Shown here: positions 1-61,229 of the stretch, in pieces
How the letters are laid out: every line of letters begins with the position of its first letter
Position numbering within the stretch: the stretch's first letter is position 1
From: Lactiplantibacillus songbeiensis
GTDB taxonomy: Bacteria > Bacillota > Bacilli > Lactobacillales > Lactobacillaceae
Reading direction: 5' to 3'
Assembly: GCF_005405125.1 (NCBI RefSeq)
Contig: NZ_BJDL01000026.1
Location: 1 to 61,229, forward strand
DNA: 61,229 nt
Made by a program: the position numbers and the translations under genes
The notes under the pieces: model-generated
Databases searched by the model: none
What the model saw: the letters and a program-made list of their open reading frames with translations, nothing else
What the model was told of the DNA's origin: nothing

Positions 1-59
1 ACTGAACGACTTATCACCAGTAGTGTTCGAACAACAAACTGTTAAATTATAAGTTCCAA

Positions 60-157
60 CTTTTGGGGTACGCCTCATCTTTGGCTTCAAAATGGTCCAT
101 GGCGTTCCAGCGTTTTATGAACTAACCGGCAGGCGATAAGTCTAATTAAGACCAAAG
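60..157 (+). repeat. Truncated copy of the three-way-junction repeat (B type)
   Basis: The words TTTGGCTTCAAAATGG, CCATGGCGTTCCAGCG and the end-like TCTAATTAAGACCAAAG match the right part of the B-type repeats at 43338-43515 and 52310-52625. The left part is missing or lies outside the window. Bases 1-59 show nothing else recognisable. Confidence 0.6.
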
Positions 158-193
158 AGTAGCATAAATTTAATACATTAGGAGTTTTTTGAG

Positions 194-502
194 ATGCAAG
201 TAAAAGTCGTAACGAGTGTCGTTGCCGGTCAAGAGACTGTTGCAACGAAAGCAGTGCAAGCGTTTATTGATGCGTTAAGCGAACAATTGGGTGAGGACTA
301 TACCTTCAGCTTAGATACCGATTATGGTGAAAGCTTAACTCAAGGTAATAGTGATGTTTATCTGGTCTATTTTGGGTCACAAGCGAACTTAACAGCGGCA
401 CAAAAGGCCAAAATGATTATCTTTTATTCAGATGAAGATGTGGATAACTTACAGATTGGTCGGTTTGTGGATATGTTGAAGCAATTGAATCCACAGAAAT
501 AG
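194..502 (+). CDS. Small protein of unknown function (102 aa)
   Basis: I do not recognise this protein. It is acidic, has no signal peptide or membrane segment, and looks like a compact alpha/beta domain (beta-like runs VKVVTSVV and DVYLVYFG, helices between). The start has a good ribosome site (AGGAG at 181-185). It is the first gene of a run of five closely spaced same-strand genes (194-1910) that ends at the hairpin at 1934-1973. Its link to the next gene (21 bp gap) suggests co-expression, but no function follows from that. Confidence 0.75.
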   Translation: MQVKVVTSVVAGQETVATKAVQAFIDALSEQLGEDYTFSLDTDYGESLTQGNSDVYLVYFGSQANLTAAQKAKMIIFYSDEDVDNLQIGRFVDMLKQLNPQK

Positions 503-522
503 TTATCAACAGGGGGGCAGTT

Positions 523-780
523 ATGAACTTATTAACATTAGGACTTATTGCCATCGTGTTATTTGTTTTAGAAGAATTTGTTTTTTCGGCTAGTCGCTAT
601 TTCTGGATTGGTGGCATCGCGCCCGTTTTATGGACGATTTTTCTTGGTTATGAGGTTGTTGTTAATGCCGCTAGCCTGAATGTGACTGATTATACGTTGG
701 CGATTATTGCGGTGATTGTGCCGTATGTCTGCTGGGGCAATGGGTTTCAACGACGGGCAGTGAAACGGCGTGCACGATGA
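523..780 (+). CDS. Small integral membrane protein (85 aa)
   Basis: About three hydrophobic segments fill the chain (residues roughly 3-22, 27-47, 55-72), followed by a basic tail rich in Arg/Lys that probably faces the cytoplasm. No family motif is recognised. GGGGGG at 511-516 is the ribosome site. The stop overlaps the start of the acetyltransferase by four bases (ATGA), a sign of translational coupling. Confidence 0.75.
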   Translation: MNLLTLGLIAIVLFVLEEFVFSASRYFWIGGIAPVLWTIFLGYEVVVNAASLNVTDYTLAIIAVIVPYVCWGNGFQRRAVKRRAR

Positions 781-1232
781 TTGAGCAACTCGCAGTAACT
801 GCGGTTCCTCGGGAGTTGTTGTTGCTGGCTGATCCTGATTGGCAGCAAGTGCAAACTTATTTGCCGACTGCCATAATTTATGGTGCGGTGATTAGTGGAC
901 AAGTGGTGGGGATTGGCGTCTTATCTAAGACGAAACCAGGGACTAACGAAGTGATGAATCTTGCGGTTTCTCCAAGTTATCAACATCAGGGGGTCGCTAA
1001 AGCGTTATTGACGCAGTTGATTACCAGTTGTCAACAGGATCAAACGGTGCATAACTTAGAAATTGGGACTGGAAATTCCTCAATTCGCCAATTACAGCTT
1101 TATCAGCGAGCTGGTTTTGAAATCACAGCTGTTTGGGTCAACTGGTTTGTGGATAACTATTCAGAACCAATCTATGAGAATGGTATTCAGTGCAAAAGTA
1201 TGCTACGGCTACGATTAGCTGTGGATAAATGA
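777..1232 (+). CDS. GNAT-family N-acetyltransferase
   Basis: Single GNAT domain of 151 residues. The acetyl-CoA site is visible as VSPSYQHQGVAKALL (the Q/R-x-x-G-x-G/A loop), after the beta strand NEVMNLAV and before the IGTGNSS / LYQRAGF segments typical of the fold. Such enzymes move an acetyl group from acetyl-CoA to an amine; the substrate cannot be told. It overlaps both neighbours through ATGA junctions, so the operon is tightly coupled. Confidence 0.85.
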   Translation: MIEQLAVTAVPRELLLLADPDWQQVQTYLPTAIIYGAVISGQVVGIGVLSKTKPGTNEVMNLAVSPSYQHQGVAKALLTQLITSCQQDQTVHNLEIGTGNSSIRQLQLYQRAGFEITAVWVNWFVDNYSEPIYENGIQCKSMLRLRLAVDK

Positions 1233-1720
1233 AAGGGTGGCCGCGTGTGTGGCAAGCTAAAAATTTAATTACGAGTTGGTTTTACGGCGCCATTGCTGTC
1301 TTTATTATTATGTTCGGCAGTGCGCGGCAGGAAGTAAATCGGATTGTGTTGGAATTCAATCCGTTAGTCATTTATAGTATTATCTGTGCGCTAATTCTGT
1401 TGCCAATTATTCATTATCGTTGGGCGAGAGCCTTTCAAATCTGGCATACGAAGCCCAAAGAAACGCCCAGTGATCCCCGTCCAGACGATGATCAAATTAT
1501 TCAAGATTCAGGTCGGCCGTGGTCAATTAATGTGAAACGGACCAAGCCTAAGCCAGTGCCAACCGTGTTAACACCGCAAGTTGAGCAAAAGAGTAACTTT
1601 ATGGATGATGTGATTAACTTCTTTAAAAATATTTTCATTTCGTTGGTTTTTGTACCTTTTAGTCCGTTAATCTGTGGTTACTTTTGGATCAGAGATCGAC
1701 GTGCTGGTGGTCAACATTAA
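1229..1720 (+). CDS. Membrane protein of unknown function (163 aa)
   Basis: Two N-terminal hydrophobic segments (about residues 13-31 and 43-60), a polar Pro/Lys/Asp-rich middle (70-125), and a third segment near 133-152. This suggests a membrane-anchored protein with a cytosolic loop. No known domain is recognised. ATG 1229 overlaps the upstream stop, but GTG 1247 has the better-spaced ribosome site (AAAGGGTGG, 1232-1240), so the true start may be six codons later. Confidence 0.6.
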   Translation: MKGWPRVWQAKNLITSWFYGAIAVFIIMFGSARQEVNRIVLEFNPLVIYSIICALILLPIIHYRWARAFQIWHTKPKETPSDPRPDDDQIIQDSGRPWSINVKRTKPKPVPTVLTPQVEQKSNFMDDVINFFKNIFISLVFVPFSPLICGYFWIRDRRAGGQH

Positions 1721-1910
1721 ACAGCAACGGCAGGTTAGTGTGGTCTTGGTACCAATCGTCATGGTGGTTGCGGTACTCGTGATGGCCTGGTGTCGTGGTC
1801 ATCAAGGTTGGCAATTTGTGAGTTTAGTAGTGGCGTTATTATTGGTTGACCAAGTTCGGCCAGGACGTTACTTGAATCATTTAGTTGTCCACTGGTTAAA
1901 ACATAAATAA
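1701..1910 (+). CDS. Small membrane protein of unknown function
   Basis: Short ORF with two hydrophobic stretches and a basic C-terminus. It overlaps the end of the preceding gene. GTG 1701 is chosen here; ATG 1674 in the same frame would give 78 residues but a long overlap, and GTG 1707 is also possible. No good ribosome site decides. It is last in the operon before the hairpin at 1934-1973. Confidence 0.5.
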   Translation: MLVVNIKQQRQVSVVLVPIVMVVAVLVMAWCRGHQGWQFVSLVVALLLVDQVRPGRYLNHLVVHWLKHK

Positions 1911-1933
1911 AAGTTATCCACTGTGGATAAAGT

Positions 1934-1973
1934 AAATAACCGTTAGGCCAAATTAGGCTTAGCGGTTATTTTA
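1934..1973 (+). terminator. Hairpin terminator of the 194-1910 operon
   Basis: AAATAACCGTTAGGCC pairs with GGCTTAGCGGTTATTT with G-T wobbles, followed by TTAT. Confidence 0.6.
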
Positions 1974-1980
1974 TATAGGC

Positions 1981-2290
1981 TTGCTAGTTAAATTGTCGTT
2001 TGGTGGCTAAAAATGCTGGTCATTTGAAGGCTAATCTTCAAAATTGATTGTTATAGAGACAAGCCTCACAGCTGAAGCAATTGTTGAAAAGCCATTTTTT
2101 AGTCATAGCTACCCAATCATTAGCGGCGGGCGGACCAGAATTGGCTCAGTGGTGTCGTTTATCTTAGTCGTGGTTTTCGACTTAGATAAAGCCCGGCTTT
2201 CGAGACCGATCTGTGGCTCGAAAACGTGGCCACCACGTTCCAGCCGATTCTGGGCCAACCAGAGTGGCAGTTTAATCTAACTAGCACTAA
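1981..2290 (+). repeat. Three-way-junction repeat, A type, with degraded B part on its left
   Basis: The A part shows a closing stem CAGAATTGGCT (2136-2146) with AGCCGATTCTG (2242-2252), a second stem 2158-2170 with 2178-2190 carrying a T-T mismatch inside CTTAG, and a third stem TTTCGAG (2198-2204) with CTCGAAA (2217-2223). The left 1981-2065 part (TTGCTAGTTAAATTG, AAAATGCTGG) is an eroded B-type unit. The right end AACTAGCACTAA matches the terminal repeat of other copies. Confidence 0.8.
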
Positions 2291-2309
2291 GAATATTTAT
2301 ATTTTTAGG

Positions 2310-2352
2310 TAAAAAAGTACACCTCAAAACGTATAGTAATGAGGTGTACTTA
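2310..2352 (-). terminator. Terminator of the signal peptidase gene
   Basis: Perfect 12 bp hairpin AAGTACACCTCA / TGAGGTGTACTT followed on the minus strand by a T tract. Confidence 0.8.
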
Positions 2353-2365
2353 ATGTTTTTCCAAT

Positions 2366-2989
2366 TTAAGGTTCGAAGCTATTAATATATTGATGACGGT
2401 TTTGCCAAGACCAAGCTTTGACGACCCCAATCATCTTCGACTTTGGCACAAAGCCCCAGTAGCGGCCATCATTGGAGACGCTCCGGTGATCACCAAGTAC
2501 GAAGTAGTAGCCCTTTGGCACTTTGTTATTAACTGGTTTGACTTTCCAACCTTGGTCATGGGCCAAGCTAGTCAAGGTCCAGCCGGTCACTTTGCTATGG
2601 CTGTTCGCCATATACGACCCGGTCGTCTGTTGAGCGGTGTTCTTCAAATAGGTCTGTTTAACTTGTTTGCCGTTAACATAAAGTTGACCAGCATTTGTGT
2701 ATTTCACGGTATCCCCAGGCATCCCAATGACCCGCTTGACGTAAACAGATTTGGGATCAGTCTGGTCGGGGTCCACATGATAGGCATCGAAGACGACGAC
2801 GGAACCGGCTTTCGGCTTGCTGGCTTTCAAGGCCATGACCCGTTCGTTGTTTTCCAAGTTAGGTTGCATCGAGGTCCCATCAACGCGAACCATCGTGAAC
2901 CAGAATTGCTTGATTAGCATGGCCAAGCCTAGGCCAATCACAATCGGCAAGACCCAGCTCATAATATTTTTAAATGTTTTCACTGTCAT
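2366..2989 (-). CDS. lepB: Signal peptidase I
   Basis: Removes signal peptides from exported pre-proteins at the outer face of the membrane. One N-terminal anchor (about residues 10-32) precedes the catalytic domain. The nucleophile lies in GTSMQPNL (Ser40) and the general base in YVKRVIG (Lys85), followed by the family box GDHRSVSNDGR with Gly further on. The length of 207 residues is usual for Gram-positive Sip proteins. It is monocistronic, with its own terminator. Several exported substrates are encoded in this window (S-layer, LysM and muramidase genes). Confidence 0.93.
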   Translation of the reverse strand: MTVKTFKNIMSWVLPIVIGLGLAMLIKQFWFTMVRVDGTSMQPNLENNERVMALKASKPKAGSVVVFDAYHVDPDQTDPKSVYVKRVIGMPGDTVKYTNAGQLYVNGKQVKQTYLKNTAQQTTGSYMANSHSKVTGWTLTSLAHDQGWKVKPVNNKVPKGYYFVLGDHRSVSNDGRYWGFVPKSKMIGVVKAWSWQNRHQYINSFEP

Positions 2990-3218
2990 AGCTCCCTTAA
3001 TCTTGTGTGTATAAGTCTTATTATAACCGAAGCGACCGCAAAAGCGGTGTTAAATTGCATAAAAGTTCGGGGTTTAGATGGATACTTAATCATTAACCAG
3101 TATGTTAACTGGAACGGTCCAATTTTTAAATTAAGCTTAAATTGGCTTGAAATCGCTAACACAGTATGGTTAACTGTATCAGTGAAGATTTTTACCTTAA
3201 CGGAGGAACCAATTAGAT

Positions 3219-3839
3219 ATGAAAACTGAAAAGGAGCGCATGTTAGCAGGCGAGCTCTACATTGCTGATGATCGGCAACTCGCTAAGGAAATGCGTCACG
3301 GTCGGCGTTTAACGCGGATCTTTAACCAAACAACTGAAGTAGATGGCGACTTTCGCGCCGAAGTGTTGAACCAATTATTTAAGCAAGTTGGTCCTAATCA
3401 TTATATTGAACCCCCATTCCACACGGACTATGGGACGAACACCACGATTGGCAAGAACTTCTATGCGAATTATGATGCTATTTTTGTGGATTGTGCTGAG
3501 ATTACAATTGGTGATAATGTCTTTATGGGACCGCGCGTTGGGCTCTATACGGCGGGGCACCCGATTGATGCACTGGTTCGGCGTGACCAATTAGAATATG
3601 CCAAGCCAATTACGATTGGTAACGATGTCTGGCTGGGTGGCAATGTAGTTGTCAATCCGGGCGTGACAATCGGCAATAATGTTGTGATTGGTTCCGGCTC
3701 AATTGTGACCAAAGATATTCCTGACAACGTGGTCGCTGTGGGTAATCCATGCCATGTTTTACGACCAATTACGGAGGAAGACCAAATTATTTGGCAACGG
3801 CAAAAAGCAGCTTACTTTGCCGATCAAGATGAAGCATAA
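3219..3839 (+). CDS. Sugar O-acetyltransferase, maltose/galactoside type (LbH family)
   Basis: Transfers acetyl from acetyl-CoA to a sugar hydroxyl. N-terminal mac domain (residues about 1-55, MLAGELYIADD) is followed by a left-handed beta-helix of hexapeptide repeats (ITIGDNVFMGPRV, ITIGNDVWLGGN, VTIGNNVVIGSGS). The His of YTAGHPID is the expected catalytic base. 206 residues is close to the usual LacA/Maa length. It is monocistronic between lepB and the ABC operon, with a strong terminator. The acceptor sugar is not known. Confidence 0.88.
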   Translation: MKTEKERMLAGELYIADDRQLAKEMRHGRRLTRIFNQTTEVDGDFRAEVLNQLFKQVGPNHYIEPPFHTDYGTNTTIGKNFYANYDAIFVDCAEITIGDNVFMGPRVGLYTAGHPIDALVRRDQLEYAKPITIGNDVWLGGNVVVNPGVTIGNNVVIGSGSIVTKDIPDNVVAVGNPCHVLRPITEEDQIIWQRQKAAYFADQDEA

Positions 3840-3857
3840 TTGAAGCTAATAAAATTG

Positions 3858-3904
3858 GCGCGGTGATGACTTGTTTTTTTACAAGCACATCACCGCGCTT
3901 TTGC
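3858..3904 (+). terminator. Terminator after the acetyltransferase
   Basis: GCGCGGTGATG pairs with CATCACCGCGC, with an inner ACTTGT/ACAAG extension, followed by TTTT. Confidence 0.85.
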
Positions 3905-3982
3905 TGTCTGGATGAACCGGTTTCATAACGCTAGTTTAACTGATACACTAAGAGAGAAGACTTTTTTAGGGGAGGGGTAAAG

Positions 3983-4684
3983 ATGGCTTATATTGAAGTG
4001 ATTAACGAAACACGGACATTTAAGACTGGTAATCAGGAAACAGTGGCTAACCGCGCTTTGTCGTTTGAAGTCGCCCAAGGGTCAGTTGTGACGATTCTAG
4101 GACCTAGTGGCGCGGGCAAGTCGACGTTGCTCAACATTTTAGGTGGGATGGATAGTCCGACTAGTGGGCAAGTCTTGGTCGATGGGGTTGATATCGCCCA
4201 GTTTTCACCGAAACAACTGACGACTTATCGCCGGCAAGCGGTCGGGTTTGTGTTCCAGTTTTATAATTTAGTGCCGAATCTAACGGCGCGAGAAAATGTC
4301 GAATTGGCGTCACAAATTACGAAAGACGCCCGGGATGTTGATCAGACATTGGCTTTGGTTGGGTTAACCGATCGGGCTAAGAATTTTCCGGCCCAATTAT
4401 CTGGTGGCGAACAACAACGAGTCGCCATTGCCCGCGCTGTGGCTAAAAATCCCAAGTTATTATTATGTGATGAACCAACGGGGGCGCTGGATTACAAAAC
4501 TGGCAAGCAAGTCCTACAAGTGATTCAGGATGCGGCCAAGCAGACCCAAACGACCGTAATTATCGTGACTCATAATAGTGCGATTGCGAAGATGGGTGAT
4601 CAAGTCATTCGGATTAATGATGCGCAGGTCCAGTCAGTGACGCATAATGAGCATCCAACGCCACTAGCTGAGATTGAGTGGTAG
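3983..4684 (+). CDS. ABC transporter ATP-binding protein (MacB/LolD-like)
   Basis: ATPase subunit of an FtsX-type exporter. Walker A is GPSGAGKST, the Q-loop region [12 protein letters not shown], the signature [14 protein letters not shown], Walker [13 protein letters not shown], and the switch His IIVTHN. 233 residues, one domain. GGGGAGGGG at 3970-3978 is a strong ribosome site. The stop directly abuts the permease start, so the two form one operon. Substrate is unknown; related systems export peptides, lipids or drugs. Confidence 0.9.
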
Positions 4685-7270
4685 GTGCGACTAATGACAA
4701 AAGCATATTTTAAAGCAATTATGCGTGAAATCTGGCGGTCCAAGGCGCGTTTCTTTTCCATTCTATTGATTATTTTTTTAGGCGTCGCTTTTTATACTGG
4801 CATTCGAGCGACCGGGCCCGATATGCTACAGGCAGCTGATGATTATTTTATTAAGCAGAAGTTAGCGACGAATAGTGTGCAGTCGACGATGGGCTTAACT
4901 AAGGCGGATACGGAAGTCTTAAAGCAGCATGCTGATCGCCTCACTTTTCAAACCGTGACCTATTTAGATGTGAATCAGCTTAATAATAATCGGGTGGTTC
5001 GGGTTGCTGAGTTACCGCAACACCAGACGCTAAACCGACTACGGGTTGTCAGTGGCCGCTTACCGCAGCGCGCTAATGAAATTGTGCTAGATTCCCAAGC
5101 GAAAGCATTACAGCCGCGTTTAAAACTAGGGTCGACGTATCGAATTGTTAGTACCAAAGCCTTGAATCGGCAGTTCACCCGCCGAACCTTTAAAGTCGTT
5201 GGCTTCGTGAATTCCCCGCGTTATGTTGAGCAAGTGAGTCGTGGGGTGACGAACGTCGGTAAGGGAACGTTGGATTATCTCGCTTACGTACGGCCACAGA
5301 CGTTGAAACTAAACGTGGCGACGCGGATTGATGTGCAGTTCAAAAATCTCGCTAAAGTTCGGCCATATACCGCGACGTATAAACGCTTGAATCGCACGAA
5401 TACGGCTGATTTAAAACGGTGGTTAAGCCCCCAAGCCGCTAAACGACAACGGACCTTGCAAGCAACCGCTCGTCAAAAGTTAGCACCGTTAGCGCAACAA
5501 GTCGCGGCTTTAAAGCAACGGGTGCCGGCAAGTACGCCAGCTCTCATGAAACTAACTGCGCAGTTAAAGGCAGCCCAAACAAAAGTGAATGCCATTAAAC
5601 AGCCGACGTATCTCTATAGTACGCGTGCTGATAACCCGGGTTATACCGAATATCATGAGAATACCCAGCGCGTGGTTGCCTTATCGACGGTCTTTCCGCT
5701 ATTCTTTATTGCGATTGCCGCCTTGATCTGTTTGACAACGATGACGCGGATGGTCGAAGAGTTACGGCTACAAATGGGCACGTTAAAAGGATTGGGCTAT
5801 TCGAATGCGGCAGTTGGCAGTGAATTTATGATCTATGGTGGCTTAGCAGCGTTGATTGGGACGGGACTCGGCGTGTTATTTGGTGTGAATTTCTTCCCCA
5901 AGTTTATTGCGCAAGCGTATGGCAGTATGTACAATCTGCCCGCGATTAACGTGCAGTATCTGTGGATCGATATTGTCGTCGCGTTAGGGATTGCCTTAGT
6001 CTGCACGTTAGGCACGGCACTGGTCGTCTTACGGGTTGATTTACGCAGCTTACCGGCGCAACTTTTACAACCCAAAGCTCCGAAAGCCGGCCAGACGTTA
6101 TGGTTAGAACACTGGACCGGTTTTTGGCGGCGCCTGAGCTTTAATCATAAGATTACGCTGCGGAACCTTTTTCGGTATAAGCAGCGACTGCTAATGACCG
6201 TATTGGGCATCGCCGGTTGTATGGCGATGATGATTGCCGGTTTTGGTTTGAAAGATTCCATTGGGGATATCAGTAGTAAACAATTTAATGAACTTTGGCA
6301 TTATGATGCCATCGTCACGCGTAGTGGCGCGCAAACGACCGCTGAACAGCGCACGATAGAGCGGCCACATTTATTTAAAAGCAGTTTGACGTTGAAGTCA
6401 GCTCAAGTCACGGTTAATCGGGCTGGCGTGGCGCAACAGACCGCGACGTTGAGTGTGCCTGAACATCCGGAGCGGTTAGCGACTTTCGTAACCTTGCGTC
6501 ATCGTCAGAGTGGTCAGGCGTATCACTTGCGGCAGCACGGCGCTATTATTGATGAAAAGTTAGCGAAGCTCTACCAAGTGAAGGTCGGGGACCGCTTACC
6601 AATCAAGTTGGCTGGCCAATCTGCCAAAACGATTAAAATCGCAGCGATTGCGGAAAATTACGTCAATCACTTTGTGTACCTGAGTCCCGGTTATTATCGG
6701 CAAGTCTTTGGCAAAGCGCCGGTTTATAATAGTAATCTTGTGCAATTCACGCATGCGAATGAAAACCAAGAAAATGCTTATGCGAATACATTATTGAAGC
6801 AAGCCGGTATTTTAAATGTGACACTGATGAGTACGGAGAAGCATACTAATTTTAAGACATTTGACAGCATGAACCTCGTTGTCTTGATTTTCGTGATTTC
6901 AGCGGGGGCGTTGGCCTTAGTCGTCTTGTATAATCTGACAAATATCAACGTTTCGGAACGGATTCGCGAGTTGTCGACAATTAAAGTGCTCGGTTTCTAC
7001 GATGGTGAAGTGACGATGTACATTTTTCGTGAAAACTTTATCTTAACGGGCTTGGGCATTATTTTAGGGTGTTTCTTGGGCAATTGGCTACACACGTATA
7101 TCTTACAAACCGCTGAAACCAATGCGCTGATGTTCTCACCCGGGATTCATCCGCTGAGTTATGTTTACTCAGCACTGTTAACCTTAGCGTTCAGCTTGAT
7201 CGTGATGGTGATGATGCATCGCAAGCTGAAACACGTCAATATGCTAGATGCGCTAAAATCAGTTGACTGA
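4685..7270 (+). CDS. ABC transporter permease, FtsX-like (861 aa)
   Basis: Large permease with the layout of duplicated FtsX modules: an N-terminal membrane segment (about 20-38), an extracytoplasmic domain with a helical Gln/Ala/Lys-rich stretch (near 250-300), a three-segment FtsX core (about 330-450), then a second membrane segment, a second external domain and a C-terminal FtsX core (about 720-850). GTG 4685 follows the upstream stop directly; ATG 4694 is the likelier start because AGGTG lies 6-7 bases ahead of it. It partners the preceding ATPase. Substrate unknown. Confidence 0.88.
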   Translation: MRLMTKAYFKAIMREIWRSKARFFSILLIIFLGVAFYTGIRATGPDMLQAADDYFIKQKLATNSVQSTMGLTKADTEVLKQHADRLTFQTVTYLDVNQLNNNRVVRVAELPQHQTLNRLRVVSGRLPQRANEIVLDSQAKALQPRLKLGSTYRIVSTKALNRQFTRRTFKVVGFVNSPRYVEQVSRGVTNVGKGTLDYLAYVRPQTLKLNVATRIDVQFKNLAKVRPYTATYKRLNRTNTADLKRWLSPQAAKRQRTLQATARQKLAPLAQQVAALKQRVPASTPALMKLTAQLKAAQTKVNAIKQPTYLYSTRADNPGYTEYHENTQRVVALSTVFPLFFIAIAALICLTTMTRMVEELRLQMGTLKGLGYSNAAVGSEFMIYGGLAALIGTGLGVLFGVNFFPKFIAQAYGSMYNLPAINVQYLWIDIVVALGIALVCTLGTALVVLRVDLRSLPAQLLQPKAPKAGQTLWLEHWTGFWRRLSFNHKITLRNLFRYKQRLLMTVLGIAGCMAMMIAGFGLKDSIGDISSKQFNELWHYDAIVTRSGAQTTAEQRTIERPHLFKSSLTLKSAQVTVNRAGVAQQTATLSVPEHPERLATFVTLRHRQSGQAYHLRQHGAIIDEKLAKLYQVKVGDRLPIKLAGQSAKTIKIAAIAENYVNHFVYLSPGYYRQVFGKAPVYNSNLVQFTHANENQENAYANTLLKQAGILNVTLMSTEKHTNFKTFDSMNLVVLIFVISAGALALVVLYNLTNINVSERIRELSTIKVLGFYDGEVTMYIFRENFILTGLGIILGCFLGNWLHTYILQTAETNALMFSPGIHPLSYVYSALLTLAFSLIVMVMMHRKLKHVNMLDALKSVD

Positions 7271-7359
7271 TGGATTGTATTTCCAGTGAAAAAGTGCTGT
7301 AATTAAGTTAATTAGTCAATGGTGGTTAACCACTGGCAATAATGACGAGGTGGAGCAGC

Positions 7360-8595
7360 ATGGATGAAACAGTCCAAGCATTAAGTGAACTTGTAAAAAT
7401 GAACACGGTCAACGACCATGAAGCGGTCGTTGCTGATTATTTGGCAGCCTTATTAAAACAACATGGTATCGAGTCGAAGTTGATTGAGTATGCCCCTGGA
7501 CGCACGAGTCTGGTGGCTGAGATTGGTGACGGTAATGGGCCAGTCGTCGGTTTTGATGGGCATGCCGATACGGTAACCTTTGGCGATGCCGCAAAATGGG
7601 CCGTTGACCCGTTATCGGGTGCTGTGAAGGATAATCGGTTATTCGGCTGTGGTGCGACGGATATGAAGTCTGGCTTATTAGCTGGTTTGTTCGCATTGAT
7701 TAACTTAAAAGAACAAAAGGTGCCGTTACATGGAACGTTGCGTTATATGGCTACAGTCGGTGAAGAAGACGGTCATCTGGGTGCCGAACAGCTAGTTGAC
7801 CTAGGCTACGCGGATGATATTGACGCCTTGATCGTTGGTGAACCCAGCGGCGCGGATAAGCAATTATTGACACAGCCTTCGATTCAAGCGATGCTGGGCG
7901 CAGACGATGCGACGGCTCGCAAGATGATGGCCGCTAATCCAACGACCGAACAGCATTTTATTGAATTAGCGCATAAAGGATCGTTGACCTATACGGTACG
8001 GTCGAAAGGCGTTGCGGCGCATAGTTCGATGCCAACTATTGGGAAGAATGCGATTGATGCCTTGATGACGTTCTATCAACAACAAACCGCTTATTTCAAT
8101 AGTTTTAAAGACGTGAAGAACCCGGTACTTGGCGCAACGGTACCTGTCGTGACCCTGATTAAGGGTGGCGAACAAATCAATACTGTGCCAGCTAATGCGG
8201 AGATGTCCGTTAAGATTCGGACGATTCCAGAATTGCGGAACGACAAGATTATCGCCGCACTGGAAAAGATTATCGCTGACTGCAATGCCCAAGGTGCCGA
8301 ATTGACTTTATCGGTGCAGGATAGTTTCTATCCAGTGCATACGCCGGAATCAGCCAACTTGGTTCAACTAGCTAAACAAGTTGGGGAACAAGTCTTAACG
8401 CAAGCCTTGCCATACTTTGGCGCGCCTGGTGGGACCGATGCTTCTTCGTATATTGTTAAGAATCCTGATATGGAAATCATTGTCTTTGGACCAGGAAATA
8501 TCACGGCTCATCAGGTTAATGAATACGTGGATTTGGATATGTACCAGCGTTTTATCAAGTTGTATGAACAGTTATTTACGAAATTATTGAAATAG
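7360..8595 (+). CDS. M20-family metallopeptidase, ArgE/DapE-type deacylase
   Basis: Zinc-dependent amidohydrolase that removes an acyl group from an amino-acid-like substrate. Metal-site motifs are GFDGHADT (His68, Asp70), GATDMKSG (Asp101), the catalytic base GEEDG (Glu135/136), GEPSG, and a C-terminal GNITAHQ His. The lid domain sits around 205-310. ATG 7360 is preferred over ATG 7342 because GAGGTGGAG lies at 7347-7355. With 411 residues it fits succinyl-diaminopimelate desuccinylase-like proteins, but the substrate cannot be fixed. The GtrA gene follows after 15 bp. Confidence 0.85.
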   Translation: MDETVQALSELVKMNTVNDHEAVVADYLAALLKQHGIESKLIEYAPGRTSLVAEIGDGNGPVVGFDGHADTVTFGDAAKWAVDPLSGAVKDNRLFGCGATDMKSGLLAGLFALINLKEQKVPLHGTLRYMATVGEEDGHLGAEQLVDLGYADDIDALIVGEPSGADKQLLTQPSIQAMLGADDATARKMMAANPTTEQHFIELAHKGSLTYTVRSKGVAAHSSMPTIGKNAIDALMTFYQQQTAYFNSFKDVKNPVLGATVPVVTLIKGGEQINTVPANAEMSVKIRTIPELRNDKIIAALEKIIADCNAQGAELTLSVQDSFYPVHTPESANLVQLAKQVGEQVLTQALPYFGAPGGTDASSYIVKNPDMEIIVFGPGNITAHQVNEYVDLDMYQRFIKLYEQLFTKLLK

Positions 8596-8610
8596 AGGCA
8601 GAATGAGCAG

Positions 8611-9066
8611 ATGGAGAAGCATGGATTAGACCCAATTCCCAAAAATGAAGTTGAACTAGAAGCAGAGCTTGAAGCCGTTGAGAAAAAAGCCAACAATGAA
8701 TTACAGTTATATGCGTTGTGGGGCGTGATTACGGTTGTGTTCAACGTCGCGTTGTTTTACTTGTTGTATCATACTTTTGGCGTTGAATATCAAGTCGCTA
8801 ACTTGATTGATTGGTTCTTTAGCGTTTTGTTCTCGTTTATCGTCAATAAAATGTTTGTCTTTCAGCATAAGACCGTTAGTCTGGTCAAAGAAGTCACGAC
8901 TTTTTATGGGACACGAGTGGCGACGTACGTCATTGAAGCCATCATTTTATGGTTGGGGATTTCGTTGATGGGTGTTAACGGGACGATGACTAAGGTGATT
9001 GGTCACGGAATTGCGTTAGTGGCTAATTACTTCTTATCGAAATGGTTAGTGTTTAAAAAGGATTAG
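8611..9066 (+). CDS. GtrA family membrane protein
   Basis: Four membrane segments (about residues 33-52, 63-82, 98-118, 126-146) after a charged, Glu-rich N-terminus of about 30 residues that could form a short coiled coil. The motifs NLIDWFFSVLFSFIVNK and GHGIALVANYFLSKW are typical of GtrA-like flippase/anchor proteins used in cell-envelope glycosylation. Located just after the M20 gene and probably co-transcribed. No glycosyltransferase is adjacent; the closest are at 20488-23531. Confidence 0.85.
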   Translation: MEKHGLDPIPKNEVELEAELEAVEKKANNELQLYALWGVITVVFNVALFYLLYHTFGVEYQVANLIDWFFSVLFSFIVNKMFVFQHKTVSLVKEVTTFYGTRVATYVIEAIILWLGISLMGVNGTMTKVIGHGIALVANYFLSKWLVFKKD

Positions 9067-9112
9067 TGGTCGGCTGGAGGCTATCACTCTGGTTGGGCCA
9101 GCATTAATTGGT
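9067..9112 (-). repeat. Small fragment of the A-type repeat
   Basis: GGCTGGAGG, CACTCTGGTTGGGCCAG and ATTGGTTCG resemble joined pieces of an A-type unit in minus orientation, heavily deleted. Confidence 0.4.
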
Positions 9113-9138
9113 TCGTTATTTTTATTCGCAATAAACTA

Positions 9139-9194
9139 AAAAGTATCAGTATTTAGTTAGTTTTAACGGCCAACTCGATACTGATACTTTTTTT
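9139..9194 (+). terminator. Bidirectional terminator-like hairpin, first copy
   Basis: AAGTATCAGTAT pairs with ATACTGATACTT, followed by T7. It probably ends the M20/GtrA transcript. A near copy lies at 9406-9462. Confidence 0.8.
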
Positions 9195-9206
9195 ATCGGC
9201 ATACCT

Positions 9207-9376
9207 GATGCTAGTTGGCTTAAATTGCCACTCTGGTTGGCCCAGAATCGGCTGGAACGTGGTGGCCGCGTTTGCGAGCCATAGTGCGGTCTCGCAAGCC
9301 GGGCTTTATCTAAGTCGAAGCCCATGACTAAGATAAACGACACCACTGAGCCAATTCTGGCCCGCCCGGCGTTATT
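9207..9376 (-). repeat. Three-way-junction repeat, A type, minus orientation
   Basis: Closing stem CAGAATCGGCT (9243-9253) with AGCCAATTCTG (9349-9359); hairpin TTGCGAG (9272-9278) with CTCGCAA (9291-9297); long hairpin from 9305-9317 to about 9338. Compared with the copy at 1981-2290 the hairpin arms changed from TTTCGAG/CTCGAAA to TTGCGAG/CTCGCAA, a compensatory change. The left end GATGCTAGTTGG...AAATTGCC is the terminal motif. Confidence 0.85.
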
Positions 9377-9405
9377 TTGATTATTGTTTTTATCGGTAGT
9401 CAAAT

Positions 9406-9462
9406 AAAACAAGTATCAGTATTTAGTTGGGTTAGCCAACTTGATACTGATACTTGTTTTTT
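9406..9462 (+). terminator. Terminator-like hairpin, second copy
   Basis: AAACAAGTATCAGTAT pairs with ATACTGATACTTGTTT around an inner AGTTGG/CCAACT stem, then T tract. Nearly the same hairpin as 9139-9194, with the A-type repeat between them. Confidence 0.7.
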
Positions 9463-9529
9463 GATTAGGGTTATCATGCTCCAAAGATTGTTTCAGTTTG
9501 ACCGTTTTAAAATAGGAGTGTTAATTAGC

Positions 9530-9686
9530 GCAGGGCGGGCTGGATGACGCTCAGTGGTGTCATTTGACTTAGAACGAGTGATTTTCTCGCTCTTAGTCAA
9601 AGCCAGGCTTATGAGACCGTACTTTGGCTCATAAACGTGGCCCCACGTTCCAGCGTCAATCCAGACCAACCGTAGCGGCAATTAAG
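9530..9686 (+). repeat. Three-way-junction repeat, strongly diverged A-type copy
   Basis: Same fold with largely different arms: closing stem CTGGATGACGCT (9540-9551) with AGCGTCAATCCAG (9652-9664, one bulged A); long hairpin TTTGACTTAGAACGAG (9563-9578) with 9586-9601, keeping the CTTAG/CTTAG T-T mismatch; hairpin TTATGAG (9609-9615) with CTCATAA (9628-9634). Unpaired words (CAGTGGTGTCA, GAGACCGT, ACGTGG, CACGTTCCAG) remain conserved. It abuts the stop of the MerR gene. Confidence 0.85.
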
Positions 9687-9689
9687 ATC

Positions 9690-10124
9690 CTATTCGTGAT
9701 GCTCCAAACGTTGCAAATAGGCGTGAAAGTTTTCCTGATCGGCAGTTAAGCCGGCTTCTTTTTCTTCGTACCAATTAATCTTGTCGTTCAAAATCTGAAG
9801 ATGGTGTTGAACTTCGTTGAATTGGACTAAGAAGTCGGCTTTAACTTGTTGTAGAAGCGCTAATCGTTGGGGAATCGTCGCATCACCTTGAGCTCGCCAC
9901 TGCACGTATTGTTTAAGTTCGCTGATGCTCATTCCCGTGCCCTTAAGATGTAATAAAAATTTGACCCAGTTGATGTCAGCTTCCTCATAGTAGCGACGGC
10001 CGTTTGTCAGTCGATGGGGTTCAATTAACCCTTCAGTTTCGTAATAGCGTAACGTTGGGGCGGTTAATCCCACGGCCTTGGCGAAGGCACCGATGGTATA
10101 GTGGGGTTCAGTTGCTGTTGGCAT
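9690..10124 (-). CDS. MerR family transcriptional regulator
   Basis: N-terminal winged HTH (YTIGAFAKAVGLTAPTLRYYETEGLI, given here in parts: IGAFAKAVGLT and TLRYYE) then a wing with RRYY and a dimerising helix (about 88-125). 144 residues, the size of AdhR/NmlR-type members, but no conserved metal-binding Cys is present; in fact there is no Cys. Divergent from the cupin/CMD-like/SDR operon, whose promoter has the 19 bp spacer and central dyad expected of a MerR target (10203-10233). It therefore most likely controls that operon. Confidence 0.9.
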   Translation of the reverse strand: MPTATEPHYTIGAFAKAVGLTAPTLRYYETEGLIEPHRLTNGRRYYEEADINWVKFLLHLKGTGMSISELKQYVQWRAQGDATIPQRLALLQQVKADFLVQFNEVQHHLQILNDKINWYEEKEAGLTADQENFHAYLQRLEHHE

Positions 10125-10185
10125 GTTTAAGCTCCTTTCTTCAAGTTACTTTAACAATGATCATATCACGAAAATTGATTTTAAC

Positions 10186-10197
10186 AAGTTTAAACTT
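10186..10197. promoter_or_regulatory. Palindrome in the divergent MerR/cupin intergenic region
   Basis: AAGTTTAAACTT is a perfect 12 bp palindrome. It lies just upstream of the main MerR-type dyad, towards the MerR gene, and may be a second or autoregulatory site. No binding data; inference. Confidence 0.4.
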
Positions 10198-10202
10198 TAG
10201 GG

Positions 10203-10233
10203 TTGACTTAAAGTATACTTGAAGTTATATGAT
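10203..10233 (+). promoter_or_regulatory. MerR-type promoter with 19 bp spacer and operator
   Basis: TTGACT (10203-10208) and TATGAT (10228-10233) are separated by 19 bp. The spacer region holds the near-palindrome CTTAAAGTATACTTGAAG (10207-10224) centred between the two boxes. This is the architecture that MerR proteins activate by DNA untwisting. It drives the cupin operon. Confidence 0.8.
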
Positions 10234-10279
10234 GAATTCATCGTTAAATGAGTTAAACAAATGAGGAGGTCATTTTAAC

Positions 10280-10684
10280 ATGACAAATGAAAATAAAAGC
10301 GGCATTTTTGGTTTAGGCGAAAAGAACGTGGCGTACCAACAATACTTTGTCGGTCAAAGTTACTTACAAGGCTTATCTGAACCTGGTGATGAGATTGATG
10401 TGAATGTCGCTAACGTGACGTTTGAACCCGGGTGCCGAAACAACTGGCACATCCATCATGATGGGTTTCAAATCTTATTAGTCACTGGTGGTGAAGGTTG
10501 GTACCAAGAAGCGGGTAAGCCGGCACGATTATTACATGCGGGCGACAGTGTCACGATTCATGAAGGTGTTAAGCACTGGCATGGCGCGACTAAGGATAGC
10601 TGGTTTTCACACGTGGCAATTACTAAAGGGACTAGCGAATGGCTGGAACCAGTTGATGATGCAGCCTACGCTAAATTAGGTTAG
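10280..10684 (+). CDS. Cupin domain protein
   Basis: Small single-domain cupin, 134 residues. Metal-binding motif 1 is visible as WHIHHDGFQILLVTGGEGWYQE (His-x-His plus later Glu) and motif 2 as the HAGDSVTIHEGVKHWHGA segment. The family covers dioxygenases, isomerases and binding proteins. First gene of a three-gene operon with a CMD-like protein and an SDR; genes are spaced 12 and 15 bp. The set may handle reactive aldehydes or quinones, but that is inference. Confidence 0.85.
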   Translation: MTNENKSGIFGLGEKNVAYQQYFVGQSYLQGLSEPGDEIDVNVANVTFEPGCRNNWHIHHDGFQILLVTGGEGWYQEAGKPARLLHAGDSVTIHEGVKHWHGATKDSWFSHVAITKGTSEWLEPVDDAAYAKLG

Positions 10685-10696
10685 GAGTGTAAAAAA

Positions 10697-11023
10697 ATGG
10701 CTAAAAAACAAACAGCTGGTCGTGATAACTTAGGTGAGTTTGCCCCTAAGTTCGCAGCCTTAAATGATGATGTTTTATTCGGTGAAGTTTGGTCACGCGA
10801 AGATAAGTTAAGCCTACATGATCGCAGTATGATCACGATTGCGAGCTTGATGACTAGTGGCAGCTTTCCACAATTAAAGGCCCATTTACAAATGGGAAAA
10901 CAAAATGGCTTAACGAAAGCAGAAGTTGTCGAGGAAATTACCCACTTGGCCTTTTATGCTGGCTGGGCGAAAGCTTTGTCCGCGATGGGCTTAGCTAAAG
11001 AAGTCTTTGGCGACGAACAATAA
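10697..11023 (+). CDS. Carboxymuconolactone decarboxylase-like protein
   Basis: 108 residues, all-helical CMD fold: LSLHDRSMITIASLMTSGSFPQL, HLQMGKQNGLTKAEVVEEITHLAFYAGWAKAL are diagnostic. It contains no Cys at all, so it lacks the CxxC peroxidase site of AhpD and is of the decarboxylase-like, non-redox subgroup. It lies between the cupin and the SDR genes, an arrangement common in lactobacilli. Reaction unknown. Confidence 0.87.
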   Translation: MAKKQTAGRDNLGEFAPKFAALNDDVLFGEVWSREDKLSLHDRSMITIASLMTSGSFPQLKAHLQMGKQNGLTKAEVVEEITHLAFYAGWAKALSAMGLAKEVFGDEQ

Positions 11024-11038
11024 TAGGAGACTCTTAAA

Positions 11039-11782
11039 ATGACAGTTAAAAATAAAGTTATCGTGATTACGGGGGCCTCATCTGGGATTGGTGAGGCGTC
11101 AGCGAAATTATTAGCAAAGCATGGCGCCAAAGTAGTGTTAGGTGCGCGGCGTGAAGCCCGGTTAGCTGAAATTGTGACCGACATCGAAGCCACGGGTGGC
11201 ACGGCTGCGTATCAAGTGACGGATGTGACGAAGCAGGCGGATGTCACCGCGTTAGTTAAGTTAGCCCAAACGAAATTTGGCGGCTTAGATGTGATCTTCA
11301 ATAATGCGGGGATTATGCCATCGTCACCAATTAGTGCGCTGCATACCGACGAATGGGATGCCATGGTTGATATTAACTTAAAGGGTGTCTTACATGGGGT
11401 CGCAGCCGTGATGCCAATCTTCACCGCCCAAAAGCATGGTCAAATCATTACCACTTCTTCAGTTGCTGGAATTAAGAGTTTTGCTGGCGCTGGGGTCTAT
11501 GGTGCAACCAAGTTTGCGGTTCGGAATTTAATGGAAGTGATTCGGATGGAAAGTGCCCAAGAAGGGACCAATATCCAGACGGCCAGCTTATATCCAGCAG
11601 CCATCAACACGGAATTATTGCATACGATTACCGATACGAAGACGAAGCAAGGGATGGATGCCTTCTACAAGCAAGTTGGGATTAGTCCTAGTGCGGTTGC
11701 TAACGTGGTTAACTTTGCGATTGACCAGCCAGAAGACGTCAATGTGAATGAGTTTACGATTTATCCAACGAAACAAGCTTAA
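11039..11782 (+). CDS. SDR family NAD(P)-dependent oxidoreductase
   Basis: Classical short-chain dehydrogenase of 247 residues: cofactor loop TGASSGIG (11-18), NNAGIMP (88-94), catalytic Ser in TTSSVAG (140/141), and YGATK with Tyr154 and Lys158. GARREARL after beta-2 with basic residues suggests NADP(H) preference. Last gene of the MerR-controlled operon, ending at a strong terminator. Substrate likely a small carbonyl compound. Confidence 0.92.
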   Translation: MTVKNKVIVITGASSGIGEASAKLLAKHGAKVVLGARREARLAEIVTDIEATGGTAAYQVTDVTKQADVTALVKLAQTKFGGLDVIFNNAGIMPSSPISALHTDEWDAMVDINLKGVLHGVAAVMPIFTAQKHGQIITTSSVAGIKSFAGAGVYGATKFAVRNLMEVIRMESAQEGTNIQTASLYPAAINTELLHTITDTKTKQGMDAFYKQVGISPSAVANVVNFAIDQPEDVNVNEFTIYPTKQA

Positions 11783-11795
11783 TAGCGGTACGACA

Positions 11796-11838
11796 AAAAC
11801 GTCCCAGAAACTGAATTAGTTTCTAGGACGATTTTTTT
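11796..11838. terminator. Bidirectional terminator between SDR and DHA2 genes
   Basis: CGTCCCAGAAACT pairs with AGTTTCTAGGACG; A tract on the left and T7 on the right serve both convergent transcripts. Confidence 0.85.
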
Positions 11839-13237
11839 AATGACTAGCTTGATGACTCAAGAACCAAGCTGGAATCGCGGCAATCACGGTAACGACCACC
11901 GTTAACATGAAGGCTCCTTGATAGGCACTGTTAAGGTGAGCGAGCGTCATGGTGGTATTATTGAGCTGACTTTGAATGGCCGTCGCAAGCAATGCCGTCC
12001 CAAAGGCGCCACCGATATTTTGCAGCATGCGTGAGGCCGTCGTGGCTTCCGACACTAGGTTAGCAGGGACGCCGGTGTACGCATCCGACATAATCGGAAT
12101 CGTTAATCCGCCTTGGGCAATGCCACGAATGAAAAGGACGATTAGAATTAGCCAAGTGGGTGTGCTGGCGTTAAAGTAGGCAAATGGTAATGTTCCGGCT
12201 AGTGCAACCGCAATCGCAGCTAACACGACCCAGCGCGCGCCGATACGGTCGGTCAATTTCCCGATTTGGCTCCGGGTGATTAACAAGCCAAGTCCTTGGG
12301 CAATCAAGTAGATTCCGGACCAGATCACACTTAAACCGCGAATGTTTTGCAAGAAAAGCGGCAGTAGAAACATGGCACCATTAACGATTAGGCCGGATAA
12401 AACGAGTAGGATACTTGAGGCGGAGAAACTTTGATAGGTGAAAAGTTTCAGACTAACGAGCGCATGATTGGGGCGCAATAAGGCATAGATGCAATAGCCA
12501 GCTAGTAAAGCCACGCCAATGAGCAAAGGAACGTAAACGTTTGTGGCCGTTAAAGTGCCGCTAGTGCTAAGCTTAGTAATTCCTAAAATTAATGCGGTGA
12601 AGGCCCCACCAATTAGGACCACACTAGGAATGTCTAATGGTTTCTTGGACGGTGCGGGTGTGAAGCGTGGCATTAACCAGATTAATAGGCCTAAAGAAAG
12701 TAAGCCAAGCGGAATATTGATGTAGAAAATCCAGTGCCAGTCGAGTACCTTGATAATAAAACCACCGATAGTTGGACCAAGGATTGGTGCTAAGACGGCC
12801 GGTAAGCTGACGATGGCCATTAAACTACCCAAGTTGTGACCACCGGCTGCTTTGACGATTAAGGTGGTGACTAACGGGACGATCATGCCCGCGGCCGCGC
12901 CTTGGATAATGCGGCCCATAATTAACAAATTGATACTAGTGGCTAGGCCGGAGACAATCGACCCGAGCACAAAGGCAATAAGGCCACTAATATAAAGAGC
13001 TTTGCCGCTAAAGTGCTCCGAGGCCCAGCCGGTGATGGGCACCACGATGCCAAGTGCTAAAATGTAACTAGTCGTCACCCATTGGACATGGTCGACGGTA
13101 CTGTTCAAATCGTGCATAATAGTATTGATAGCGACATTAGTCATGGTCGTATCGAGCATTGGGGCTAGGGCGCCGATGACGAGGATGAGCGCGATTTTGA
13201 TGAAGCTGCTTTGGTTAGCTTCGGTGGTAGTTTGCAT
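11837..13237 (-). CDS. DHA2-family MFS multidrug exporter
   Basis: Proton-driven drug efflux protein of the EmrB/QacA type, 466 residues and about 14 membrane segments. Motifs: LDTTMTNVAINTI in segment 1 (motif D1), WVTTSYILALGIVVPITGW, GRIIQGAAAGMIVPL (motif C region) and the proline-rich APILGPTIGGFI antiporter motif. ATG 13237 is chosen over GTG 13246 because GAGGTG lies 6 bases ahead of it. It is divergent from a TetR gene with a perfect inverted repeat 27 bp upstream, so repression by that TetR is likely. Confidence 0.9.
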   Translation of the reverse strand: MQTTTEANQSSFIKIALILVIGALAPMLDTTMTNVAINTIMHDLNSTVDHVQWVTTSYILALGIVVPITGWASEHFSGKALYISGLIAFVLGSIVSGLATSINLLIMGRIIQGAAAGMIVPLVTTLIVKAAGGHNLGSLMAIVSLPAVLAPILGPTIGGFIIKVLDWHWIFYINIPLGLLSLGLLIWLMPRFTPAPSKKPLDIPSVVLIGGAFTALILGITKLSTSGTLTATNVYVPLLIGVALLAGYCIYALLRPNHALVSLKLFTYQSFSASSILLVLSGLIVNGAMFLLPLFLQNIRGLSVIWSGIYLIAQGLGLLITRSQIGKLTDRIGARWVVLAAIAVALAGTLPFAYFNASTPTWLILIVLFIRGIAQGGLTIPIMSDAYTGVPANLVSEATTASRMLQNIGGAFGTALLATAIQSQLNNTTMTLAHLNSAYQGAFMLTVVVTVIAAIPAWFLSHQASH

Positions 13238-13263
13238 TTGGAACACCTCACATTTTTATTTAA

Positions 13264-13285
13264 ATAAGATACTATGGTATCTTAT
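13264..13285. promoter_or_regulatory. Probable TetR operator
   Basis: Perfect 9 bp inverted repeat ATAAGATAC / GTATCTTAT with a 4 bp spacer, placed between the divergent exporter and TetR genes. Typical size and place for a TetR-family operator. Confidence 0.75.
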
Positions 13286-13343
13286 CGATGAACCATACAA
13301 TACACGCTTTAAGTTAAAATTGCAAGAAACGAGGGGATTTATT

Positions 13344-13946
13344 TTGGCAACAACGGATAAGGGTCAGACGCGGCGACGCGGTCAAGCCTTAGAAGACGCG
13401 GTTTTGAAAGCTGCTTGGGATTTAGTTAATACAGTCGGTTATGAGAAATTAACGATGGCGGGAGTCGCCGCCAAAGCACAAGCGACTAAGCCGGTCCTTT
13501 ATCGGCGGTGGCCGGATAAAGCCAGCTTAGTGACGAGTGCCTTTTTGAGGTTTGGTCCCAAAATTGAGCGCGATTTGCCGGTCCCTGATACCGGGTCTTT
13601 ACGAGCGGACCTGTTAGGCTTATTTGGTCAGCTAGTGGTCACGTTTAATGCGTTGGGCGCAGAAAAGTTGCAAGGGCTAGTCGCAGATCGGCTGAAGCAG
13701 ATTCCAGTGGATAAGTTGTTCGCATTGGCAAATGGTCATTCGATGTTGGAGCCTAAAATCACCAAAATCTTGCAGCAAGCGGAGCAGCGTGGTGAGTTGA
13801 CTGTTGCCAGTCAGACGGCTCGCACGTTGAACTTACCGGTGGTGTTATTGATTAATGAAGTCTTGGGGCATGGGACGTTGACGACCGCTAGTTTGACGGC
13901 GATGGTGGATGAGATTTTGGTACCGGTGTTTATGGGACAGAAGTAG
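13344..13946 (+). CDS. TetR/AcrR family transcriptional regulator
   Basis: 200 residues. N-terminal TetR HTH: LEDAVLKAAWDLVNTVGYEKLTMAGVAAKA and TKPVLYRRWPDKASLV, quoted in parts; the C-terminal half is the ligand/dimer domain. The reading frame is open far upstream, but the true start is TTG 13344, with GAGGGG at 13331-13336. Divergent from the DHA2 exporter; the shared operator suggests drug-induced derepression of both. Confidence 0.88.
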   Translation: MATTDKGQTRRRGQALEDAVLKAAWDLVNTVGYEKLTMAGVAAKAQATKPVLYRRWPDKASLVTSAFLRFGPKIERDLPVPDTGSLRADLLGLFGQLVVTFNALGAEKLQGLVADRLKQIPVDKLFALANGHSMLEPKITKILQQAEQRGELTVASQTARTLNLPVVLLINEVLGHGTLTTASLTAMVDEILVPVFMGQK

Positions 13947-13962
13947 AAGCTTATGAGTAGTA

Positions 13963-14002
13963 CAAAAATGGCAACGACCTATCAAAGGCGTTGCCATTTT
14001 TA
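13963..14002 (+). terminator. Terminator after the TetR gene
   Basis: AAAAATGGCAACG pairs with CGTTGCCATTTTT. Confidence 0.85.
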
Positions 14003-14014
14003 GTGAGATATATG

Positions 14015-14245
14015 TTTGGTACTAAGGTTAGTGCTAAATAGTCAGTTATTTACAAGTAATCAAATCATTAACGCCGGGCGGTCCAGAATTGGCTCAGAGG
14101 TGTCGCTTATCTTAGTCGTGGGCTTCGACTTAGATAAAGCGCGGCTTTCGAGACCGTTCTATGGCTCGAAAACGTGGCCACCACGTTCCAGCCAATTCTG
14201 GGCCAACCAGAGTGGCAATTTATACCTGACTAGCACTTTAAGCAT
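14015..14245 (+). repeat. Three-way-junction repeat, A type
   Basis: Closing stem CAGAATTGGCT (14084-14094) pairs perfectly with AGCCAATTCTG (14190-14200). Long hairpin GCTTATCTTAGTCG to CGACTTAGATAAAGC (14105-14140). Third hairpin TTTCGAG (14147-14153) with CTCGAAA (14165-14171). The left end GTTTGGTACTAAGGTTAGTG and right end ACTAGCACTTTAAGC are weak terminal motifs. It separates TetR from the ABC exporter and ends about 10 bp before the permease stop. Confidence 0.85.
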
Positions 14246-14254
14246 GACTTTTAG

Positions 14255-15475
14255 TTATTTCAAGCTCAAGCCACGTTTCAAATTACCCCAGAATCCAAGT
14301 TCATCGGTCTGCAACATCAAGCCACCGTAAATCTTACCGATGTACCACATGCTACCAACGACGGTCGCTAATAAGATAATTAGTGAAAGCACAGCGGCTC
14401 CCATCGTCGCGGTACCGTTGATTAACCGTAACGGCATCAAGTAAGACGAGAAGAATGGAATATAGGAGAACACCGTAACGATGCCACTAGTTGGACTACC
14501 TTGAAAGGCCATGGCCATCGCAAAGGTTAGCAAGTTCAGGTAAATAACTGGTTGTGATGCTTTGCTGGCATCTTCCACGCGCGTAACCAAAGCCCCACAA
14601 AATGCCGAAACCACGGTATAGAGCAGGACCGCAGCTAAGGCAAAGATCATGTTGATTGATAATAAGTTATGCAGTACTTTACCGATAATCGGCGCGTACT
14701 GTGACCACATGTTAGCGGTCAAACGGCTGTGTTGGGCCAATTGAACGATTAACGCCCCACCAAGCAGGTAGACTAGCAATTGAGTCACAATCATCAACAA
14801 CACTCCGTAGACTTTACCGTTAAAATACTTGCGCGGTGTTGTACTGGAGAAGATGACTTCCATAATCTTGGTGCCTTTTTCGGCCGCAATCTCTTGCGCG
14901 GTAATTGACGAATAGGTCGTCAGAATCAAGTAAACGAAGAAGACTAAGATATAAAATGAGATTGTTTTGGCGGCTTTATCCGAGGCCGTCTTTTTTTGTA
15001 ATTGCTGTTTAAAGGTTGGTTGAACCGCTAATGCCTGAGTTTGCTTAGTCGTTAATTTCGCTGTTTGGACATTTAATTGTGTTTGTAAATGACTTAGAAA
15101 ACGTTGAATTTTAGCTTGATCGCCACTGGCAATTTCGTTCGGACCATGGAATACCGCACTAACTTGGCGATTGTTTTTAGTCTTTAATACAATATAGCCA
15201 TTAATATCACTTTTCTTAGTGGCATCTTGTGCGGCATTGACCGTTTGGTACTTACTGGTTGTTTGGACGCCGCTAGTTTTCAAGAAGCTTTGACGTAAGC
15301 TGGCATCCTGACTGATGACGGCAATGTCACTCTTATCTTTGCTAGGCGTCGCCACGTAGGTAATCCCAAAGGTTAAGCCGATGAATAGGAACGGCATTAA
15401 AATCAGCATCAAGAAGCTCCATGATTTAGCCTGCCGTAGATAAGTTTCGCTGGTGACAATCCACGTTTTATTCAT
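14255..15475 (-). CDS. ABC-2 type permease, NatB-like
   Basis: 406 residues: one N-terminal membrane segment (about 20-40), a large external domain (about 45-170) and five or six C-terminal segments, the NatB/YhaP plan. A YSSITAQEIAAEKGTKIMEVIFSS-type stretch (quoted partly: IAAEKGTKIMEVI) is the typical coupling region. ATG 15475 has GGGAGGTG ahead and overlaps the ATPase stop by 8 bases, so the two are co-translated. Probably exports Na+ or a drug/peptide. Confidence 0.87.
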   Translation of the reverse strand: MNKTWIVTSETYLRQAKSWSFLMLILMPFLFIGLTFGITYVATPSKDKSDIAVISQDASLRQSFLKTSGVQTTSKYQTVNAAQDATKKSDINGYIVLKTKNNRQVSAVFHGPNEIASGDQAKIQRFLSHLQTQLNVQTAKLTTKQTQALAVQPTFKQQLQKKTASDKAAKTISFYILVFFVYLILTTYSSITAQEIAAEKGTKIMEVIFSSTTPRKYFNGKVYGVLLMIVTQLLVYLLGGALIVQLAQHSRLTANMWSQYAPIIGKVLHNLLSINMIFALAAVLLYTVVSAFCGALVTRVEDASKASQPVIYLNLLTFAMAMAFQGSPTSGIVTVFSYIPFFSSYLMPLRLINGTATMGAAVLSLIILLATVVGSMWYIGKIYGGLMLQTDELGFWGNLKRGLSLK

Positions 15476-16367
15476 GGTCAACACCTCCCGCTTCGGTTCG
15501 GAAAATTTCGTCTAAAGTTGGCGGTTGTTGACTGAATTCTTGAATATAGTGGCCCTTGGTGACCGCGTCAAAAATAGCCGGACCAGCGTCAGCGTTCGTG
15601 AGCTTGAGCCGGTAATGATTTGGTCCAATGGCAGTTACCGAGTCAACACCGTCTAGAGTCGACAATTGTTCAGCGGACCAATCAGTTGTCAAAAACAATC
15701 GTGTCCGACCAAATTGATTGCGGACACCGTCGACCGTGCCGTTTAAGACAACTTCACCGTTGCGCAACATCACGAGGGTGTCACAGATTTCTTCCACGTT
15801 ACTCATATCGTGACTGGAGAAGATAATGGCCGCACCCCGTTGTTTGGCCGCAACAATTGCTTGCTTTAACAGATCCGCATTAACGGGATCTAAACCGCTA
15901 AACGGTTCATCCAAAATAATCAGTTGGGGTTCATGAATCAAGGTACAGATTAATTGGACTTTTTGTTGGTTCCCTTTGGATAACTTATTAATTTTATCAG
16001 TCGGCTGGCCTTTAACGGCAAAGCGTTGCATCCAGTCATTGATTTTAGGCTTGATCACGTTAGCTGGTTGATTTTTCAAGCGAGCTAAGTAGACGATTTG
16101 TTGGGTGATGGTCAGCTTGGACATGAGACTGCGTTCTTCCGGCAAGTAGCCAATCTGATTGTAGTCATCGGCACTCAGTGGTTGGCCGTTCCAAGTGATG
16201 GCACCATCAAATTTTAGAAAATTAAGAATGCTGTGAAACGTTGTCGATTTACCAGCGCCGTTTTGGCCGATCAGTCCCATGATTTCCCCATCATGAACAT
16301 CAAATGAGACATCATTAAGTGCATGCAGACTGCCAAAATGCTTACTAATATGTGCTACCGATAGCAT
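15468..16367 (-). CDS. ABC transporter ATP-binding protein, NatA-like
   Basis: 299 residues: Walker A GQNGAGKST, signature LSKGNQQKV, Walker B LIILDEPFSGLDP, switch His FSSHD, and a C-terminal DUF4162-like extension (about 220-299). Pairs with the overlapping permease downstream. The GNQQKV form of the signature is usual for NatA/YhaQ. No local regulator is seen. Confidence 0.9.
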   Translation of the reverse strand: MLSVAHISKHFGSLHALNDVSFDVHDGEIMGLIGQNGAGKSTTFHSILNFLKFDGAITWNGQPLSADDYNQIGYLPEERSLMSKLTITQQIVYLARLKNQPANVIKPKINDWMQRFAVKGQPTDKINKLSKGNQQKVQLICTLIHEPQLIILDEPFSGLDPVNADLLKQAIVAAKQRGAAIIFSSHDMSNVEEICDTLVMLRNGEVVLNGTVDGVRNQFGRTRLFLTTDWSAEQLSTLDGVDSVTAIGPNHYRLKLTNADAGPAIFDAVTKGHYIQEFSQQPPTLDEIFRTEAGGVDHE

Positions 16368-16432
16368 GGTGTCGCCCCCTGTAATTAGAATGTCTTAAGC
16401 ATGCCATAATTTGCAGGGGACTGCAACGCCTT

Positions 16433-16924
16433 TCAGTTGGTTTGTTCAAGGGCTAATAGCCGGCGTTTCATAGGAAGACCGCCACGATAGCCGCCGAGTT
16501 GACCATCTTTGCGAAGCACGCGATGGCAGGGGACAACGACTAATAATGGATTACGGCCAACTGCTGAGGCAATTGCGCGGACTGCTTGGGGTCGGTTGAG
16601 TTGGGCCGCTAAATCCGAATAAGTACAGGTCTGACCATAGGGTAATTGTTGTAACGCCTGCCAGACTTGTTGCTGCAACGCAGTCCCGGTTGTTTGGTCG
16701 AGCGGTAAGTCGAAGGACTTAGCCTGACCGTTTAGATAGGCGGTTAAGGCTTGGCCAGCAACTTGATTCGCTTGTTCGTCAATCGAGGCGTTGGCTTGCG
16801 GGAAGAATTGACGCCATTCGTCAGCGGCACCGTTGGGACTGCCGACAAAGGCTAAGCCATGAGTGGTACTGCCTAGCCAATAATGGCGTTGCTGAATGGT
16901 GATGTTGGTTAAAATAAGTTGCAT
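16433..16924 (-). CDS. ogt: Methylated-DNA-protein-cysteine methyltransferase
   Basis: Suicide repair enzyme that moves the alkyl group from O6-alkylguanine to its own Cys in VVPCHRVL. The preceding AVGRNPLL and following GYRGGLPMKR also fit Ogt. ATG 16924 is preferred to ATG 16933 because GGAGG would touch the earlier start. Divergent from the AdaA-type gene, so both repair proteins may answer the same alkylation signal. Confidence 0.93.
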   Translation of the reverse strand: MQLILTNITIQQRHYWLGSTTHGLAFVGSPNGAADEWRQFFPQANASIDEQANQVAGQALTAYLNGQAKSFDLPLDQTTGTALQQQVWQALQQLPYGQTCTYSDLAAQLNRPQAVRAIASAVGRNPLLVVVPCHRVLRKDGQLGGYRGGLPMKRRLLALEQTN

Positions 16925-17071
16925 GTTGATCATCCTCCGTTTTCGTTCGGTAGGGTAAGTATAGCAGGATTACGGTAGCAAAAGTTTTAAAATCTTGCTT
17001 TCTAATTGGCGAAATTCAGTATTTATCAGTCGTTGGGCGTATACTTTAGAAAACGTCAGGAGGTGTGGAAG

Positions 17072-17608
17072 ATGGCGAATTTAACTGCGCAACGCTGGCA
17101 AGCGATTCAGGGCAACGATGCGCGCCAAGATGGCCGCTTTTACTACGGGGTGACGAGTACTGGCATATTTTGTCGACCAAGTTGCCATTCCCGGCTGCCA
17201 CGACCGGAGCACCTAAAAATCTTTCTAACGGTTGAAGCGGCACTAGCTGCTGGCTTTCGGCCGTGTAAACGATGTCGACCGACCGGACAAGCAGTGACGG
17301 CCGCAGAATGGGTGACCGAGATCGACCGCATTATTGCAACCCACTACGCAGAGCCGTTGACATTAACCGAGTTGGCACAACTCGCCCACGGTGCCCCATA
17401 TTATTTGCACCATGTGTATCAACAACAGACCGGGCAGACGCCGTTAGCGACATTAAAGCAGGTTCGCTTGCAGCAGGCCCAACACTTATTACGGACAACG
17501 ACGCAGCCGATTAGTGAAATCGCTCAGGCGTGTGGTTTTCAAAGTGCGGCGTATTTTAGCACTTGTTTTAAGCAGGTGTTCGGCCAGACGCCGCGTCAAT
17601 TTCGTTAA
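17072..17608 (+). CDS. adaA: Ada-type methylphosphotriester repair protein / AraC regulator (AdaA)
   Basis: 178 residues. N-terminal Ada metal-binding domain with four Cys in IFCRPSCHSR and PCKRC, which takes methyl from phosphotriesters in DNA. C-terminal AraC double HTH (about 85-178, ISEIAQACGFQSAAYFSTCFK and GQTPRQFR). ATG 17072 has CAGGAGGTG upstream; the frame is open further up but without a good site. It is expected to activate itself and the divergent ogt after methylation. Confidence 0.92.
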   Translation: MANLTAQRWQAIQGNDARQDGRFYYGVTSTGIFCRPSCHSRLPRPEHLKIFLTVEAALAAGFRPCKRCRPTGQAVTAAEWVTEIDRIIATHYAEPLTLTELAQLAHGAPYYLHHVYQQQTGQTPLATLKQVRLQQAQHLLRTTTQPISEIAQACGFQSAAYFSTCFKQVFGQTPRQFR

Positions 17609-17666
17609 ACATGGCAATTGAACAAGTGTTCCCCAAAATTATCATGAGCGGCATTTTAACTGCGAT

Positions 17667-17692
17667 TGACATGCTATCATTAGGCAATGTCA
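17667..17692 (+). promoter_or_regulatory. Extended -10 promoter inside a dyad, upstream of the HEPN gene
   Basis: TGCTATCAT (17672-17680) resembles an extended -10 box. It lies between TGACAT (17667-17672) and ATGTCA (17687-17692), a 6 bp inverted repeat that could be an operator. Inference from pattern only. Confidence 0.4.
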
Positions 17693-17723
17693 GTTGCATT
17701 GGTCATGTTTGGGGGGATGTCAA

Positions 17724-19064
17724 ATGGACGAAAAGCTGTTGGGGGAACATTTTCAGATTTTTGAAACATTTATTTTACGTGTCTTAGTTATTCAAGATAC
17801 GGATTTGTTTGCGTTAAAGCAAGGACTTAAAAATAGTATTTTTCAATTTAAGGGTATGAACTTGAATGCGCTAAAAAAAGTCATAGATTACTATCAATCT
17901 GATGGTTTAAGTGAGCTGCCGGCAGATGATGAAGTTAAATTTATCATGAAAAATTTAACATATGATACAACTAAGAAATTGTTTTCGTCCAAAAATGAAT
18001 ATGTGAGAAGCTTATTTGGACATTATTACGCGGAACAAAATCGAGTGGAATTGGAGCTCCAAAAACAGTATTCATCTTTATTGGTGACAGCTTGCAGTAT
18101 GTTTGAGATTTTGATTGGAAGTCTATTGGATTTTGAATTAATCAATGTTTATCAACAATCGGCTTATGTGGCTAAGCGTAAAGTTAGTTTTGAACGCGTT
18201 TTAGCAGCAGGTAGTGTTCAAAAATTGCATACTGAATTAGTTCAAGAATATATTCAACAATTACAGTATGCTTCAGTGCTGGTTTGGTTGAATGATTATT
18301 TGAAGATTTGCACTAAAGAAAAGGTACCGATTGAGCGTCAGACACAACTAAAATCAATTGCGAAACAAGTTGCTGAAATATTTGAATTACGGAATATTAT
18401 TGTTCATAACGACGGCATTGTAACACAGAGGTATCAACAACTGAATGGGAAGACGACGGTTGGGGAACAAGTCAGTTTGAATGAAAAGCAGTTTTTATTT
18501 AGGCTAGATCAGCTTTTAGACCTAGGAATTGAATTGTTCTTATTAAATCTTGAAAAAGGTAAGCAGTATTATCAATGGCAATATCGACAATGGTTAAATG
18601 GCCTTTTTGTAGATTATTTGAGAACTCAGCCGCTATCTGCCAAGCGCGTATACGAATTCTTAGTTACAAAATTATTCAGCGAAACAGCTAATCTAGATTT
18701 TTTAACAATGAACCCTGATTCGACTGATTATAATTGGCAATTACAAATGTATGAGGAATGTATCACGTTTATGATTAATCGGCAGTTAAGCATTGATTTT
18801 TCGGGGACTCAGTCTGCAACCAAGCAACCTGAAGCTGAATTGTTTTTAAATTCTGATTTCAAGACTGAAAATACGAAGTTTGATATCTGGCGAGCACTAA
18901 AAAGTGGAAATGATGATACACTTACAGAAGCAGCAATTGTATTTTTAAGTCAGATGCCAAATAAGCAGATGCGGTTTAATGCACTTAGTCAGCCAGTGTT
19001 TGATCGGATTAGGACGCTGCCTAATTTTGATAGTTATTTGAAAAAGTTAAAGTATACTGATTAG
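17724..19064 (+). CDS. HEPN-motif protein of unknown function (446 aa)
   Basis: Mostly helical, soluble, no signal peptide. Not recognised as a named family. Residues 223-228 read RNIIVH inside IFELRNIIVHNDG, matching the R-x4-H motif of HEPN-superfamily ribonucleases and toxins, preceded by a helical region (110-220) of suitable size. The C-terminal half (about 270-446) has no recognised domain. ATG 17724 with GGGGGG at 17711-17716 is the likely start. Composition is visibly more AT-rich than neighbours, as is the next gene, which suggests recent acquisition. A role in defence or abortive infection is plausible but unproven. Confidence 0.65.
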   Translation: MDEKLLGEHFQIFETFILRVLVIQDTDLFALKQGLKNSIFQFKGMNLNALKKVIDYYQSDGLSELPADDEVKFIMKNLTYDTTKKLFSSKNEYVRSLFGHYYAEQNRVELELQKQYSSLLVTACSMFEILIGSLLDFELINVYQQSAYVAKRKVSFERVLAAGSVQKLHTELVQEYIQQLQYASVLVWLNDYLKICTKEKVPIERQTQLKSIAKQVAEIFELRNIIVHNDGIVTQRYQQLNGKTTVGEQVSLNEKQFLFRLDQLLDLGIELFLLNLEKGKQYYQWQYRQWLNGLFVDYLRTQPLSAKRVYEFLVTKLFSETANLDFLTMNPDSTDYNWQLQMYEECITFMINRQLSIDFSGTQSATKQPEAELFLNSDFKTENTKFDIWRALKSGNDDTLTEAAIVFLSQMPNKQMRFNALSQPVFDRIRTLPNFDSYLKKLKYTD

Positions 19065-19083
19065 CAAAAGGGATGTGTAAATA

Positions 19084-19475
19084 ATGTTAACAATGGATGA
19101 TCCTTGGCTCCAACGGGATAATACGTCGATTTATGTTGGTGATGAGCTTCGTATGGTGACTAAGAATGGCTACCCTAGACAATTTTCAATTTTAGATAAT
19201 TATGTTGAAGCTGGTATAATTAAGCCATTAACTAATGTGGAAAAAATAAGCATTAACTATAGAAGGGGGAGCATGATGGTTCCTTCGATGATGAACGGCT
19301 AAATATTGATAATGTGATTTTACAATTAGGTGAATTTAAAGATATTGAAGATGCAAATTTAAATTTCAAGCCCGAAAAAAACAATAGATCTTTAAAGCAG
19401 ATAATTCTTAAATCAGCACAGAAAAAACGCCGTACCCAGTCAAAAGGGTGCGGCGTTTTAATGTTGTTTATTTAA
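19084..19475 (+). pseudogene. Frameshifted small gene following the HEPN-motif gene
   Basis: The first frame (19084-19302) codes MLTMDDPWLQRDN... for 72 residues and stops. A second open frame continues without stops from the G5 run at 19265-19269 to 19475 (GEHDGSFDDERL..., acidic and protein-like). One extra G would join them into about 130 residues. Either a one-base deletion in a G6 tract, a phase-variable tract, or a -1 recoding site. The joined frame runs through the terminator at 19424-19460, so its original end may be lost. Spacing of 19 bp from the HEPN gene suggests an operon partner. Function unknown. Confidence 0.6.
19424..19460. terminator. Bidirectional terminator
   Basis: AAAACGCCGTACCC pairs with GGGTGCGGCGTTTT (one wobble-like mismatch). 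It serves the plus-strand accessory genes and the minus-strand LysM gene. Confidence 0.8.
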
Positions 19476-19480
19476 AAATC

Positions 19481-20089
19481 TTAATACCAGCCGTTTGATA
19501 ACCAGTGAGCTTTCGCAGCTGACCATGAGCCATAGCGTGAGCTGACATAATTATTAGCGACCTTTTCTTGGTTAGCGGCTGAGTAGTCGCCGTTCAAGTA
19601 AGATTTACTTAATTGATATTTACCGTAGTAGTTTCCATTCGAAGCTGAGTATGAACCACCAGATTCTTTACCAGCAATCCAAGCTTTGGCTGATGAATCT
19701 GAACCAGAAGTGGTGCTAGTGGTACTCGTACTTGCGGTATTAGCTGTATTCGTGGTGCTAGCAGTGCTAGGTTGACTAGTTGTCTGAGTTGTTGCGCTAG
19801 TATTAGCATTGTTAGCCGTCGTAGCGGTCGTGGAAACGTTACTGGTAGACGTTGAACTTGTGGTGCTCGTCCCATTAACTTCCAATTGATCGCCGACATA
19901 AATTAAGTTGACGTTGCTGAGGTTATTGGCCGTTTTGATGGCTGAAACCGTCGTATTATTAGCGGCTGCAATCTTAGCAACAGTATCACCAGATTTAACG
20001 GTTACTGTATCAGCGTTAGCGGCAGTTGACCCGATTGCGAACAAACTAGCTGCAGCAACGGTCGATAATAGTAAACTTTTAATCTTCAT
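19481..20089 (-). CDS. Exported LysM protein with Apf/transglycosylase-like C-terminus
   Basis: 202 residues. Signal peptide (1-26, cleavage near ANA-DT), one LysM domain binding peptidoglycan (about 28-72, VKSGDTVAKIAAANN ... IYVGDQLEV), a Ser/Thr-rich linker (73-134), then the short C-terminal domain of aggregation-promoting-factor-like proteins (AWIAGKESGGSYS with Glu142, GKYQLSKSYL). Related proteins cut or remodel peptidoglycan and are abundant on lactobacillus surfaces. The extracellular linker may be O-glycosylated; a glycosyltransferase pair lies 400 bp away. Confidence 0.88.
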   Translation of the reverse strand: MKIKSLLLSTVAAASLFAIGSTAANADTVTVKSGDTVAKIAAANNTTVSAIKTANNLSNVNLIYVGDQLEVNGTSTTSSTSTSNVSTTATTANNANTSATTQTTSQPSTASTTNTANTASTSTTSTTSGSDSSAKAWIAGKESGGSYSASNGNYYGKYQLSKSYLNGDYSAANQEKVANNYVSSRYGSWSAAKAHWLSNGWY

Positions 20090-20427
20090 ATAGATAGTTT
20101 CACTCCTGTATTTTGTCTTGGCTAAATTAAAACGATAAATTGATCAACGCCGATTAGTGCGCGTCAACCAAACAACAAAATCTAGTATAACGGGTGAATG
20201 TTGCAGTGACGTCAATGGCAAGTTACGGTTTTTAGGGTGATTTGTAATAAAGACTGATTATTGTAACGTCTTGTAATATATGAGGCCGTTTATCGCTTTA
20301 TATTATTAACGTTATTAAGACGTATAATATAGAAGATAATAGCCGACTTAGCTTAAAATCCAGATGACAAAAATTACTGATAAAAGCTTTAAACACCACT
20401 GAAATTGCGCTTTTTAACGAGAAACTT

Positions 20428-20436
20428 TGCTATAAT
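20428..20436 (+). promoter_or_regulatory. Extended -10 promoter of the glycosyltransferase operon
   Basis: TGCTATAAT, an ideal extended -10, lies 51 bp before the first glycosyltransferase start. No strong -35. The rest of 20090-20427 is AT-rich with no gene seen. Confidence 0.55.
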
Positions 20437-20487
20437 TCAGGGTATTAGCCCGGATTTAGACCTTATTTGAAAGGGAGCGATTGGAAC

Positions 20488-22023
20488 ATGTATTATTTTA
20501 TCAATACCAGTATCAATCCCAAAAAGTCAGGGATTGAGCATGCGGAAATGAAGCGACTGGCACTATTTAACCAACACCACCTGCCAGCCAAAATCGTCAC
20601 CCGCTTTTTCTCTTTATCCTTGCACCGGACGTTAAAAGCGGCTGGAATTGCCGAACACAACCAAATTAATTTATTCGATTTTATCCAACAATCGACCAAT
20701 TTTGCCCCCATTAAACTGACTATCGCTGACTTGCATTTAGCCCCAGAGCTACGGATTCAAGCTGATGGGCATAATTACACCGTTTATCAAAATGAACATC
20801 TACTAATGCGGGTCAACACGTTTGGGCCAAATGATGACCAACTTAATAATGTTCAACTATATGATCCAAATGGTCACTTGGTCAAAACGGATTGGTACGA
20901 TACGCGCGGGTTTAAAGGCTTAGAACAGTTCTATACGGCCGAGGGACAAGTTGCCAGTGAACAAGTCTTTAACCCGATTGGTGAGGTGGTCTATCAGACT
21001 TTCCATATGCCCAACCGCCAAAATACGACGCAAAATTCACTCTATCGCTTCATTAACTATCACGGTCAAAACTGGTCATTTGTGGGTGAACAAGCGATGA
21101 CCCGGTTCTTCTTAGATGAATTGAATTACCAGCAACCAAAATCGGTCTTTATCGTTGATCGAACCTATGAGTTGGCTTATTCTGCGTTGCGGATGCGGAC
21201 CAAGGCATTTAAAGTCATGTATTTGCATAGCAATCATGTTAATGACCCCGCTCATCCTAAGTCAGCCACGTTGAATTATAATTACGCTTACGCGTTAAAT
21301 AATTTGTCAGACTGGCAGGGGGTCGCTGCGGCCACACCACAGCAAGTCCAAGACTTTCAGGATCGGTATGGTAATCGACCGCCAGTTTATACAATTCCAG
21401 TGGGAGTCGTGTCAGATGCGACTTTGGCGGCGCCCCACCAGCCTTGGGATCGACGAACGCCGGGGAAGATTATCTTTGTGGCGCGATTATCGGAAGAAAA
21501 ACAACAGGATCAAGTCATTAAAGCCTTTCAAAAGGTTCATGCGCAATTACCCCAAACGAGTCTGGACTTTTGGGGTTATGCGAATGGCGATACGGGTAAA
21601 AAACTCCGCCAGTTAGTGGCCGATTTAAAGCTAACGGCGGCAGTGACTTTCAATGATTATACGCAAGACTTAGCGCCCGTTTATGATGATGCCCAACTGG
21701 CCATGCTGACGTCGCGGGCAGAAGGCTTTGCTCTGGCGCTACTAGAAGGTCAGTCACATGGGGTGCCACAGATTGCTTATGATGTGAAGTACGGGCCACG
21801 CGCGATTATTCAGGCAGGTCGCGATGGTGAGTTAGTGCCGGTTAATGATGTGGACGCCTTAGCACAGGCAATGGTGGCCTTGCTTAGCGATGCGGATAAA
21901 TTACAAACGTATAGCACGAATGCCTATGCCGATGCGAAGCGTTATAGCAGTGACGCGGTTTGGCAAGCCTGGCAACCGTTGATAGCGGCCGCGGATCGTT
22001 TTTATGCTGGGGAGGAACGTTAA
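20488..22023 (+). CDS. TagE/GtfA-like family 4 glycosyltransferase
   Basis: 511 residues. The N-terminal half is the beta-meander region (DUF1975-like) typical of TagE/TarM/GtfA proteins (LYDPNGHLVKTDWYDTRGFKG); the C-terminal half is a GT-B fold with FVARLSEEKQQD, the donor-site ALLEGQSHGVPQIAYDVKYGP and the E-x7-E type SRAEGFALALLE motif. Such enzymes add glucose to teichoic acid or GlcNAc/hexose to Ser/Thr of exported proteins. ATG 20488 is preferred. The stop overlaps the next start by one base (TAATG), so the two are made together, as in GtfA-GtfB pairs. Confidence 0.85.
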   Translation: MYYFINTSINPKKSGIEHAEMKRLALFNQHHLPAKIVTRFFSLSLHRTLKAAGIAEHNQINLFDFIQQSTNFAPIKLTIADLHLAPELRIQADGHNYTVYQNEHLLMRVNTFGPNDDQLNNVQLYDPNGHLVKTDWYDTRGFKGLEQFYTAEGQVASEQVFNPIGEVVYQTFHMPNRQNTTQNSLYRFINYHGQNWSFVGEQAMTRFFLDELNYQQPKSVFIVDRTYELAYSALRMRTKAFKVMYLHSNHVNDPAHPKSATLNYNYAYALNNLSDWQGVAAATPQQVQDFQDRYGNRPPVYTIPVGVVSDATLAAPHQPWDRRTPGKIIFVARLSEEKQQDQVIKAFQKVHAQLPQTSLDFWGYANGDTGKKLRQLVADLKLTAAVTFNDYTQDLAPVYDDAQLAMLTSRAEGFALALLEGQSHGVPQIAYDVKYGPRAIIQAGRDGELVPVNDVDALAQAMVALLSDADKLQTYSTNAYADAKRYSSDAVWQAWQPLIAAADRFYAGEER

Positions 22024-23531
22024 TGTATTATTTTGTGAATCAATATGTGATGGCATTAAATTCTGGCGTTGAACACGCGGAATTTAAGCGTCTCCAGTTA
22101 TTTACCGACCAACAGGCTCCCGCCAAACTGGTGACGCGCCACTTTGATGCGTTACTGCATCAAAATATGCGCCGGTTTAATATTGCGGACACGCAGCTAG
22201 TCAATCTATTCGACTTCTTTCGTGGGACTGAGACGTTTGCCAGTCAAGTCGTTAAAATTGAGGACCTGAATATACCGCGGGATTACACCATTAAGCCGAA
22301 TCCTAATGTGAGCGAAATCAGTGACGGCGACCGCTTAGTTGCTAAAGTTCACTTTGTGCCAAGTACGGTGGGCCATGTGTACTTTATTGAAAACTTTGAT
22401 AGGTTTGGTAATCTGGTTCAGCGAACGGATTATGATGAACGCGGTTTTAAGGCCCGGGATGAATTTTTTGCGCCGACTGGTGATCCCATAACGGATATTT
22501 TTTATCGGCCAGATGGCAGTCGGCTAGCGGAACAATATTATGCGCATAATGATCATGGCGGGAATTACGTTTCCTTATGTAAGCTGATTAATTACCAGGG
22601 TCAGGACGACTACTTTAATGGAGAAAATGAGTGGTATCGGTTCTTCCTAGATGAACTCAATCGGCAAAATGGGTTGAATAATACCTTTATCGCAGACCGA
22701 CCACTCGCAACCCAATGGCCAGTGATCAATATGCAGACGCCAGCGCGGAAGTATTTATGGTTACCAACACCGCATGCGGTTGATCCGCAAGACCAGGTCT
22801 ATTCGAATTTAAATAATGCCTATGTCTATGGCATTCATGAACATTTAGACCAGCTTGATGGCTTGATTACAAGTACGGACCAACAGCGGCAAGACTTAGC
22901 ACAGTGGTTAGGTGGTCAATCACCAAGACCTATCTATGCCATCTCGCAAGCGGTCGTCTTAACTGCCCAAGCCCAGCGACCGTCAATTCGGCTAGCGCAA
23001 CGGCAGGCACACCAGATCATTTATACGGGACGGGTTGACCATGGCCGGCGCGTCGATCAACTAATAACGGCCTTTCAACAAGTTCGGCAGACGATTGCCG
23101 ATGCTACTTTGGTGATCTACGGGTATGGGGCCGCGTTAGAAGAACTTAAGACCCAAGTTAAGCAGTTAAAACTCGGTGATGCCGTTCGCTTTGCTGGTTA
23201 TCAACCGGACTTAACAACGGTCTATGATCAAGCGGGCGCCTATGTGTATACTGGCGAGAGCGATGCGCAACCGTTGTCGTTGATTGAAGCGTTAAGTCAT
23301 GGCGTACCGGCCGTAGCCTATGATATTAATTATGGCCCACGTGATGTGATTCAATCAGGCGTGAATGGTTATCTGGTGACCGATGGAGCGATTAATCAAT
23401 TGGCAGCTAGTCTGACGAAAATGCTAGCGAAGCCCAAGCACCATCAGCATCTCATTGACGGTGCTTATCGAAGCAGTCAACAATATCAAGAAGCGGCGGT
23501 TTGGCAACAGTGGCAAGCCATCGTTAACTAA
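22023..23531 (+). CDS. Second TagE/GtfB-like glycosyltransferase
   Basis: 502 residues, same layout as its neighbour and clearly a diverged paralogue (MYYFVNQYVMALNSGVEHAE against MYYFINTSINPKKSGIEHAE). In the donor site ESDAQPLSLIEALSHGVPAVAYDINYG the first Glu region differs from the usual SxxEG (here GESDAQ), so it may be a less active or chaperone-like partner, as GtfB is to GtfA. Ends at a bidirectional terminator. Acceptor is uncertain: wall teichoic acid or serine-rich surface proteins. Confidence 0.85.
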   Translation: MYYFVNQYVMALNSGVEHAEFKRLQLFTDQQAPAKLVTRHFDALLHQNMRRFNIADTQLVNLFDFFRGTETFASQVVKIEDLNIPRDYTIKPNPNVSEISDGDRLVAKVHFVPSTVGHVYFIENFDRFGNLVQRTDYDERGFKARDEFFAPTGDPITDIFYRPDGSRLAEQYYAHNDHGGNYVSLCKLINYQGQDDYFNGENEWYRFFLDELNRQNGLNNTFIADRPLATQWPVINMQTPARKYLWLPTPHAVDPQDQVYSNLNNAYVYGIHEHLDQLDGLITSTDQQRQDLAQWLGGQSPRPIYAISQAVVLTAQAQRPSIRLAQRQAHQIIYTGRVDHGRRVDQLITAFQQVRQTIADATLVIYGYGAALEELKTQVKQLKLGDAVRFAGYQPDLTTVYDQAGAYVYTGESDAQPLSLIEALSHGVPAVAYDINYGPRDVIQSGVNGYLVTDGAINQLAASLTKMLAKPKHHQHLIDGAYRSSQQYQEAAVWQQWQAIVN

Positions 23532-23534
23532 AAA

Positions 23535-23578
23535 AACGGTCATCACTTGGAAAAATTCGAGTGGTGACCGCTTTTTTA
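23535..23578. terminator. Bidirectional terminator
   Basis: CGGTCATCACT pairs with AGTGGTGACCG, A tract left and T6 right; between convergent gtfB-like and LysR genes. Confidence 0.85.
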
Positions 23579-23579
23579 G

Positions 23580-24404
23580 TTAACGCCAATGTTGGAGTTG
23601 TGCCACAATCAAATCTTGAACTGGTTGCAATTGCGGCGTTGGACTAGTTTTGGTCAATAAATAAAATTGGCGATGATAGTTATCCGGTAACGCTTTAGTA
23701 GGAACCGTGGGCGCTAAGACATGTTCGGAGATAATGCTTTGTCCAATACCTTGTGCCAAGAGGTCGGCGATAATTTGGTTACTATGAATAATCATGGTTT
23801 CTGTCGGGGTAATATTATTGGCTTTTAGATAAGCATCAGTATAATGACGGACGCCGGAGTTAGGTTCTCGAATCAGCCACAAAGGACTTTGAAAGTCACC
23901 AGCGAGGACAAGTTCATCTTGACCAAAGGCGAGTCGGTCTAAATGGTCGGTCACGAGCGGCTTTTCGATTAGGCCGAAGTCTAGTTTGTGCTGCGTCATT
24001 TGGGTTAAAATGACCGCCGAATTAGCCCACGTAATTTGAAAGTTGAATTGACCACTGAGCGGTGCTAAGTGTCGCAGTAATGTGGGTAGAACGACGCTGG
24101 CTGTCGTATGCGAGGCACCAATCCGGCAAAGGGGGCGGGCTGATTGGTTGTCAGCTTGCATGGCGAACTTGGTGGCATCCCACTGTTCGAGTAGCTTCTG
24201 AGCGTGTTGATACAATAGTGTCCCATTCGCAGTTGGTAAGATTTCTTGGCGACCATTGCGGGTAAACAAGGTTGTTTGCAAATCAGCTTCTAACTGTTTA
24301 ATTTGTGTTGAAACAGTGGGTTGTGAAATAAAGAGTTGTTCAGCGGCATGCGAGAAATTGCGCGTTTCATAAACGGCCTTAAAGGTCTGTAAGTGTTTTA
24401 GCAT
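23580..24404 (-). CDS. LysR family transcriptional regulator
   Basis: 274 residues. N-terminal HTH (TFKAVYETRNFSHAAEQLFISQPTVSTQIKQLE, quoted partly: FSHAAEQLFISQPTVS) and a C-terminal periplasmic-binding-like effector domain (about 90-270). Divergent from the YeiH-family gene with a 112 bp gap, an arrangement also seen for yeiE/yeiH in enterobacteria. It likely activates that gene. Effector unknown. Confidence 0.9.
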   Translation of the reverse strand: MLKHLQTFKAVYETRNFSHAAEQLFISQPTVSTQIKQLEADLQTTLFTRNGRQEILPTANGTLLYQHAQKLLEQWDATKFAMQADNQSARPLCRIGASHTTASVVLPTLLRHLAPLSGQFNFQITWANSAVILTQMTQHKLDFGLIEKPLVTDHLDRLAFGQDELVLAGDFQSPLWLIREPNSGVRHYTDAYLKANNITPTETMIIHSNQIIADLLAQGIGQSIISEHVLAPTVPTKALPDNYHRQFYLLTKTSPTPQLQPVQDLIVAQLQHWR

Positions 24405-24516
24405 GATTGAGTTAGCTTTCTATTAGATTTATTAATAGTTACTATCATAAAGATTTATTTCTCAAATGTAAATAATCTCGGTATACTATGGCTAATCGAA
24501 GGAAAGAGGCGTAGGA

Positions 24517-25530
24517 ATGCAAAAAGTACGACAGATTTTACCTGGCTTAATCGTCAGTCTAGTGATTGCAATTATTAGTCAATTCGTTGCCAAAATCATA
24601 CCAACTTTAGGAGCGGCCACGATTGCCATTTTAATTGGTATTTTGGCCGGCAATACGGTTTTAAAACAACCGAGTTTAGGGGCTGGGACTAAGTTCTCAG
24701 AAAGTAAATTATTGGAGTACTCCGTCATGCTATTAGGTGCCACCATGACGATTCAAACGATTGGTAAGATTGGTGTTTGGGGTGTGGGCTTTATCTTACT
24801 GCAAATGTCGATCACCATCGTGGGGGCCTTATGGTTAGGCCAAAAGTTAGGCTTTGGGGAATCCAAACGGTTATTAATGGCTGGTGGGAACGCGGTCTGT
24901 GGGTCATCAGCGATTGCGTCGATTGCGCCAGTTATTGAGGCGGATGACGACGATAAAGGCATGATCATTACCTTGGTCAATCTGATGGGAACGGTCTTAA
25001 TGCTGACGTTGCCATGGCTTGGGATTGGTTTATTCGGTGGGAATACTATTCTTAAAGGGGCTCTAATTGGTGGTACCTTGCAGTCCGTGGGTCAAGTAGT
25101 GGCCGCGGCTAGCATGGTCAGCCAAGCAACGGTCCAATTTGCCACGATTTTTAAAATTATGCGGATTATGATGTTGGTCGTGGTCGTTTTGATTTTTGGT
25201 CGCTTACACCAACGGCATTTAGAAAATGAAGTCGCTGAAGAAGCACAAATTAGTGGTAATGGTAGTGGTCATTGGTTGCCATGGTATGTCGCTGGCTTTT
25301 TGATTCTCTGTGCGATCAATAGTCTGGTGAGCTTGCCCGCTATTATTGGGACAGTTGCCCATGTAACCAGTAGTTGGTTTGAAATTATCGCCTTGGCCGC
25401 GATTGGCTTGCGTTTGAATCTCGCAAACTTCTTAAAGGCTGGTAAAAAACTCGCCTTGTACGGGCTAGGCGTGGGAACGTTACAAGTGACCAGTGCCTTG
25501 ATTTTAATAAGTATTTTGTTAAACCGTTAG
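24517..25530 (+). CDS. YeiH/PSE family putative sulfate exporter
   Basis: 337 residues with about ten hydrophobic segments. Family features are GGNAVCGSSAIASIAPVI and the following DDDDKGMIITLVNLMGTVLM. The YeiH (UPF0324) family is annotated as putative sulfate exporter, though transport evidence is thin. Ribosome site GGAAAGAGG is well placed. It is divergent from, and probably controlled by, the LysR protein. Confidence 0.87.
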   Translation: MQKVRQILPGLIVSLVIAIISQFVAKIIPTLGAATIAILIGILAGNTVLKQPSLGAGTKFSESKLLEYSVMLLGATMTIQTIGKIGVWGVGFILLQMSITIVGALWLGQKLGFGESKRLLMAGGNAVCGSSAIASIAPVIEADDDDKGMIITLVNLMGTVLMLTLPWLGIGLFGGNTILKGALIGGTLQSVGQVVAAASMVSQATVQFATIFKIMRIMMLVVVVLIFGRLHQRHLENEVAEEAQISGNGSGHWLPWYVAGFLILCAINSLVSLPAIIGTVAHVTSSWFEIIALAAIGLRLNLANFLKAGKKLALYGLGVGTLQVTSALILISILLNR

Positions 25531-25663
25531 TAATGTGAGCAATCAATCAAATTGATTGAGCCTGTTGATTGCATTCGCAAATGGGATAAATGCAAAATTA
25601 TTGTGAGTGATCTTTAAAAAATTGCTACTCGACAGTCGAACCTCCTAAAAGGGTCGGTATAAT

Positions 25664-25777
25664 ATGAAAACGGTTCAAAATTGGCTTTCAAACTTCACCG
25701 GATTATACATGGGAAAGACTGGTTCCATTTCGTTTAAAGGGATGAAATTCAAGTGGGACGGGCATTTCAATAATTAG
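25664..25777 (+). CDS. Possible 37-residue basic peptide
   Basis: An ORF below the usual cut-off: begins MKTVQNWLSNFTGLYMG, ends KMKFKWDGHFNN-like (Lys/Phe/Gly-rich), then TAG. It is basic, aromatic-rich, without a signal peptide. AAAAGGG sits about 11 bases upstream. A TATAAT (25658-25663) directly before the ATG could be a -10 box, which would argue against translation from that promoter. It lies in the 390 bp gap between the YeiH gene and the S-layer gene. Real gene status is uncertain. Confidence 0.35.
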   Translation: MKTVQNWLSNFTGLYMGKTGSISFKGMKFKWDGHFNN

Positions 25778-25806
25778 GGAATCTTAAATTTTTTGAGCAT
25801 TAAAGG

Positions 25807-25835
25807 TTTACACTCTCGGAAATATGCTATATACT
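25807..25835 (+). promoter_or_regulatory. slpA: Strong promoter of the S-layer gene
   Basis: TTTACA (25807-25812) and TATACT (25830-25835) with a 17 bp spacer. The leader to the start codon is about 75 bases and ends in GGAGGGG, as expected for a highly expressed gene. Confidence 0.8.
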
Positions 25836-25916
25836 GAAAGCACGTTGAGGTTATATCGTCAAACGAAATAGTCTGGCGTTAGTGTCACACATATATTTTA
25901 TGGAGGGGTTTAGATT

Positions 25917-27281
25917 ATGCAATCTACTTTAGCTAAATCAGTTTTTGTTGGATTAGCCGCATTGTCATTTGCTTCAGTTGCTCAATTGAACGCAAACGCT
26001 GCTACTAAGTCAGCAACTACTAAATCAAACGTTACGTTAACTACAGACGCAACAACTCGTAACGTGGTTCCAACTGGCTCAAATGCCATTTACTCATATC
26101 CAAAGACTGTTAAGAAGTCTGCTCGTACTGTTGCCTCAAAAGCAACTGTTGCTAAGTTAGCTTCTTCAAAGAGTTCAAAGGATTATTTCCGTGCTTACCG
26201 TGTATTGACTACCAGCAAAGGTTCAGTATACTACAAGGTTGTTTCATTTGATGGCGCCGTTCGCGGTTACATCTATGGTGGTAAGAGTACTTCAGCATTT
26301 GCTGGTGGCTTAAAGGCTGCTTCAACAACTACTGCATCAAACTTAACTGCTGATGAACAAACTAAGACTTACTTCTTTGCAAATCCTGGTTCAAAGAATG
26401 TTACGTGGAATAACCCACAATACACTCAATACAAGGCTTCAAAGATGGTAAAATCAACTGCCGACTTTGGTGGTGACAACTTACAAATTACTAAAGCTGT
26501 AACTAAGACCCGTGAAGGTTCACGTTACGTTTATGTAAATGACAAAGATACACCTTCATTGAGTGGCTGGGTTTATGCTAAGGCATTATCAACTACTAAG
26601 GCTGTAACTTACAACGACAAGACCGATGTTAAGGTTAACTACATCGATGCTGCTACTAGCAAGATTGTTAAGTCTGGCTTTGTCAAGGTTGCCGATAAGA
26701 GTACTGCTACTGGCACTAACGTTGCTATCAACGATGCTTTATACACCGCTATTGGTAACGGTAAGCCAGATAACTATGCATACAGCTCAAAAGACAATAA
26801 CAATGTTTTGACTTCAGTTAAGACTGGCGACACTGTTACTGCGTACGTTTATGCTACTGCATCTTCTAAGTTAGCTTTATATGCTGCTCCTGAATCATCA
26901 TCAAACACTATTGGTGCTGGCTCATCAGTTCCTGGTACTTCTGTATCATATACTAAGTTAACTGCTGAAAACGTCAACTTCCCTACTCTTAAGGATGAAG
27001 ACTATGCAGTATTAACTGGTCGTACTACTGATAAATTAACTGGTACTACTGTTAAGACCTTTGCTGCTGCTCATCTTTCAGAATTGAAGGGTACTAAGCA
27101 AGTTGTAAAGACTGTAAATGGCAAGCCTGTTAAGGGTTACTATGTATACAAACTTGACACTACTGCTAACTTTGGCGATGTAGCATTTGGTACTACTTAC
27201 AACGTACCTTATACTACAACTTTCGTTGAAGGCGATTTATCAACTACCACTAACACTGGTAATACTAACTACGTTGACTAG
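25917..27281 (+). CDS. slpA: S-layer protein, SlpA type
   Basis: 454-residue exported surface protein. Signal peptide 1-29 (ends LNANA-AT). The mature N-terminal half has LTTDATTRNV, KATVAKLASSKSSKDYF and repeated basic/Tyr-rich modules (YYKVVSFDGAVRGYIYGGK; SRYVYVNDKDTPSLSGWVYA), the wall-binding half of L. brevis-type SlpA. The C-terminal half is Thr/Ser/Ala-rich, as in the self-assembling part. Codon choice is markedly biased (AAG, AAC, ACT, GCT, GTT), unlike neighbours, which fits very high expression. Strong promoter upstream and terminator downstream; monocistronic. Confidence 0.85.
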   Translation: MQSTLAKSVFVGLAALSFASVAQLNANAATKSATTKSNVTLTTDATTRNVVPTGSNAIYSYPKTVKKSARTVASKATVAKLASSKSSKDYFRAYRVLTTSKGSVYYKVVSFDGAVRGYIYGGKSTSAFAGGLKAASTTTASNLTADEQTKTYFFANPGSKNVTWNNPQYTQYKASKMVKSTADFGGDNLQITKAVTKTREGSRYVYVNDKDTPSLSGWVYAKALSTTKAVTYNDKTDVKVNYIDAATSKIVKSGFVKVADKSTATGTNVAINDALYTAIGNGKPDNYAYSSKDNNNVLTSVKTGDTVTAYVYATASSKLALYAAPESSSNTIGAGSSVPGTSVSYTKLTAENVNFPTLKDEDYAVLTGRTTDKLTGTTVKTFAAAHLSELKGTKQVVKTVNGKPVKGYYVYKLDTTANFGDVAFGTTYNVPYTTTFVEGDLSTTTNTGNTNYVD

Positions 27282-27301
27282 TATTTAGTTAAATGGTTTT
27301 G

Positions 27302-27336
27302 AAAAAGTGTCGGACTTCGGTTCGGCGCTTTTTTTG
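27302..27336 (+). terminator. Terminator of the S-layer gene
   Basis: AAAGTGTCGGAC / GTTCGGCGCTTT with a TTCG loop, followed by T7. Bases 27340-27545 hold no gene I can support. Confidence 0.8.
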
Positions 27337-27545
27337 TACCGTTTTTTAACGTTGCACCTATTATGATTCGCTATTAATATGGCTCTTTGTCAATGGCTGT
27401 TGATGAATGATCCTATGAGAAACCAATTCATTAATATCATACCGGGTAAGTATTAATAAACTCGTTATTAGTTTTGAAAAACTTGTTTGAATAGTATGAA
27501 AATAAATTGTCTTGTAAGTGATGACAGTCATATTTACGACACAAA

Positions 27546-27598
27546 TAAACCGGCATCAAACACCGATCCCTAATGGAGTAGTGTTTGATGCCGGTTTA
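27546..27598 (-). terminator. Terminator of the DHA2/DUF4811 operon
   Basis: 17 bp perfect stem AAACCGGCATCAAACAC / GTGTTTGATGCCGGTTT, followed by a T-rich run on the minus strand. Confidence 0.8.
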
Positions 27599-27618
27599 AG
27601 TTTATCTAAAACGAGTGA

Positions 27619-28131
27619 TTACTTAGCTTTAGTAGTGATTAAAACTGTTCGCCAAGTACGAGGCCTCGTAAACGTATAATGGCGTTTAACCAAAGCCCCA
27701 TCAGGTTGACCTAAGCTAAAGAACGTCTTAGCGAGTTGATCTTTATAGCGCCAACGCGTGGATTCAATTTTTACATTAGCCTGAATGCCAGTCTTCAGTT
27801 GCGTGGTGGTCGTCGTTGTTGCTGAAGTGTGTTGAACTTTCTTTGGAACCGTCGCCGTTCGATAAACGATGACTTGTTCTGAGCCAGTTCCTAGTTGTTT
27901 AACTCCGAGTGCTGCTTTAGGTGATTTTAACGGTAAAAGTTCAGTCGATTGAGTAGTGGTGACTTGGTGCATGCCCCAATGATAATTGTCATTTAACACA
28001 ATCATAATCAAGGCACCGGCAATAATGACAAAACTTAAGCTATTCCAGCTGGTTCGTTGCACACCATGCGGCAAGAAGATCATACTCCAGGAAAAGACGA
28101 AGACGAAGATAATAAGTAGGATTAAAATCAT
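27619..28131 (-). CDS. DUF4811 domain protein, partner of DHA2 exporter
   Basis: 170 residues: two N-terminal membrane segments (about 1-20 and 30-46) and an extracytoplasmic domain with Thr-rich linker. This is the small protein regularly found after a DHA2 exporter in lactobacilli. Its start overlaps the exporter stop by one base (TAATG). Function unknown; probably helps the pump. Confidence 0.8.
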   Translation of the reverse strand: MILILLIIFVFVFSWSMIFLPHGVQRTSWNSLSFVIIAGALIMIVLNDNYHWGMHQVTTTQSTELLPLKSPKAALGVKQLGTGSEQVIVYRTATVPKKVQHTSATTTTTTQLKTGIQANVKIESTRWRYKDQLAKTFFSLGQPDGALVKRHYTFTRPRTWRTVLITTKAK

Positions 28132-29612
28132 TAGTTATCGTCCTCCTTTGGTACGCTGATGGAGTGGTGCGCTTTTAAGAAAAAAGTTAGACCGAAACCA
28201 AAGGCACAAAAGATTAGAGAGACAATGAACGCCATATGATAACCCGTCAGTGTGGCGGTAACCGCGGCGTCCTTATATTGTAATGGCGCTTTAGCTAACA
28301 ACGCATGACCGGGCATCTGCCACTTAGCCACACTCGAGTACACACTGATTAAGACGGCCGTACCCATCGAAGCGGCAACTTGACGTAACGTGTTGTTAGC
28401 GGCCGTTCCGTGTGAAATGAGATTAAATGGTAAGGCATTGATCCCCGTCGTGGTAACCGGCATTGTGACCATGGTTAAACCAAACATCCGAATCGCGTAA
28501 ACGACGACGATCCAAATAATGGGGGTTGTCGCACTAATTGACAAGAAGAAAGCCGTTCCTAATGTTAATAAGAGCATCCCAGTCATCGCTAAGCGTCGGG
28601 CGCCAATGTGGTCGAAAATCCGACCGGTAATTGGACTCATAATCCCCATCATAATCGCCCCAGGCAACAGAATTAGTCCAGAATCCATCGCGGAACGCCC
28701 TAAGACGGTTTGAATATATAGTGGTAAGAGCATTTCAACCCCCATCATCGACATATAAGCGAGGGCGGTTAAGATACTGGATAACGTGAACGCCGGAATC
28801 TTGAAGACTCGGAGTTCCAATAATGGCTGATCCATGTGCAATTGCCGATAAACGAAGAGCCCAATGAAGATAAGCCCGACAACCAGCGTTGTTAAAACGA
28901 TTGGATCACACCAGCCGGATTCCCCAACTGAGGAGAAGCCGTACAGCATGCTCCCGAAACCAATTGTGGAAATTAAGACCGACCACCAATCAATCGGTTG
29001 TTTCGATGTTGGCAAGACTTTACGAAGGGTGAATAAGGAAACGATAATCACCAGTAAATTAAATGGCATGATGAATAGGAACAGTGCTCGCCAGTTATAA
29101 TTATCGATAATCCAACCGGACAATGTTGGGCCAATTGCAGGCGCTAATCCGATAACGATTCCGGCTGTCCCCATCGCGGAGCCCCGTTTTTCTGGGGGAT
29201 AGACGGAAGACATAATCGTTTGGAAGACTGGCGCTGAAATTCCGACGCCCATGGCCTGAATCATCCGGGCAATCAGTAACATTGGAAAGTTAACGGAGAG
29301 GTAGGCCAGAATTGTACCTAGTCCAAAAATCACCATCGCGGCAAGGTAAAGATACTTCGAGTTGATTCGCGTCAGCATCCAAGCGCTAATCGGAATCATA
29401 ATCCCCATAATGAGCATGAACCCAGTGGTCAACCATTGGACCGCGGTTGCCGAAATGTGGAAGTAATTCATCAAAGTTGGGAAGGCCGTTGTCAGTAAGG
29501 TCTGGGTAATAAAGGTCGAAAAAGTCCCTACCAGCAAGGTTAGCACTAGCCAAGTCCGATGATACGGCTTACCATCGGCATCTAATGGTAAAGTCGAATT
29601 GTTAGTCGGCAT
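28131..29612 (-). CDS. DHA2-family MFS multidrug exporter (LmrB/Mdr-like)
   Basis: 493 residues, about 14 membrane segments. Motifs include FITQTLLTTAFPTLM, VQWLTTGFMLIMGIMIPISAW, ARMIQAMGVGISAPV and GLAPAIGPTLSGWII (motif C). ATG 29612 (MPTNNS) has AAAGGAC at 11 bases; the frame runs upstream but without a better site. Operon with DUF4811. No adjacent repressor; the divergent neighbour is a HAD hydrolase. Confidence 0.88.
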   Translation of the reverse strand: MPTNNSTLPLDADGKPYHRTWLVLTLLVGTFSTFITQTLLTTAFPTLMNYFHISATAVQWLTTGFMLIMGIMIPISAWMLTRINSKYLYLAAMVIFGLGTILAYLSVNFPMLLIARMIQAMGVGISAPVFQTIMSSVYPPEKRGSAMGTAGIVIGLAPAIGPTLSGWIIDNYNWRALFLFIMPFNLLVIIVSLFTLRKVLPTSKQPIDWWSVLISTIGFGSMLYGFSSVGESGWCDPIVLTTLVVGLIFIGLFVYRQLHMDQPLLELRVFKIPAFTLSSILTALAYMSMMGVEMLLPLYIQTVLGRSAMDSGLILLPGAIMMGIMSPITGRIFDHIGARRLAMTGMLLLTLGTAFFLSISATTPIIWIVVVYAIRMFGLTMVTMPVTTTGINALPFNLISHGTAANNTLRQVAASMGTAVLISVYSSVAKWQMPGHALLAKAPLQYKDAAVTATLTGYHMAFIVSLIFCAFGFGLTFFLKAHHSISVPKEDDN

Positions 29613-29747
29613 TGATAAAACAGTCCTTTCGATATTAAATTTTTTATAAATCACGCAACTAATAAGTATACCACTGAACAAGCGATTAGGTAGCGGTGTA
29701 GGCTCGGTCGATTATGTTAAACTGGAAGGTAATTGGGGGTTGATGAG

Positions 29748-30407
29748 ATGACTAAAATTTTAACGTTTGATTGTTATGGGACTTTGATTAATACTGAGCC
29801 ATTGTATCGGCGGTTAGTGGATTTAGCAGCCGCGATTGGGCTAGATAGTGCGGCAGTTAGGGTGGCTTATGAACGCTATGAAGATGATCCGGTCAGCGTG
29901 GCGCCGTACGTGGATTACGCTACACTAGTTCGGGAAAACTTGAAACATTTAGATGGGATGTTTGACCAGCACCATTGGTTCGAGCGGCATTATGTGGATT
30001 TCTTGAATTTGCATCGGCAGTTGTTACCATTTGCGGATGTCATCCCAACGTTACAGGCTTGGCATCAACAAGGCTATCAGTTGGTCATCATGTCGAATTC
30101 GTCATGGGATATGATGCCAGCGAACTTGGCGGCCTTACAAGTGCCATTTGATGCGGTGATTACGGCAGAAGATGTGCAAGCCTACAAGCCTGAACTGACA
30201 TTCTTCAAGGCCGTTGAACAGCAATTGGGCTTAACGGCGACTAATCACTGGCATCTTGCACAAGGTTACCGTTCAGATGTGGTCCCAGCGGCACAACGAC
30301 AATGGCCAATGATCTGGATCAATCGTCAGCAGGAGACGGCGGCTGGCACCGCCAAGCCAACCGCGATGGTGCCAGATTTGGCTAGTGCAACCGCGATTGT
30401 CGGTTGA
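29748..30407 (+). CDS. HAD family hydrolase (haloacid dehalogenase type II-like)
   Basis: 219 residues. Motif I is TFDCYGTLINTE (nucleophile Asp), motif II VIMSNSS, motif III Lys in AYKPE, and a late, weak motif IV (LAQGYRSDVVPA) where the usual Asp pair is partly replaced. Family members hydrolyse phosphate or C-halogen bonds; here a small phosphate ester is more likely. ATG 29748 is preferred to TTG 29733. Monocistronic. Confidence 0.85.
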   Translation: MTKILTFDCYGTLINTEPLYRRLVDLAAAIGLDSAAVRVAYERYEDDPVSVAPYVDYATLVRENLKHLDGMFDQHHWFERHYVDFLNLHRQLLPFADVIPTLQAWHQQGYQLVIMSNSSWDMMPANLAALQVPFDAVITAEDVQAYKPELTFFKAVEQQLGLTATNHWHLAQGYRSDVVPAAQRQWPMIWINRQQETAAGTAKPTAMVPDLASATAIVG

Positions 30408-30437
30408 CCTAAACTAACGTTAACGTGTTCAGTGAAC

Positions 30438-30475
30438 CAGCAGGTCATTCGTAGGTGGAATGACCTGCTTTTTTA
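30438..30475 (+). terminator. Terminator after HAD hydrolase
   Basis: AGCAGGTCATTC / GAATGACCTGCT, then T6. Confidence 0.9.
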
Positions 30476-30518
30476 GTACGGGAATGCTATGCTAAAGCCA
30501 CTAATGGGAGGGGTTCAT

Positions 30519-30755
30519 ATGGCGAGTACGGTTGAGATTACCACGGTGAATGGGTGTTTGGGGATTAAGTTACCATCAGCATTAGTGAAGCAATATGGGT
30601 TGCAGGCGGGGCAGAGTCTGCAGGTTGACTTTGATGAGACGAACACGCTGACGTTGCAAGATCATGCAGTGTCGCCAGAGTTTATGCGGGCCGTGCAAGC
30701 GGCGGTTGATCAGTATGGAGACGCGTTGGAGTTATTGCGGTTGAAGGGTGACTAA
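30519..30755 (+). CDS. AbrB/MazE-type DNA-binding protein, orphan
   Basis: 78 residues from ATG 30519 (GGGAGGGG just upstream). N-terminal swapped-hairpin domain: TVEITTVNGCLGIKLPSALVKQYGLQAGQSLQVD shows the MazE layout (quoted partly: LGIKLPSALVKQYGL). C-terminal tail (50-78) could bind a toxin, but no toxin gene follows: a terminator lies 28 bp downstream. It may be a leftover antitoxin or an independent regulator. Confidence 0.8.
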   Translation: MASTVEITTVNGCLGIKLPSALVKQYGLQAGQSLQVDFDETNTLTLQDHAVSPEFMRAVQAAVDQYGDALELLRLKGD

Positions 30756-30782
30756 AAGGGTATCATTTAATTGAATACAAAC

Positions 30783-30826
30783 AAAAAATGATGGTCAACG
30801 CTGCGAACAGCTGACCATCATTTTTT
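30783..30826. terminator. Bidirectional terminator
   Basis: 15 bp stem AAAAAATGATGGTCA / TGACCATCATTTTTT between convergent MazE-like and AEC genes. Confidence 0.9.
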
Positions 30827-31766
30827 AATGTAGATTAACCAGTGCAAAGACTAGCGGAATCGTTACCACACTCAGAATTGTTGAAATACTCATCAACGCC
30901 ACGGCTGGCGCGGGTTGACCATGGACTTTTAAGGTGAAGAGTACGACGATCCCGGCGACCGGACAAGCGGCCATTAATACCGTGGTATATAACGGAATCC
31001 CAGTGATACCTATGAATTCTAGGACGACAATGGCTAGATAAGGGAATAAGACGTTGCGCAATAATAAGACCCACCAAAGACGCAGATCGAATGTGTCCCG
31101 GTTGAATTTGACATCAGCCAAGCTATTCCCAATCACAATCATTGATAATGGCGTGTTAATCGAACTGACATAAGTGATCGCACTATTGGCAATCGTTGGT
31201 AAGTGTAGCGACGTCATAAAGATAATGAGGCCTGCAATAATGGCAATAATATTGGGATTTAGGGCGATCTGTCGCATGTTTTCACGGCGACTACCTTGAC
31301 TACCCGTAAAGAGGGTGATGCCGTGCGTCCAGCTGAAAATGTTAAACGCGGCCAGTGAGGCAACTGCAAAGAAGACACCAGTGGCGCCAAATAAGGCACT
31401 AGTTAGTGGAATCCCCATAAAGCCGGCGTTGGAATAAACGGAACCGTAACGCATGATGCGTCGTAAATTGGCATCTTTGACACGTTTAAAAGCCAACTGG
31501 GTAATGACGATCATCAGTAGATAAATAATGACGATCCCTAAACTTACTCGGCCGAGCATTTGGAGTCGATTGGCAGAGAAAGTCTGTTCGAATGCCTTGA
31601 TAATCAGACAAGGTGAGACGACGTATAGTAAAATGTTTGTCAAATCAGTTGAGGTTTGTCCGTGCATAAAGCCGAGCTTGTTAATCATTAAACCGACCAG
31701 CATCAGGATAAACATCAAGATAATTTGACTTGTTAGTTGTGCAAGGTTCATCAGCATCGATCCCAT
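30825..31766 (-). CDS. AEC family transporter
   Basis: 313 residues, ten hydrophobic segments in two sets of five. Features include KLGFMHGQTSTDLTNILLYVVSPCLI at the N-terminus and the NAGFMGIPL loop, as in auxin-efflux-carrier/malate permease (MleP-like) proteins. Substrate likely an organic acid. Start uncertain among ATG 31766, 31757 and 31751; none has a good ribosome site. Confidence 0.85.
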   Translation of the reverse strand: MGSMLMNLAQLTSQIILMFILMLVGLMINKLGFMHGQTSTDLTNILLYVVSPCLIIKAFEQTFSANRLQMLGRVSLGIVIIYLLMIVITQLAFKRVKDANLRRIMRYGSVYSNAGFMGIPLTSALFGATGVFFAVASLAAFNIFSWTHGITLFTGSQGSRRENMRQIALNPNIIAIIAGLIIFMTSLHLPTIANSAITYVSSINTPLSMIVIGNSLADVKFNRDTFDLRLWWVLLLRNVLFPYLAIVVLEFIGITGIPLYTTVLMAACPVAGIVVLFTLKVHGQPAPAVALMSISTILSVVTIPLVFALVNLH

Positions 31767-31853
31767 CGTTTAGCATTATGTTCATTATCAGAGCTGCGTT
31801 AGCGCTCTGTCAATGGTTGTTTTTAATGTAACCGCTTTACAGTCGAAATTAAG

Positions 31854-32543
31854 CTAACTGGCATGATGGCTGCTGACTTTAGGGACGTCAACATGATGCT
31901 TCAAGCTCGGAAAGACATGGGTATCGGACCAGCCCATAATGGCGCCCTGAGCTAGTAAGGCAAATAGGGTTCCAATCCCGATGGCATGCAGCTGCCCAGT
32001 AGCGATGAAGGCCAAGATAGTGATGATTACTGGCGGTAGGTAACTAGTCCATTGAGCGATAATGGCCGAACCGTGTAGAAACCGGAAGCGTAAAATATAG
32101 GACAAATCATCATTTGGATGTTGGATCAAGTTACACCGTTGATAGATAGAAACGGCGGCAGCAACGGATAGTAAGCCCAATAAATTAATGATCAGCCGAA
32201 CCACTAACGGTAAGTTGGGGATACCGACCCAGCTCCAGAAGTAGCCGATAAATTCGACTAAGTAACTGAACGGTAGAATATAGAGTAAGTTAGAAATAAA
32301 CCGGCGCCGGTCAAAGTGACCGAGCATTAGCTGATTAAGGACGGTCACGACGATGCCATACAGTAATAGTGTGGTTCCCAGTGGAATGTGAATCCAGTTA
32401 GCCAGATTGACACTGGACCCGGTCCAGACGGCGCTGCCGAGATTAGTTGCAATCGTCAGGGCATTACCGGCTGAGTTAAGTAAAATCGAGAAAACTAAAA
32501 ACCAAAAACGTTGGCGAAAATCAACTAGGTGTGTCACAGTCAT
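31854..32543 (-). CDS. YczE/YitT-like integral membrane protein
   Basis: 229 residues, about five or six hydrophobic segments. The early segment NSAGNALTIATNLGSAVWTGSSVNLA matches the YczE/YyaS group of uncharacterised membrane proteins. ATG 32543 chosen (GTG 32537 also possible, AAAGGA upstream). The reading frame extends into the adjacent repeat element to 32732, but that part is repeat-derived. Function unknown. Confidence 0.75.
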   Translation of the reverse strand: MTVTHLVDFRQRFWFLVFSILLNSAGNALTIATNLGSAVWTGSSVNLANWIHIPLGTTLLLYGIVVTVLNQLMLGHFDRRRFISNLLYILPFSYLVEFIGYFWSWVGIPNLPLVVRLIINLLGLLSVAAAVSIYQRCNLIQHPNDDLSYILRFRFLHGSAIIAQWTSYLPPVIITILAFIATGQLHAIGIGTLFALLAQGAIMGWSDTHVFPSLKHHVDVPKVSSHHAS

Positions 32544-32564
32544 CGTCCTTTCGTAAATTGAGTT

Positions 32565-32969
32565 ACGCTTGGTGCTAGTTAAAATTGCCGCCTGCTGGTT
32601 GGTTCCTAAAATGCTGGAACGCCATGGGCCATTTTGAAGCCAAAGCTCGGTCTTCAAAACTGACCTTGGCCTAAGTCCGAGCAGATCACTCGCACTAAGG
32701 CCAACGACACGGCTGAGCATTTTAGGAACCAACCTCTCGGCTAAATAACTGAACTGAAAATAATCAATCGTTAATTTTTCAATTCCCGTTAGTTAACGCC
32801 GGGCGGGCCAGAATTGGCTCAGTGGTGTCGTTTATCTTGGTCGGTGACTTTCCGACTTAGATAAAGCCCGGCTTGGAAGACCGAACTTCGGCTTCCAAAC
32901 GCGGCCACCACGTTCCAGCCGATTCTGGACCAACTAGAGTGACAATTTAAACCAACTGGTACTAAGCGT
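32565..32969 (+). mobile_element. Composite three-way-junction element, B+A, with terminal inverted repeats
   Basis: Left end ACGCTTGGTGCTAGTT, right end AACTGGTACTAAGCGT. B unit: 19 bp perfect closing stem 32597-32615 / 32716-32734, hairpin TTTTGAAG (32632-32639) / CTTCAAAA (32652-32659), hairpin 32668-32681 / 32689-32702. A unit: CAGAATTGGCT (32809-32819) / AGCCGATTCTG (32917-32927), TTGGAAG (32873-32879) / CTTCCAA (32892-32898). Flanks: ATTGAGTT (32557-32564) and ATTGAGGT (32970-32977), a likely target duplication. No ORF of its own. Confidence 0.8.
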
Positions 32970-33048
32970 ATTGAGGTGAATAAGGCTATTATAGGCTTAA
33001 GTTGAATCCGGATAAACCTTGGTTATGGTTATTGGTGAAAGTAATGAC

Positions 33049-33132
33049 CATATTTTCAGGCTCAGTTAAGCGCGGTTCGGTCGCTAGGCAAGCGAAGCAA
33101 GGGTCAGTGCTGCCGGTGGCTATGAAAATATG
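33049..33132. repeat. Long dyad upstream of the antiporter promoter
   Basis: CATATTTTC (33049-33057) pairs with GAAAATATG (33124-33132), with 66 bp between. It overlaps the upstream side of the -10 region. May be a structured RNA, an operator or chance. Confidence 0.3.
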
Positions 33133-33133
33133 C

Positions 33134-33139
33134 TATACT
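33134..33139 (+). promoter_or_regulatory. -10 of the antiporter gene
   Basis: TGCTATACT: TATACT with an extended TG. The start point should be near 33146, giving a leader of about 100 bases. Confidence 0.55.
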
Positions 33140-33167
33140 AGTTACACAGATTATGAACATTCGGTTG

Positions 33168-33233
33168 AAGGACACTTCAAGAATTCGGACTGCTTTTGGG
33201 TTGGGCAGTCGAATTTTTGCGGTGTCCTTTTTT
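33168..33233 (+). terminator. Leader terminator (possible attenuator) of the antiporter gene
   Basis: Outer stem AAGGACAC (33168-33175) / GTGTCCTT (33222-33229), inner stem AATTCGGACTGC / GCAGTCGAATT (33182-33193 / 33205-33215, bulged G), then a T6 run directly followed by AGGAGG. A complete intrinsic terminator sits between promoter and ribosome site. Confidence 0.7.
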
Positions 33234-33244
33234 AGGAGGAAATT

Positions 33245-34423
33245 TTGGGCTATATCGGAACTTTAAGTTTAATTTTGATTGTGACGGCCGTGGCCGGCCA
33301 TTTAAGTGTGCGGATGGGACTCCCAGCGGTGATTGGGCAGCTCTTGAGCGGCATCGTGCTTGGGCCGGCCTTACTCGGTTGGGTACATGCGACCGATTTT
33401 ATCGGGGACTTTGCGGAACTCGGTGTGATTATTTTGATGTTCATGGCCGGGCTAGAAAGTGATTTAAAACTATTAAAGAAGTATTGGCGGCCAAGCTTAT
33501 TTGTCGCGGTCTTAGGAGTGATTTTACCAGTTGGCGTGATTGATTGGTGTAGCCAGCTTTTCCACTTAAATAACATTGAAAGTTTGTTTTTAGGAGTCAC
33601 GTTTGCGGCGACTTCGGTCTCAATCTCAGTGGCGGTGTTGAAGGAATTAAATGCCATCGATGGTAAGGAAGGGACCACGATTCTGGGTGCCGCGGTCGTG
33701 GATGATGTGTTGGCCGTGCTAATCCTTAGCTTGATGGTGAGCTTGTTCGGTAGTGAAGTCGGCGGGCCCAGCCAATCGACTAATCTGGGCCTTTCGTTAG
33801 CAATTCAAGTCGCATTCTTCGTTGCCCTATTCCCGGTGGTGAAATGGATTGTGCCACGGTTAATGAAGATTGGGGATGCGTTGCTGATTCCAACGTCAGT
33901 GACGTTAATGTCGTTAGTGATTTGTTTTGGCTTAGCTTATTTCGCTGACTTTATCGGCTTGAGCGCTGTTATTGGGGCATTCTTTGCTGGGATTGCGGTT
34001 GGTCAGACCGATTATCATCAAGTGATCGATGAGCATATTCAGCCGATTGGTAATGCCGTGTTTATTCCGGTCTTCTTCGTTAGTATTGGCTTGAATATGT
34101 CATTTAACGGTTTCTTAAATGATTTCTGGTTTATCGTGGTTATCACGGTGGCAGCGATTGTAACGAAGCTGTTAGGTGCCGGCATTGGTGCGAAACTAGC
34201 CGGCTTCAGTTGGACGAGTGGTTACGAGATTGGCGCGGGGATGGTCTCGCGTGGTGAAATGGCCTTGATTATTGCCCAAATTGGGTATCAAGGGAAGTTG
34301 CTATCCGCTGATCGATATTCCGCCGTCATTACGGCGATCATCTTAACGACCTTGATTGCACCGTTATTATTACGACAATCGATTCAACATCAAAGTAAAT
34401 TGGCTGATAGTAGTGGTCATTAA
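33245..34423 (+). CDS. CPA2-type cation:proton antiporter (NapA-like)
   Basis: 392 residues, about 12 membrane segments. Conserved features: MGLPAVIGQLLSGIVLGP, FAELGVIILMFMAGLE, and AAVVDDVLAVLILS with the paired acidic residues of the ion site. C-terminal RGEMALIIAQIG is also typical. No regulatory TrkA-N domain. The start is TTG 33245 with AGGAGGAAA immediately upstream. Exchanges Na+ or K+ for H+; a terminator in its leader suggests conditional expression. Confidence 0.9.
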   Translation: MGYIGTLSLILIVTAVAGHLSVRMGLPAVIGQLLSGIVLGPALLGWVHATDFIGDFAELGVIILMFMAGLESDLKLLKKYWRPSLFVAVLGVILPVGVIDWCSQLFHLNNIESLFLGVTFAATSVSISVAVLKELNAIDGKEGTTILGAAVVDDVLAVLILSLMVSLFGSEVGGPSQSTNLGLSLAIQVAFFVALFPVVKWIVPRLMKIGDALLIPTSVTLMSLVICFGLAYFADFIGLSAVIGAFFAGIAVGQTDYHQVIDEHIQPIGNAVFIPVFFVSIGLNMSFNGFLNDFWFIVVITVAAIVTKLLGAGIGAKLAGFSWTSGYEIGAGMVSRGEMALIIAQIGYQGKLLSADRYSAVITAIILTTLIAPLLLRQSIQHQSKLADSSGH

Positions 34424-34465
34424 AAATAACCAGTTCGCTAGGGTTCAACTAGTGAGCTGGTTATT
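34424..34465. terminator. Bidirectional terminator
   Basis: AAATAACCAGTTCGCTAG / CTAGTGAGCTGGTTATTT between convergent antiporter and reductase genes. Confidence 0.85.
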
Positions 34466-34471
34466 TGGGGT

Positions 34472-34999
34472 TTAGCGTTGATAATGAACTTCCGCTAATT
34501 GGCCATAATGGTTATTGGCGACCAATTCGAAGCGGCGACTATAGTCGACCGCTGTGAAGAGGGAAATCCCATCGCCCAATAAAACTGGGGCGATTTGGAT
34601 ATATAAATCATCGATTAAATCTGCGGTCAATAGAGGCATTAAGACGCCGGCACCGCCGACAATCCAAATGTTTTGCCCAGGTTCATTTTTTAATTGGGCC
34701 ACCAGGGTGGAGACTTCGACGTTAGTAAACGTCGTGTGTTCCGTTCCGGCTTCAGGCTGTGAGGTCATTACGATATTTTTAGTGAGTGGATTGTACGGGT
34801 TAATGAGCTGATCCGTCGTTTGTTCCATCGTATATTCATATGTGTGCCGCCCCATAATGGCGGTATCGACTTGTTGCATAAACTCAGCGGTGGGCGCTTG
34901 GTCCGCACCGCCAGTTTGAAACAACCAATCAAGGCGATTATCTTTGGTGGCCAAATAGCCATCGATCGACATTGCACCGTAAAATTGAACTTTGCGCAT
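34472..34999 (-). CDS. Dihydrofolate reductase / RibD C-terminal family protein
   Basis: 175 residues. VQFYGAMSIDGYLATKDNRLDW at the N-terminus and WIVGGAGVLMPLL near the C-terminus are the RibD-C signature (NADPH site). The family includes YyaP/YwjB proteins of unknown substrate. ATG 34999 (MRKVQF) with AGTAGGTG is preferred; the frame extends upstream into repeats at 35096-35110. Confidence 0.87.
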   Translation of the reverse strand: MRKVQFYGAMSIDGYLATKDNRLDWLFQTGGADQAPTAEFMQQVDTAIMGRHTYEYTMEQTTDQLINPYNPLTKNIVMTSQPEAGTEHTTFTNVEVSTLVAQLKNEPGQNIWIVGGAGVLMPLLTADLIDDLYIQIAPVLLGDGISLFTAVDYSRRFELVANNHYGQLAEVHYQR

Positions 35000-35095
35000 A
35001 AATTGGGCACCTACTTTAAATTTTGTAATCTTATTGTAACATGTTTGCCGTGGCCGACGCTGAGAAAATTCTGAGGGAAATTGGGCACCAAAATT

Positions 35096-35153
35096 GAAGT
35101 ATACTTCCAAAAATGGAGAAATTCAGAGAAAATGGACCTATACTTCCAAAAAT
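35096..35153. repeat. Direct repeat and palindrome upstream of the reductase gene
   Basis: TATACTTCCAAAAAT occurs at 35100-35114 and 35139-35153. The first lies in the palindrome GAAGTATACTTC (35096-35107), whose core decamer also forms the centre of the MerR operator at 10207-10224. Confidence 0.45.
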
Positions 35154-35163
35154 ATAGATCAAT

Positions 35164-35287
35164 AGCGCTTAGTGTTGGTTAAAATTGCCGCTTATCGGTT
35201 GGCTTCTAAAATGTTGGCAATGCCGGAATCGATATTGAACTAAGTCTGAGAAGAACACTCACACTAAATCCAACTAGTACCAAGCGT
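35164..35287 (+). mobile_element. Internally deleted copy of the composite element
   Basis: Ends AGCGCTTAGTGTTGGTTAAA and CAACTAGTACCAAGCGT are the terminal repeats; only about 80 bp of eroded B-type sequence remains inside. Confidence 0.65.
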
Positions 35288-35327
35288 GGATTTATAGTGT
35301 CATTCTTAATGAGTGGTCATTGATTGT

Positions 35328-35367
35328 CAAAAAAGATGCCGATCGTTGTGATCAGCATCTTTTTGTT
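35328..35367 (-). terminator. Terminator of the P-type ATPase gene
   Basis: AAAAAGATGCCGATC / GATCAGCATCTTTTT; T tract on both strands. Confidence 0.85.
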
Positions 35368-35369
35368 AA

Positions 35370-38141
35370 TCAATGATTTAGTTGACGGACGATTGCCTTA
35401 CGACCTTCCTCAATCAGAACTAACGGAATCGGAATGCTCAAGAGTAGCAACCAATCGCGTCCCATGATGGCTGCGGTGTTGAACAAGCCTTGCAGGACGG
35501 GAATATACATCAAAGCTGCTAGTAGGACGACTTCAAAAATAATTCCCCACCAAACATGATGGTTACTGAAGAGCCCAACGCTAAAGACTGAGTTGACGGT
35601 TGTCCGACAGTTGATAGCCGCTGCAATTTGGCAGAAGACGATGGCCGCTAGTGTCATGGTGGTGGCCATGATGTAGGTGTCACCACTACCGGCTAATGCT
35701 ACGTTTGGCCAACCATGCAGCCAGTTGACGAAGAAGTAGGCGACGGTTGAGAGAATTGACGCAATCAAGCCGTACCAACCAAAGGCCTTCCAAATAATCG
35801 TCTTATTCAGCAGGTGGGCATTGCGAGCCCGTGGTGGCTGGTCCATTACGCCGGGTTCACTTTTTTCGGCACCTAAACCTAATGCGGGTAACATATCTGT
35901 CCCAAGATCAACTGTTAGAATTTGCATCACGGTTAATGGCAATGGAATCAGTCCACGTGAGAATAAGAAGAGGACGGATGGCACGGCTTCGGGGACGTTA
36001 CTGTTCAAGATATAGAGCAGGAACTTTTGTAAGTTGCTATAAACGGTCCGGCCTTCTTCAATCGCGGCCACGATTGAAGCGAAGTTGTCATCGGTGAGAA
36101 TCATATCAGCGGCGTCTTTCGCCACATCGGTCCCAGTGACGCCCATGGCAATCCCAATATCGGCTTGCTTCAAGGCCGGCGCATCATTAACGCCATCACC
36201 AGTCGAGGCGACGATTTCACCATTGTGCTGGTTGGCTTGGACGATCCGATACTTTTGTTCAGGGGCCACGCGGGCAAAGATAACTTCCCCTTTAACGGCG
36301 GCTTGCAAGTCGGCATCGCTCATCGCGGCGAGTTCGTCACCGGTAATGACGCGAACTTGGTCGCTAGTAATGCCAATCTTAGTCGCGACACTTTTGGCCG
36401 TTAACGGACTGTCACCGGTGACCATAATAATGCGAATATTGGCCCGATGACACTTGGCAACCGCATCATAAATCTCAGGCCGGGGCGGATCAGCCATGAC
36501 GGTTAAGCCAACAAACGTTAAGTGTTGTTCGGTATTGTCAATCGTACAGTCAGCCGGGTCAGTTGGTAGGCCCGCTTGTCCATCAAATGCCCGGGTTGCA
36601 ATCGCCATCGAACGGAGACCTTCACCGGCGTAGTGTTGGTTAGCCGCGTCGATGCGCTTGATGTCAGCGTCCGTTAGTGGTCGACGTTGGCCATGATCTA
36701 AGATAGTGTCACTAATGGCTAAGATACCATCGAGAGCGCCTTTGACATAAATAACGGGTTGTCCGTCTGGTTGCGTATGAATAGTGGTCATCCGTTTACG
36801 ATCGGAGTCAAACGGTAGTTCTTGAACGCGAGGATAACGGTCAGCTAGTTGTTTCAAATCCATGCCGGACTTTTGTGCCAAAATCAGGTGCGCCGCTTCG
36901 GTCGGGGTGCCCATGATTTTAGGCTTAGCTTGTGGCGTTTTGCCAGGTTGAATCTCGGTATCATTGTCAAGGGCAGCGACGCGCAGTAGTAACGCTAAGT
37001 CAGGTGCCGCGTCTAAGTCAATGGGCTGTTGCTGATAGAGCAGTTGACCGTTGTTGACATAGCCTTGGCCACTGACTTTATAGATCTGATCGGGCAACCA
37101 GACGTGGTTGATCGTCATTTGGTTCTGAGTTAACGTCCCAGTCTTATCAGAACAGATCACAGTTGTTTCGCCTAATGTTTCGACACTACTTAATTCCTTT
37201 ACTAAGGCGTGTTTCTTCGACATCCGGGTGACGCCTTGCGCCAAAGATAGCGTTACGGTTGGTAGTAAGCCTTCTGGAATAAAGGCCACAATCATCCCTA
37301 GTGCGAAGACAAAGGACTTGGCGACTGGGTAGTGGACGAAGAAAATGGCGGCAACAAAGAAGATGACCCCAATTAAAATGGCAATCATTGAGATTTGCCG
37401 TGTTAATCGATCGAGTTCAGCTGTTAATGGGGAGACGGTGTTTTTTTGATGTTGGGTTAAGGTTGCAATTTGACCGAATTCGGTTTGCATCCCAGTCTGT
37501 AAGGCAACAGCGGTGGCCGTCCCATTGACAGCTACCGTCCCGGCGTAGACGACATTACTTTCCGCAAATTTACCGTCACCCTTAGCGTAGGCTGCGCGTT
37601 TATCAACGGCCAGTGATTCTCCAGTAAGCGCGGATTCGTCGACTTGTAAGGCGGTGGCTTGCATGATCCGGGCGTCAGCCGAAATGCTATTGCCAGCTTG
37701 AATCGTGAAAACATCGCCGGGCACTAAGTCGGTCGCATTGATCTGCTTAGTCGTCCCGTCACGAATAACGTGGGTGTAAGTCGGTAGCATTTCCTTTAAA
37801 GAGTCGGTCGCTTTTTGGGCGGCGTGTTCTTGCCAGAAACTGAAACAGCCATTAATCAGGTTAACCGCCCAAATAGCAATCCCCAGTTCGATCATGCCGG
37901 TAAACATTGCAATGAAGCCGCTGACCCATAGTAGCAGGGCCATCAAGCTCGTGAAATTTTTGAGAAACGCTTTCAATTGTGAGCGTGACTTGGTTTGTTG
38001 GATCGTGTTCGGGCCGACTTTTGTTAGTAAGTCGGCCGCTTGTTGACTGCTGAGACCATGTTGGCTCGTCTGCAGTCGTTGGTAGAATTGATCCGTTGGT
38101 AGTTGCGCCAACGCGTCAGTTGTTAGTCTTGATTTATCCAT
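35370..38141 (-). CDS. P2-type cation-transporting ATPase
   Basis: 923 residues. Actuator TGES (174-177), phosphorylation site CSDKTGTLT (Asp332), nucleotide-binding region with KGALDG, hinge TGDGVNDAPALKQADIGIAMG, and ten membrane segments. Segment 4 reads IPEGLLPTVT (288-296), the form found in Na,K-ATPase-like (P2C) pumps rather than the PEGLPAVVT of most bacterial Ca2+ pumps. No heavy-metal-binding domain or CPx motif. The ion is thus likely Na+, K+ or Ca2+, exported at ATP cost. Monocistronic. Confidence 0.9.
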   Translation of the reverse strand: MDKSRLTTDALAQLPTDQFYQRLQTSQHGLSSQQAADLLTKVGPNTIQQTKSRSQLKAFLKNFTSLMALLLWVSGFIAMFTGMIELGIAIWAVNLINGCFSFWQEHAAQKATDSLKEMLPTYTHVIRDGTTKQINATDLVPGDVFTIQAGNSISADARIMQATALQVDESALTGESLAVDKRAAYAKGDGKFAESNVVYAGTVAVNGTATAVALQTGMQTEFGQIATLTQHQKNTVSPLTAELDRLTRQISMIAILIGVIFFVAAIFFVHYPVAKSFVFALGMIVAFIPEGLLPTVTLSLAQGVTRMSKKHALVKELSSVETLGETTVICSDKTGTLTQNQMTINHVWLPDQIYKVSGQGYVNNGQLLYQQQPIDLDAAPDLALLLRVAALDNDTEIQPGKTPQAKPKIMGTPTEAAHLILAQKSGMDLKQLADRYPRVQELPFDSDRKRMTTIHTQPDGQPVIYVKGALDGILAISDTILDHGQRRPLTDADIKRIDAANQHYAGEGLRSMAIATRAFDGQAGLPTDPADCTIDNTEQHLTFVGLTVMADPPRPEIYDAVAKCHRANIRIIMVTGDSPLTAKSVATKIGITSDQVRVITGDELAAMSDADLQAAVKGEVIFARVAPEQKYRIVQANQHNGEIVASTGDGVNDAPALKQADIGIAMGVTGTDVAKDAADMILTDDNFASIVAAIEEGRTVYSNLQKFLLYILNSNVPEAVPSVLFLFSRGLIPLPLTVMQILTVDLGTDMLPALGLGAEKSEPGVMDQPPRARNAHLLNKTIIWKAFGWYGLIASILSTVAYFFVNWLHGWPNVALAGSGDTYIMATTMTLAAIVFCQIAAAINCRTTVNSVFSVGLFSNHHVWWGIIFEVVLLAALMYIPVLQGLFNTAAIMGRDWLLLLSIPIPLVLIEEGRKAIVRQLNH

Positions 38142-38279
38142 CCTAAATCACCCCTAGATTCAAACTGTGCTAAGCAGTGAGTACTCACTTTATTGATGAG
38201 TTGGACATTGTTCGGTACAGACATAGAATAGTCTTTTTAACGTTAAATTACTATCTTTATTTTGGTGATTGCAAACAGC

Positions 38280-38317
38280 AAAACAACCGCCAATTAGCGT
38301 ACTGGCGGTTGTTTTGT
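38280..38317. terminator. Terminator-like hairpin
   Basis: AAAACAACCGCCA / TGGCGGTTGTTTT, perfect 13 bp stem in the gap upstream of the ATPase gene; no gene clearly ends here. Confidence 0.6.
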
Positions 38318-38432
38318 GGGGGCGATTAAAAGGGCGTTAATTAATTATTTACGACATGGTGCTTGGGGAGGCAAGACGGCTGTTTTTTGGGGAATCGTTT
38401 GATTACCGGATAGTGATCATTTAACTCACAAA

Positions 38433-38525
38433 TTTAGCTGACGGCTTGGCTTCAAAAATGGCCCATAGCGTTCCGGCATTTTAGGAAGCAACCGGCAGGC
38501 GACATTTCTTAACTAGCGCCCTGCG
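38433..38525 (+). repeat. Fragment of the B-type repeat
   Basis: GGCTTCAAAAATGGCCCATAGCG, ATTTTAGGAAGCAACC and the end AACTAGCGCCCTGCG match the right half of B units (quoted in parts). The rest of 38142-38640 shows no gene. Confidence 0.6.
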
Positions 38526-38640
38526 TCATGACTAGAAATCCTGATACAATCGGCGTGACTTTTGCAGATAATTTCGTCAATAAATAAGCGCTGTTTTGTA
38601 CACCGTTTTACGTTATACTTAAACTTGCATTTATAACATT

Positions 38641-38706
38641 AGTCAGTAGGATTGGTCCACTGACTGCCTGGTTCGTAAACTTCCCAGGATAAAAAACCAA
38701 GAACTT
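38641..38706 (+). ncRNA. preQ1-I riboswitch
   Basis: Aptamer: stem CCTGG (38667-38671) / CCAGG (38684-38688), loop beginning TTC and ending with the conserved CCC, then the A-rich tail ATAAAAAACCAAG (38689-38701) that folds back as an H-type pseudoknot. An upstream hairpin AGTCAGT / ACTGACT (38641-38665) precedes it. The ribosome site GGAGG starts about 14 bases after the tail and no terminator intervenes, so control of translation start is likely. Confidence 0.75.
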
Positions 38707-38729
38707 CATGTTAATCGGAGGTAGGAGAA

Positions 38730-39716
38730 ATGAATGCAAGTCGTAATGTGATTATCGACTGTGATCCCGGCATCGATGATAGTTTGGCGCTGCTATTAGC
38801 GCTGAAGTCCCCAGAGTTAAATGTGATTGGCATTACCACGGTCTGTGGGAATGTGCCCACCCATATTGGCGCTGAAAATGCGTTAAAAGTGTTGGCGTTG
38901 GCGGATCGATTGGATATTCCGGTTTATACCGGGGCTAATCGGCCACTGGAAGTTGCTTATACTAGCGCACAAGACACGCACGGAAATGATGGTCTTGGTA
39001 ATAGTCATTTACCAGCCGTTACCAACGTGCATGCCGCTAAAGATGCGGTGGCGTTTATTGAGCGCACACTAAGTGAAGATCCAACGGTGACGGTGATTGC
39101 CCTTGGCCCGTTGACTAACATCGCCCAAGTGTTACAACGCGATGCGGCGTTATTTGATCAAGTCGATCAATTTGTCTTAATGGGTGGCAATTATAAGAGT
39201 CATGGTAATTGTTCACCGGTCGCCGAATATAACTTTTGGTGTGATCCGGATGCGGCAAAAGTTGTTTTTGACTTAATGCCGGTCCCGATTAAGATGGTCG
39301 GCTTAGATGTGACGCGCAAGATCGTCTTAACACCGAGTTTGCTTGAATATATTAAAGCGATTAACCCTGAGATGGGTGGCTTTATTGAAAAAATCACGCG
39401 GTTCTATTTTGATTTTCATTGGGAATATGAACGCGTTATCGGTTGTGTGATCAATGATCCGTTGGCCGTAGCGGCAGTGATTAATCCGGCGATTTTATCG
39501 GGATTCGATGTGTATACGACCGTCGTTGCAACCGATGATGTGGCGCGCGGGCAATCAATGGTCGATGATCATGACTTCTGGCACCGGCCGAAGAATAGTC
39601 AAGTGATGACGCAAGTCGATGTCATCGCTTTTTGGCGGTTGTTTTTGACCCGAGTCGCTGGGGCAACGGATCCTGATTTGACGACTGTCTTGAACCAATT
39701 ATTGGTGGGCGCATGA
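38730..39716 (+). CDS. Nucleoside hydrolase (IunH family), possible queuosine hydrolase
   Basis: 328 residues. Calcium-binding DxDxGxDD motif in IDCDPGIDDSLALLLAL; GPLTNIAQ and MGGNYKSHGN and a late NDPLAV are family features. It hydrolyses the N-glycosidic bond of a ribonucleoside. Being directly under a preQ1-I riboswitch and overlapping an ECF S component, it fits queuosine hydrolase (QueK-like) in queuine salvage rather than plain purine salvage. That assignment is inference. Confidence 0.85.
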   Translation: MNASRNVIIDCDPGIDDSLALLLALKSPELNVIGITTVCGNVPTHIGAENALKVLALADRLDIPVYTGANRPLEVAYTSAQDTHGNDGLGNSHLPAVTNVHAAKDAVAFIERTLSEDPTVTVIALGPLTNIAQVLQRDAALFDQVDQFVLMGGNYKSHGNCSPVAEYNFWCDPDAAKVVFDLMPVPIKMVGLDVTRKIVLTPSLLEYIKAINPEMGGFIEKITRFYFDFHWEYERVIGCVINDPLAVAAVINPAILSGFDVYTTVVATDDVARGQSMVDDHDFWHRPKNSQVMTQVDVIAFWRLFLTRVAGATDPDLTTVLNQLLVGA

Positions 39717-40261
39717 AAAAATTCAAAACGCGCACACTGACCCTGTTAGCGCTATGCATTGCGCTAAACTTTGTTGGCAGTAATATTGCCTTAATGTTAA
39801 AGCTACCGATTTATTTGGATTCGATTGGGACCGTGTTAGCAGCGGCCGTTTTTGGCCCGTTAAGTGGGATACTCGTTGGGGGTGCCACTAGTCTGCTAGT
39901 GGCGACGACTGATCTCTACTCGCTATTCTTCATGCCGATTCAGCTCGTGATTGGGCTAGTGGCTGGTTTGATGTATCGACGGATTAAGCCCGCAAGTTTT
40001 CGGCAAAATTGGTGGTTGGCCTTAGTGATTTCATTACCAGGCACGCTACTGAGTACGCTGATTACGGTGCTGTTATTCCATGGAATTACGTCATCCGGGT
40101 CAAGTATGCTGGTACAAGTCCTACTAGGTACTGGGATGAATAAAGCGTTGGCAGTATTTCTGATCCAAGCCGGCACCGACTATCTTGATCGGTTCTTAAC
40201 CGTCTATGTGGTTGCCTTGGTTTATCGGGTCTTGCGTTATAAATTACCACAAGCAAATTAA
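39713..40261 (+). CDS. ECF transporter S component, probable queuosine/queuine uptake
   Basis: 182 residues with six hydrophobic segments; N-terminal TLTLLALCIALNFVGSNIAL and the small-residue motif GPLSGILVGGATSLLVA are typical of substrate-binding S components that work with a shared EcfA/A'/T module encoded elsewhere. ATGA overlap with the nucleoside hydrolase. Riboswitch context suggests a QrtT/QueT-like role. Confidence 0.82.
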   Translation: MKKFKTRTLTLLALCIALNFVGSNIALMLKLPIYLDSIGTVLAAAVFGPLSGILVGGATSLLVATTDLYSLFFMPIQLVIGLVAGLMYRRIKPASFRQNWWLALVISLPGTLLSTLITVLLFHGITSSGSSMLVQVLLGTGMNKALAVFLIQAGTDYLDRFLTVYVVALVYRVLRYKLPQAN

Positions 40262-40268
40262 TGAATGG

Positions 40269-40302
40269 GGACGTACATGTCAAAATGTACGTCTTTTTTT
40301 TA
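40269..40302 (+). terminator. Terminator of the preQ1 operon
   Basis: GACGTACAT / ATGTACGTC followed by T8. Confidence 0.9.
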
Positions 40303-40310
40303 AATTTGGC

Positions 40311-40341
40311 TTGACCCTGACGTGACGTCAGCCCTTAGACT
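40311..40341 (+). promoter_or_regulatory. MerR-type promoter with operator
   Basis: TTGACC (40311-40316) and TAGACT (40336-40341) with 19 bp spacer; dyad CTGACGTGACGTCAG (40317-40331). Implies autoregulation of the following MerR gene. Confidence 0.75.
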
Positions 40342-40367
40342 AAGGGTGTTGAAAGGAATGAGAGACA

Positions 40368-41129
40368 ATGGCTTATCAAATTAAACAGTTGGCACAGCTG
40401 GCTGGCGTGAGTGTGCGCACCTTGCGCTATTATGATGAAATTGGGTTGTTACCGCCAGCTTATCTTGGTGACAATGGTTACCGGTATTATGAAACGGCGC
40501 AAGTTGACCGTTTGCAGCAGATTTGCTTGTATCGTCGCTTGCAAGTGCCGTTAGCAGATATTCCAGCCTTATTGGATCAGCCAACTGCGACCGTGGTGAT
40601 GGCGTTGGAACAGCAATATCAAAAGTTATTGGCCCAACGCCAGCAATTGGATACCCTATTGGCACTCGTTCAAACGACGATTAAGACTCAACGAGGAGGC
40701 GTCGCAATGACGGATAAAGACAAGTTTACGGCCTTTAAACAGGCTAAGTTAGCTGAAAATGAAGCTAATTATGGTGACGAGTTACGCGGTAAGTATGAGG
40801 AACAGACCTTAACGCAAGCCAATGATCAATTTGCGAAGTTGAGTACGGCAGATTATGCCGCAATGCAAGCCACGGAACAGCAATTGATTGCTGATTTAAA
40901 GGTGGTTTTAGCGAGTGGGGATGTTACGACAGTCACTGCTCAACGCGTATATCGTAATCACAAAAAATGGCTGAGTTACACTTGGCCTAAATATACGGCT
41001 GCCATGCATCGCAACTTAGCGTTAATGTATCAAGCTGATGAGCGGTTCCAAGCTTATTATAATGAGCGTGCTGGACAAGGCGCGAGCGCCGTTTTATGTG
41101 CCATTATTGATCGGTATGCTCAGGATTAG
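40368..41129 (+). CDS. MerR family regulator with TipAS-like antibiotic-binding domain
   Basis: 253 residues. N-terminal MerR HTH (IKQLAQLAGVSVRTLRYYDEIGLL, quoted partly: QLAGVSVRTLRYYDE), coiled-coil helix (about 78-105), then a helical C-terminal domain with DKFTAFKQAKLAENEANYG and LMYQADERFQAYY, as in TipAL/Mta/SkgA proteins that bind thiopeptide-like ligands. Own promoter has MerR geometry. Monocistronic, so the target may be itself or a distant gene. Confidence 0.88.
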   Translation: MAYQIKQLAQLAGVSVRTLRYYDEIGLLPPAYLGDNGYRYYETAQVDRLQQICLYRRLQVPLADIPALLDQPTATVVMALEQQYQKLLAQRQQLDTLLALVQTTIKTQRGGVAMTDKDKFTAFKQAKLAENEANYGDELRGKYEEQTLTQANDQFAKLSTADYAAMQATEQQLIADLKVVLASGDVTTVTAQRVYRNHKKWLSYTWPKYTAAMHRNLALMYQADERFQAYYNERAGQGASAVLCAIIDRYAQD

Positions 41130-41161
41130 GTTTCTGAATTTTTAGTCGCACAAAGGTAAAT

Positions 41162-41204
41162 AAAAATGACCGCCAGACAAAATTTTGCCTGACGGTCATT
41201 TTTT
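41162..41204. terminator. Bidirectional terminator
   Basis: AAAATGACCGCCAG / CTGACGGTCATTTT with an inner CAAAATTTTG; serves MerR and the minus-strand exporter genes. Confidence 0.8.
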
Positions 41205-41217
41205 GCTACTCATAAGC

Positions 41218-41340
41218 CCTTGGTGCTAGTGAAAGTTGGCACCTACCAGTGAAAAATAACCGTTCAGTTACCAGTACATGGTGATTAGCGGTGACCAGCA
41301 CGTTACAGCCGGTGCTGGACCAACCAGAGCAGCAGTTTAA
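41218..41340. repeat. Degenerate copy of the repeat family
   Basis: CCTTGGTGCTAGTGAAAGTTGGC at the left (quoted partly) and GCTGGACCAACCAGAGCAGCAGTTTAA-like right end match the family; the inside is rearranged. Confidence 0.45.
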
Positions 41341-42021
41341 TTAGCCTTTTTGCCGTGTCATCACGCCATCTTCAATCTGATAAACCACATCGCAATTGCC
41401 AATGAGTCGTTGATCATGGGTGACCATAACGATGGCCTTTTGGTGTTGATGGGCTTCGTTGGCTAGGCGTTCGACGACATCGATTGATCGTGGGGTATCC
41501 AAGCTGGCTGTGGGTTCGTCAGCGAGAATCACGCTCGGATCATTATAGAGTGCCCGCACAATTGCGACGCGTTGCCGTTCACCACCAGACAGTTCGCTTG
41601 GATAGGCGGTTGCGACATCGCTTAAGGCGAGTTCTTTTAACAGTTGGGCGGCGCGATCTTTTTGGAAGGGGCGTTTGGCCATTTTGTCGACGAGTTTCAA
41701 TTGTTCAGTCACATTCAAAAAAGGAATGAGGTTCGAACTTTGCAAGATAAAGCCGATTTCATTAAAGCGATAGGCCAGCCGGGCTTTTTCGGATTGAGCG
41801 GCTAATTCCGTGCCGTTCAATAAGACTTGCCCCTTGGTAGGTGTTTGTAAACCAGCAGCAATGGTCAGAAAGGTACTTTTTCCGGAACCGGATGGGCCAA
41901 TGATGGCCACGAATTGCCCGGCACTGACTTCGAAGTTGGCGTCGGTTAATGCGGTGACCGCGGTATGGCCGTGGCCGAATTGCTTGTCGATATGTTGTAA
42001 TGCTAAGACTGCTTGTGTCAT
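41341..42021 (-). CDS. hrtA: ABC transporter ATP-binding protein, HrtA-like
   Basis: 226 residues: Walker A GPSGSGKST, signature LSGGERQRVAIVRA, Walker B VILADEPTASLD, switch His VTHD. Follows its permease by 14 bp on the minus strand. HrtBA-type pumps expel haem or other amphiphiles and protect against haem toxicity. The HrtR-type regulator is not found here. Confidence 0.82.
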   Translation of the reverse strand: MTQAVLALQHIDKQFGHGHTAVTALTDANFEVSAGQFVAIIGPSGSGKSTFLTIAAGLQTPTKGQVLLNGTELAAQSEKARLAYRFNEIGFILQSSNLIPFLNVTEQLKLVDKMAKRPFQKDRAAQLLKELALSDVATAYPSELSGGERQRVAIVRALYNDPSVILADEPTASLDTPRSIDVVERLANEAHQHQKAIVMVTHDQRLIGNCDVVYQIEDGVMTRQKG

Positions 42022-42035
42022 TTTGAGAATCCTCC

Positions 42036-43103
42036 TTATCCAATTGCGACCGCGGGATCGATTTTAGCTACGGTCCGCCATGAGAGTAATGCGCCAACAA
42101 CTGAAGCGGCCAGTAGTGCGAGACTATATCCTCCAAACTGGGCCCAGTTAACGACAAATGGCAAGCCAGCGGGCATGATTTGTGCTAGTCCAACTGTAAT
42201 ACCTAAGCCGAGGACAATCCCAATCACTGCCATGGCAATACTTTGTGTCAATAACGCGGCTAGAATATGGCCGGTGCCAATACCTTGGACTTTTAAGACG
42301 CCGAATAACGGTTGTTTTTGCAAGGTCAAGACGAACATAAAAATCCCGATGATGGCTAAGGCAATGACGAATAAGAAGTAGATCATCGTATTTAACGTCA
42401 ATTGTTCAGCGCTATAGCCGGGAAGCTTATTAATAAAAGTAGCGATACTTAATTTTTCTAAATCACCGTGTTTAGCGTTTTTGAAGCTGGATTCTTTAGT
42501 GACAAAGCCATTAACGGTCTGTTGATCGCCACTAGTAATGGGCGCACCTTTGAGTCGATTCATGGTGGCGATGTCGGTATATAGGGTTGGCGCAATCATA
42601 TAGGTGCTCTTGCCATAAGTGCCGACGATTTTAACCGTTTGTTTAGTCGTGCCAATGCGAACTTTTTGCCCGAGTTTGTAGCCAGCCGCTTTTAAATCAG
42701 CGGAAATCAGAACTTGATTTTTGCCATTAATCTGATGCCCGCTTACCAGCTTGGGCATTAAGAAACTAGTCCGGCTCGTGCCAAAAGCACTGGCGGTGGT
42801 CTTTAAATGGTTATTAGTCGTCCGCAAGGTTCCTGACAGACTTGCGAGTGGGGCGATCTGCTTACCGCTCAGCTTTTTTTGATCAGCGAGCTTGAGTTGT
42901 GACGCCGACATGGTTTGATTGGCATTTTTATTTAAGTAAACGGTGCGCGCTTGCCAAGCATCGACAGCTTGCCGATTCCCATTACTAAGCCCGTTTGCCA
43001 GGCCTGCCAACATGAAGACGACGAGCGCAATCAGCAATAAGACGCCGCTGAGTAATGTGTAGCGCAGTTTTTCATGGCGCATTTCCTTTAATCCTAAATA
43101 CAT
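42036..43103 (-). CDS. hrtB: ABC permease, HrtB-like FtsX family
   Basis: 355 residues, four membrane segments (about 15-38, 235-258, 280-305, 318-340) with a large external domain after the first. KEMRHEKLRYTLLSGVLLLIALVVFMLAGLA (quoted partly: EKLRYTLL, LAGLANGLS), LTLQKQPLFGVLKVQGI and the C-terminal KIDPAVAIG closely follow the HrtB pattern. First gene of the operon, with a good promoter at 43148-43176. Confidence 0.83.
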   Translation of the reverse strand: MYLGLKEMRHEKLRYTLLSGVLLLIALVVFMLAGLANGLSNGNRQAVDAWQARTVYLNKNANQTMSASQLKLADQKKLSGKQIAPLASLSGTLRTTNNHLKTTASAFGTSRTSFLMPKLVSGHQINGKNQVLISADLKAAGYKLGQKVRIGTTKQTVKIVGTYGKSTYMIAPTLYTDIATMNRLKGAPITSGDQQTVNGFVTKESSFKNAKHGDLEKLSIATFINKLPGYSAEQLTLNTMIYFLFVIALAIIGIFMFVLTLQKQPLFGVLKVQGIGTGHILAALLTQSIAMAVIGIVLGLGITVGLAQIMPAGLPFVVNWAQFGGYSLALLAASVVGALLSWRTVAKIDPAVAIG

Positions 43104-43147
43104 TTTTAAGTCTCCTTTTGTTTATCAGGTAATAAATGAATAGCTAA

Positions 43148-43208
43148 AGCATACCAGCATTTGTTATCTTTGACAAGTAGGTTGACAAGAAATGAACTGT
43201 AAAGTTCA
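43148..43208 (-). promoter_or_regulatory. Promoter and possible operator of the hrtBA-like operon
   Basis: On the minus strand TTGTCA (43171-43176) and TATGCT (43148-43153) with 17 bp spacer. Upstream, TGAACT-GTAA-AGTTCA (43193-43208) is a dyad that may bind a regulator. Confidence 0.6.
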
Positions 43209-43337
43209 AATTGGTATTAATTAAGCTTACTGAACAAAGCCTGAGAAATGCCGGTGTACTAAGGACTAGCGATGCGTTTTAGAAACTGGTAGGCCAATTA
43301 GTTAAAATAATTGTTAATTCAAAGCATGTCGGTAATC

Positions 43338-43515
43338 AACGCCGGTCAATGCTGGTCATGTTTGGAAGTCAAAGTATGGTCTTCCCAGCCAGGGGTTATC
43401 TAAGTCGGACAATCAACGACAGTTTTGAAGACCGGGTTTGGCTTCAAAATGGCCCATGGCGTTCCAGCGTTTTAGGAACCAACTGGCAGGCGGCAACTTC
43501 AATTAGCACCAAGCG
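43338..43515 (-). repeat. Three-way-junction repeat, B type
   Basis: Contains GGTTATCTAAGTCGGAC, TTTTGAAG / CTTCAAAA (43413-43420 / 43442-43449), CATGGCGTTCCAGCGTTTTAGG and the right end ATTAGCACCAAGCG. Left half diverged. The remaining bases 43209-43337 show no gene. Confidence 0.7.
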
Positions 43516-43592
43516 CAAAGATTAAATATTTCGATTGTAAGTAAACGACTGGTATCATAAAGTTAATGATGTGAAAGGCAGGTTAACAGAAA

Positions 43593-44096
43593 ATGACTAA
43601 AAAGCAGTTTAATCAAAAAGCCGCGATGATCGCGGGGATTACTGGTGGGGTGATTTCAGGGTTAGTGAAGCTTGGCTGGGAGAATATCTTGCCACCACGG
43701 ACGGCTGATCGGGATCAAACGAATCCACCACAGCAATTATTGCAACAGGTCGGGGTACCAGCTAGCGTCACCCATGCCACCTATACGTATTCTGGTCAAC
43801 AATTGCCTGCGGTCAGCTATATGATGCACTTCGGTTTTTCGACGACCTTTGCAGTGGCCTATAGTTTATGGGCCCGCCAACATCCTAAGGCCCAAGCCGG
43901 CAGTAGTGCGCTCTTTGGTTTAGGTATCTGGACGGCGTTTCATCATGGTATCTTACCAGCCCTTGGGACGATTCCTAGTGCCAAAAAGCAGCCGACTGAA
44001 GAACATGTTTCAGAAGCAATCGGGCACGTCTTATGGATGTGGACGGCCGATTGGGTCAGTGCCGCGATTTATGATCGCTTAACGAAAAAACACTAA
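43593..44096 (+). CDS. YagU family protein (DUF1440)
   Basis: 167 residues with three or four hydrophobic stretches. Features: AAMIAGITGGVISGLVKLGWE with an acidic residue at its end, NPPQQLL, and FGLGIWTAFHHGILPALG and HVLWMWTADW, as in YagU inner-membrane proteins linked to acid survival in E. coli. Precise role unknown. Monocistronic. Confidence 0.83.
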   Translation: MTKKQFNQKAAMIAGITGGVISGLVKLGWENILPPRTADRDQTNPPQQLLQQVGVPASVTHATYTYSGQQLPAVSYMMHFGFSTTFAVAYSLWARQHPKAQAGSSALFGLGIWTAFHHGILPALGTIPSAKKQPTEEHVSEAIGHVLWMWTADWVSAAIYDRLTKKH

Positions 44097-44228
44097 GTAA
44101 AACGGTTACTTTCACATTAGTTTCTCATTTCTTAATAATTTGTGCTAAACTGTTAATATTGTTTGGCTTTTTTAGCCAAAATACCTAGAAATGGGAACGG
44201 AGCGAGCGATGTGAAACAGGGGACACAA

Positions 44229-45530
44229 ATGAAACGGTATCACCATTTTCGATTGAGCTTAGGTTGGCAGATTTTGGTTGGGTTAGTCGTTGGGATTGTC
44301 TTAGGCGTGGTCTTTTATGGGAATCAGACCGCAATTACAGCGATGCAAAATATCGGGACGATGTTTATCAGCCTGATTCAGATGATTGTATTGCCGATTG
44401 TGGTGGCTTGTTTAATTACTGGGATTGCCAATATGGGTGATCTGAAAAAACTTGGCCGGATTGGTGGCAAGACGATTATTTATTTTGAACTAATGACGAC
44501 GGTGGCGATTGCACTAGGGTTATTAGTTGGTAACGTCTTTCACCCTGGCGACTACATCAACATTCATCAGCTCCACAGTAGTAATATTAGTCAATATGTG
44601 GCTACCGCTAAGACGGTTTCACATAATGGCATCTGGTCGACGGTCATGGGAATCATTCCAACCAATGTTTTTAAATCATTGTCAGATGGTGATATGATTC
44701 CGGTAATCTTTTTTGCCGTCTTCTTCGGTTTAGGGACTGCGGCGATTGGTGATCAAGGAAAAGTCATCTTAGACTTTATGAACGCCGTGGCTGAAGCGAT
44801 GTTTAAAGTAACGAATTGGGTCATGCACACTGCCCCAATTGGGGTCTGTGCTTTAATTGGCGTGACCGTTGCTCAGATGGGGCTGAAAGCCTTGGCGCCA
44901 CTAGGTTACTTTATTATCTTGGCCTATGTGACGATGGCCGTCTTTATTGTGGTCGTAATGGGCTTAGTGGCGCGAGCGTTCGGTTTGAATATCTGGCATT
45001 TATTACGGGTGATTCGTGATGAAATGGTGCTCGGCTTTTCAACGGCTAGTTCGGAAGCGGCTTTGCCGAAGATTATTGATAAGATGGGTAAGTATGGTGT
45101 CAGTCAAGGTATCGTGTCGTTTGTGATTCCAACTGGGTATACGTTTAACTTGGATGGATCGGCGATTTATCAATCATTAGCGGCGTTATTTTTAGCGCAA
45201 GCCTATGGGATTCATTTGTCATTGAGTCAGCAGATTACGTTGTTGATTGTCTTGATGATTACGTCCAAAGGCATTGCTGGGGTGCCTGGCGCCTCGTTTG
45301 TGGTATTACTAGCAACGATTTCGTCAATTGGGGTGCCCGTTCAAGGGCTAGCTTTTATTGCCGGAATTGACCGGCTAGTTGATATGGGCCGGACCGTGGT
45401 TAACGTGGTTGGTAATTCACTGGCCGCCGTGATTATTGGAAAGTCGGAACATGAATTTGATGCTGATCAAAGTGAGCACTACTTAGCTGAGATTCGCGCG
45501 GGCAAGACGACCGCAGCCGGAACTAAATAA
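44229..45530 (+). CDS. Dicarboxylate/amino acid:cation symporter (DAACS)
   Basis: 433 residues, the GltP/DctA fold with eight segments and two re-entrant loops. Signature elements STASSEAALP (loop 1) and GYTFNLDGSAIYQSLAALF with the NLDG substrate motif, then GIAGVPGASFVVL (loop 2) and GIDRLVDMGRTVVNVVGN. Imports glutamate/aspartate or C4 dicarboxylates with Na+ or H+. ATG 44229 (AGGGG before it) or GTG 44211 could be the start. Confidence 0.92.
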   Translation: MKRYHHFRLSLGWQILVGLVVGIVLGVVFYGNQTAITAMQNIGTMFISLIQMIVLPIVVACLITGIANMGDLKKLGRIGGKTIIYFELMTTVAIALGLLVGNVFHPGDYINIHQLHSSNISQYVATAKTVSHNGIWSTVMGIIPTNVFKSLSDGDMIPVIFFAVFFGLGTAAIGDQGKVILDFMNAVAEAMFKVTNWVMHTAPIGVCALIGVTVAQMGLKALAPLGYFIILAYVTMAVFIVVVMGLVARAFGLNIWHLLRVIRDEMVLGFSTASSEAALPKIIDKMGKYGVSQGIVSFVIPTGYTFNLDGSAIYQSLAALFLAQAYGIHLSLSQQITLLIVLMITSKGIAGVPGASFVVLLATISSIGVPVQGLAFIAGIDRLVDMGRTVVNVVGNSLAAVIIGKSEHEFDADQSEHYLAEIRAGKTTAAGTK

Positions 45531-45544
45531 AATTGTACTGAACG

Positions 45545-45569
45545 AAGGGACTGTGATGCAGCCCTTTTT
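45545..45569 (+). terminator. Weak terminator after the symporter
   Basis: AAGGGACTG / CAGCCCTT with one bulge, then T5. Confidence 0.55.
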
Positions 45570-45593
45570 GTTTGCCATGAGGAGGGAAACTGA

Positions 45594-46409
45594 ATGCAAA
45601 CCTATTTTACGATTGGTCAGTTGGCTGCGCTGTTTGATGTGAAGATTCCAACGTTGCGCTACTATGACGAGATTGGCCTATTGACGCCAGCTAAAGTCGA
45701 CGCAACTAGTCATTATCGCTATTATTCAACGGCGCAATTTGAGCGTTTGAGTACGATTAAGTATTTTCGAGCACTCGGCGTGAGCTTACCGGCAATCGCT
45801 GATTTCTTTGCTGCGCGCGATTTGCCGAAGCTTAAACAACTCTTACATCAGCAACAAGCGACGGTCGCCGAGCAACTGGCAACGCTCCAAGTGATCGATC
45901 AACGAGTCACGGCACGGCTAACGCAGATTGAACAAGCGGAGCAAGCACAGTTAGGCGTCCCCCAGCTGGTGACGTTAGCGCCACAACCGGTCTTGTATTT
46001 ACGACAAGCCTATACTGCACAGGATGATATTGAATTAGTGATTGCTAAATTGCGGGAGCGCTATGATTTGGCACAAGATGTCTTCTTAGGCAAGATTACG
46101 TTGTCGTTGTCCGTAGCCGAGCTAACGGTTGGCCACTTTGATCAGTATAGTGGGATCTTGTTGGCCTTTGAACCAGGTGATCAGCCGAGAACTGGTCAGC
46201 AACTACTGCCAGGCGGATCGGCGCTGCAACTCACGTTTGCGGGAACGCATCAGCAGGCCGGCCCATATTATGAACAATTATTAACCGTATGTCGTGACCA
46301 TCATTGGCGACTCCGTGCGGCCGCTTTGGAGACGGCACTAATTGATTATGGGATTACCGATGATGTCAGTCAATCTGTGACGCGGATTCAGTTGCCAATT
46401 ACGACTTGA
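45594..46409 (+). CDS. MerR family regulator with GyrI-like effector domain
   Basis: 271 residues. MerR HTH (FTIGQLAALFDVKIPTLRYYDEIGLL, quoted partly: LFDVKIPTLRYYDE), coiled-coil helix (80-118), and a BmrR/GyrI-like ligand domain (about 130-270). Such proteins sense cationic drugs and activate efflux genes. Genes beside it are the symporter and a DUF554 gene; neither is an obvious target. Confidence 0.88.
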   Translation: MQTYFTIGQLAALFDVKIPTLRYYDEIGLLTPAKVDATSHYRYYSTAQFERLSTIKYFRALGVSLPAIADFFAARDLPKLKQLLHQQQATVAEQLATLQVIDQRVTARLTQIEQAEQAQLGVPQLVTLAPQPVLYLRQAYTAQDDIELVIAKLRERYDLAQDVFLGKITLSLSVAELTVGHFDQYSGILLAFEPGDQPRTGQQLLPGGSALQLTFAGTHQQAGPYYEQLLTVCRDHHWRLRAAALETALIDYGITDDVSQSVTRIQLPITT

Positions 46410-46466
46410 CGCTCTAGTAACTAGAGACTTTATAATAAAGAAACTAATAAATAGGAGTGAGCCAGC

Positions 46467-47144
46467 ATGATTGGCACGATTTTTAACGTCAGTATGATTT
46501 TAATTGGCTGTACGCTAGGGAGTGTTTTTAAGCACGGCATTAAGCCGGCTTACCATGAGATTCTAATGCAGGCACTAGGCTTAGCGGCCACCGTCATTGG
46601 AATTAACGCGGTCGTTCAGCGAATGCCGCAAAGTAAATATCCGGTCTTGTTCATTGTCAGTTTGGCGTTAGGCGGCATTATTGGACAGGCGCTAGATCTG
46701 CAAGGTCACTTTGATAAGCTAGTCGGCCGGTTTTCTGGCGGCAACTTAGCGGAGGGGCTGGCGACAGCGATCTTATTGTATTGCATCGGCTCGTTATCGA
46801 TTTTGGGTCCGATTGAAGCGGCGTTGAAGCATGACTATACGTTCTTATTTACTAACGGGATGTTAGATGGAATTACCTCGATTGTGCTAGCGTCAACGTT
46901 TGGCTTTGGCATCGCGATTGCTGCGGGAGTGTTATTTCTCTGGCAAGGGTCGATTTACGTCTTAGCGTTAGTCTTGCGCTCGGCACTAAGCACCACATTG
47001 ATTAATGAAATTACGATTGTTGGCGGTATCTTAATCTTAGCTTCCGGTTTAGGGTTGCTAAATATTAAAAAGATCAATACGTTGAATTTACTGCCAGCGT
47101 TATTGGTGCCGCCAATTGCGATTGCAATTTTAAATTTATTCTAG
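46467..47144 (+). CDS. DUF554 family membrane protein
   Basis: 225 residues, six or seven hydrophobic segments. IGTIFNVSMILIGCTLGSVF at the start, LALGGIIGQALDL and CIGSLSILGPIEAAL are the family hallmarks (YdfK/YqgA-like). Function unknown, perhaps transport. Confidence 0.87.
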   Translation: MIGTIFNVSMILIGCTLGSVFKHGIKPAYHEILMQALGLAATVIGINAVVQRMPQSKYPVLFIVSLALGGIIGQALDLQGHFDKLVGRFSGGNLAEGLATAILLYCIGSLSILGPIEAALKHDYTFLFTNGMLDGITSIVLASTFGFGIAIAAGVLFLWQGSIYVLALVLRSALSTTLINEITIVGGILILASGLGLLNIKKINTLNLLPALLVPPIAIAILNLF

Positions 47145-47148
47145 TAGA

Positions 47149-47186
47149 AAAGCCGTCCTGGGGTATTCATCAGGACGGCTTTCTTG
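47149..47186 (+). terminator. Terminator after DUF554 gene
   Basis: AAAAGCCGTCCTG / CAGGACGGCTTTC, then TTG. Confidence 0.8.
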
Positions 47187-47258
47187 TATATAAGCTTTAG
47201 ACAGATAGTTATCGAATTAAAATTTTGTTGGGTCAGAATCGGCATTAATAGCAACTAT

Positions 47259-47649
47259 GCTTGGTGCTAGTTGCTATTGCCGCTTATCAGTTGGTTCCTA
47301 AAATGCTGGAGCGCCATGGGCCATTTTGAAGCCGAGACCCGATTTTCAAAACTGTCGTTGGCCTAAGTCCGAGCAGATCACTTGCACTTAGGCCAACGAC
47401 ACGGCTGAACATTTTAGGAACCAACGGCTCGGCTAAATTTGTGGTCGACAATAAATAATCATTAATTCTCGTTAACTAACGCCGGGCGGGCCAGAATTGG
47501 CTCAGTGGTGTCGTTTATCTTAGTCGGTGATTTTCCGACTTAGATAAAGCCCGGCTTGGAAGACCGCTCTTTGGCTTCCAAACGCGGCCACCACGTTCCA
47601 GCCGATTCTGGCCCAACCAGAGTGACAATTTAAACCAACTACAAGCGTG
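47259..47649 (+). mobile_element. Composite three-way-junction element, B+A
   Basis: Same order as 32565-32969: left end GCTTGGTGCTAGTT, B unit with GTTGGTTCCTAAAATG closing stem repeated in inverse near 47410-47425 and hairpin GGCCTAAGTCCGAG / CTTGCACTTAGGCC, then A unit with CAGAATTGGCTC (from 47492) and TTGGAAG / CTTCCAA hairpin. Flanks GCAACTAT (47251-47258) and GCAACCAT (47650-47657) look like a diverged target duplication. Confidence 0.8.
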
Positions 47650-47706
47650 GCAACCATCTATAACTGAATGATTGTTTTTTACGGTAGGCGGCAAAGCTAG
47701 TCCTCA

Positions 47707-48210
47707 CTACTCCAAATGATGTCGTTGTCGAAATGCAGCCCGATTCTTATCCAAATGCTGGTGAATCCGGTCAATCAGTAATTGCCGGCGCACTGGGGAA
47801 GTGGGCGTCAATGGTGTCAATGGAAACCGTTCATCGATATCGATTGTCGGTGGATGAATCGCCATTGGAGCAGCTAAAGCAATCGCTAAGCTATCGGGCT
47901 GATGTTGGTACATCAAGTCATTGCGAATCGCAAAGCGAATCTGATTCTTAGTTGCTAAACAAATGTAACGGTCGATAATGTCCTGGTCCAGCAGTCCATG
48001 CAGTAACAATTGATAGTCTGGATGAGCGAGCATTTCAGTTCGTAACTCAGGCGAGTAGTCGCGTAAGAGTGCTTGGGTAAAGGTGATCCCTAAGTCTAAA
48101 CGTTCGTGAAATGTGCCTAAGTTGCGATGTTGTTCGTCGGGATGCAAGACCGGCGCACCAAAGATGGCAGTTTGTAGATGTTTGTCCATCTGATCTTCGG
48201 ATTGTGACAT
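47707..48210 (-). CDS. YueI family protein (DUF1694)
   Basis: 167 residues, soluble. The pattern DKHLQTAIFGAPVLHPDEQHRNLGTFHERL (quoted partly: LHPDEQHRNLGTFHER) matches the start of YueI proteins, compared with the remembered B. subtilis protein. ATG 48210 with AAAGGAC is chosen; the frame is open to 48264. No biochemical function is known. It is followed by the repeat element. Confidence 0.8.
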   Translation of the reverse strand: MSQSEDQMDKHLQTAIFGAPVLHPDEQHRNLGTFHERLDLGITFTQALLRDYSPELRTEMLAHPDYQLLLHGLLDQDIIDRYICLATKNQIRFAIRNDLMYQHQPDSLAIALAAPMAIHPPTIDIDERFPLTPLTPTSPVRRQLLIDRIHQHLDKNRAAFRQRHHLE

Positions 48211-48320
48211 GGTTTCAAGTCCTTTCCAAAGAGTGGCCTGATCGGTAGATGTAACCGTTTCCACTCAAAGTCGTTACCTTAATTGTAAATAAGTTCACGA
48301 TTTTAGCAAATTAAGATTTT

Positions 48321-49676
48321 CTAAAGCTGCTCAGTAGGTGCTGGATTTTCGATAGTTAACGTGGCTGTAAAGGTTTGTTCGGCAATCTGATAAGCCACAT
48401 TAACTTCCTTAGTAGCCAGTTGTTCAATACTACTTAAGCCGTACCCTAAATGACCTGGTTTAGTCGTAAAGCGACTCTTTTTAATTCGATTTAAATTAAT
48501 CGTATCGTTGGCTGGAATTTTATTTTGAATCACAAATTGGACGGCGTTCGTTTGTTGATCCAACGTGATCAGTAAGTTGACTAACTGATCGACTTGACTG
48601 GCCGCATCAATCGCGTTATCCAACAGATTACCCAAGATACGAACGATTTTAATATGGGCATTCGGCTGTAACTTGATGGGTTGTAAAATGGCCAGTTGCA
48701 GTTTAACTTGGCGACTGGCGGCCGCTTCATATTTAGAATAAATGAGGCCACTGATTTCGGGTGCCTGTAAGTTGTGTAGTTGTTCAGGTCCCGCACTAGA
48801 CTTTAAATTATTGCCAGCGGGGAGGACTTCATTTTCGAAGTAGTGCTGCAAGCCATGGACATCCTGGTTCTGAATATATTGCGACATACTGAGTAAGATA
48901 TTTTGGTAGTCGTGCTTGAATAAGTGGAGCTCCTGATTTCGGTGGCTGAGCAGCTCATTATAACTGGACATTTGCCGGAGCAATTGGGCATCGGTAAGAC
49001 GGCTGTTTTTACTGTTGACCAAATAAAAGCCAATAATTCCGAAAATAATGCAAGCGGCAATGGCCACGTACATTTGTAAAACAACGTTTAGTTCTAGAAC
49101 GTAAGCGTATCCCAGGATATATAAACCATAGAATAATAGGACCAGCCAATAGTCACTATGGTCGATCTTGGCGTGTTGGAAAAAGTCGGCGGCTGAGACG
49201 TTAACTACCCACCGATGGGCGAGCAGCCCGATGATGATAATAATTGGTAAACAGATGACAACGGCGCCAAATAAGTTCAGATTGGCTGCCCAATCATGCA
49301 TGTGAATCGATTGACGTAAGCGCATGGGAGCATCGGAAGACATTATCCATTTTAAAAATACCCCAGCCAGGCCGCCGATTAATCGTTTGACGGCATTCAA
49401 AAAGATCGATAACGGCAACATTAAGATCCACTTGGTATACAGCAGGCGGGCACTCATAATCGTGTTGACGACTGTGATTGGAACGACCCAGAAGAAGACG
49501 AGTGGGACTTGAGGAAACCAAACTGTGGCTAGTTGGCCGAAAATCCCGAAGAAGATGACTAGGCTGATCCAAACTGCACTTAATTTCCAAGTTAAATACT
49601 CTCGGAAGGCTAGCATAAAAATCATCATTTCATAACCGCCCGAGGTTAGTGAGAGAGCATACAGGAGCGCTTCCAT
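48321..49676 (-). CDS. GHKL-domain sensor histidine kinase, orphan
   Basis: 451 residues. Six or seven N-terminal membrane segments (1-225), a dimerisation helix with phosphoacceptor His in LFKHDYQN (about 255), and a GHKL ATPase domain with the N box LGNLLDNAIDAA and G box GLSSIEQLA, as in AgrC/ComD-type HPK10 kinases that sense peptides. Normally such kinases sit beside a LytTR response regulator and a pheromone gene; neither is present within several kb. GAGGTG precedes the start. Confidence 0.85.
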   Translation of the reverse strand: MEALLYALSLTSGGYEMMIFMLAFREYLTWKLSAVWISLVIFFGIFGQLATVWFPQVPLVFFWVVPITVVNTIMSARLLYTKWILMLPLSIFLNAVKRLIGGLAGVFLKWIMSSDAPMRLRQSIHMHDWAANLNLFGAVVICLPIIIIIGLLAHRWVVNVSAADFFQHAKIDHSDYWLVLLFYGLYILGYAYVLELNVVLQMYVAIAACIIFGIIGFYLVNSKNSRLTDAQLLRQMSSYNELLSHRNQELHLFKHDYQNILLSMSQYIQNQDVHGLQHYFENEVLPAGNNLKSSAGPEQLHNLQAPEISGLIYSKYEAAASRQVKLQLAILQPIKLQPNAHIKIVRILGNLLDNAIDAASQVDQLVNLLITLDQQTNAVQFVIQNKIPANDTINLNRIKKSRFTTKPGHLGYGLSSIEQLATKEVNVAYQIAEQTFTATLTIENPAPTEQL

Positions 49677-49872
49677 AGATATAACACCTCATTTGTTAAA
49701 AAATTTAGTCTAGAAACAGTTTGTAAGTTGATATTACTAATCATAAATCAATTGGTAATCGTTGCCACGTAAAAATTGCAAAAAAAGGAAACTTTTTGCT
49801 TGCCTTCGACTAACTAGAAGCTAGTACCTTATAAATTATCAAAATAAGCAGAACTGAAAGGGGCTAATTAGG

Positions 49873-50445
49873 ATGCAAAATATCTTAATCGCGGGGGTTA
49901 TCCCGCAACAACGCATTCAACAACTTTTACAGACCATTGATCAAATGCTGGCAGTCACTTTAACCGTCTACACCCCAGCGGCCTATCGTTCGGACTGGCC
50001 CGCCGATGTCACCGTCTTAACTGGTGACTTAAATGATCTAGGCGGATTAACTGCGGCAGTGATTGACCAAGATATTATCCTAGTTCAACTAGATTCTAAG
50101 GCGCTGGTTGCCCAAACACAATCCTTAATTACCGTCTTGAATACCCAACCAAGCACGCGCCTGATGCTGGCTAGTCCAGATAGCATTTTATCGTTAACCC
50201 AAAACCAAGTGAAGTGGTATCACCAGCGGCGGCAACGACAACAATTGGCGGCTATTCGAGTGATGGAACAGCAATTACGGCATAGCGGACTTGATTTTAC
50301 GTTGATTGAGGGGACTGAGGCCGCGACCACGGCTATCTATACGCAAGCCATGCAACAGGATTGGTTAACCGCAATGCCGACACGTCGGGCTTTGAGCTTA
50401 CTTGACTATTTAACCGTTGGTGTCAGTTGGCCGCTAGCTGCCTAA
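49873..50445 (+). CDS. Degenerate NAD(P)-binding-like protein
   Basis: 190 residues. The chain follows an NmrA/atypical SDR order: beta-1 NILIAGV, VTVLTGDLNDLGGL, IILVQLD, RLMLASP, and FTLIEGT. The glycine loop after beta-1 reads AGVIPQQR instead of GxxGxxG, so cofactor binding is doubtful. Perhaps a structural or regulatory remnant. Preceded by a dyad ACTAG-AG-CTAGT at 49814-49825. Confidence 0.6.
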   Translation: MQNILIAGVIPQQRIQQLLQTIDQMLAVTLTVYTPAAYRSDWPADVTVLTGDLNDLGGLTAAVIDQDIILVQLDSKALVAQTQSLITVLNTQPSTRLMLASPDSILSLTQNQVKWYHQRRQRQQLAAIRVMEQQLRHSGLDFTLIEGTEAATTAIYTQAMQQDWLTAMPTRRALSLLDYLTVGVSWPLAA

Positions 50446-50565
50446 ATGGAACTTGAAGTTAGTTTGGTGTTTTTATAATATATTTAATGTTATTATCATC
50501 AAGGATAGTATGAATTATATTATTAGGAAACTTAATTAACTATAATCGAAATTAGGTGTGATAGA

Positions 50566-51318
50566 ATGCCAAAACATATGCAGCAACGCCAGCGCCGGTG
50601 GCCATTAATCATGATTGTCGGGGTTGTTTTAGCAGTGGCCGGTGTTACCGTGGCCCAAGTCTCAGATTGGATCGATGCCGCCTTTACTGCGAAACAAACC
50701 ACTGCGTCTAAGTCTAGGGTCACTAATCAGGTTAAGTTAGATGTGCCATTGATTAATCAAATGGCGGCACCGCGACTTTACAATGGTTGTGAAGTGACGT
50801 CATTGGCGATGGTGCTAAATTATAATCATCTTGATATATCAAAGAATGCGTTAGCAGCTAAATTGCCAAGCGTCCCTTTAACTTATGACAATGGGGAACG
50901 TGGTAATCCAAATACCGGCTTTGTTGGTGATATTACCGGCGATCAACCGGGGCTAGGGGTCTATCACGGCCCAATCTATCGGTTAGCCAAGACCCAAACG
51001 AGTCAGGTCAAAGATTTGACCGGGTCGGACTTTTCAGCCGTGATTAAACAGTTGGAGAAGGGCCGCCCAGTCTGGACGATAACGACGTTGACGTTTGCCC
51101 CGGTCAGCAACTTACAGACTTGGCAAACGCCGACTGGCAACGTCAAAGTGACGTACGATATGCACAGTGTCGTGATTGTTGGATTCAACCGTGCTAAAAA
51201 GGTGATATACATCAATAATCCGTATGGCCATAAACAGCAAGCAGTTAACTGGACTGACTTTGCCGCGGCCTATAAGCAGATGGGGCAACAGGCAATCGTG
51301 CTAACTTTAAATCATTAA
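50566..51318 (+). CDS. C39-like peptidase, membrane-anchored
   Basis: 250 residues. One N-terminal membrane segment (13-32) then a papain-like fold: NGCEVTSLAMVLNY with catalytic Cys75, DMHSVVIVGFN with His200, and INNPYG with Asn217. This is the C39_2 group, likely acting outside the cell. Substrate unknown; not an ABC-linked bacteriocin leader peptidase, since it is not fused to a transporter. Confidence 0.83.
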   Translation: MPKHMQQRQRRWPLIMIVGVVLAVAGVTVAQVSDWIDAAFTAKQTTASKSRVTNQVKLDVPLINQMAAPRLYNGCEVTSLAMVLNYNHLDISKNALAAKLPSVPLTYDNGERGNPNTGFVGDITGDQPGLGVYHGPIYRLAKTQTSQVKDLTGSDFSAVIKQLEKGRPVWTITTLTFAPVSNLQTWQTPTGNVKVTYDMHSVVIVGFNRAKKVIYINNPYGHKQQAVNWTDFAAAYKQMGQQAIVLTLNH

Positions 51319-51360
51319 AAAAATCCCACTTGGTCAAGTTGACTAAGCGGGATTTTTTTA
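51317..51360. terminator. Bidirectional terminator
   Basis: AAAAAATCCCACTT / AAGCGGGATTTTTT (one mismatch) between convergent genes. Confidence 0.85.
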
Positions 51361-51361
51361 G

Positions 51362-51601
51362 TTATCGAGTCTGATAACGATTACCAGTCCGCGCAAATTC
51401 TTGCACGAGCGGATCTAAATTAATGTTAAAGAAAGCGGCTAAGGCAAAGAGATGATTAATCGAGATTGAGTAGCCATTTTCGTAACGTGATAACATGGAA
51501 GGTGAGATCCGAACATGGTATTGAGCTGTAATTTGTTGCGAAACCGCAGCCAAGGTTAAATTTTCTGACCGCCGGGTACGCTTTAGTTCATCTGCTAACA
51601 T
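51362..51601 (-). CDS. Small XRE-family HTH protein
   Basis: 79 residues from ATG 51601 (GAGGTGG upstream). One Cro/CI-type HTH: LKRTRRSENLTLAAVSQQI and SPSMLSRYENGYSIS. No effector domain. Divergent from another small HTH gene; the pair may regulate each other. Confidence 0.8.
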   Translation of the reverse strand: MLADELKRTRRSENLTLAAVSQQITAQYHVRISPSMLSRYENGYSISINHLFALAAFFNINLDPLVQEFARTGNRYQTR

Positions 51602-51722
51602 CCACTGCCACCTCATTCCCTATTTTACCCATAATTTTGTTAAAAGCTATAATTAAATGTTGATGATAACGCTTAATTGGTGTAAGATTCCCTTATGGGG
51701 AACAAGAGAAGGGGGTGGTCAA

Positions 51723-51923
51723 ATGGAACCTAATAATGATGTATTGTTATTGGCCTACTTTAAGCAGAATCGGATTACGCAGCAGGACTTAGCAGACTCA
51801 ATCGGTCGTAGTGTGAACACGGTGTGGAATAAACTCCATGGGCGGTCGCATTGGAATACGGCAGAAGTCCAACAGTTGCATGACGATTTTGGCGTGCCAA
51901 CACAGTATTTTTTTCGTAATTAA
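51723..51923 (+). CDS. Small HTH protein
   Basis: 66 residues from ATG 51723 (AAGGGGGTGG upstream). Reads LLLAYFKQNRITQQDLADSIGRSVNTVWNKLHGR, a phage-repressor-like HTH (quoted in part: ITQQDLADSIGRS), and FGVPTQYFFRN at the end. May be a remnant of a mobile element or a stand-alone regulator. Confidence 0.75.
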   Translation: MEPNNDVLLLAYFKQNRITQQDLADSIGRSVNTVWNKLHGRSHWNTAEVQQLHDDFGVPTQYFFRN

Positions 51924-52044
51924 CTGGATGAAAATCTTTGGAGGAGCATCGGCAGACTACCGGTGAGGTTCAGTTATTGTCAGTAAAATGAATAAGTGTT
52001 TGTAAAAGGAGAGTTCGCGAATTTCGTGAGCTTTTTTTATTTAG

Positions 52045-52286
52045 AGTGTGAATGAAGGCGGTTTGAGGGTGAGCATTGCCTAGCCAAATGAGTATCCGGC
52101 GGGCTTTCCGGATGGTCATTTAGCGTAGCAAGCGGAATCCTCAGCCTGAACGAGCACGTTTCAAAAAGAGTGTGAGTGCGACCGGGTTGCCCATGAGCAT
52201 TGCCTAGCCAAGTGGGTATCCGGCGGGCTTTCCGGATGGTCATTTGGCGTAGCAAGCGGAATGGGCAGGTCAAGCGAGCACGTTTC
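52045..52286 (+). repeat. Tandem pair of a second structured repeat (family C)
   Basis: Two units of about 118 bp (52045-52162 and 52169-52286). Shared hairpin ATCCGG / CCGGAT (52094-52099 / 52108-52113) inside AAATGA / TCATTT, and in unit 2 AAGTG / CATTT. Outer arms differ but pair: GGTTTGAGG with CCTCAGCC in unit 1, TTGCCCAT with ATGGGCAG in unit 2. Shared words GAGCATTGCCTAGCC, GCGTAGCAAGCGGAAT, CGAGCACGTTTC. Confidence 0.75.
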
Positions 52287-52309
52287 GGCAATTTAAAGCT
52301 AACTAATCT

Positions 52310-52625
52310 ACGCTTGGTGCTAGTTGGTTTGAATTGCCACTCTGGTTGGACCAGAATCGGCTGGAACGTGGTGGCCACGTTTTCGAGCCAAAGGGCGGTC
52401 TCGAAAGCCGGGCTTTATCTAAGTCGGAAAATCACCGACCAAGATAAACGACACCACTGAGCCAATTCTGGTCCGCCCGCCGTTAACTAACGGCTATTAA
52501 AAAATTAACGATTGATTATTTTCAGTTTGGTCATTTAGCCGAGCCGCTGGTTGCTAAAATGGCCCATGGCGTTTCAGCGGTTTAGGAACCAATCGGCGGG
52601 CGGCAATTTCAACTAGCACCAAGTG
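52310..52625 (-). mobile_element. Composite three-way-junction element, reversed, B part shortened
   Basis: Minus-orientation A unit first (CAGAATCGGCT from about 52351, TTTTCGAG / CTCGAAA, CCAATTCTG near 52464), then a B unit that lost both inner hairpins (GGTTGCTAAAATGGCCC...TTTAGGAACCAATC). Ends ACGCTTGGTGCTAGTT and AACTAGCACCAAGTG. Flanks TAACTAATCT (52300-52309) and TAACTAACCT (52626-52635) are a probable target duplication. Confidence 0.8.
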
Positions 52626-52901
52626 TAACTAACCTAACAAACAAAACTGTTTCACCCCAACCGCAAGCGCCTGTCATCCCAATCTCATATATCAAATCCC
52701 ATAACAGCAGGTCGTAAGTCACTAAAATCCAACGCAACTGAAATAAAATACAGTATGAATTTTTTCAATTATTACATTTTCTTCAAACTTTTGTAAGGTT
52801 GTGTAACTTAATTGCAACGTTAATGTTGTCGAATCTAAAGAAAACTAGATTATTATTAAAGTAATTGGAAAATATTGAATTTTTTGTACATAAATGATTA
52901 A

Positions 52902-52970
52902 GGGATGGCAAAAGGTTTAACGAATTAGGTATTTTCCGGCATAAACTTAAAGGGGATGGCAATAGGTTAA
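52902..52970 (+). promoter_or_regulatory. Direct repeats upstream of the muramidase gene
   Basis: GGGATGGCAAAAGGTTTAA (52902-52920) and GGGATGGCAATAGGTTAA (52953-52970) are 51 bp apart, about five helical turns, which suits paired regulator sites. Bases 52640-52900 are AT-rich, with no gene. Confidence 0.5.
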
Positions 52971-53024
52971 TCAGGGTTTGAGTCAGTGAGTAAACGTTGT
53001 TAAACAACAGAGAGAGGTAAAACA

Positions 53025-54422
53025 TTGAATGGACAACAATTAAAAACTGCGGCTAAGGGGTTAGCCGTTGCTGCATTTACGGTCGTTAGTCTGGGTGTCG
53101 CCCAAGCGGTTACGGCCAATGCGGCAACGACCGCCGCAATTCCAGATATTTCTGAATGGCAAGGGAAATTGACGGCCACTCAAGTTCAAAATATGAAGCC
53201 GAATGTGTCGTTTGTCATCAACCGACGTCAATATGGGTCAGATTATATTGATAAATATGCGGCTAATAATACGAACTTGTACGTTAAGTACGGCGTGCCA
53301 TTTGGCGAATATGCCTACTCGCAATTCGTGAGTGCGAGTGATGCCAAACAAGAGGCGAAGGATTTCTATAATCGTTCCAATAAAAACGCGGCGTTTTACG
53401 TCTTAGATTTTGAAGTCAACACCGTTAAATCTGGGACGACCAATGCCGCAGTTAAGGCTTGGTATGATGAGATGCGGTCCTTGACGAATAAAAAGTTGAT
53501 TTTCTATTCTTATCAATCATTTGCAACGACGTATGCTAATACGGCGCGGCAAAATTTTGATGCGCAATGGATTGCCAACTATTCTTATACGCCAACGATT
53601 CCATTTGCATTGTGGCAATATACGGACGCTTATTACATGTCAGCGTTGAACAAGTATATTGATAATAGTCGCGCAACGCTCAGTGTGCATCCGATTAGCT
53701 GGTGGACCGCAGCTGGTGGGGTGACGAATAATGTCACCACCGATACGAACAACAATACTGGTAGCAATACCACGACGACGCCAGCCAAACCAACGGCATA
53801 CAGTAAATATAAAGTGGGCCAACATGCTTATGTGCATAAGGCCGCATCAACTTATTATGGGACGAGTACTGCCATTCCAAGTAGTGCTAAACAGAAATTC
53901 TATAAGATTACAGCCGTGAAAGCCGTTAATAGCGGTAATTCGGCCCAAGCGGTGTACCTGAGCGGCTTGAATCAATGGGTCTTATCACAAGATGTTGATG
54001 CCTACTGGTATGGTCAACATGGCTCATATAATTTGACCAGTAATTTAAACTTGTATTCGGATGCCGCTTTGAAACATAAAGTCGGTGCCAAGTATAAGAA
54101 GGGGACCCAATTAAAAGCCAAGATGATCAAAAACGGTAAAGTTCGCCGGTTGAAGACGAGTCAAGGCTATGTCAGTGCTAACGTGAAGTATTCTACCCCC
54201 GCCTACCTCGAGTCGGTGCCAAGCAGTAAGACGATTACGACGACTAGGAAGGTTTATGCCTATTCGAAGTCATCATTGAAGAAGGCTTATCGACAAAATG
54301 GGGTGGCCGCTGGAACGAAGTTAACCGTTCAAAAAGTTGGCAAACGTTCAACGGGGTCACGTTACTTTGTGACGGCTAATGGCCAATATATAACAGCTAA
54401 CAAGAGCTACGTGACGAATTAG
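53025..54422 (+). CDS. Exported GH25 muramidase with C-terminal wall-binding domains
   Basis: 465 residues. Signal peptide (1-34, ends TANA-AT). GH25 lysozyme domain (about 38-230): PDISEWQG (Asp41) and YVLDFEVN (Asp128, Glu130) hold the active site. Thr/Asn linker (235-255), then SH3-like/DUF5776-like wall modules (256-465, ending in YITANKSYV). Cuts the MurNAc-GlcNAc bond of peptidoglycan. TTG start with GAGAGG at 53010. It heads a run of three exported-protein genes. Confidence 0.9.
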   Translation: MNGQQLKTAAKGLAVAAFTVVSLGVAQAVTANAATTAAIPDISEWQGKLTATQVQNMKPNVSFVINRRQYGSDYIDKYAANNTNLYVKYGVPFGEYAYSQFVSASDAKQEAKDFYNRSNKNAAFYVLDFEVNTVKSGTTNAAVKAWYDEMRSLTNKKLIFYSYQSFATTYANTARQNFDAQWIANYSYTPTIPFALWQYTDAYYMSALNKYIDNSRATLSVHPISWWTAAGGVTNNVTTDTNNNTGSNTTTTPAKPTAYSKYKVGQHAYVHKAASTYYGTSTAIPSSAKQKFYKITAVKAVNSGNSAQAVYLSGLNQWVLSQDVDAYWYGQHGSYNLTSNLNLYSDAALKHKVGAKYKKGTQLKAKMIKNGKVRRLKTSQGYVSANVKYSTPAYLESVPSSKTITTTRKVYAYSKSSLKKAYRQNGVAAGTKLTVQKVGKRSTGSRYFVTANGQYITANKSYVTN

Positions 54423-54435
54423 GAGGTCATTTTTA

Positions 54436-55104
54436 ATGCAATTTAAACGAAAAATTCAATTAGGAATCGCAACGGCTACGGGCGCTTTAGTGCTTGGGCT
54501 AGTCGCCGCACCATCGGTCAATCATGTGTTGCATGCGGCTTCTAATAATGTGACGACCGTTAGTCAAACGGCCGCACCAACGACAGTTAAGGCTACAGAT
54601 CAAACGGTCAAAGCGACTAATGCCAGTGGGACGAAGTCGAATTATCGGGTCAGCTATGTGAAGTCGGGGACGAGCAGTAAAACCGCTACTTACCAAAAGA
54701 CGGCTTATAATACCAAGAGTACCGCCACTGACAAGGTTGATTACATTAGCAACGTCAAGGGTGATACCGTGACCTTAAGCAACGGAACAACCGCCAAGTT
54801 GCAAGGAACGATGGGTCGCGTGTACGTCCATTGGAATACTAATAATTGGTCGGTAACGGCGATTGCCAATACGGCCGATGTGCAAAAGAATCCGGCTAAG
54901 TTTGCCCAACAAGTGAACAACCAACTTGAAAAGCAAGCCTTAACGACGACCAAGGTCACGCATGGTTCCGTGACAGTCTATGACCAAGCCCAATCTGGTC
55001 AAGCGAATACTGTTAAATGGCAAAAGTCTGATCAGGTCTACCAAGTTAAAGGTCAACAAGCCAATACCGCGCTAAAGATTGCGGCGGATGCGCAACATAA
55101 CTAA
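54436..55104 (+). CDS. Exported protein of unknown function (222 aa)
   Basis: Signal peptide or anchor 1-35 (LVLGLVAAPSVNHVLHAAS), a Thr/Ser-rich region (36-95), then a compact domain with beta strands (VTLSNGTTAKLQGTMGRVYVHWNTNNW). 13 bp after the muramidase stop with AGGAGG, so co-transcribed. Not recognised; probably a wall-associated partner. Confidence 0.75.
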   Translation: MQFKRKIQLGIATATGALVLGLVAAPSVNHVLHAASNNVTTVSQTAAPTTVKATDQTVKATNASGTKSNYRVSYVKSGTSSKTATYQKTAYNTKSTATDKVDYISNVKGDTVTLSNGTTAKLQGTMGRVYVHWNTNNWSVTAIANTADVQKNPAKFAQQVNNQLEKQALTTTKVTHGSVTVYDQAQSGQANTVKWQKSDQVYQVKGQQANTALKIAADAQHN

Positions 55105-55167
55105 AGTGTTACAGCTTCAGGCGCTGGCTAGTCCAGCGCCTTTTGTGCCTAAAAAGGAAGTGGCAGG

Positions 55168-55548
55168 ATGCAAAAATTTCTTTGGGGTTGTCTTGTGGTC
55201 GGGTTATTAGGGGTCACCACGGTCAGTGCCAATCAACTGGCAACACCAGTCGTACCCACGGTAACCAAATCAGCATTAACCGTTCAAAAGTTAGATCCGG
55301 GGACGGCGCAAGCGGTGCAACCAACGACGGTAGTCGGGACGTGGCAATTAGCCAATCAGCGTTTGAAGTTACGAGCTGATGGCAGTTATCGGTTGACGAT
55401 GGGGGAACATCGGACTGATGGTTATTGGCAATTATCTGGTCAACGAACGTTAACGTTGACCGATGCAGTGGGACAGCAAAAGCACGGATTGGTGACAACC
55501 CAGCACTTACGTTTTGCTGATCAGGCCGATCATTGGACTAAGCTATAG
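55168..55548 (+). CDS. Small exported protein of unknown function (126 aa)
   Basis: N-terminal hydrophobic signal (1-20) and a beta-rich C-terminal half: VVGTWQLANQRLKLRADGSYRL, DGYWQLSGQRTLTLTD, reminiscent of lipocalin-like or META-type small domains. No lipobox Cys. Third gene of the muramidase run; strong ribosome site. Confidence 0.7.
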   Translation: MQKFLWGCLVVGLLGVTTVSANQLATPVVPTVTKSALTVQKLDPGTAQAVQPTTVVGTWQLANQRLKLRADGSYRLTMGEHRTDGYWQLSGQRTLTLTDAVGQQKHGLVTTQHLRFADQADHWTKL

Positions 55549-55621
55549 GTGGCTGACTGACATGGTATTTGAAATACGCTATCAAATAAGCTAGTTACTT
55601 AAGTGAAGTCTATGATAAAAC

Positions 55622-55675
55622 TTAAGATAGGGGTTCAGCAATCATCAAATGATTACTGAACCCCTATCTTTTTTA
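55622..55675 (+). terminator. Terminator of the muramidase operon
   Basis: AAGATAGGGGTTCAG / CTGAACCCCTATCTT with an inner AATCAT/GATT stem, then T6. Confidence 0.9.
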
Positions 55676-55806
55676 GCCAGTCTTGTAGACGAGATAGGCA
55701 CATAACCAAGTTACAATTTATGATAAAACGGTTGTCAAATGATTGGAATTAGATTAGAATAATTGCATGTCAGTTTTGGCAAGTCTAGTTAGAGGAAGTG
55801 GCAAAG

Positions 55807-56586
55807 ATGAAGTTTTATTTAGTCGATGCGTTCAATGATACAGTCTTTAAAGGCAATCCAGCGGCGGTCTATGTCTTAGATCAATGGCCAGCTGATACGG
55901 TGATGCAGCAGTTAGCGTTGGAACATCATTTATCAGAGACCGCTTTTACGGTTAAGAATGGGGATCACTATGATTTACGCTGGTTCACCCCGGAACAAGA
56001 GATTGACTTGTGTGGGCACGCTTCATTAGCCACGGCTTACGTCTTATTTACATATTATGAACCGGAAGCCGAAAAGCTGAGCTTCCAAACGCAAAAAGGC
56101 CCGTTATTTGCGACACGTTCAGGTGATACTTACTATTTGGACTTTCCGAGTTTGATGCCCAAGCCAATTGAAAATGATCCGGCCTTTGCGGCGGCAATGG
56201 GCAGTGCGCCAACGAAAGCCTATTTAGCGCGGGACTTGTTCTTAGTTTATGATGAGGCAGCGACAGTGCGGGAGATGCAACCAGATTTGGCGAAAGTCAA
56301 AGCGTTGACGCAGGGATTAGGTGTCATTGTTACTGCGCCCGATACCACGTTTGATTTCGTCTCACGGGCATTTTACCCGAAACTGCAAGTAGATGAAGAT
56401 CCCGTGACAGGGTCAGCCCACTCGAACTTGATTCCATACTGGGCCCAACGCTTAGGTAAAAATCAGCTGAGTGCGCAACAGGCTTCCGCTCGGGTCGGTT
56501 TATTAGATTGTGAATGGCGTGGGGATCGTGTCTTGATGGGTGGTCACGCGGTGTTATTTGCAACTGGTGAAAATACCTTAGCTTAA
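55807..56586 (+). CDS. PhzF family isomerase-like protein
   Basis: 259 residues. Two similar halves of the diaminopimelate-epimerase-like fold: FKGNPAAVYVLD, SETAFTV (catalytic Glu), EIDLCGHASLATA and DPVTGSAHSNL are the PhzF hallmarks. Catalyses a small-molecule isomerisation of unknown substrate. ATG 55807 preferred to GTG 55798. Monocistronic. Confidence 0.92.
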   Translation: MKFYLVDAFNDTVFKGNPAAVYVLDQWPADTVMQQLALEHHLSETAFTVKNGDHYDLRWFTPEQEIDLCGHASLATAYVLFTYYEPEAEKLSFQTQKGPLFATRSGDTYYLDFPSLMPKPIENDPAFAAAMGSAPTKAYLARDLFLVYDEAATVREMQPDLAKVKALTQGLGVIVTAPDTTFDFVSRAFYPKLQVDEDPVTGSAHSNLIPYWAQRLGKNQLSAQQASARVGLLDCEWRGDRVLMGGHAVLFATGENTLA

Positions 56587-56587
56587 T

Positions 56588-56624
56588 CAAAAAAAGACTA
56601 ACCAAGTTGGTTAGTCTTTTTTTG
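56588..56624. terminator. Bidirectional terminator
   Basis: AAAAAAAGACTAACC / GGTTAGTCTTTTTTT between PhzF and MarR genes. Confidence 0.9.
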
Positions 56625-57060
56625 ATTGATCGGTTGCTTTCGCAGTAAAGTCAGTGCTGATCTGCGTTAGTTGCGTGTAAATGGTGTCAAAAGTGGGACC
56701 GAGTAAAGTCTGGATGCGTTGTTCACTAGATTCAAAAAAGGCCTCAATCTTGGTGGCTAATTGGCGAGCACTAGGTGTCAGCAGTAACCGTTTGTAACGG
56801 GCGTCGTTTGTCGCCGGGACGCGAATTAAGAGGTCCTTGGCGACCATGGTTGTGACTAAGCTGGAAGCGGTCGCTTTACGGATATTGAATTCATGTTCTA
56901 AATCACGTTGAAAGATATCTTGAGTTGCTTCATGGTTGGCAATGAAGTTGATCGTGCTGATCTGCATGCCAGTCAATCCCAATTGCTTCGCAAAATGATC
57001 CGAATCACGAGACAAAGCATTATTGGCCTTTTTGATTGCGATACCGATAGAATGCTGCAT
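56611..57060 (-). CDS. MarR family transcriptional regulator
   Basis: 149 residues from ATG 57060 (AAGGAG nine bases ahead; ATG 57069 would touch it). Winged HTH centred on FQRDLEHEFNIRKATASSLVTTM, wing with RVPATNDARYKRLLLT, helical dimer ends. Divergent from a DHA2 exporter, with TTAATAGTTC-like half sites at 57074 and 57174-57200. Likely represses both. Confidence 0.9.
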   Translation of the reverse strand: MQHSIGIAIKKANNALSRDSDHFAKQLGLTGMQISTINFIANHEATQDIFQRDLEHEFNIRKATASSLVTTMVAKDLLIRVPATNDARYKRLLLTPSARQLATKIEAFFESSEQRIQTLLGPTFDTIYTQLTQISTDFTAKATDQSKKD

Positions 57061-57165
57061 AAGCCACATCTCCTTAATAGTTCGTTATTTAACTAATGTG
57101 CATTATAGGCAAACTAGACTGGTAAGTCAACGCAAAATAGCCCTTTTAATTTTGTGGGAGTGTGC

Positions 57166-57200
57166 TATACTGGTTAACTAGTTCGCGTTAGAACTATTAA
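57166..57200 (+). promoter_or_regulatory. Promoter and MarR operator of the DHA2 exporter
   Basis: Extended -10 TGCTATACT (ends 57171), followed by TTAACTAGTTC (57174-57184) and GAACTATTAA (57191-57200). A related half site TTAATAGTTC is at 57074-57083 near the MarR start. Confidence 0.7.
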
Positions 57201-57218
57201 CTGTTAGGAGTTGAATTG

Positions 57219-58604
57219 ATGACTAAAAAAGTTGACTTAAAATTAATTTTAGCAGTAGTCGCGACTGGGCTACTTTCATTTTGTGGGGTGATTGTCGAAA
57301 CGGCGATGAACATCACCTTTCCGGTCTTAATGCGGCAATTTAACATTAATACGGCCACGGTGCAGTGGATGACCACGGCTTACTTACTGGTGGTCTCAAT
57401 GATCGTCCCGATTTCGTCCTTTTTAAAACGGCGCTTTCGAACGCGGACGTTATTTGTGACGGCTAACTTGCTGTTTATAGCTGGGTTAGTGATTGATGCT
57501 AGTGCCACTAATTTTACGATGTTAGTCCTTGGGCGGCTGGTCCAAGGTTTGGGGACGGGGATTGCTTTACCGTTGATGTTTAATATTATTTTAGATTGGA
57601 CCCCTGATCAGCAGCGGGGAACCTTGATGGGAATTGGGACCTTGATCACAGCAATCGCACCCGCACTAGGACCAACATTTGGTGGCTTGATCGTCAGCAG
57701 TCTAGGTTGGCATTGGATATTTATCTTGTTATTACCGTTACTAGTCGTGTCATTAGTACTGGGACTGTTTGCCATTCGTCAGGCTGCACCCACAACGAAA
57801 GCTGGGTTCAATGTTGCCGGGTGGCTGGCAATTGTGGTTGTCTTTGTTGGCTTTACGATGGCCTTTAGCAACTTGCAACGATTAGGAACGCAACCGTGGT
57901 TGGTGATTGGTTGGTTAGTGTTAGGGTTACTTGGATTAGTGGCATTTATTGGATTTACGCGGCGAGCCAAACAGCCATTGATCAAACTGACCATTTTTAA
58001 AACTGTGTCATTTGATTGGCACTTACTAGGTTTCTTCTTAGTTCAAATCAATGCATTGGGATTAGCCTTTATTTTGCCAAACTATATTCAGTTGGTAAAC
58101 GGCAAGTCGGCCTTGTTAGCTGGTTTATTCGTCTTACCTGGTGCGGCGATTGGGGCGATTTTTGCGCCTTTAGGTGGTCGAATCTTGGATCGCTTTGGTG
58201 CAGCTAAGCCGATTCTCACTGGGAGTACGATTATAGCAATTGCCATCGCGTTATTTACAGTGTTCGGATTGCACTTAACGGGTGAATTGATCTTAGGTCT
58301 GTACATCTTACTGATGATTGGGATGGGTCTAACGATGGGGAATACGATGACCAGTGGCCTGGGTCAATTAAGGGGTGACCAGCAAGCCGATGGTAATGCG
58401 GTCTTTAATACCTTGCAGCAATTTGCTGGGGCAACCGGGACTTCAATCGTATCCGCAGTTATTACGGCTGTCCAGACTCAAGCTAGCGGATCTAATGCTG
58501 ATCGTACAGCTCTAGGATCAACAGTCGCGTTAGTGGTTTTGTTGGTCTTGGTTGTGCTAAATTTGGTTGCACTGATTAAGGCGATGCGAACTCGTAAAGC
58601 GTGA
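57219..58604 (+). CDS. DHA2-family MFS multidrug exporter
   Basis: 461 residues, about 14 membrane segments. ETAMNITFPVLMRQF, VQWMTTAYLLVVSMIVPISSF, GRLVQGLGTGIALPL and AIAPALGPTFGGLI (motif C). ATG 57219 with TTAGGAG. Third DHA2 exporter in the window, each with a different control: TetR, none seen, MarR. Confidence 0.9.
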   Translation: MTKKVDLKLILAVVATGLLSFCGVIVETAMNITFPVLMRQFNINTATVQWMTTAYLLVVSMIVPISSFLKRRFRTRTLFVTANLLFIAGLVIDASATNFTMLVLGRLVQGLGTGIALPLMFNIILDWTPDQQRGTLMGIGTLITAIAPALGPTFGGLIVSSLGWHWIFILLLPLLVVSLVLGLFAIRQAAPTTKAGFNVAGWLAIVVVFVGFTMAFSNLQRLGTQPWLVIGWLVLGLLGLVAFIGFTRRAKQPLIKLTIFKTVSFDWHLLGFFLVQINALGLAFILPNYIQLVNGKSALLAGLFVLPGAAIGAIFAPLGGRILDRFGAAKPILTGSTIIAIAIALFTVFGLHLTGELILGLYILLMIGMGLTMGNTMTSGLGQLRGDQQADGNAVFNTLQQFAGATGTSIVSAVITAVQTQASGSNADRTALGSTVALVVLLVLVVLNLVALIKAMRTRKA

Positions 58605-58633
58605 TTGACTTTTTAAGCTGGATTGCTTATGAT
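58605..58633 (+). promoter_or_regulatory. tyrS promoter
   Basis: TTGACT (58605-58610) and TATGAT (58628-58633), 17 bp spacer; it starts directly after the exporter stop. Confidence 0.8.
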
Positions 58634-58639
58634 ATGAGA

Positions 58640-58866
58640 TAACAATTAAAAGTAGTGACCTTTAATGAGTAGTGGCTAGCCCAACAGTTAAGCGACTCGG
58701 TGGATGGTGTGAACCGGGCTGTGACTAGTGATGAATTACATAAAGTGAACTGCCATTTCGGCCGGCTGATTGCGTTATTAATCATGAGAGATCACGATCT
58801 TTAGTGATAACTTGGGTGGTAACGCGGTAAACTCGTCCCTGTTTTTAGACAGGGGCGAGTTTTTAT
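58640..58866 (+). ncRNA. T-box riboswitch, tyrosine specific
   Basis: The T-box core GGGTGGTAACGCG is at 58814-58826, followed by the terminator ACTCGTCCCTG (58831-58841) / CAGGGGCGAGT (58850-58860) with T tract. The specifier loop GAATTACATAA holds TAC (58737-58739), a tyrosine codon. Uncharged tRNA-Tyr should stabilise the antiterminator and switch on tyrS. Confidence 0.93.
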
Positions 58867-58899
58867 TTTATCCGGTGACTAATTTTAGGAGGAACCAAC

Positions 58900-60156
58900 A
58901 TGAACATTATCGATGATTTAAAGTGGCGCGGCGCCATCAATCAACAGACTGATGAAGCTGGGTTGAAAGCATTAACTGAACAACAGTCCGTTTCGCTATA
59001 CTGTGGGATTGATCCCACCGGCGACAGCATGCATATCGGGCATTTGATTCCCTTTATGATTTTGAAACGATTCCAATTAGCTGGTCACCATCCATACGTT
59101 GTTGTTGGTGGTGGGACCGGGGCAATCGGGGATCCTTCTGGGAAGAACTCTGAACGGGTCTTACAAACGATGGACCAGGTCAAACATAACGAAGATGGTT
59201 TGAATGCACAGATGCATAAGTTATTTGGCTCTGATGAAAACTTTTCAATCGTCAATAACTATGACTGGTTATCAAAATTATCTTTACTCGACTTTTTACG
59301 GGATTATGGGAAATTATTTAGCGTTAATACGATGCTCAACAAGGAAGTTGTTGCTAGTCGACTTGAAGTCGGAATTTCTTACACGGAATTTACGTACCAA
59401 ATTTTGCAATCAATTGACTTCTTACATTTATACCGGGCTGAACACGTCCAATTACAAATTGGTGGCGCTGATCAATGGGGCAATATCACGGCCGGAACTG
59501 ATCTAATCCATCGTTTGGAAGGTAATGAGGCTAAGGCATACGGCTTAACGATTCCATTATTATTGAAAGCTGATGGGACAAAGTTTGGTAAAACTGCGGG
59601 TGGGGCTGTCTGGTTAAACCCAGAAAAGACGTCCCCTTACGAATTCTACCAATTCTGGATTAACCAAGATGACCGTGACGTTGTGAAATACTTGAAGTAC
59701 TTCACGTTCTTAAGTCATGAAGAAATCGACCGCTTGGCTGAAACGGTCAAGACGGCGCCTGAAAAGCGAGAAGCCCAACGTCGTTTAGCCGAAGAAGTCA
59801 CGGAATTTGTCCATGGTAAAGCGGCTGTTGTTGAAGCGGAAAATATTACTAAGGCGTTGTTTACTGGTGATGTGCAAAACTTGAATGCTGATGAAATCGA
59901 ACAAGGTTTCAAAGGGGTTCCTTCAGCCGAAGTCTCAACTGAAAAGCAAAATATTGTGCTGTGGTTAGTCGATGCGACTAAGTTTGAACCATCACGTCGT
60001 CAAGCACGCGAAGATATTAAGAACGGTGCGATTCGGATCAATGGTGAAAAGATCACTGACGTTGATGCCGACATCGATCCAACGGTGGCTTTTAATGGCA
60101 AGTTTGTCATTGTTCGTCGTGGTAAGAAGAAGTATTTCTTAGCACGGGTCAACTAA
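58900..60156 (+). CDS. tyrS: Tyrosyl-tRNA synthetase
   Basis: 418 residues, class I. HIGH motif at 45-48, KFGKT at 228-232 (KMSKS equivalent), tyrosine-binding YTEFTYQILQ, and C-terminal S4 RNA-binding domain (about 350-418, REDIKNGAIRINGEKITD). Charges tRNA-Tyr. Controlled by the T-box leader and ends at its own terminator. Confidence 0.97.
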   Translation: MNIIDDLKWRGAINQQTDEAGLKALTEQQSVSLYCGIDPTGDSMHIGHLIPFMILKRFQLAGHHPYVVVGGGTGAIGDPSGKNSERVLQTMDQVKHNEDGLNAQMHKLFGSDENFSIVNNYDWLSKLSLLDFLRDYGKLFSVNTMLNKEVVASRLEVGISYTEFTYQILQSIDFLHLYRAEHVQLQIGGADQWGNITAGTDLIHRLEGNEAKAYGLTIPLLLKADGTKFGKTAGGAVWLNPEKTSPYEFYQFWINQDDRDVVKYLKYFTFLSHEEIDRLAETVKTAPEKREAQRRLAEEVTEFVHGKAAVVEAENITKALFTGDVQNLNADEIEQGFKGVPSAEVSTEKQNIVLWLVDATKFEPSRRQAREDIKNGAIRINGEKITDVDADIDPTVAFNGKFVIVRRGKKKYFLARVN

Positions 60157-60175
60157 ATTTACTAATTGAAGTCAG

Positions 60176-60213
60176 AAAAGTGTTTTTGAGGTCATCTCAA
60201 AGACACTTTTTTT
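60176..60213 (+). terminator. Terminator of tyrS
   Basis: AAAAGTGTTTTTGAG / CTCAAAGACACTTTT (one mismatch), T7. Confidence 0.9.
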
Positions 60214-60325
60214 GTGAGTACAAGTCTGTTATTTTCAAGTAAATGTAGTAAAATTAAAATCGAATTAAAAATTGCTCATAATTTAAATGGAAATTGTTCT
60301 TAACTTGTAGAAAGGAAGATGGCCT

Positions 60326-60835
60326 ATGCAACCTCAGTCAACAAAGCTTTCGACGCGGACGATTGCGTTATTGGGATTATTGATTGCGGTGACTGTTGTG
60401 ATTTCGCGGTTACTGATCATTCCAATACCGATGACTCATGGTAACGTGAATTTATGTGATGCTGGGATTATGATTGCTGCATTGTTGTTTGGTCGGCGTG
60501 GCGGGGTAATCGTTGGCGGCGCGAGCGGTTTTATTTTGGATCTAATTTCTGGATATTCGCAATATATGTTATTTTCTTTGATTGTGCATGGTGTTGAAGG
60601 CTGGCTAGTTGGTCAGTTAGGTGCTGGTAAGTCAAAGCGTCGCCAGTTAGTCGCGATGTCAGTTGGTGGTCTAGTGATGGTTGTCGGCTATTTTGTGTCA
60701 GATTCAATTTTGTATGCTATGCCCACGGGGTTAATTGGTATTCCAACCAATGCCGTGCAAGCAATTTTAGGTGGTGTCATTGCCTTTCCGGTCGTTTTAC
60801 GGTTGAGTCATTACGTTAAAGCACAATTTAATTAA
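60326..60835 (+). CDS. ECF transporter S component
   Basis: 169 residues, six hydrophobic segments. HGNVNLCDAGIMIAALLFGRRGGVIVGGASGFILDLISGY (quoted partly: NLCDAGIMIAALLFG and GASGFILDL) is typical of vitamin-binding S components such as HmpT/PanT/ThiW groups. No riboswitch is seen in front, so the vitamin cannot be named. Works with an EcfA/A'/T module elsewhere. Confidence 0.87.
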   Translation: MQPQSTKLSTRTIALLGLLIAVTVVISRLLIIPIPMTHGNVNLCDAGIMIAALLFGRRGGVIVGGASGFILDLISGYSQYMLFSLIVHGVEGWLVGQLGAGKSKRRQLVAMSVGGLVMVVGYFVSDSILYAMPTGLIGIPTNAVQAILGGVIAFPVVLRLSHYVKAQFN

Positions 60836-60852
60836 AAGGGCTCTTATATAGT

Positions 60853-60890
60853 AGGAACTTGTTAGCTACGACTAATAAGTTCTTTTATTT
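60853..60890 (+). terminator. Terminator after the S component
   Basis: GAACTTGTTAG / CTAATAAGTTC, then TTTTATTTT. Confidence 0.8.
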
Positions 60891-60911
60891 TAAAATAATA
60901 TCAAAAATCCC

Positions 60912-60940
60912 TTGACCGAGTATTTTTATACTGGTATAGT
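60912..60940 (+). promoter_or_regulatory. rRNA operon promoter P1
   Basis: TTGACC (60912-60917), 17 bp, TATAGT (60935-60940). Confidence 0.6.
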
Positions 60941-60998
60941 ATTACTCGTTGCTGTTACCGGCCAACAAATAAGTTCATTAACAAAATAAAAAAAGTTG

Positions 60999-61027
60999 TT
61001 GACAGCTTAAAAATGTTTTGTTATTCT
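60999..61027 (+). promoter_or_regulatory. rRNA operon promoter P2
   Basis: TTGACA (60999-61004), 17 bp, TATTCT (61022-61027). Followed by a TTGCGTTTGAGGCAAC segment similar to that after P3. Confidence 0.8.
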
Positions 61028-61090
61028 TATTAACGTTGCGTTTGAGGCAACCAACCAAATGATTCAAATTAAATTGATTTAAAAAAGTTC

Positions 61091-61119
61091 TTGACAGTTT
61101 TAAATCATGATGATAAGAT
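61091..61119 (+). promoter_or_regulatory. rRNA operon promoter P3
   Basis: TTGACA (61091-61096), 17 bp, TAAGAT (61114-61119). Confidence 0.8.
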
Positions 61120-61125
61120 GATTAA

Positions 61126-61229
61126 GTTGCGTTGAGGAAATCAACGAACGAATTAGATCTTTGAAAACTGAACAAAGTTTCGACGAATCAAATGTGTAGG
61201 GTCTATCAATTCTTGAATTGGTAGCAAAC
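61126..61229 (+). other. rRNA operon leader (16S gene beyond the window)
   Basis: AGATCTTTGAAAACTGAACAAAG and CGACGAATCAAATGTGTAGGG, quoted in parts, are the antitermination-type leader words commonly found just before 16S rRNA genes in lactobacilli. The end (TCAATTCTTGAATTGGTAGC) should be part of the 16S processing stem. Confidence 0.8.

Follow-up and report, generated by a model that had tools for sequence, protein, structure and literature searches.

The window, the whole stretch of 61,229 nucleotides from Lactiplantibacillus songbeiensis analysed here, carries copies of a repeat whose ~140-nt unit folds on its sense strand as a three-way junction, made of a closing stem, a CTTAG hairpin with a U-U mismatch and a GAGAC/GGCTC hairpin. 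The units stand head to head in pairs, and the class that bears terminal inverted repeats (TIRs) is a MITE-like mobile element. The reading that we prefer, and consider about evenly poised between right and wrong, is that of a non-autonomous mobile element of Lactobacillaceae, MITE/REPIN-like, built of head-to-head ~140-nt units whose fold most likely acts in RNA as a cis structure.

Covariance model R2 detected nine clear copies of the unit in the window (83-127 bits), a larger family than the original prediction, which had counted at least six units of shared architecture. The featured copy, at 9532-9671 (+), is part of an element located in the gap between a gtrA-like gene (8611-9066) and a convergent merR-like gene (9690-10124). 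Nine strong units, a weak tenth unit, a partial unit at the left edge and the associated repeats are distributed as follows; unit coordinates without a score were obtained with the covariance model.

9522..9681 (+): featured subfamily A unit, right-hand member of a head-to-head dimer; model match 9532-9671, 139.8 bits with model R1 and 113 bits with R2
9540..9551 (+): closing stem, 5' arm, with its partner at 9652-9664
9554..9559 (+): GTGGTG, which lengthens the closing stem; the pairing segment at 9641-9646 is damaged in the featured copy
9563..9601 (+): hairpin 1, TTTGACTTAG ... CTTAGTCAAA; its CTTAG/CTTAG bears the conserved U-U mismatch
9609..9634 (+): hairpin 2, TTATGAG/CTCATAA
9652..9664 (+): closing stem, 3' arm
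9235..9368 (-): subfamily B partner, left half of the dimer with the featured unit
9201..9218 (+): degenerate TIR (4 mismatches) of the element at 9.2-9.7 kb; no right-end partner repeat detected
2127..2260 (+): unit B, no partner detected
14075..14208 (+): unit B, likewise no partner detected
32565..32582 (+): left TIR of a complete 405-bp element, 2 mismatches
32597..32735 (-): unit C, left half of the 405-bp element
32800..32935 (+): unit B, right half of the 405-bp element
32952..32969 (-): right TIR of the 405-bp element, 3 mismatches; flanked by an 8-bp duplication that has one mismatch
43339..43484 (+): degenerate unit, 21.9 bits with R1; 19.7 bits, E 0.005, with R2 (43372-43484)
47257..47274 (+): left TIR of the element at 47 kb, 2 mismatches; a right repeat was not found at up to 4 mismatches
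47289..47427 (-): unit C, left half of the element at 47 kb
47483..47618 (+): unit B, right half of the element at 47 kb
52310..52327 (+): exact TIR of the element at 52 kb
52344..52479 (-): unit B, left half of the element at 52 kb, which is in the other orientation
52609..52626 (-): right TIR (2 mismatches) of the element at 52 kb, which spans 317 bp and is flanked by the 9-bp duplication AACTAATCT/AACTAACCT
80..155 (+): probably what is left of a unit C half (repeat family D3; 9.4 bits, E 2.7)

The hairpin arms that had been described as differing between copies were all located: TTTCGAG/CTCGAAA at 2198/2217, 14146/14165 and 52381/52400 (at most 1 base from the coordinates first given), TTGCGAG/CTCGCAA at 9272/9291, TTGGAAG/CTTCCAA at 32873/32892, TTATGAG/CTCATAA at 9609/9628 and TTTTGAAG/CTTCAAAA at 32632/32652. 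Both of the claimed closing-stem types are also present in the window. The description of single units is to be corrected in that the real element is a head-to-head dimer of them: 9235-9368 (-) with 9532-9671 (+), 32597 (-) with 32800 (+), and 47289 (-) with 47483 (+). Two similar terminator-like palindromic hairpins (AGTATCAGT...ACTGATACT) lie at 9138-9195 and 9402-9462, on either side of the B unit at 9235-9368. The window also contains a T-box leader (58646-58843) and a PreQ1 riboswitch (38662-38706), both at Rfam gathering score.

RNAalifold on 37 copies from the L. songbeiensis genome (60 copies reduced to 39 non-redundant ones, then to 37 by leaving out the truncated L017 and the chimeric L030) returned the closing stem, a GTGGTG/CACCAC extension and the two hairpins, with 47 pairs of which 18 are changed on both sides. 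Covariation was scored with an R-scape-like test, not R-scape itself, using the G statistic with APC and null alignments evolved on a FastTree tree. A lack of significant covariation had been named beforehand as refuting the predicted fold; 19 column pairs covary significantly in a model-aligned set that spans many species (58 of 67 sequences used, nine dropped), one of the pairs at the limit E 0.05, and all 19 fall in the three-way junction, to which this alignment was fitted. A structure-blind alignment of own-genome copies gave four significant pairs, all in the structure, and a MAFFT realignment of 75 sequences, also structure-blind, gave 14; 11 of these belong to the structure, and the remaining three miss a pair by 1-2 columns. 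The fold exceeds chance, with a mean z of -7.6 (40 of the 75 sequences). The A3 alignment left out 3 of 153 matches.

In the featured copy the GTGGTG/CACCAC helix is damaged by a one-base loss, with GCCCCACG in place of GCCACCACG. The word CAGTGGTGTC had been listed among conserved unpaired words and is not unpaired, as its GTGGTG pairs with CACCAC and columns 24-211 and 25-210 covary significantly. A third hairpin, ACGTGG/CCACGT, was weakened as a candidate by uncompensated variation at the Y of ACGYGG and by the covariation of GTGGTG/CACCAC in its stead. The original statement of selection on structure and not on primary sequence is half right, since GCTCAG, CTTAG (twice) and GTTCCAGC are highly conserved words across genera. 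In 50 of 52 cases CTTAG/CTTAG has U-U at its centre, and an A-G mismatch is found in 36 of 52 by a regex count.

Changes inferred on the trees of three partly overlapping alignments indicate that Watson-Crick pairs pass to G-T more often than to A-C, with counts of 110:55, 56:25 and 55:15 (p = 2e-5, 8e-4 and 2e-6, respectively; 16 of 150, 4 of 67 and 1 of 52 rows dropped as short or identical), in a test to which a model that credits G-U pairs when finding and aligning copies may lend a small bias. The ratio is 61:30 (p = 0.0015) in a sample of 41 orthologous pairs and 17:12, not significant, in the 21 high-scoring orthologs of contiguous regions alone. Decay to G-T at 2 to nearly 4 times the rate of decay to A-C implies that the fold of one strand is selected, and it speaks against neutral change or template switching, both of which predict equality. 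The predicted minimum free energy of the sense strand is below that of the antisense strand in 61 of 75 sequences. One strand therefore appears to matter as a single strand. Where the original prediction suggested a functional RNA or a structured single-stranded DNA, the single-strand role is upheld by the tolerance of G-T over A-C on the sense strand, and that strand may act either as RNA or as ssDNA.

A model search found at least 150 units each in the L. songbeiensis genome and in that of L. dongliensis (G008). A protein encoded nearby (97%) points to L. dongliensis as the nearest named relative of the host, and its contig NZ_BJDK01000050.1 holds the same locus. BLAST against the own genome gave 272 and 340 candidate places, the best 40 of each being scored. 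In 345 kb of own sequence there are 61 units at ~22 bits or more, which would extrapolate to some 500 units; that figure is an upper guess, since the stretches were chosen around known copies. Matches occur in 19 of 21 genomes of the genus, and genus members G001 and G002 gave none among the best 150 candidates scored. Across Lactobacillaceae, 42 of 201 genomes in 9 of 40 genera match (best 16 candidates scored per genome), and in an order-wide sample 26 of 395 do (best 8 candidates scored per genome), 25 of them in Lactobacillaceae and the sole other match being weak (E 4.6e-4). Named carriers are L. nangangensis, L. garii, L. plajomi and L. modestisalitolerans, together with plasmids of L. 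plantarum and L. paraplantarum. Three queries had no match among plasmids; a unit of the G019 type matched 23 plasmid records, and in 16 of these the match covers 80% or more of the query. The search of phages returned no match, 720,688 bases of viral contigs gave none at E ≤ 1, and no unit was found in any of 80 out of at least 120 viral contigs that share a 15-base word, nor in one more with the TIR word. In Rfam 15, with which a comparison had been proposed at the outset, no family reached the gathering score for the units of the window and for six loci of other copies, and a permissive scan of 9100-9800 yielded low-scoring matches alone, far below gathering scores; a known Rfam RNA is ruled out on this basis. 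Literature searches among open-licence PMC papers listed none on this repeat.

Close neighbours (<500 bp apart) are arranged head to head, (-)(+), in 38 of 41 cases in contiguous regions, own units and L. dongliensis orthologs being counted apart, and in 21 of 22 close pairs of a second genome (G020). The spacers between paired units vary from 35 to 321 bp; 13 own-genome spacers showed no mutual match at E 1e-3, the longest ORF across 22 spacers has 49 codons, and no promoter was seen by eye in a few of them. By eye, the spacer of a head-to-head pair in another genus (L202:1112-1500) contains an Fst-like type I toxin-antitoxin-like module and a terminator.

In the B/C class, the C half is a diverged inverted homologue of the other half and the pair is enclosed by TIRs of ~18-25 bp; predicted energies of two 404-bp B/C elements are -175 and -204 kcal/mol. 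The TIR word ACGCTTGGTGCTAGTTG occurs, with up to 2 mismatches, at 181 places in the own genome (90 forward, 91 reverse) versus none for the word read backwards. All but one of 19 TIR-to-TIR spans measure 227-405 bp, and the remaining span of 5361 bp holds ordinary genes. Target duplications of 7-9 bp with at most one mismatch flank 9 of 18 two-TIR elements, as opposed to none of 306 pairings of the left flank of one element with the right flank of another; none was found for the other nine elements. One own copy, whose left end is without the outermost bases of the terminal repeat, is precisely absent from L. dongliensis, where TAAGTAAG occurs once instead of twice. Several other copies missing from L. 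dongliensis leave element ends there, for which reason several losses look like internal deletions. The 9-bp duplication of one element, at L078:7785, falls within 15 bases that match the outer portion of a B unit, which could reflect a nested insertion; the rejoined flank matches the B unit over just these 15 bases, and the case is not claimed.

No autonomous element came to light among the loci and the one transposase family searched: the long TIR-to-TIR spans hold ordinary genes, none of eight proteins from three loci with distant TIRs is a transposase, and the own genome has no IS256-type (PF00872) transposase. Several own-genome contigs (among C8, C9, C10, C12, C17, C18, C23, C27, C29 and C34) end within ~400 bp of a TIR, so that the elements may break the assembly. 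Judged by eye, A-type elements have no clear TIR or target duplication. Several A-type units are accompanied by a diverged partner, D, that shares their loop words, and family D (CCGTCTCCGTTGACCAG...GGTCACTGCGAC), seen beside A units at L008, L029, L026 and L103, has by eye three hairpins with these words; it may be a second class of structured unit.

Comparison with L. dongliensis reveals how copies change after insertion. For the 61 own units in contiguous regions, a unit is present at the orthologous site in 33 cases, absent in 17 and on the other strand in four, and seven lack synteny. In the 21 high-scoring shared copies, 77 of 1953 paired positions (3.9%) are changed versus 75 of 911 unpaired ones (8.2%; p = 4e-6). 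The 12 low-scoring or replaced pairs show no difference between stems and loops (25.1% and 25.2%), probably because different copies occupy the site in several of them, and all 33 pairs together give 10.9% paired and 13.8% unpaired. In an overlapping sample chosen by score (41 of 52 pairs, 11 having been dropped), 4.8% of paired and 9.9% of unpaired positions are changed, alongside 7.9% of coding and 13.8% of adjacent intergenic positions. Retained high-scoring copies thus look constrained, in a test whose pairs were conditioned on their model score. Among 44 L. dongliensis units, the nearest one is the ortholog for 18 of the 21 high-scoring own units. Mean ortholog identity is 0.947; the best non-ortholog mostly lies at 0.84-0.96, and the median of 0.776 over all non-orthologs takes in other subfamilies. 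Four ortholog sites hold a copy nearer to a paralogue than to the site copy. Own element L056 shares 98% identity with an L. dongliensis element that occupies another site (L159), the copy at its own site being outside its four best matches. In-place inversion between the two species was considered for five apparent cases; in one (L026/L124) the site copy is the best match, at 84% versus 82% for the next, and inversion is not claimed.

Nearly all units are intergenic: 103 of 105 are outside predicted ORFs and two inside, by crude ORF calls that leave out ORFs of <150 codons over units. Gaps that bear an element are tandem, convergent or divergent in 37, 14 and 12 cases, versus 230, 62 and 65 for gaps of at least 40 bp, and a separate count of 41 elements gave 18, 12 and 11. 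A 3' UTR or terminator element between convergent genes was rejected, there being no strong bias of gap type. No gene-orientation bias is apparent either, with 23 sense and 19 antisense high-scoring units in tandem gaps, and no replication-strand bias was found in the near-complete genome G020 (39 of 69 strong units, the origin being assumed near base 1).

We propose the following explanation. Since TIRs flank the pair in one subfamily, the element would be moved in trans by a transposase that makes 7-9 bp duplications. The two halves are inverted, 5' end towards 5' end, so that transcripts reading through from either side would end in one sense unit and the element would work alike in either orientation, which would explain the absent orientation preference. 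The sense unit would be a cis-acting structure in RNA, serving as an RNase block, a processing site or a termination site, and this would make insertions tolerable and retained copies useful. The data show the fold, the dimer, the mobility of the class with TIRs, the strand specificity and the slower change of stems in high-scoring shared copies; transcription, RNA function and the role in tolerability are what we infer. Action in read-through transcripts is weakened by the lack of orientation bias (23:19), which is odd for an mRNA element. A further-reaching statement, to which we give tentative credence somewhat short of probable, is that the units are an uncatalogued structured RNA class of Lactobacillaceae, in which a head-to-head pair spread by a transposon gives the same functional RNA when read from either side and forms an orientation-independent mobile RNA module selected at many loci per genome.

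The main rival, possible and in our judgment less likely than the preferred reading, is structured ssDNA acting in transposition, as proposed for REPINs, in which the paired units are ends recognized by a transposase on one strand and selection on the copies that move keeps the fold. The nearly universal inversion of close pairs and the variable spacers suit it, and it accounts for strand specificity and pairing nearly as well as an RNA does, because strand asymmetry fits ssDNA too. It is opposed by the constraint on high-scoring copies after insertion at orthologous sites, by the absence of replication-strand bias in G020, and by the architecture of an element with TIRs and 7-9 bp duplications, which to our knowledge is not the IS200/REPIN mode. 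We regard as improbable an inert MITE with a fold that is a mere by-product of inverted repeats. Such an element would be mobile, carry inverted repeats, settle between genes and be lost by internal deletion, as several copies were; however, the covarying helices lie inside one unit and not between the inverted halves, and neither the strand asymmetry nor the slower change of stems in retained high-scoring copies is expected of it.

Still more improbable, and disfavoured, is a mutational artefact in which template switching in quasi-palindromes rewrites one arm from the other and produces compensation without selection. Hairpin arms do change in blocks, and double changes from one Watson-Crick pair to another are common (78, 151 and 260 inferred events), but this process predicts equal G-T and A-C counts and leaves unexplained the conserved words, the retained U-U and a covarying closing stem with arms ~100 nt apart. 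Concerted evolution, with ectopic gene conversion keeping copies alike and moving both arms together, has a similarly slight probability: chimeric copy L030 (at least one of the 60 own copies), with closing-stem halves from two subfamilies that do not match each other, the four sites with a copy nearer a paralogue and the match of L056 at another site are in its favour, and the status of the ortholog as closest unit in 18 of 21 cases is against it.

The preferred reading, a mobile element with a fold acting in RNA, places the repeat between known systems. It has TIRs (in the B/C subfamily) and target duplications and is short, non-coding and present in many copies, as MITEs are; it has the inverted doublet of REPINs and not their REP unit, the unit here being ~140 nt. 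In form it is a MITE built REPIN-like, each half a large structured RNA-like unit. Repeated structured RNAs tied to mobile DNA are exemplified by HEARO, and unlike HEARO and other structured RNAs in Rfam, the units described here score with no Rfam family at gathering level. REPINs, according to the portion of PMC3116915 consulted, are inverted doublets of palindromic REP units with spacers, extragenic and in high copy, form a replicative unit and are predicted to fold in ssDNA or mRNA; all but the last point describe a likeness to our element. The REP unit is given as 20-40 bp in the abstract of PMC3733652, unlike the large three-way junction found here, one class of which has TIRs and 7-9 bp duplications. 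In the Bacillus cereus group, the accessible text of PMC3446304 presents bcr1-bcr18 as interspersed intergenic repeats, of which bcr1-3 are MITE-like and bcr10 and bcr18 have a conserved structure predicted to act as RNA, with about half of the copies expressed; bcr1 measures 147-167 bp according to an excerpt of PMC2267715. We liken these repeats to ours by description, not by sequence; they belong to another host family, and the same portions of text describe no dimeric three-way junction. Efa-1 of Enterococcus faecalis (163 bp, 65 copies) is, in that excerpt of PMC2267715, likewise intergenic with a conserved structure, a likeness again of description and not of sequence; our order-wide scan, in a sample that may or may not include E. 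faecalis, yielded one weak match outside Lactobacillaceae.

Should the fold function as RNA, lactobacilli of food and probiotic use have a large RNA module, unnamed in the searches made here, in at least 150 copies in some genomes, with effects to be expected on the ends of transcripts, on genome rearrangement and on breaks in assemblies. The many orthologous copies, the strand-specific signal and the availability of easy model strains make the repeat a natural system for testing whether an RNA function is the reason that mobile repeats persist, and G001 and G002, without matches, are useful for asking what the elements depend on. Among such model strains is L. plantarum, which has the repeat on plasmids: in NZ_CP023773.1 a unit (L263:3011-3151), with no listed gene over it, lies between a hypothetical gene and a gene for a heavy-metal P-type ATPase.
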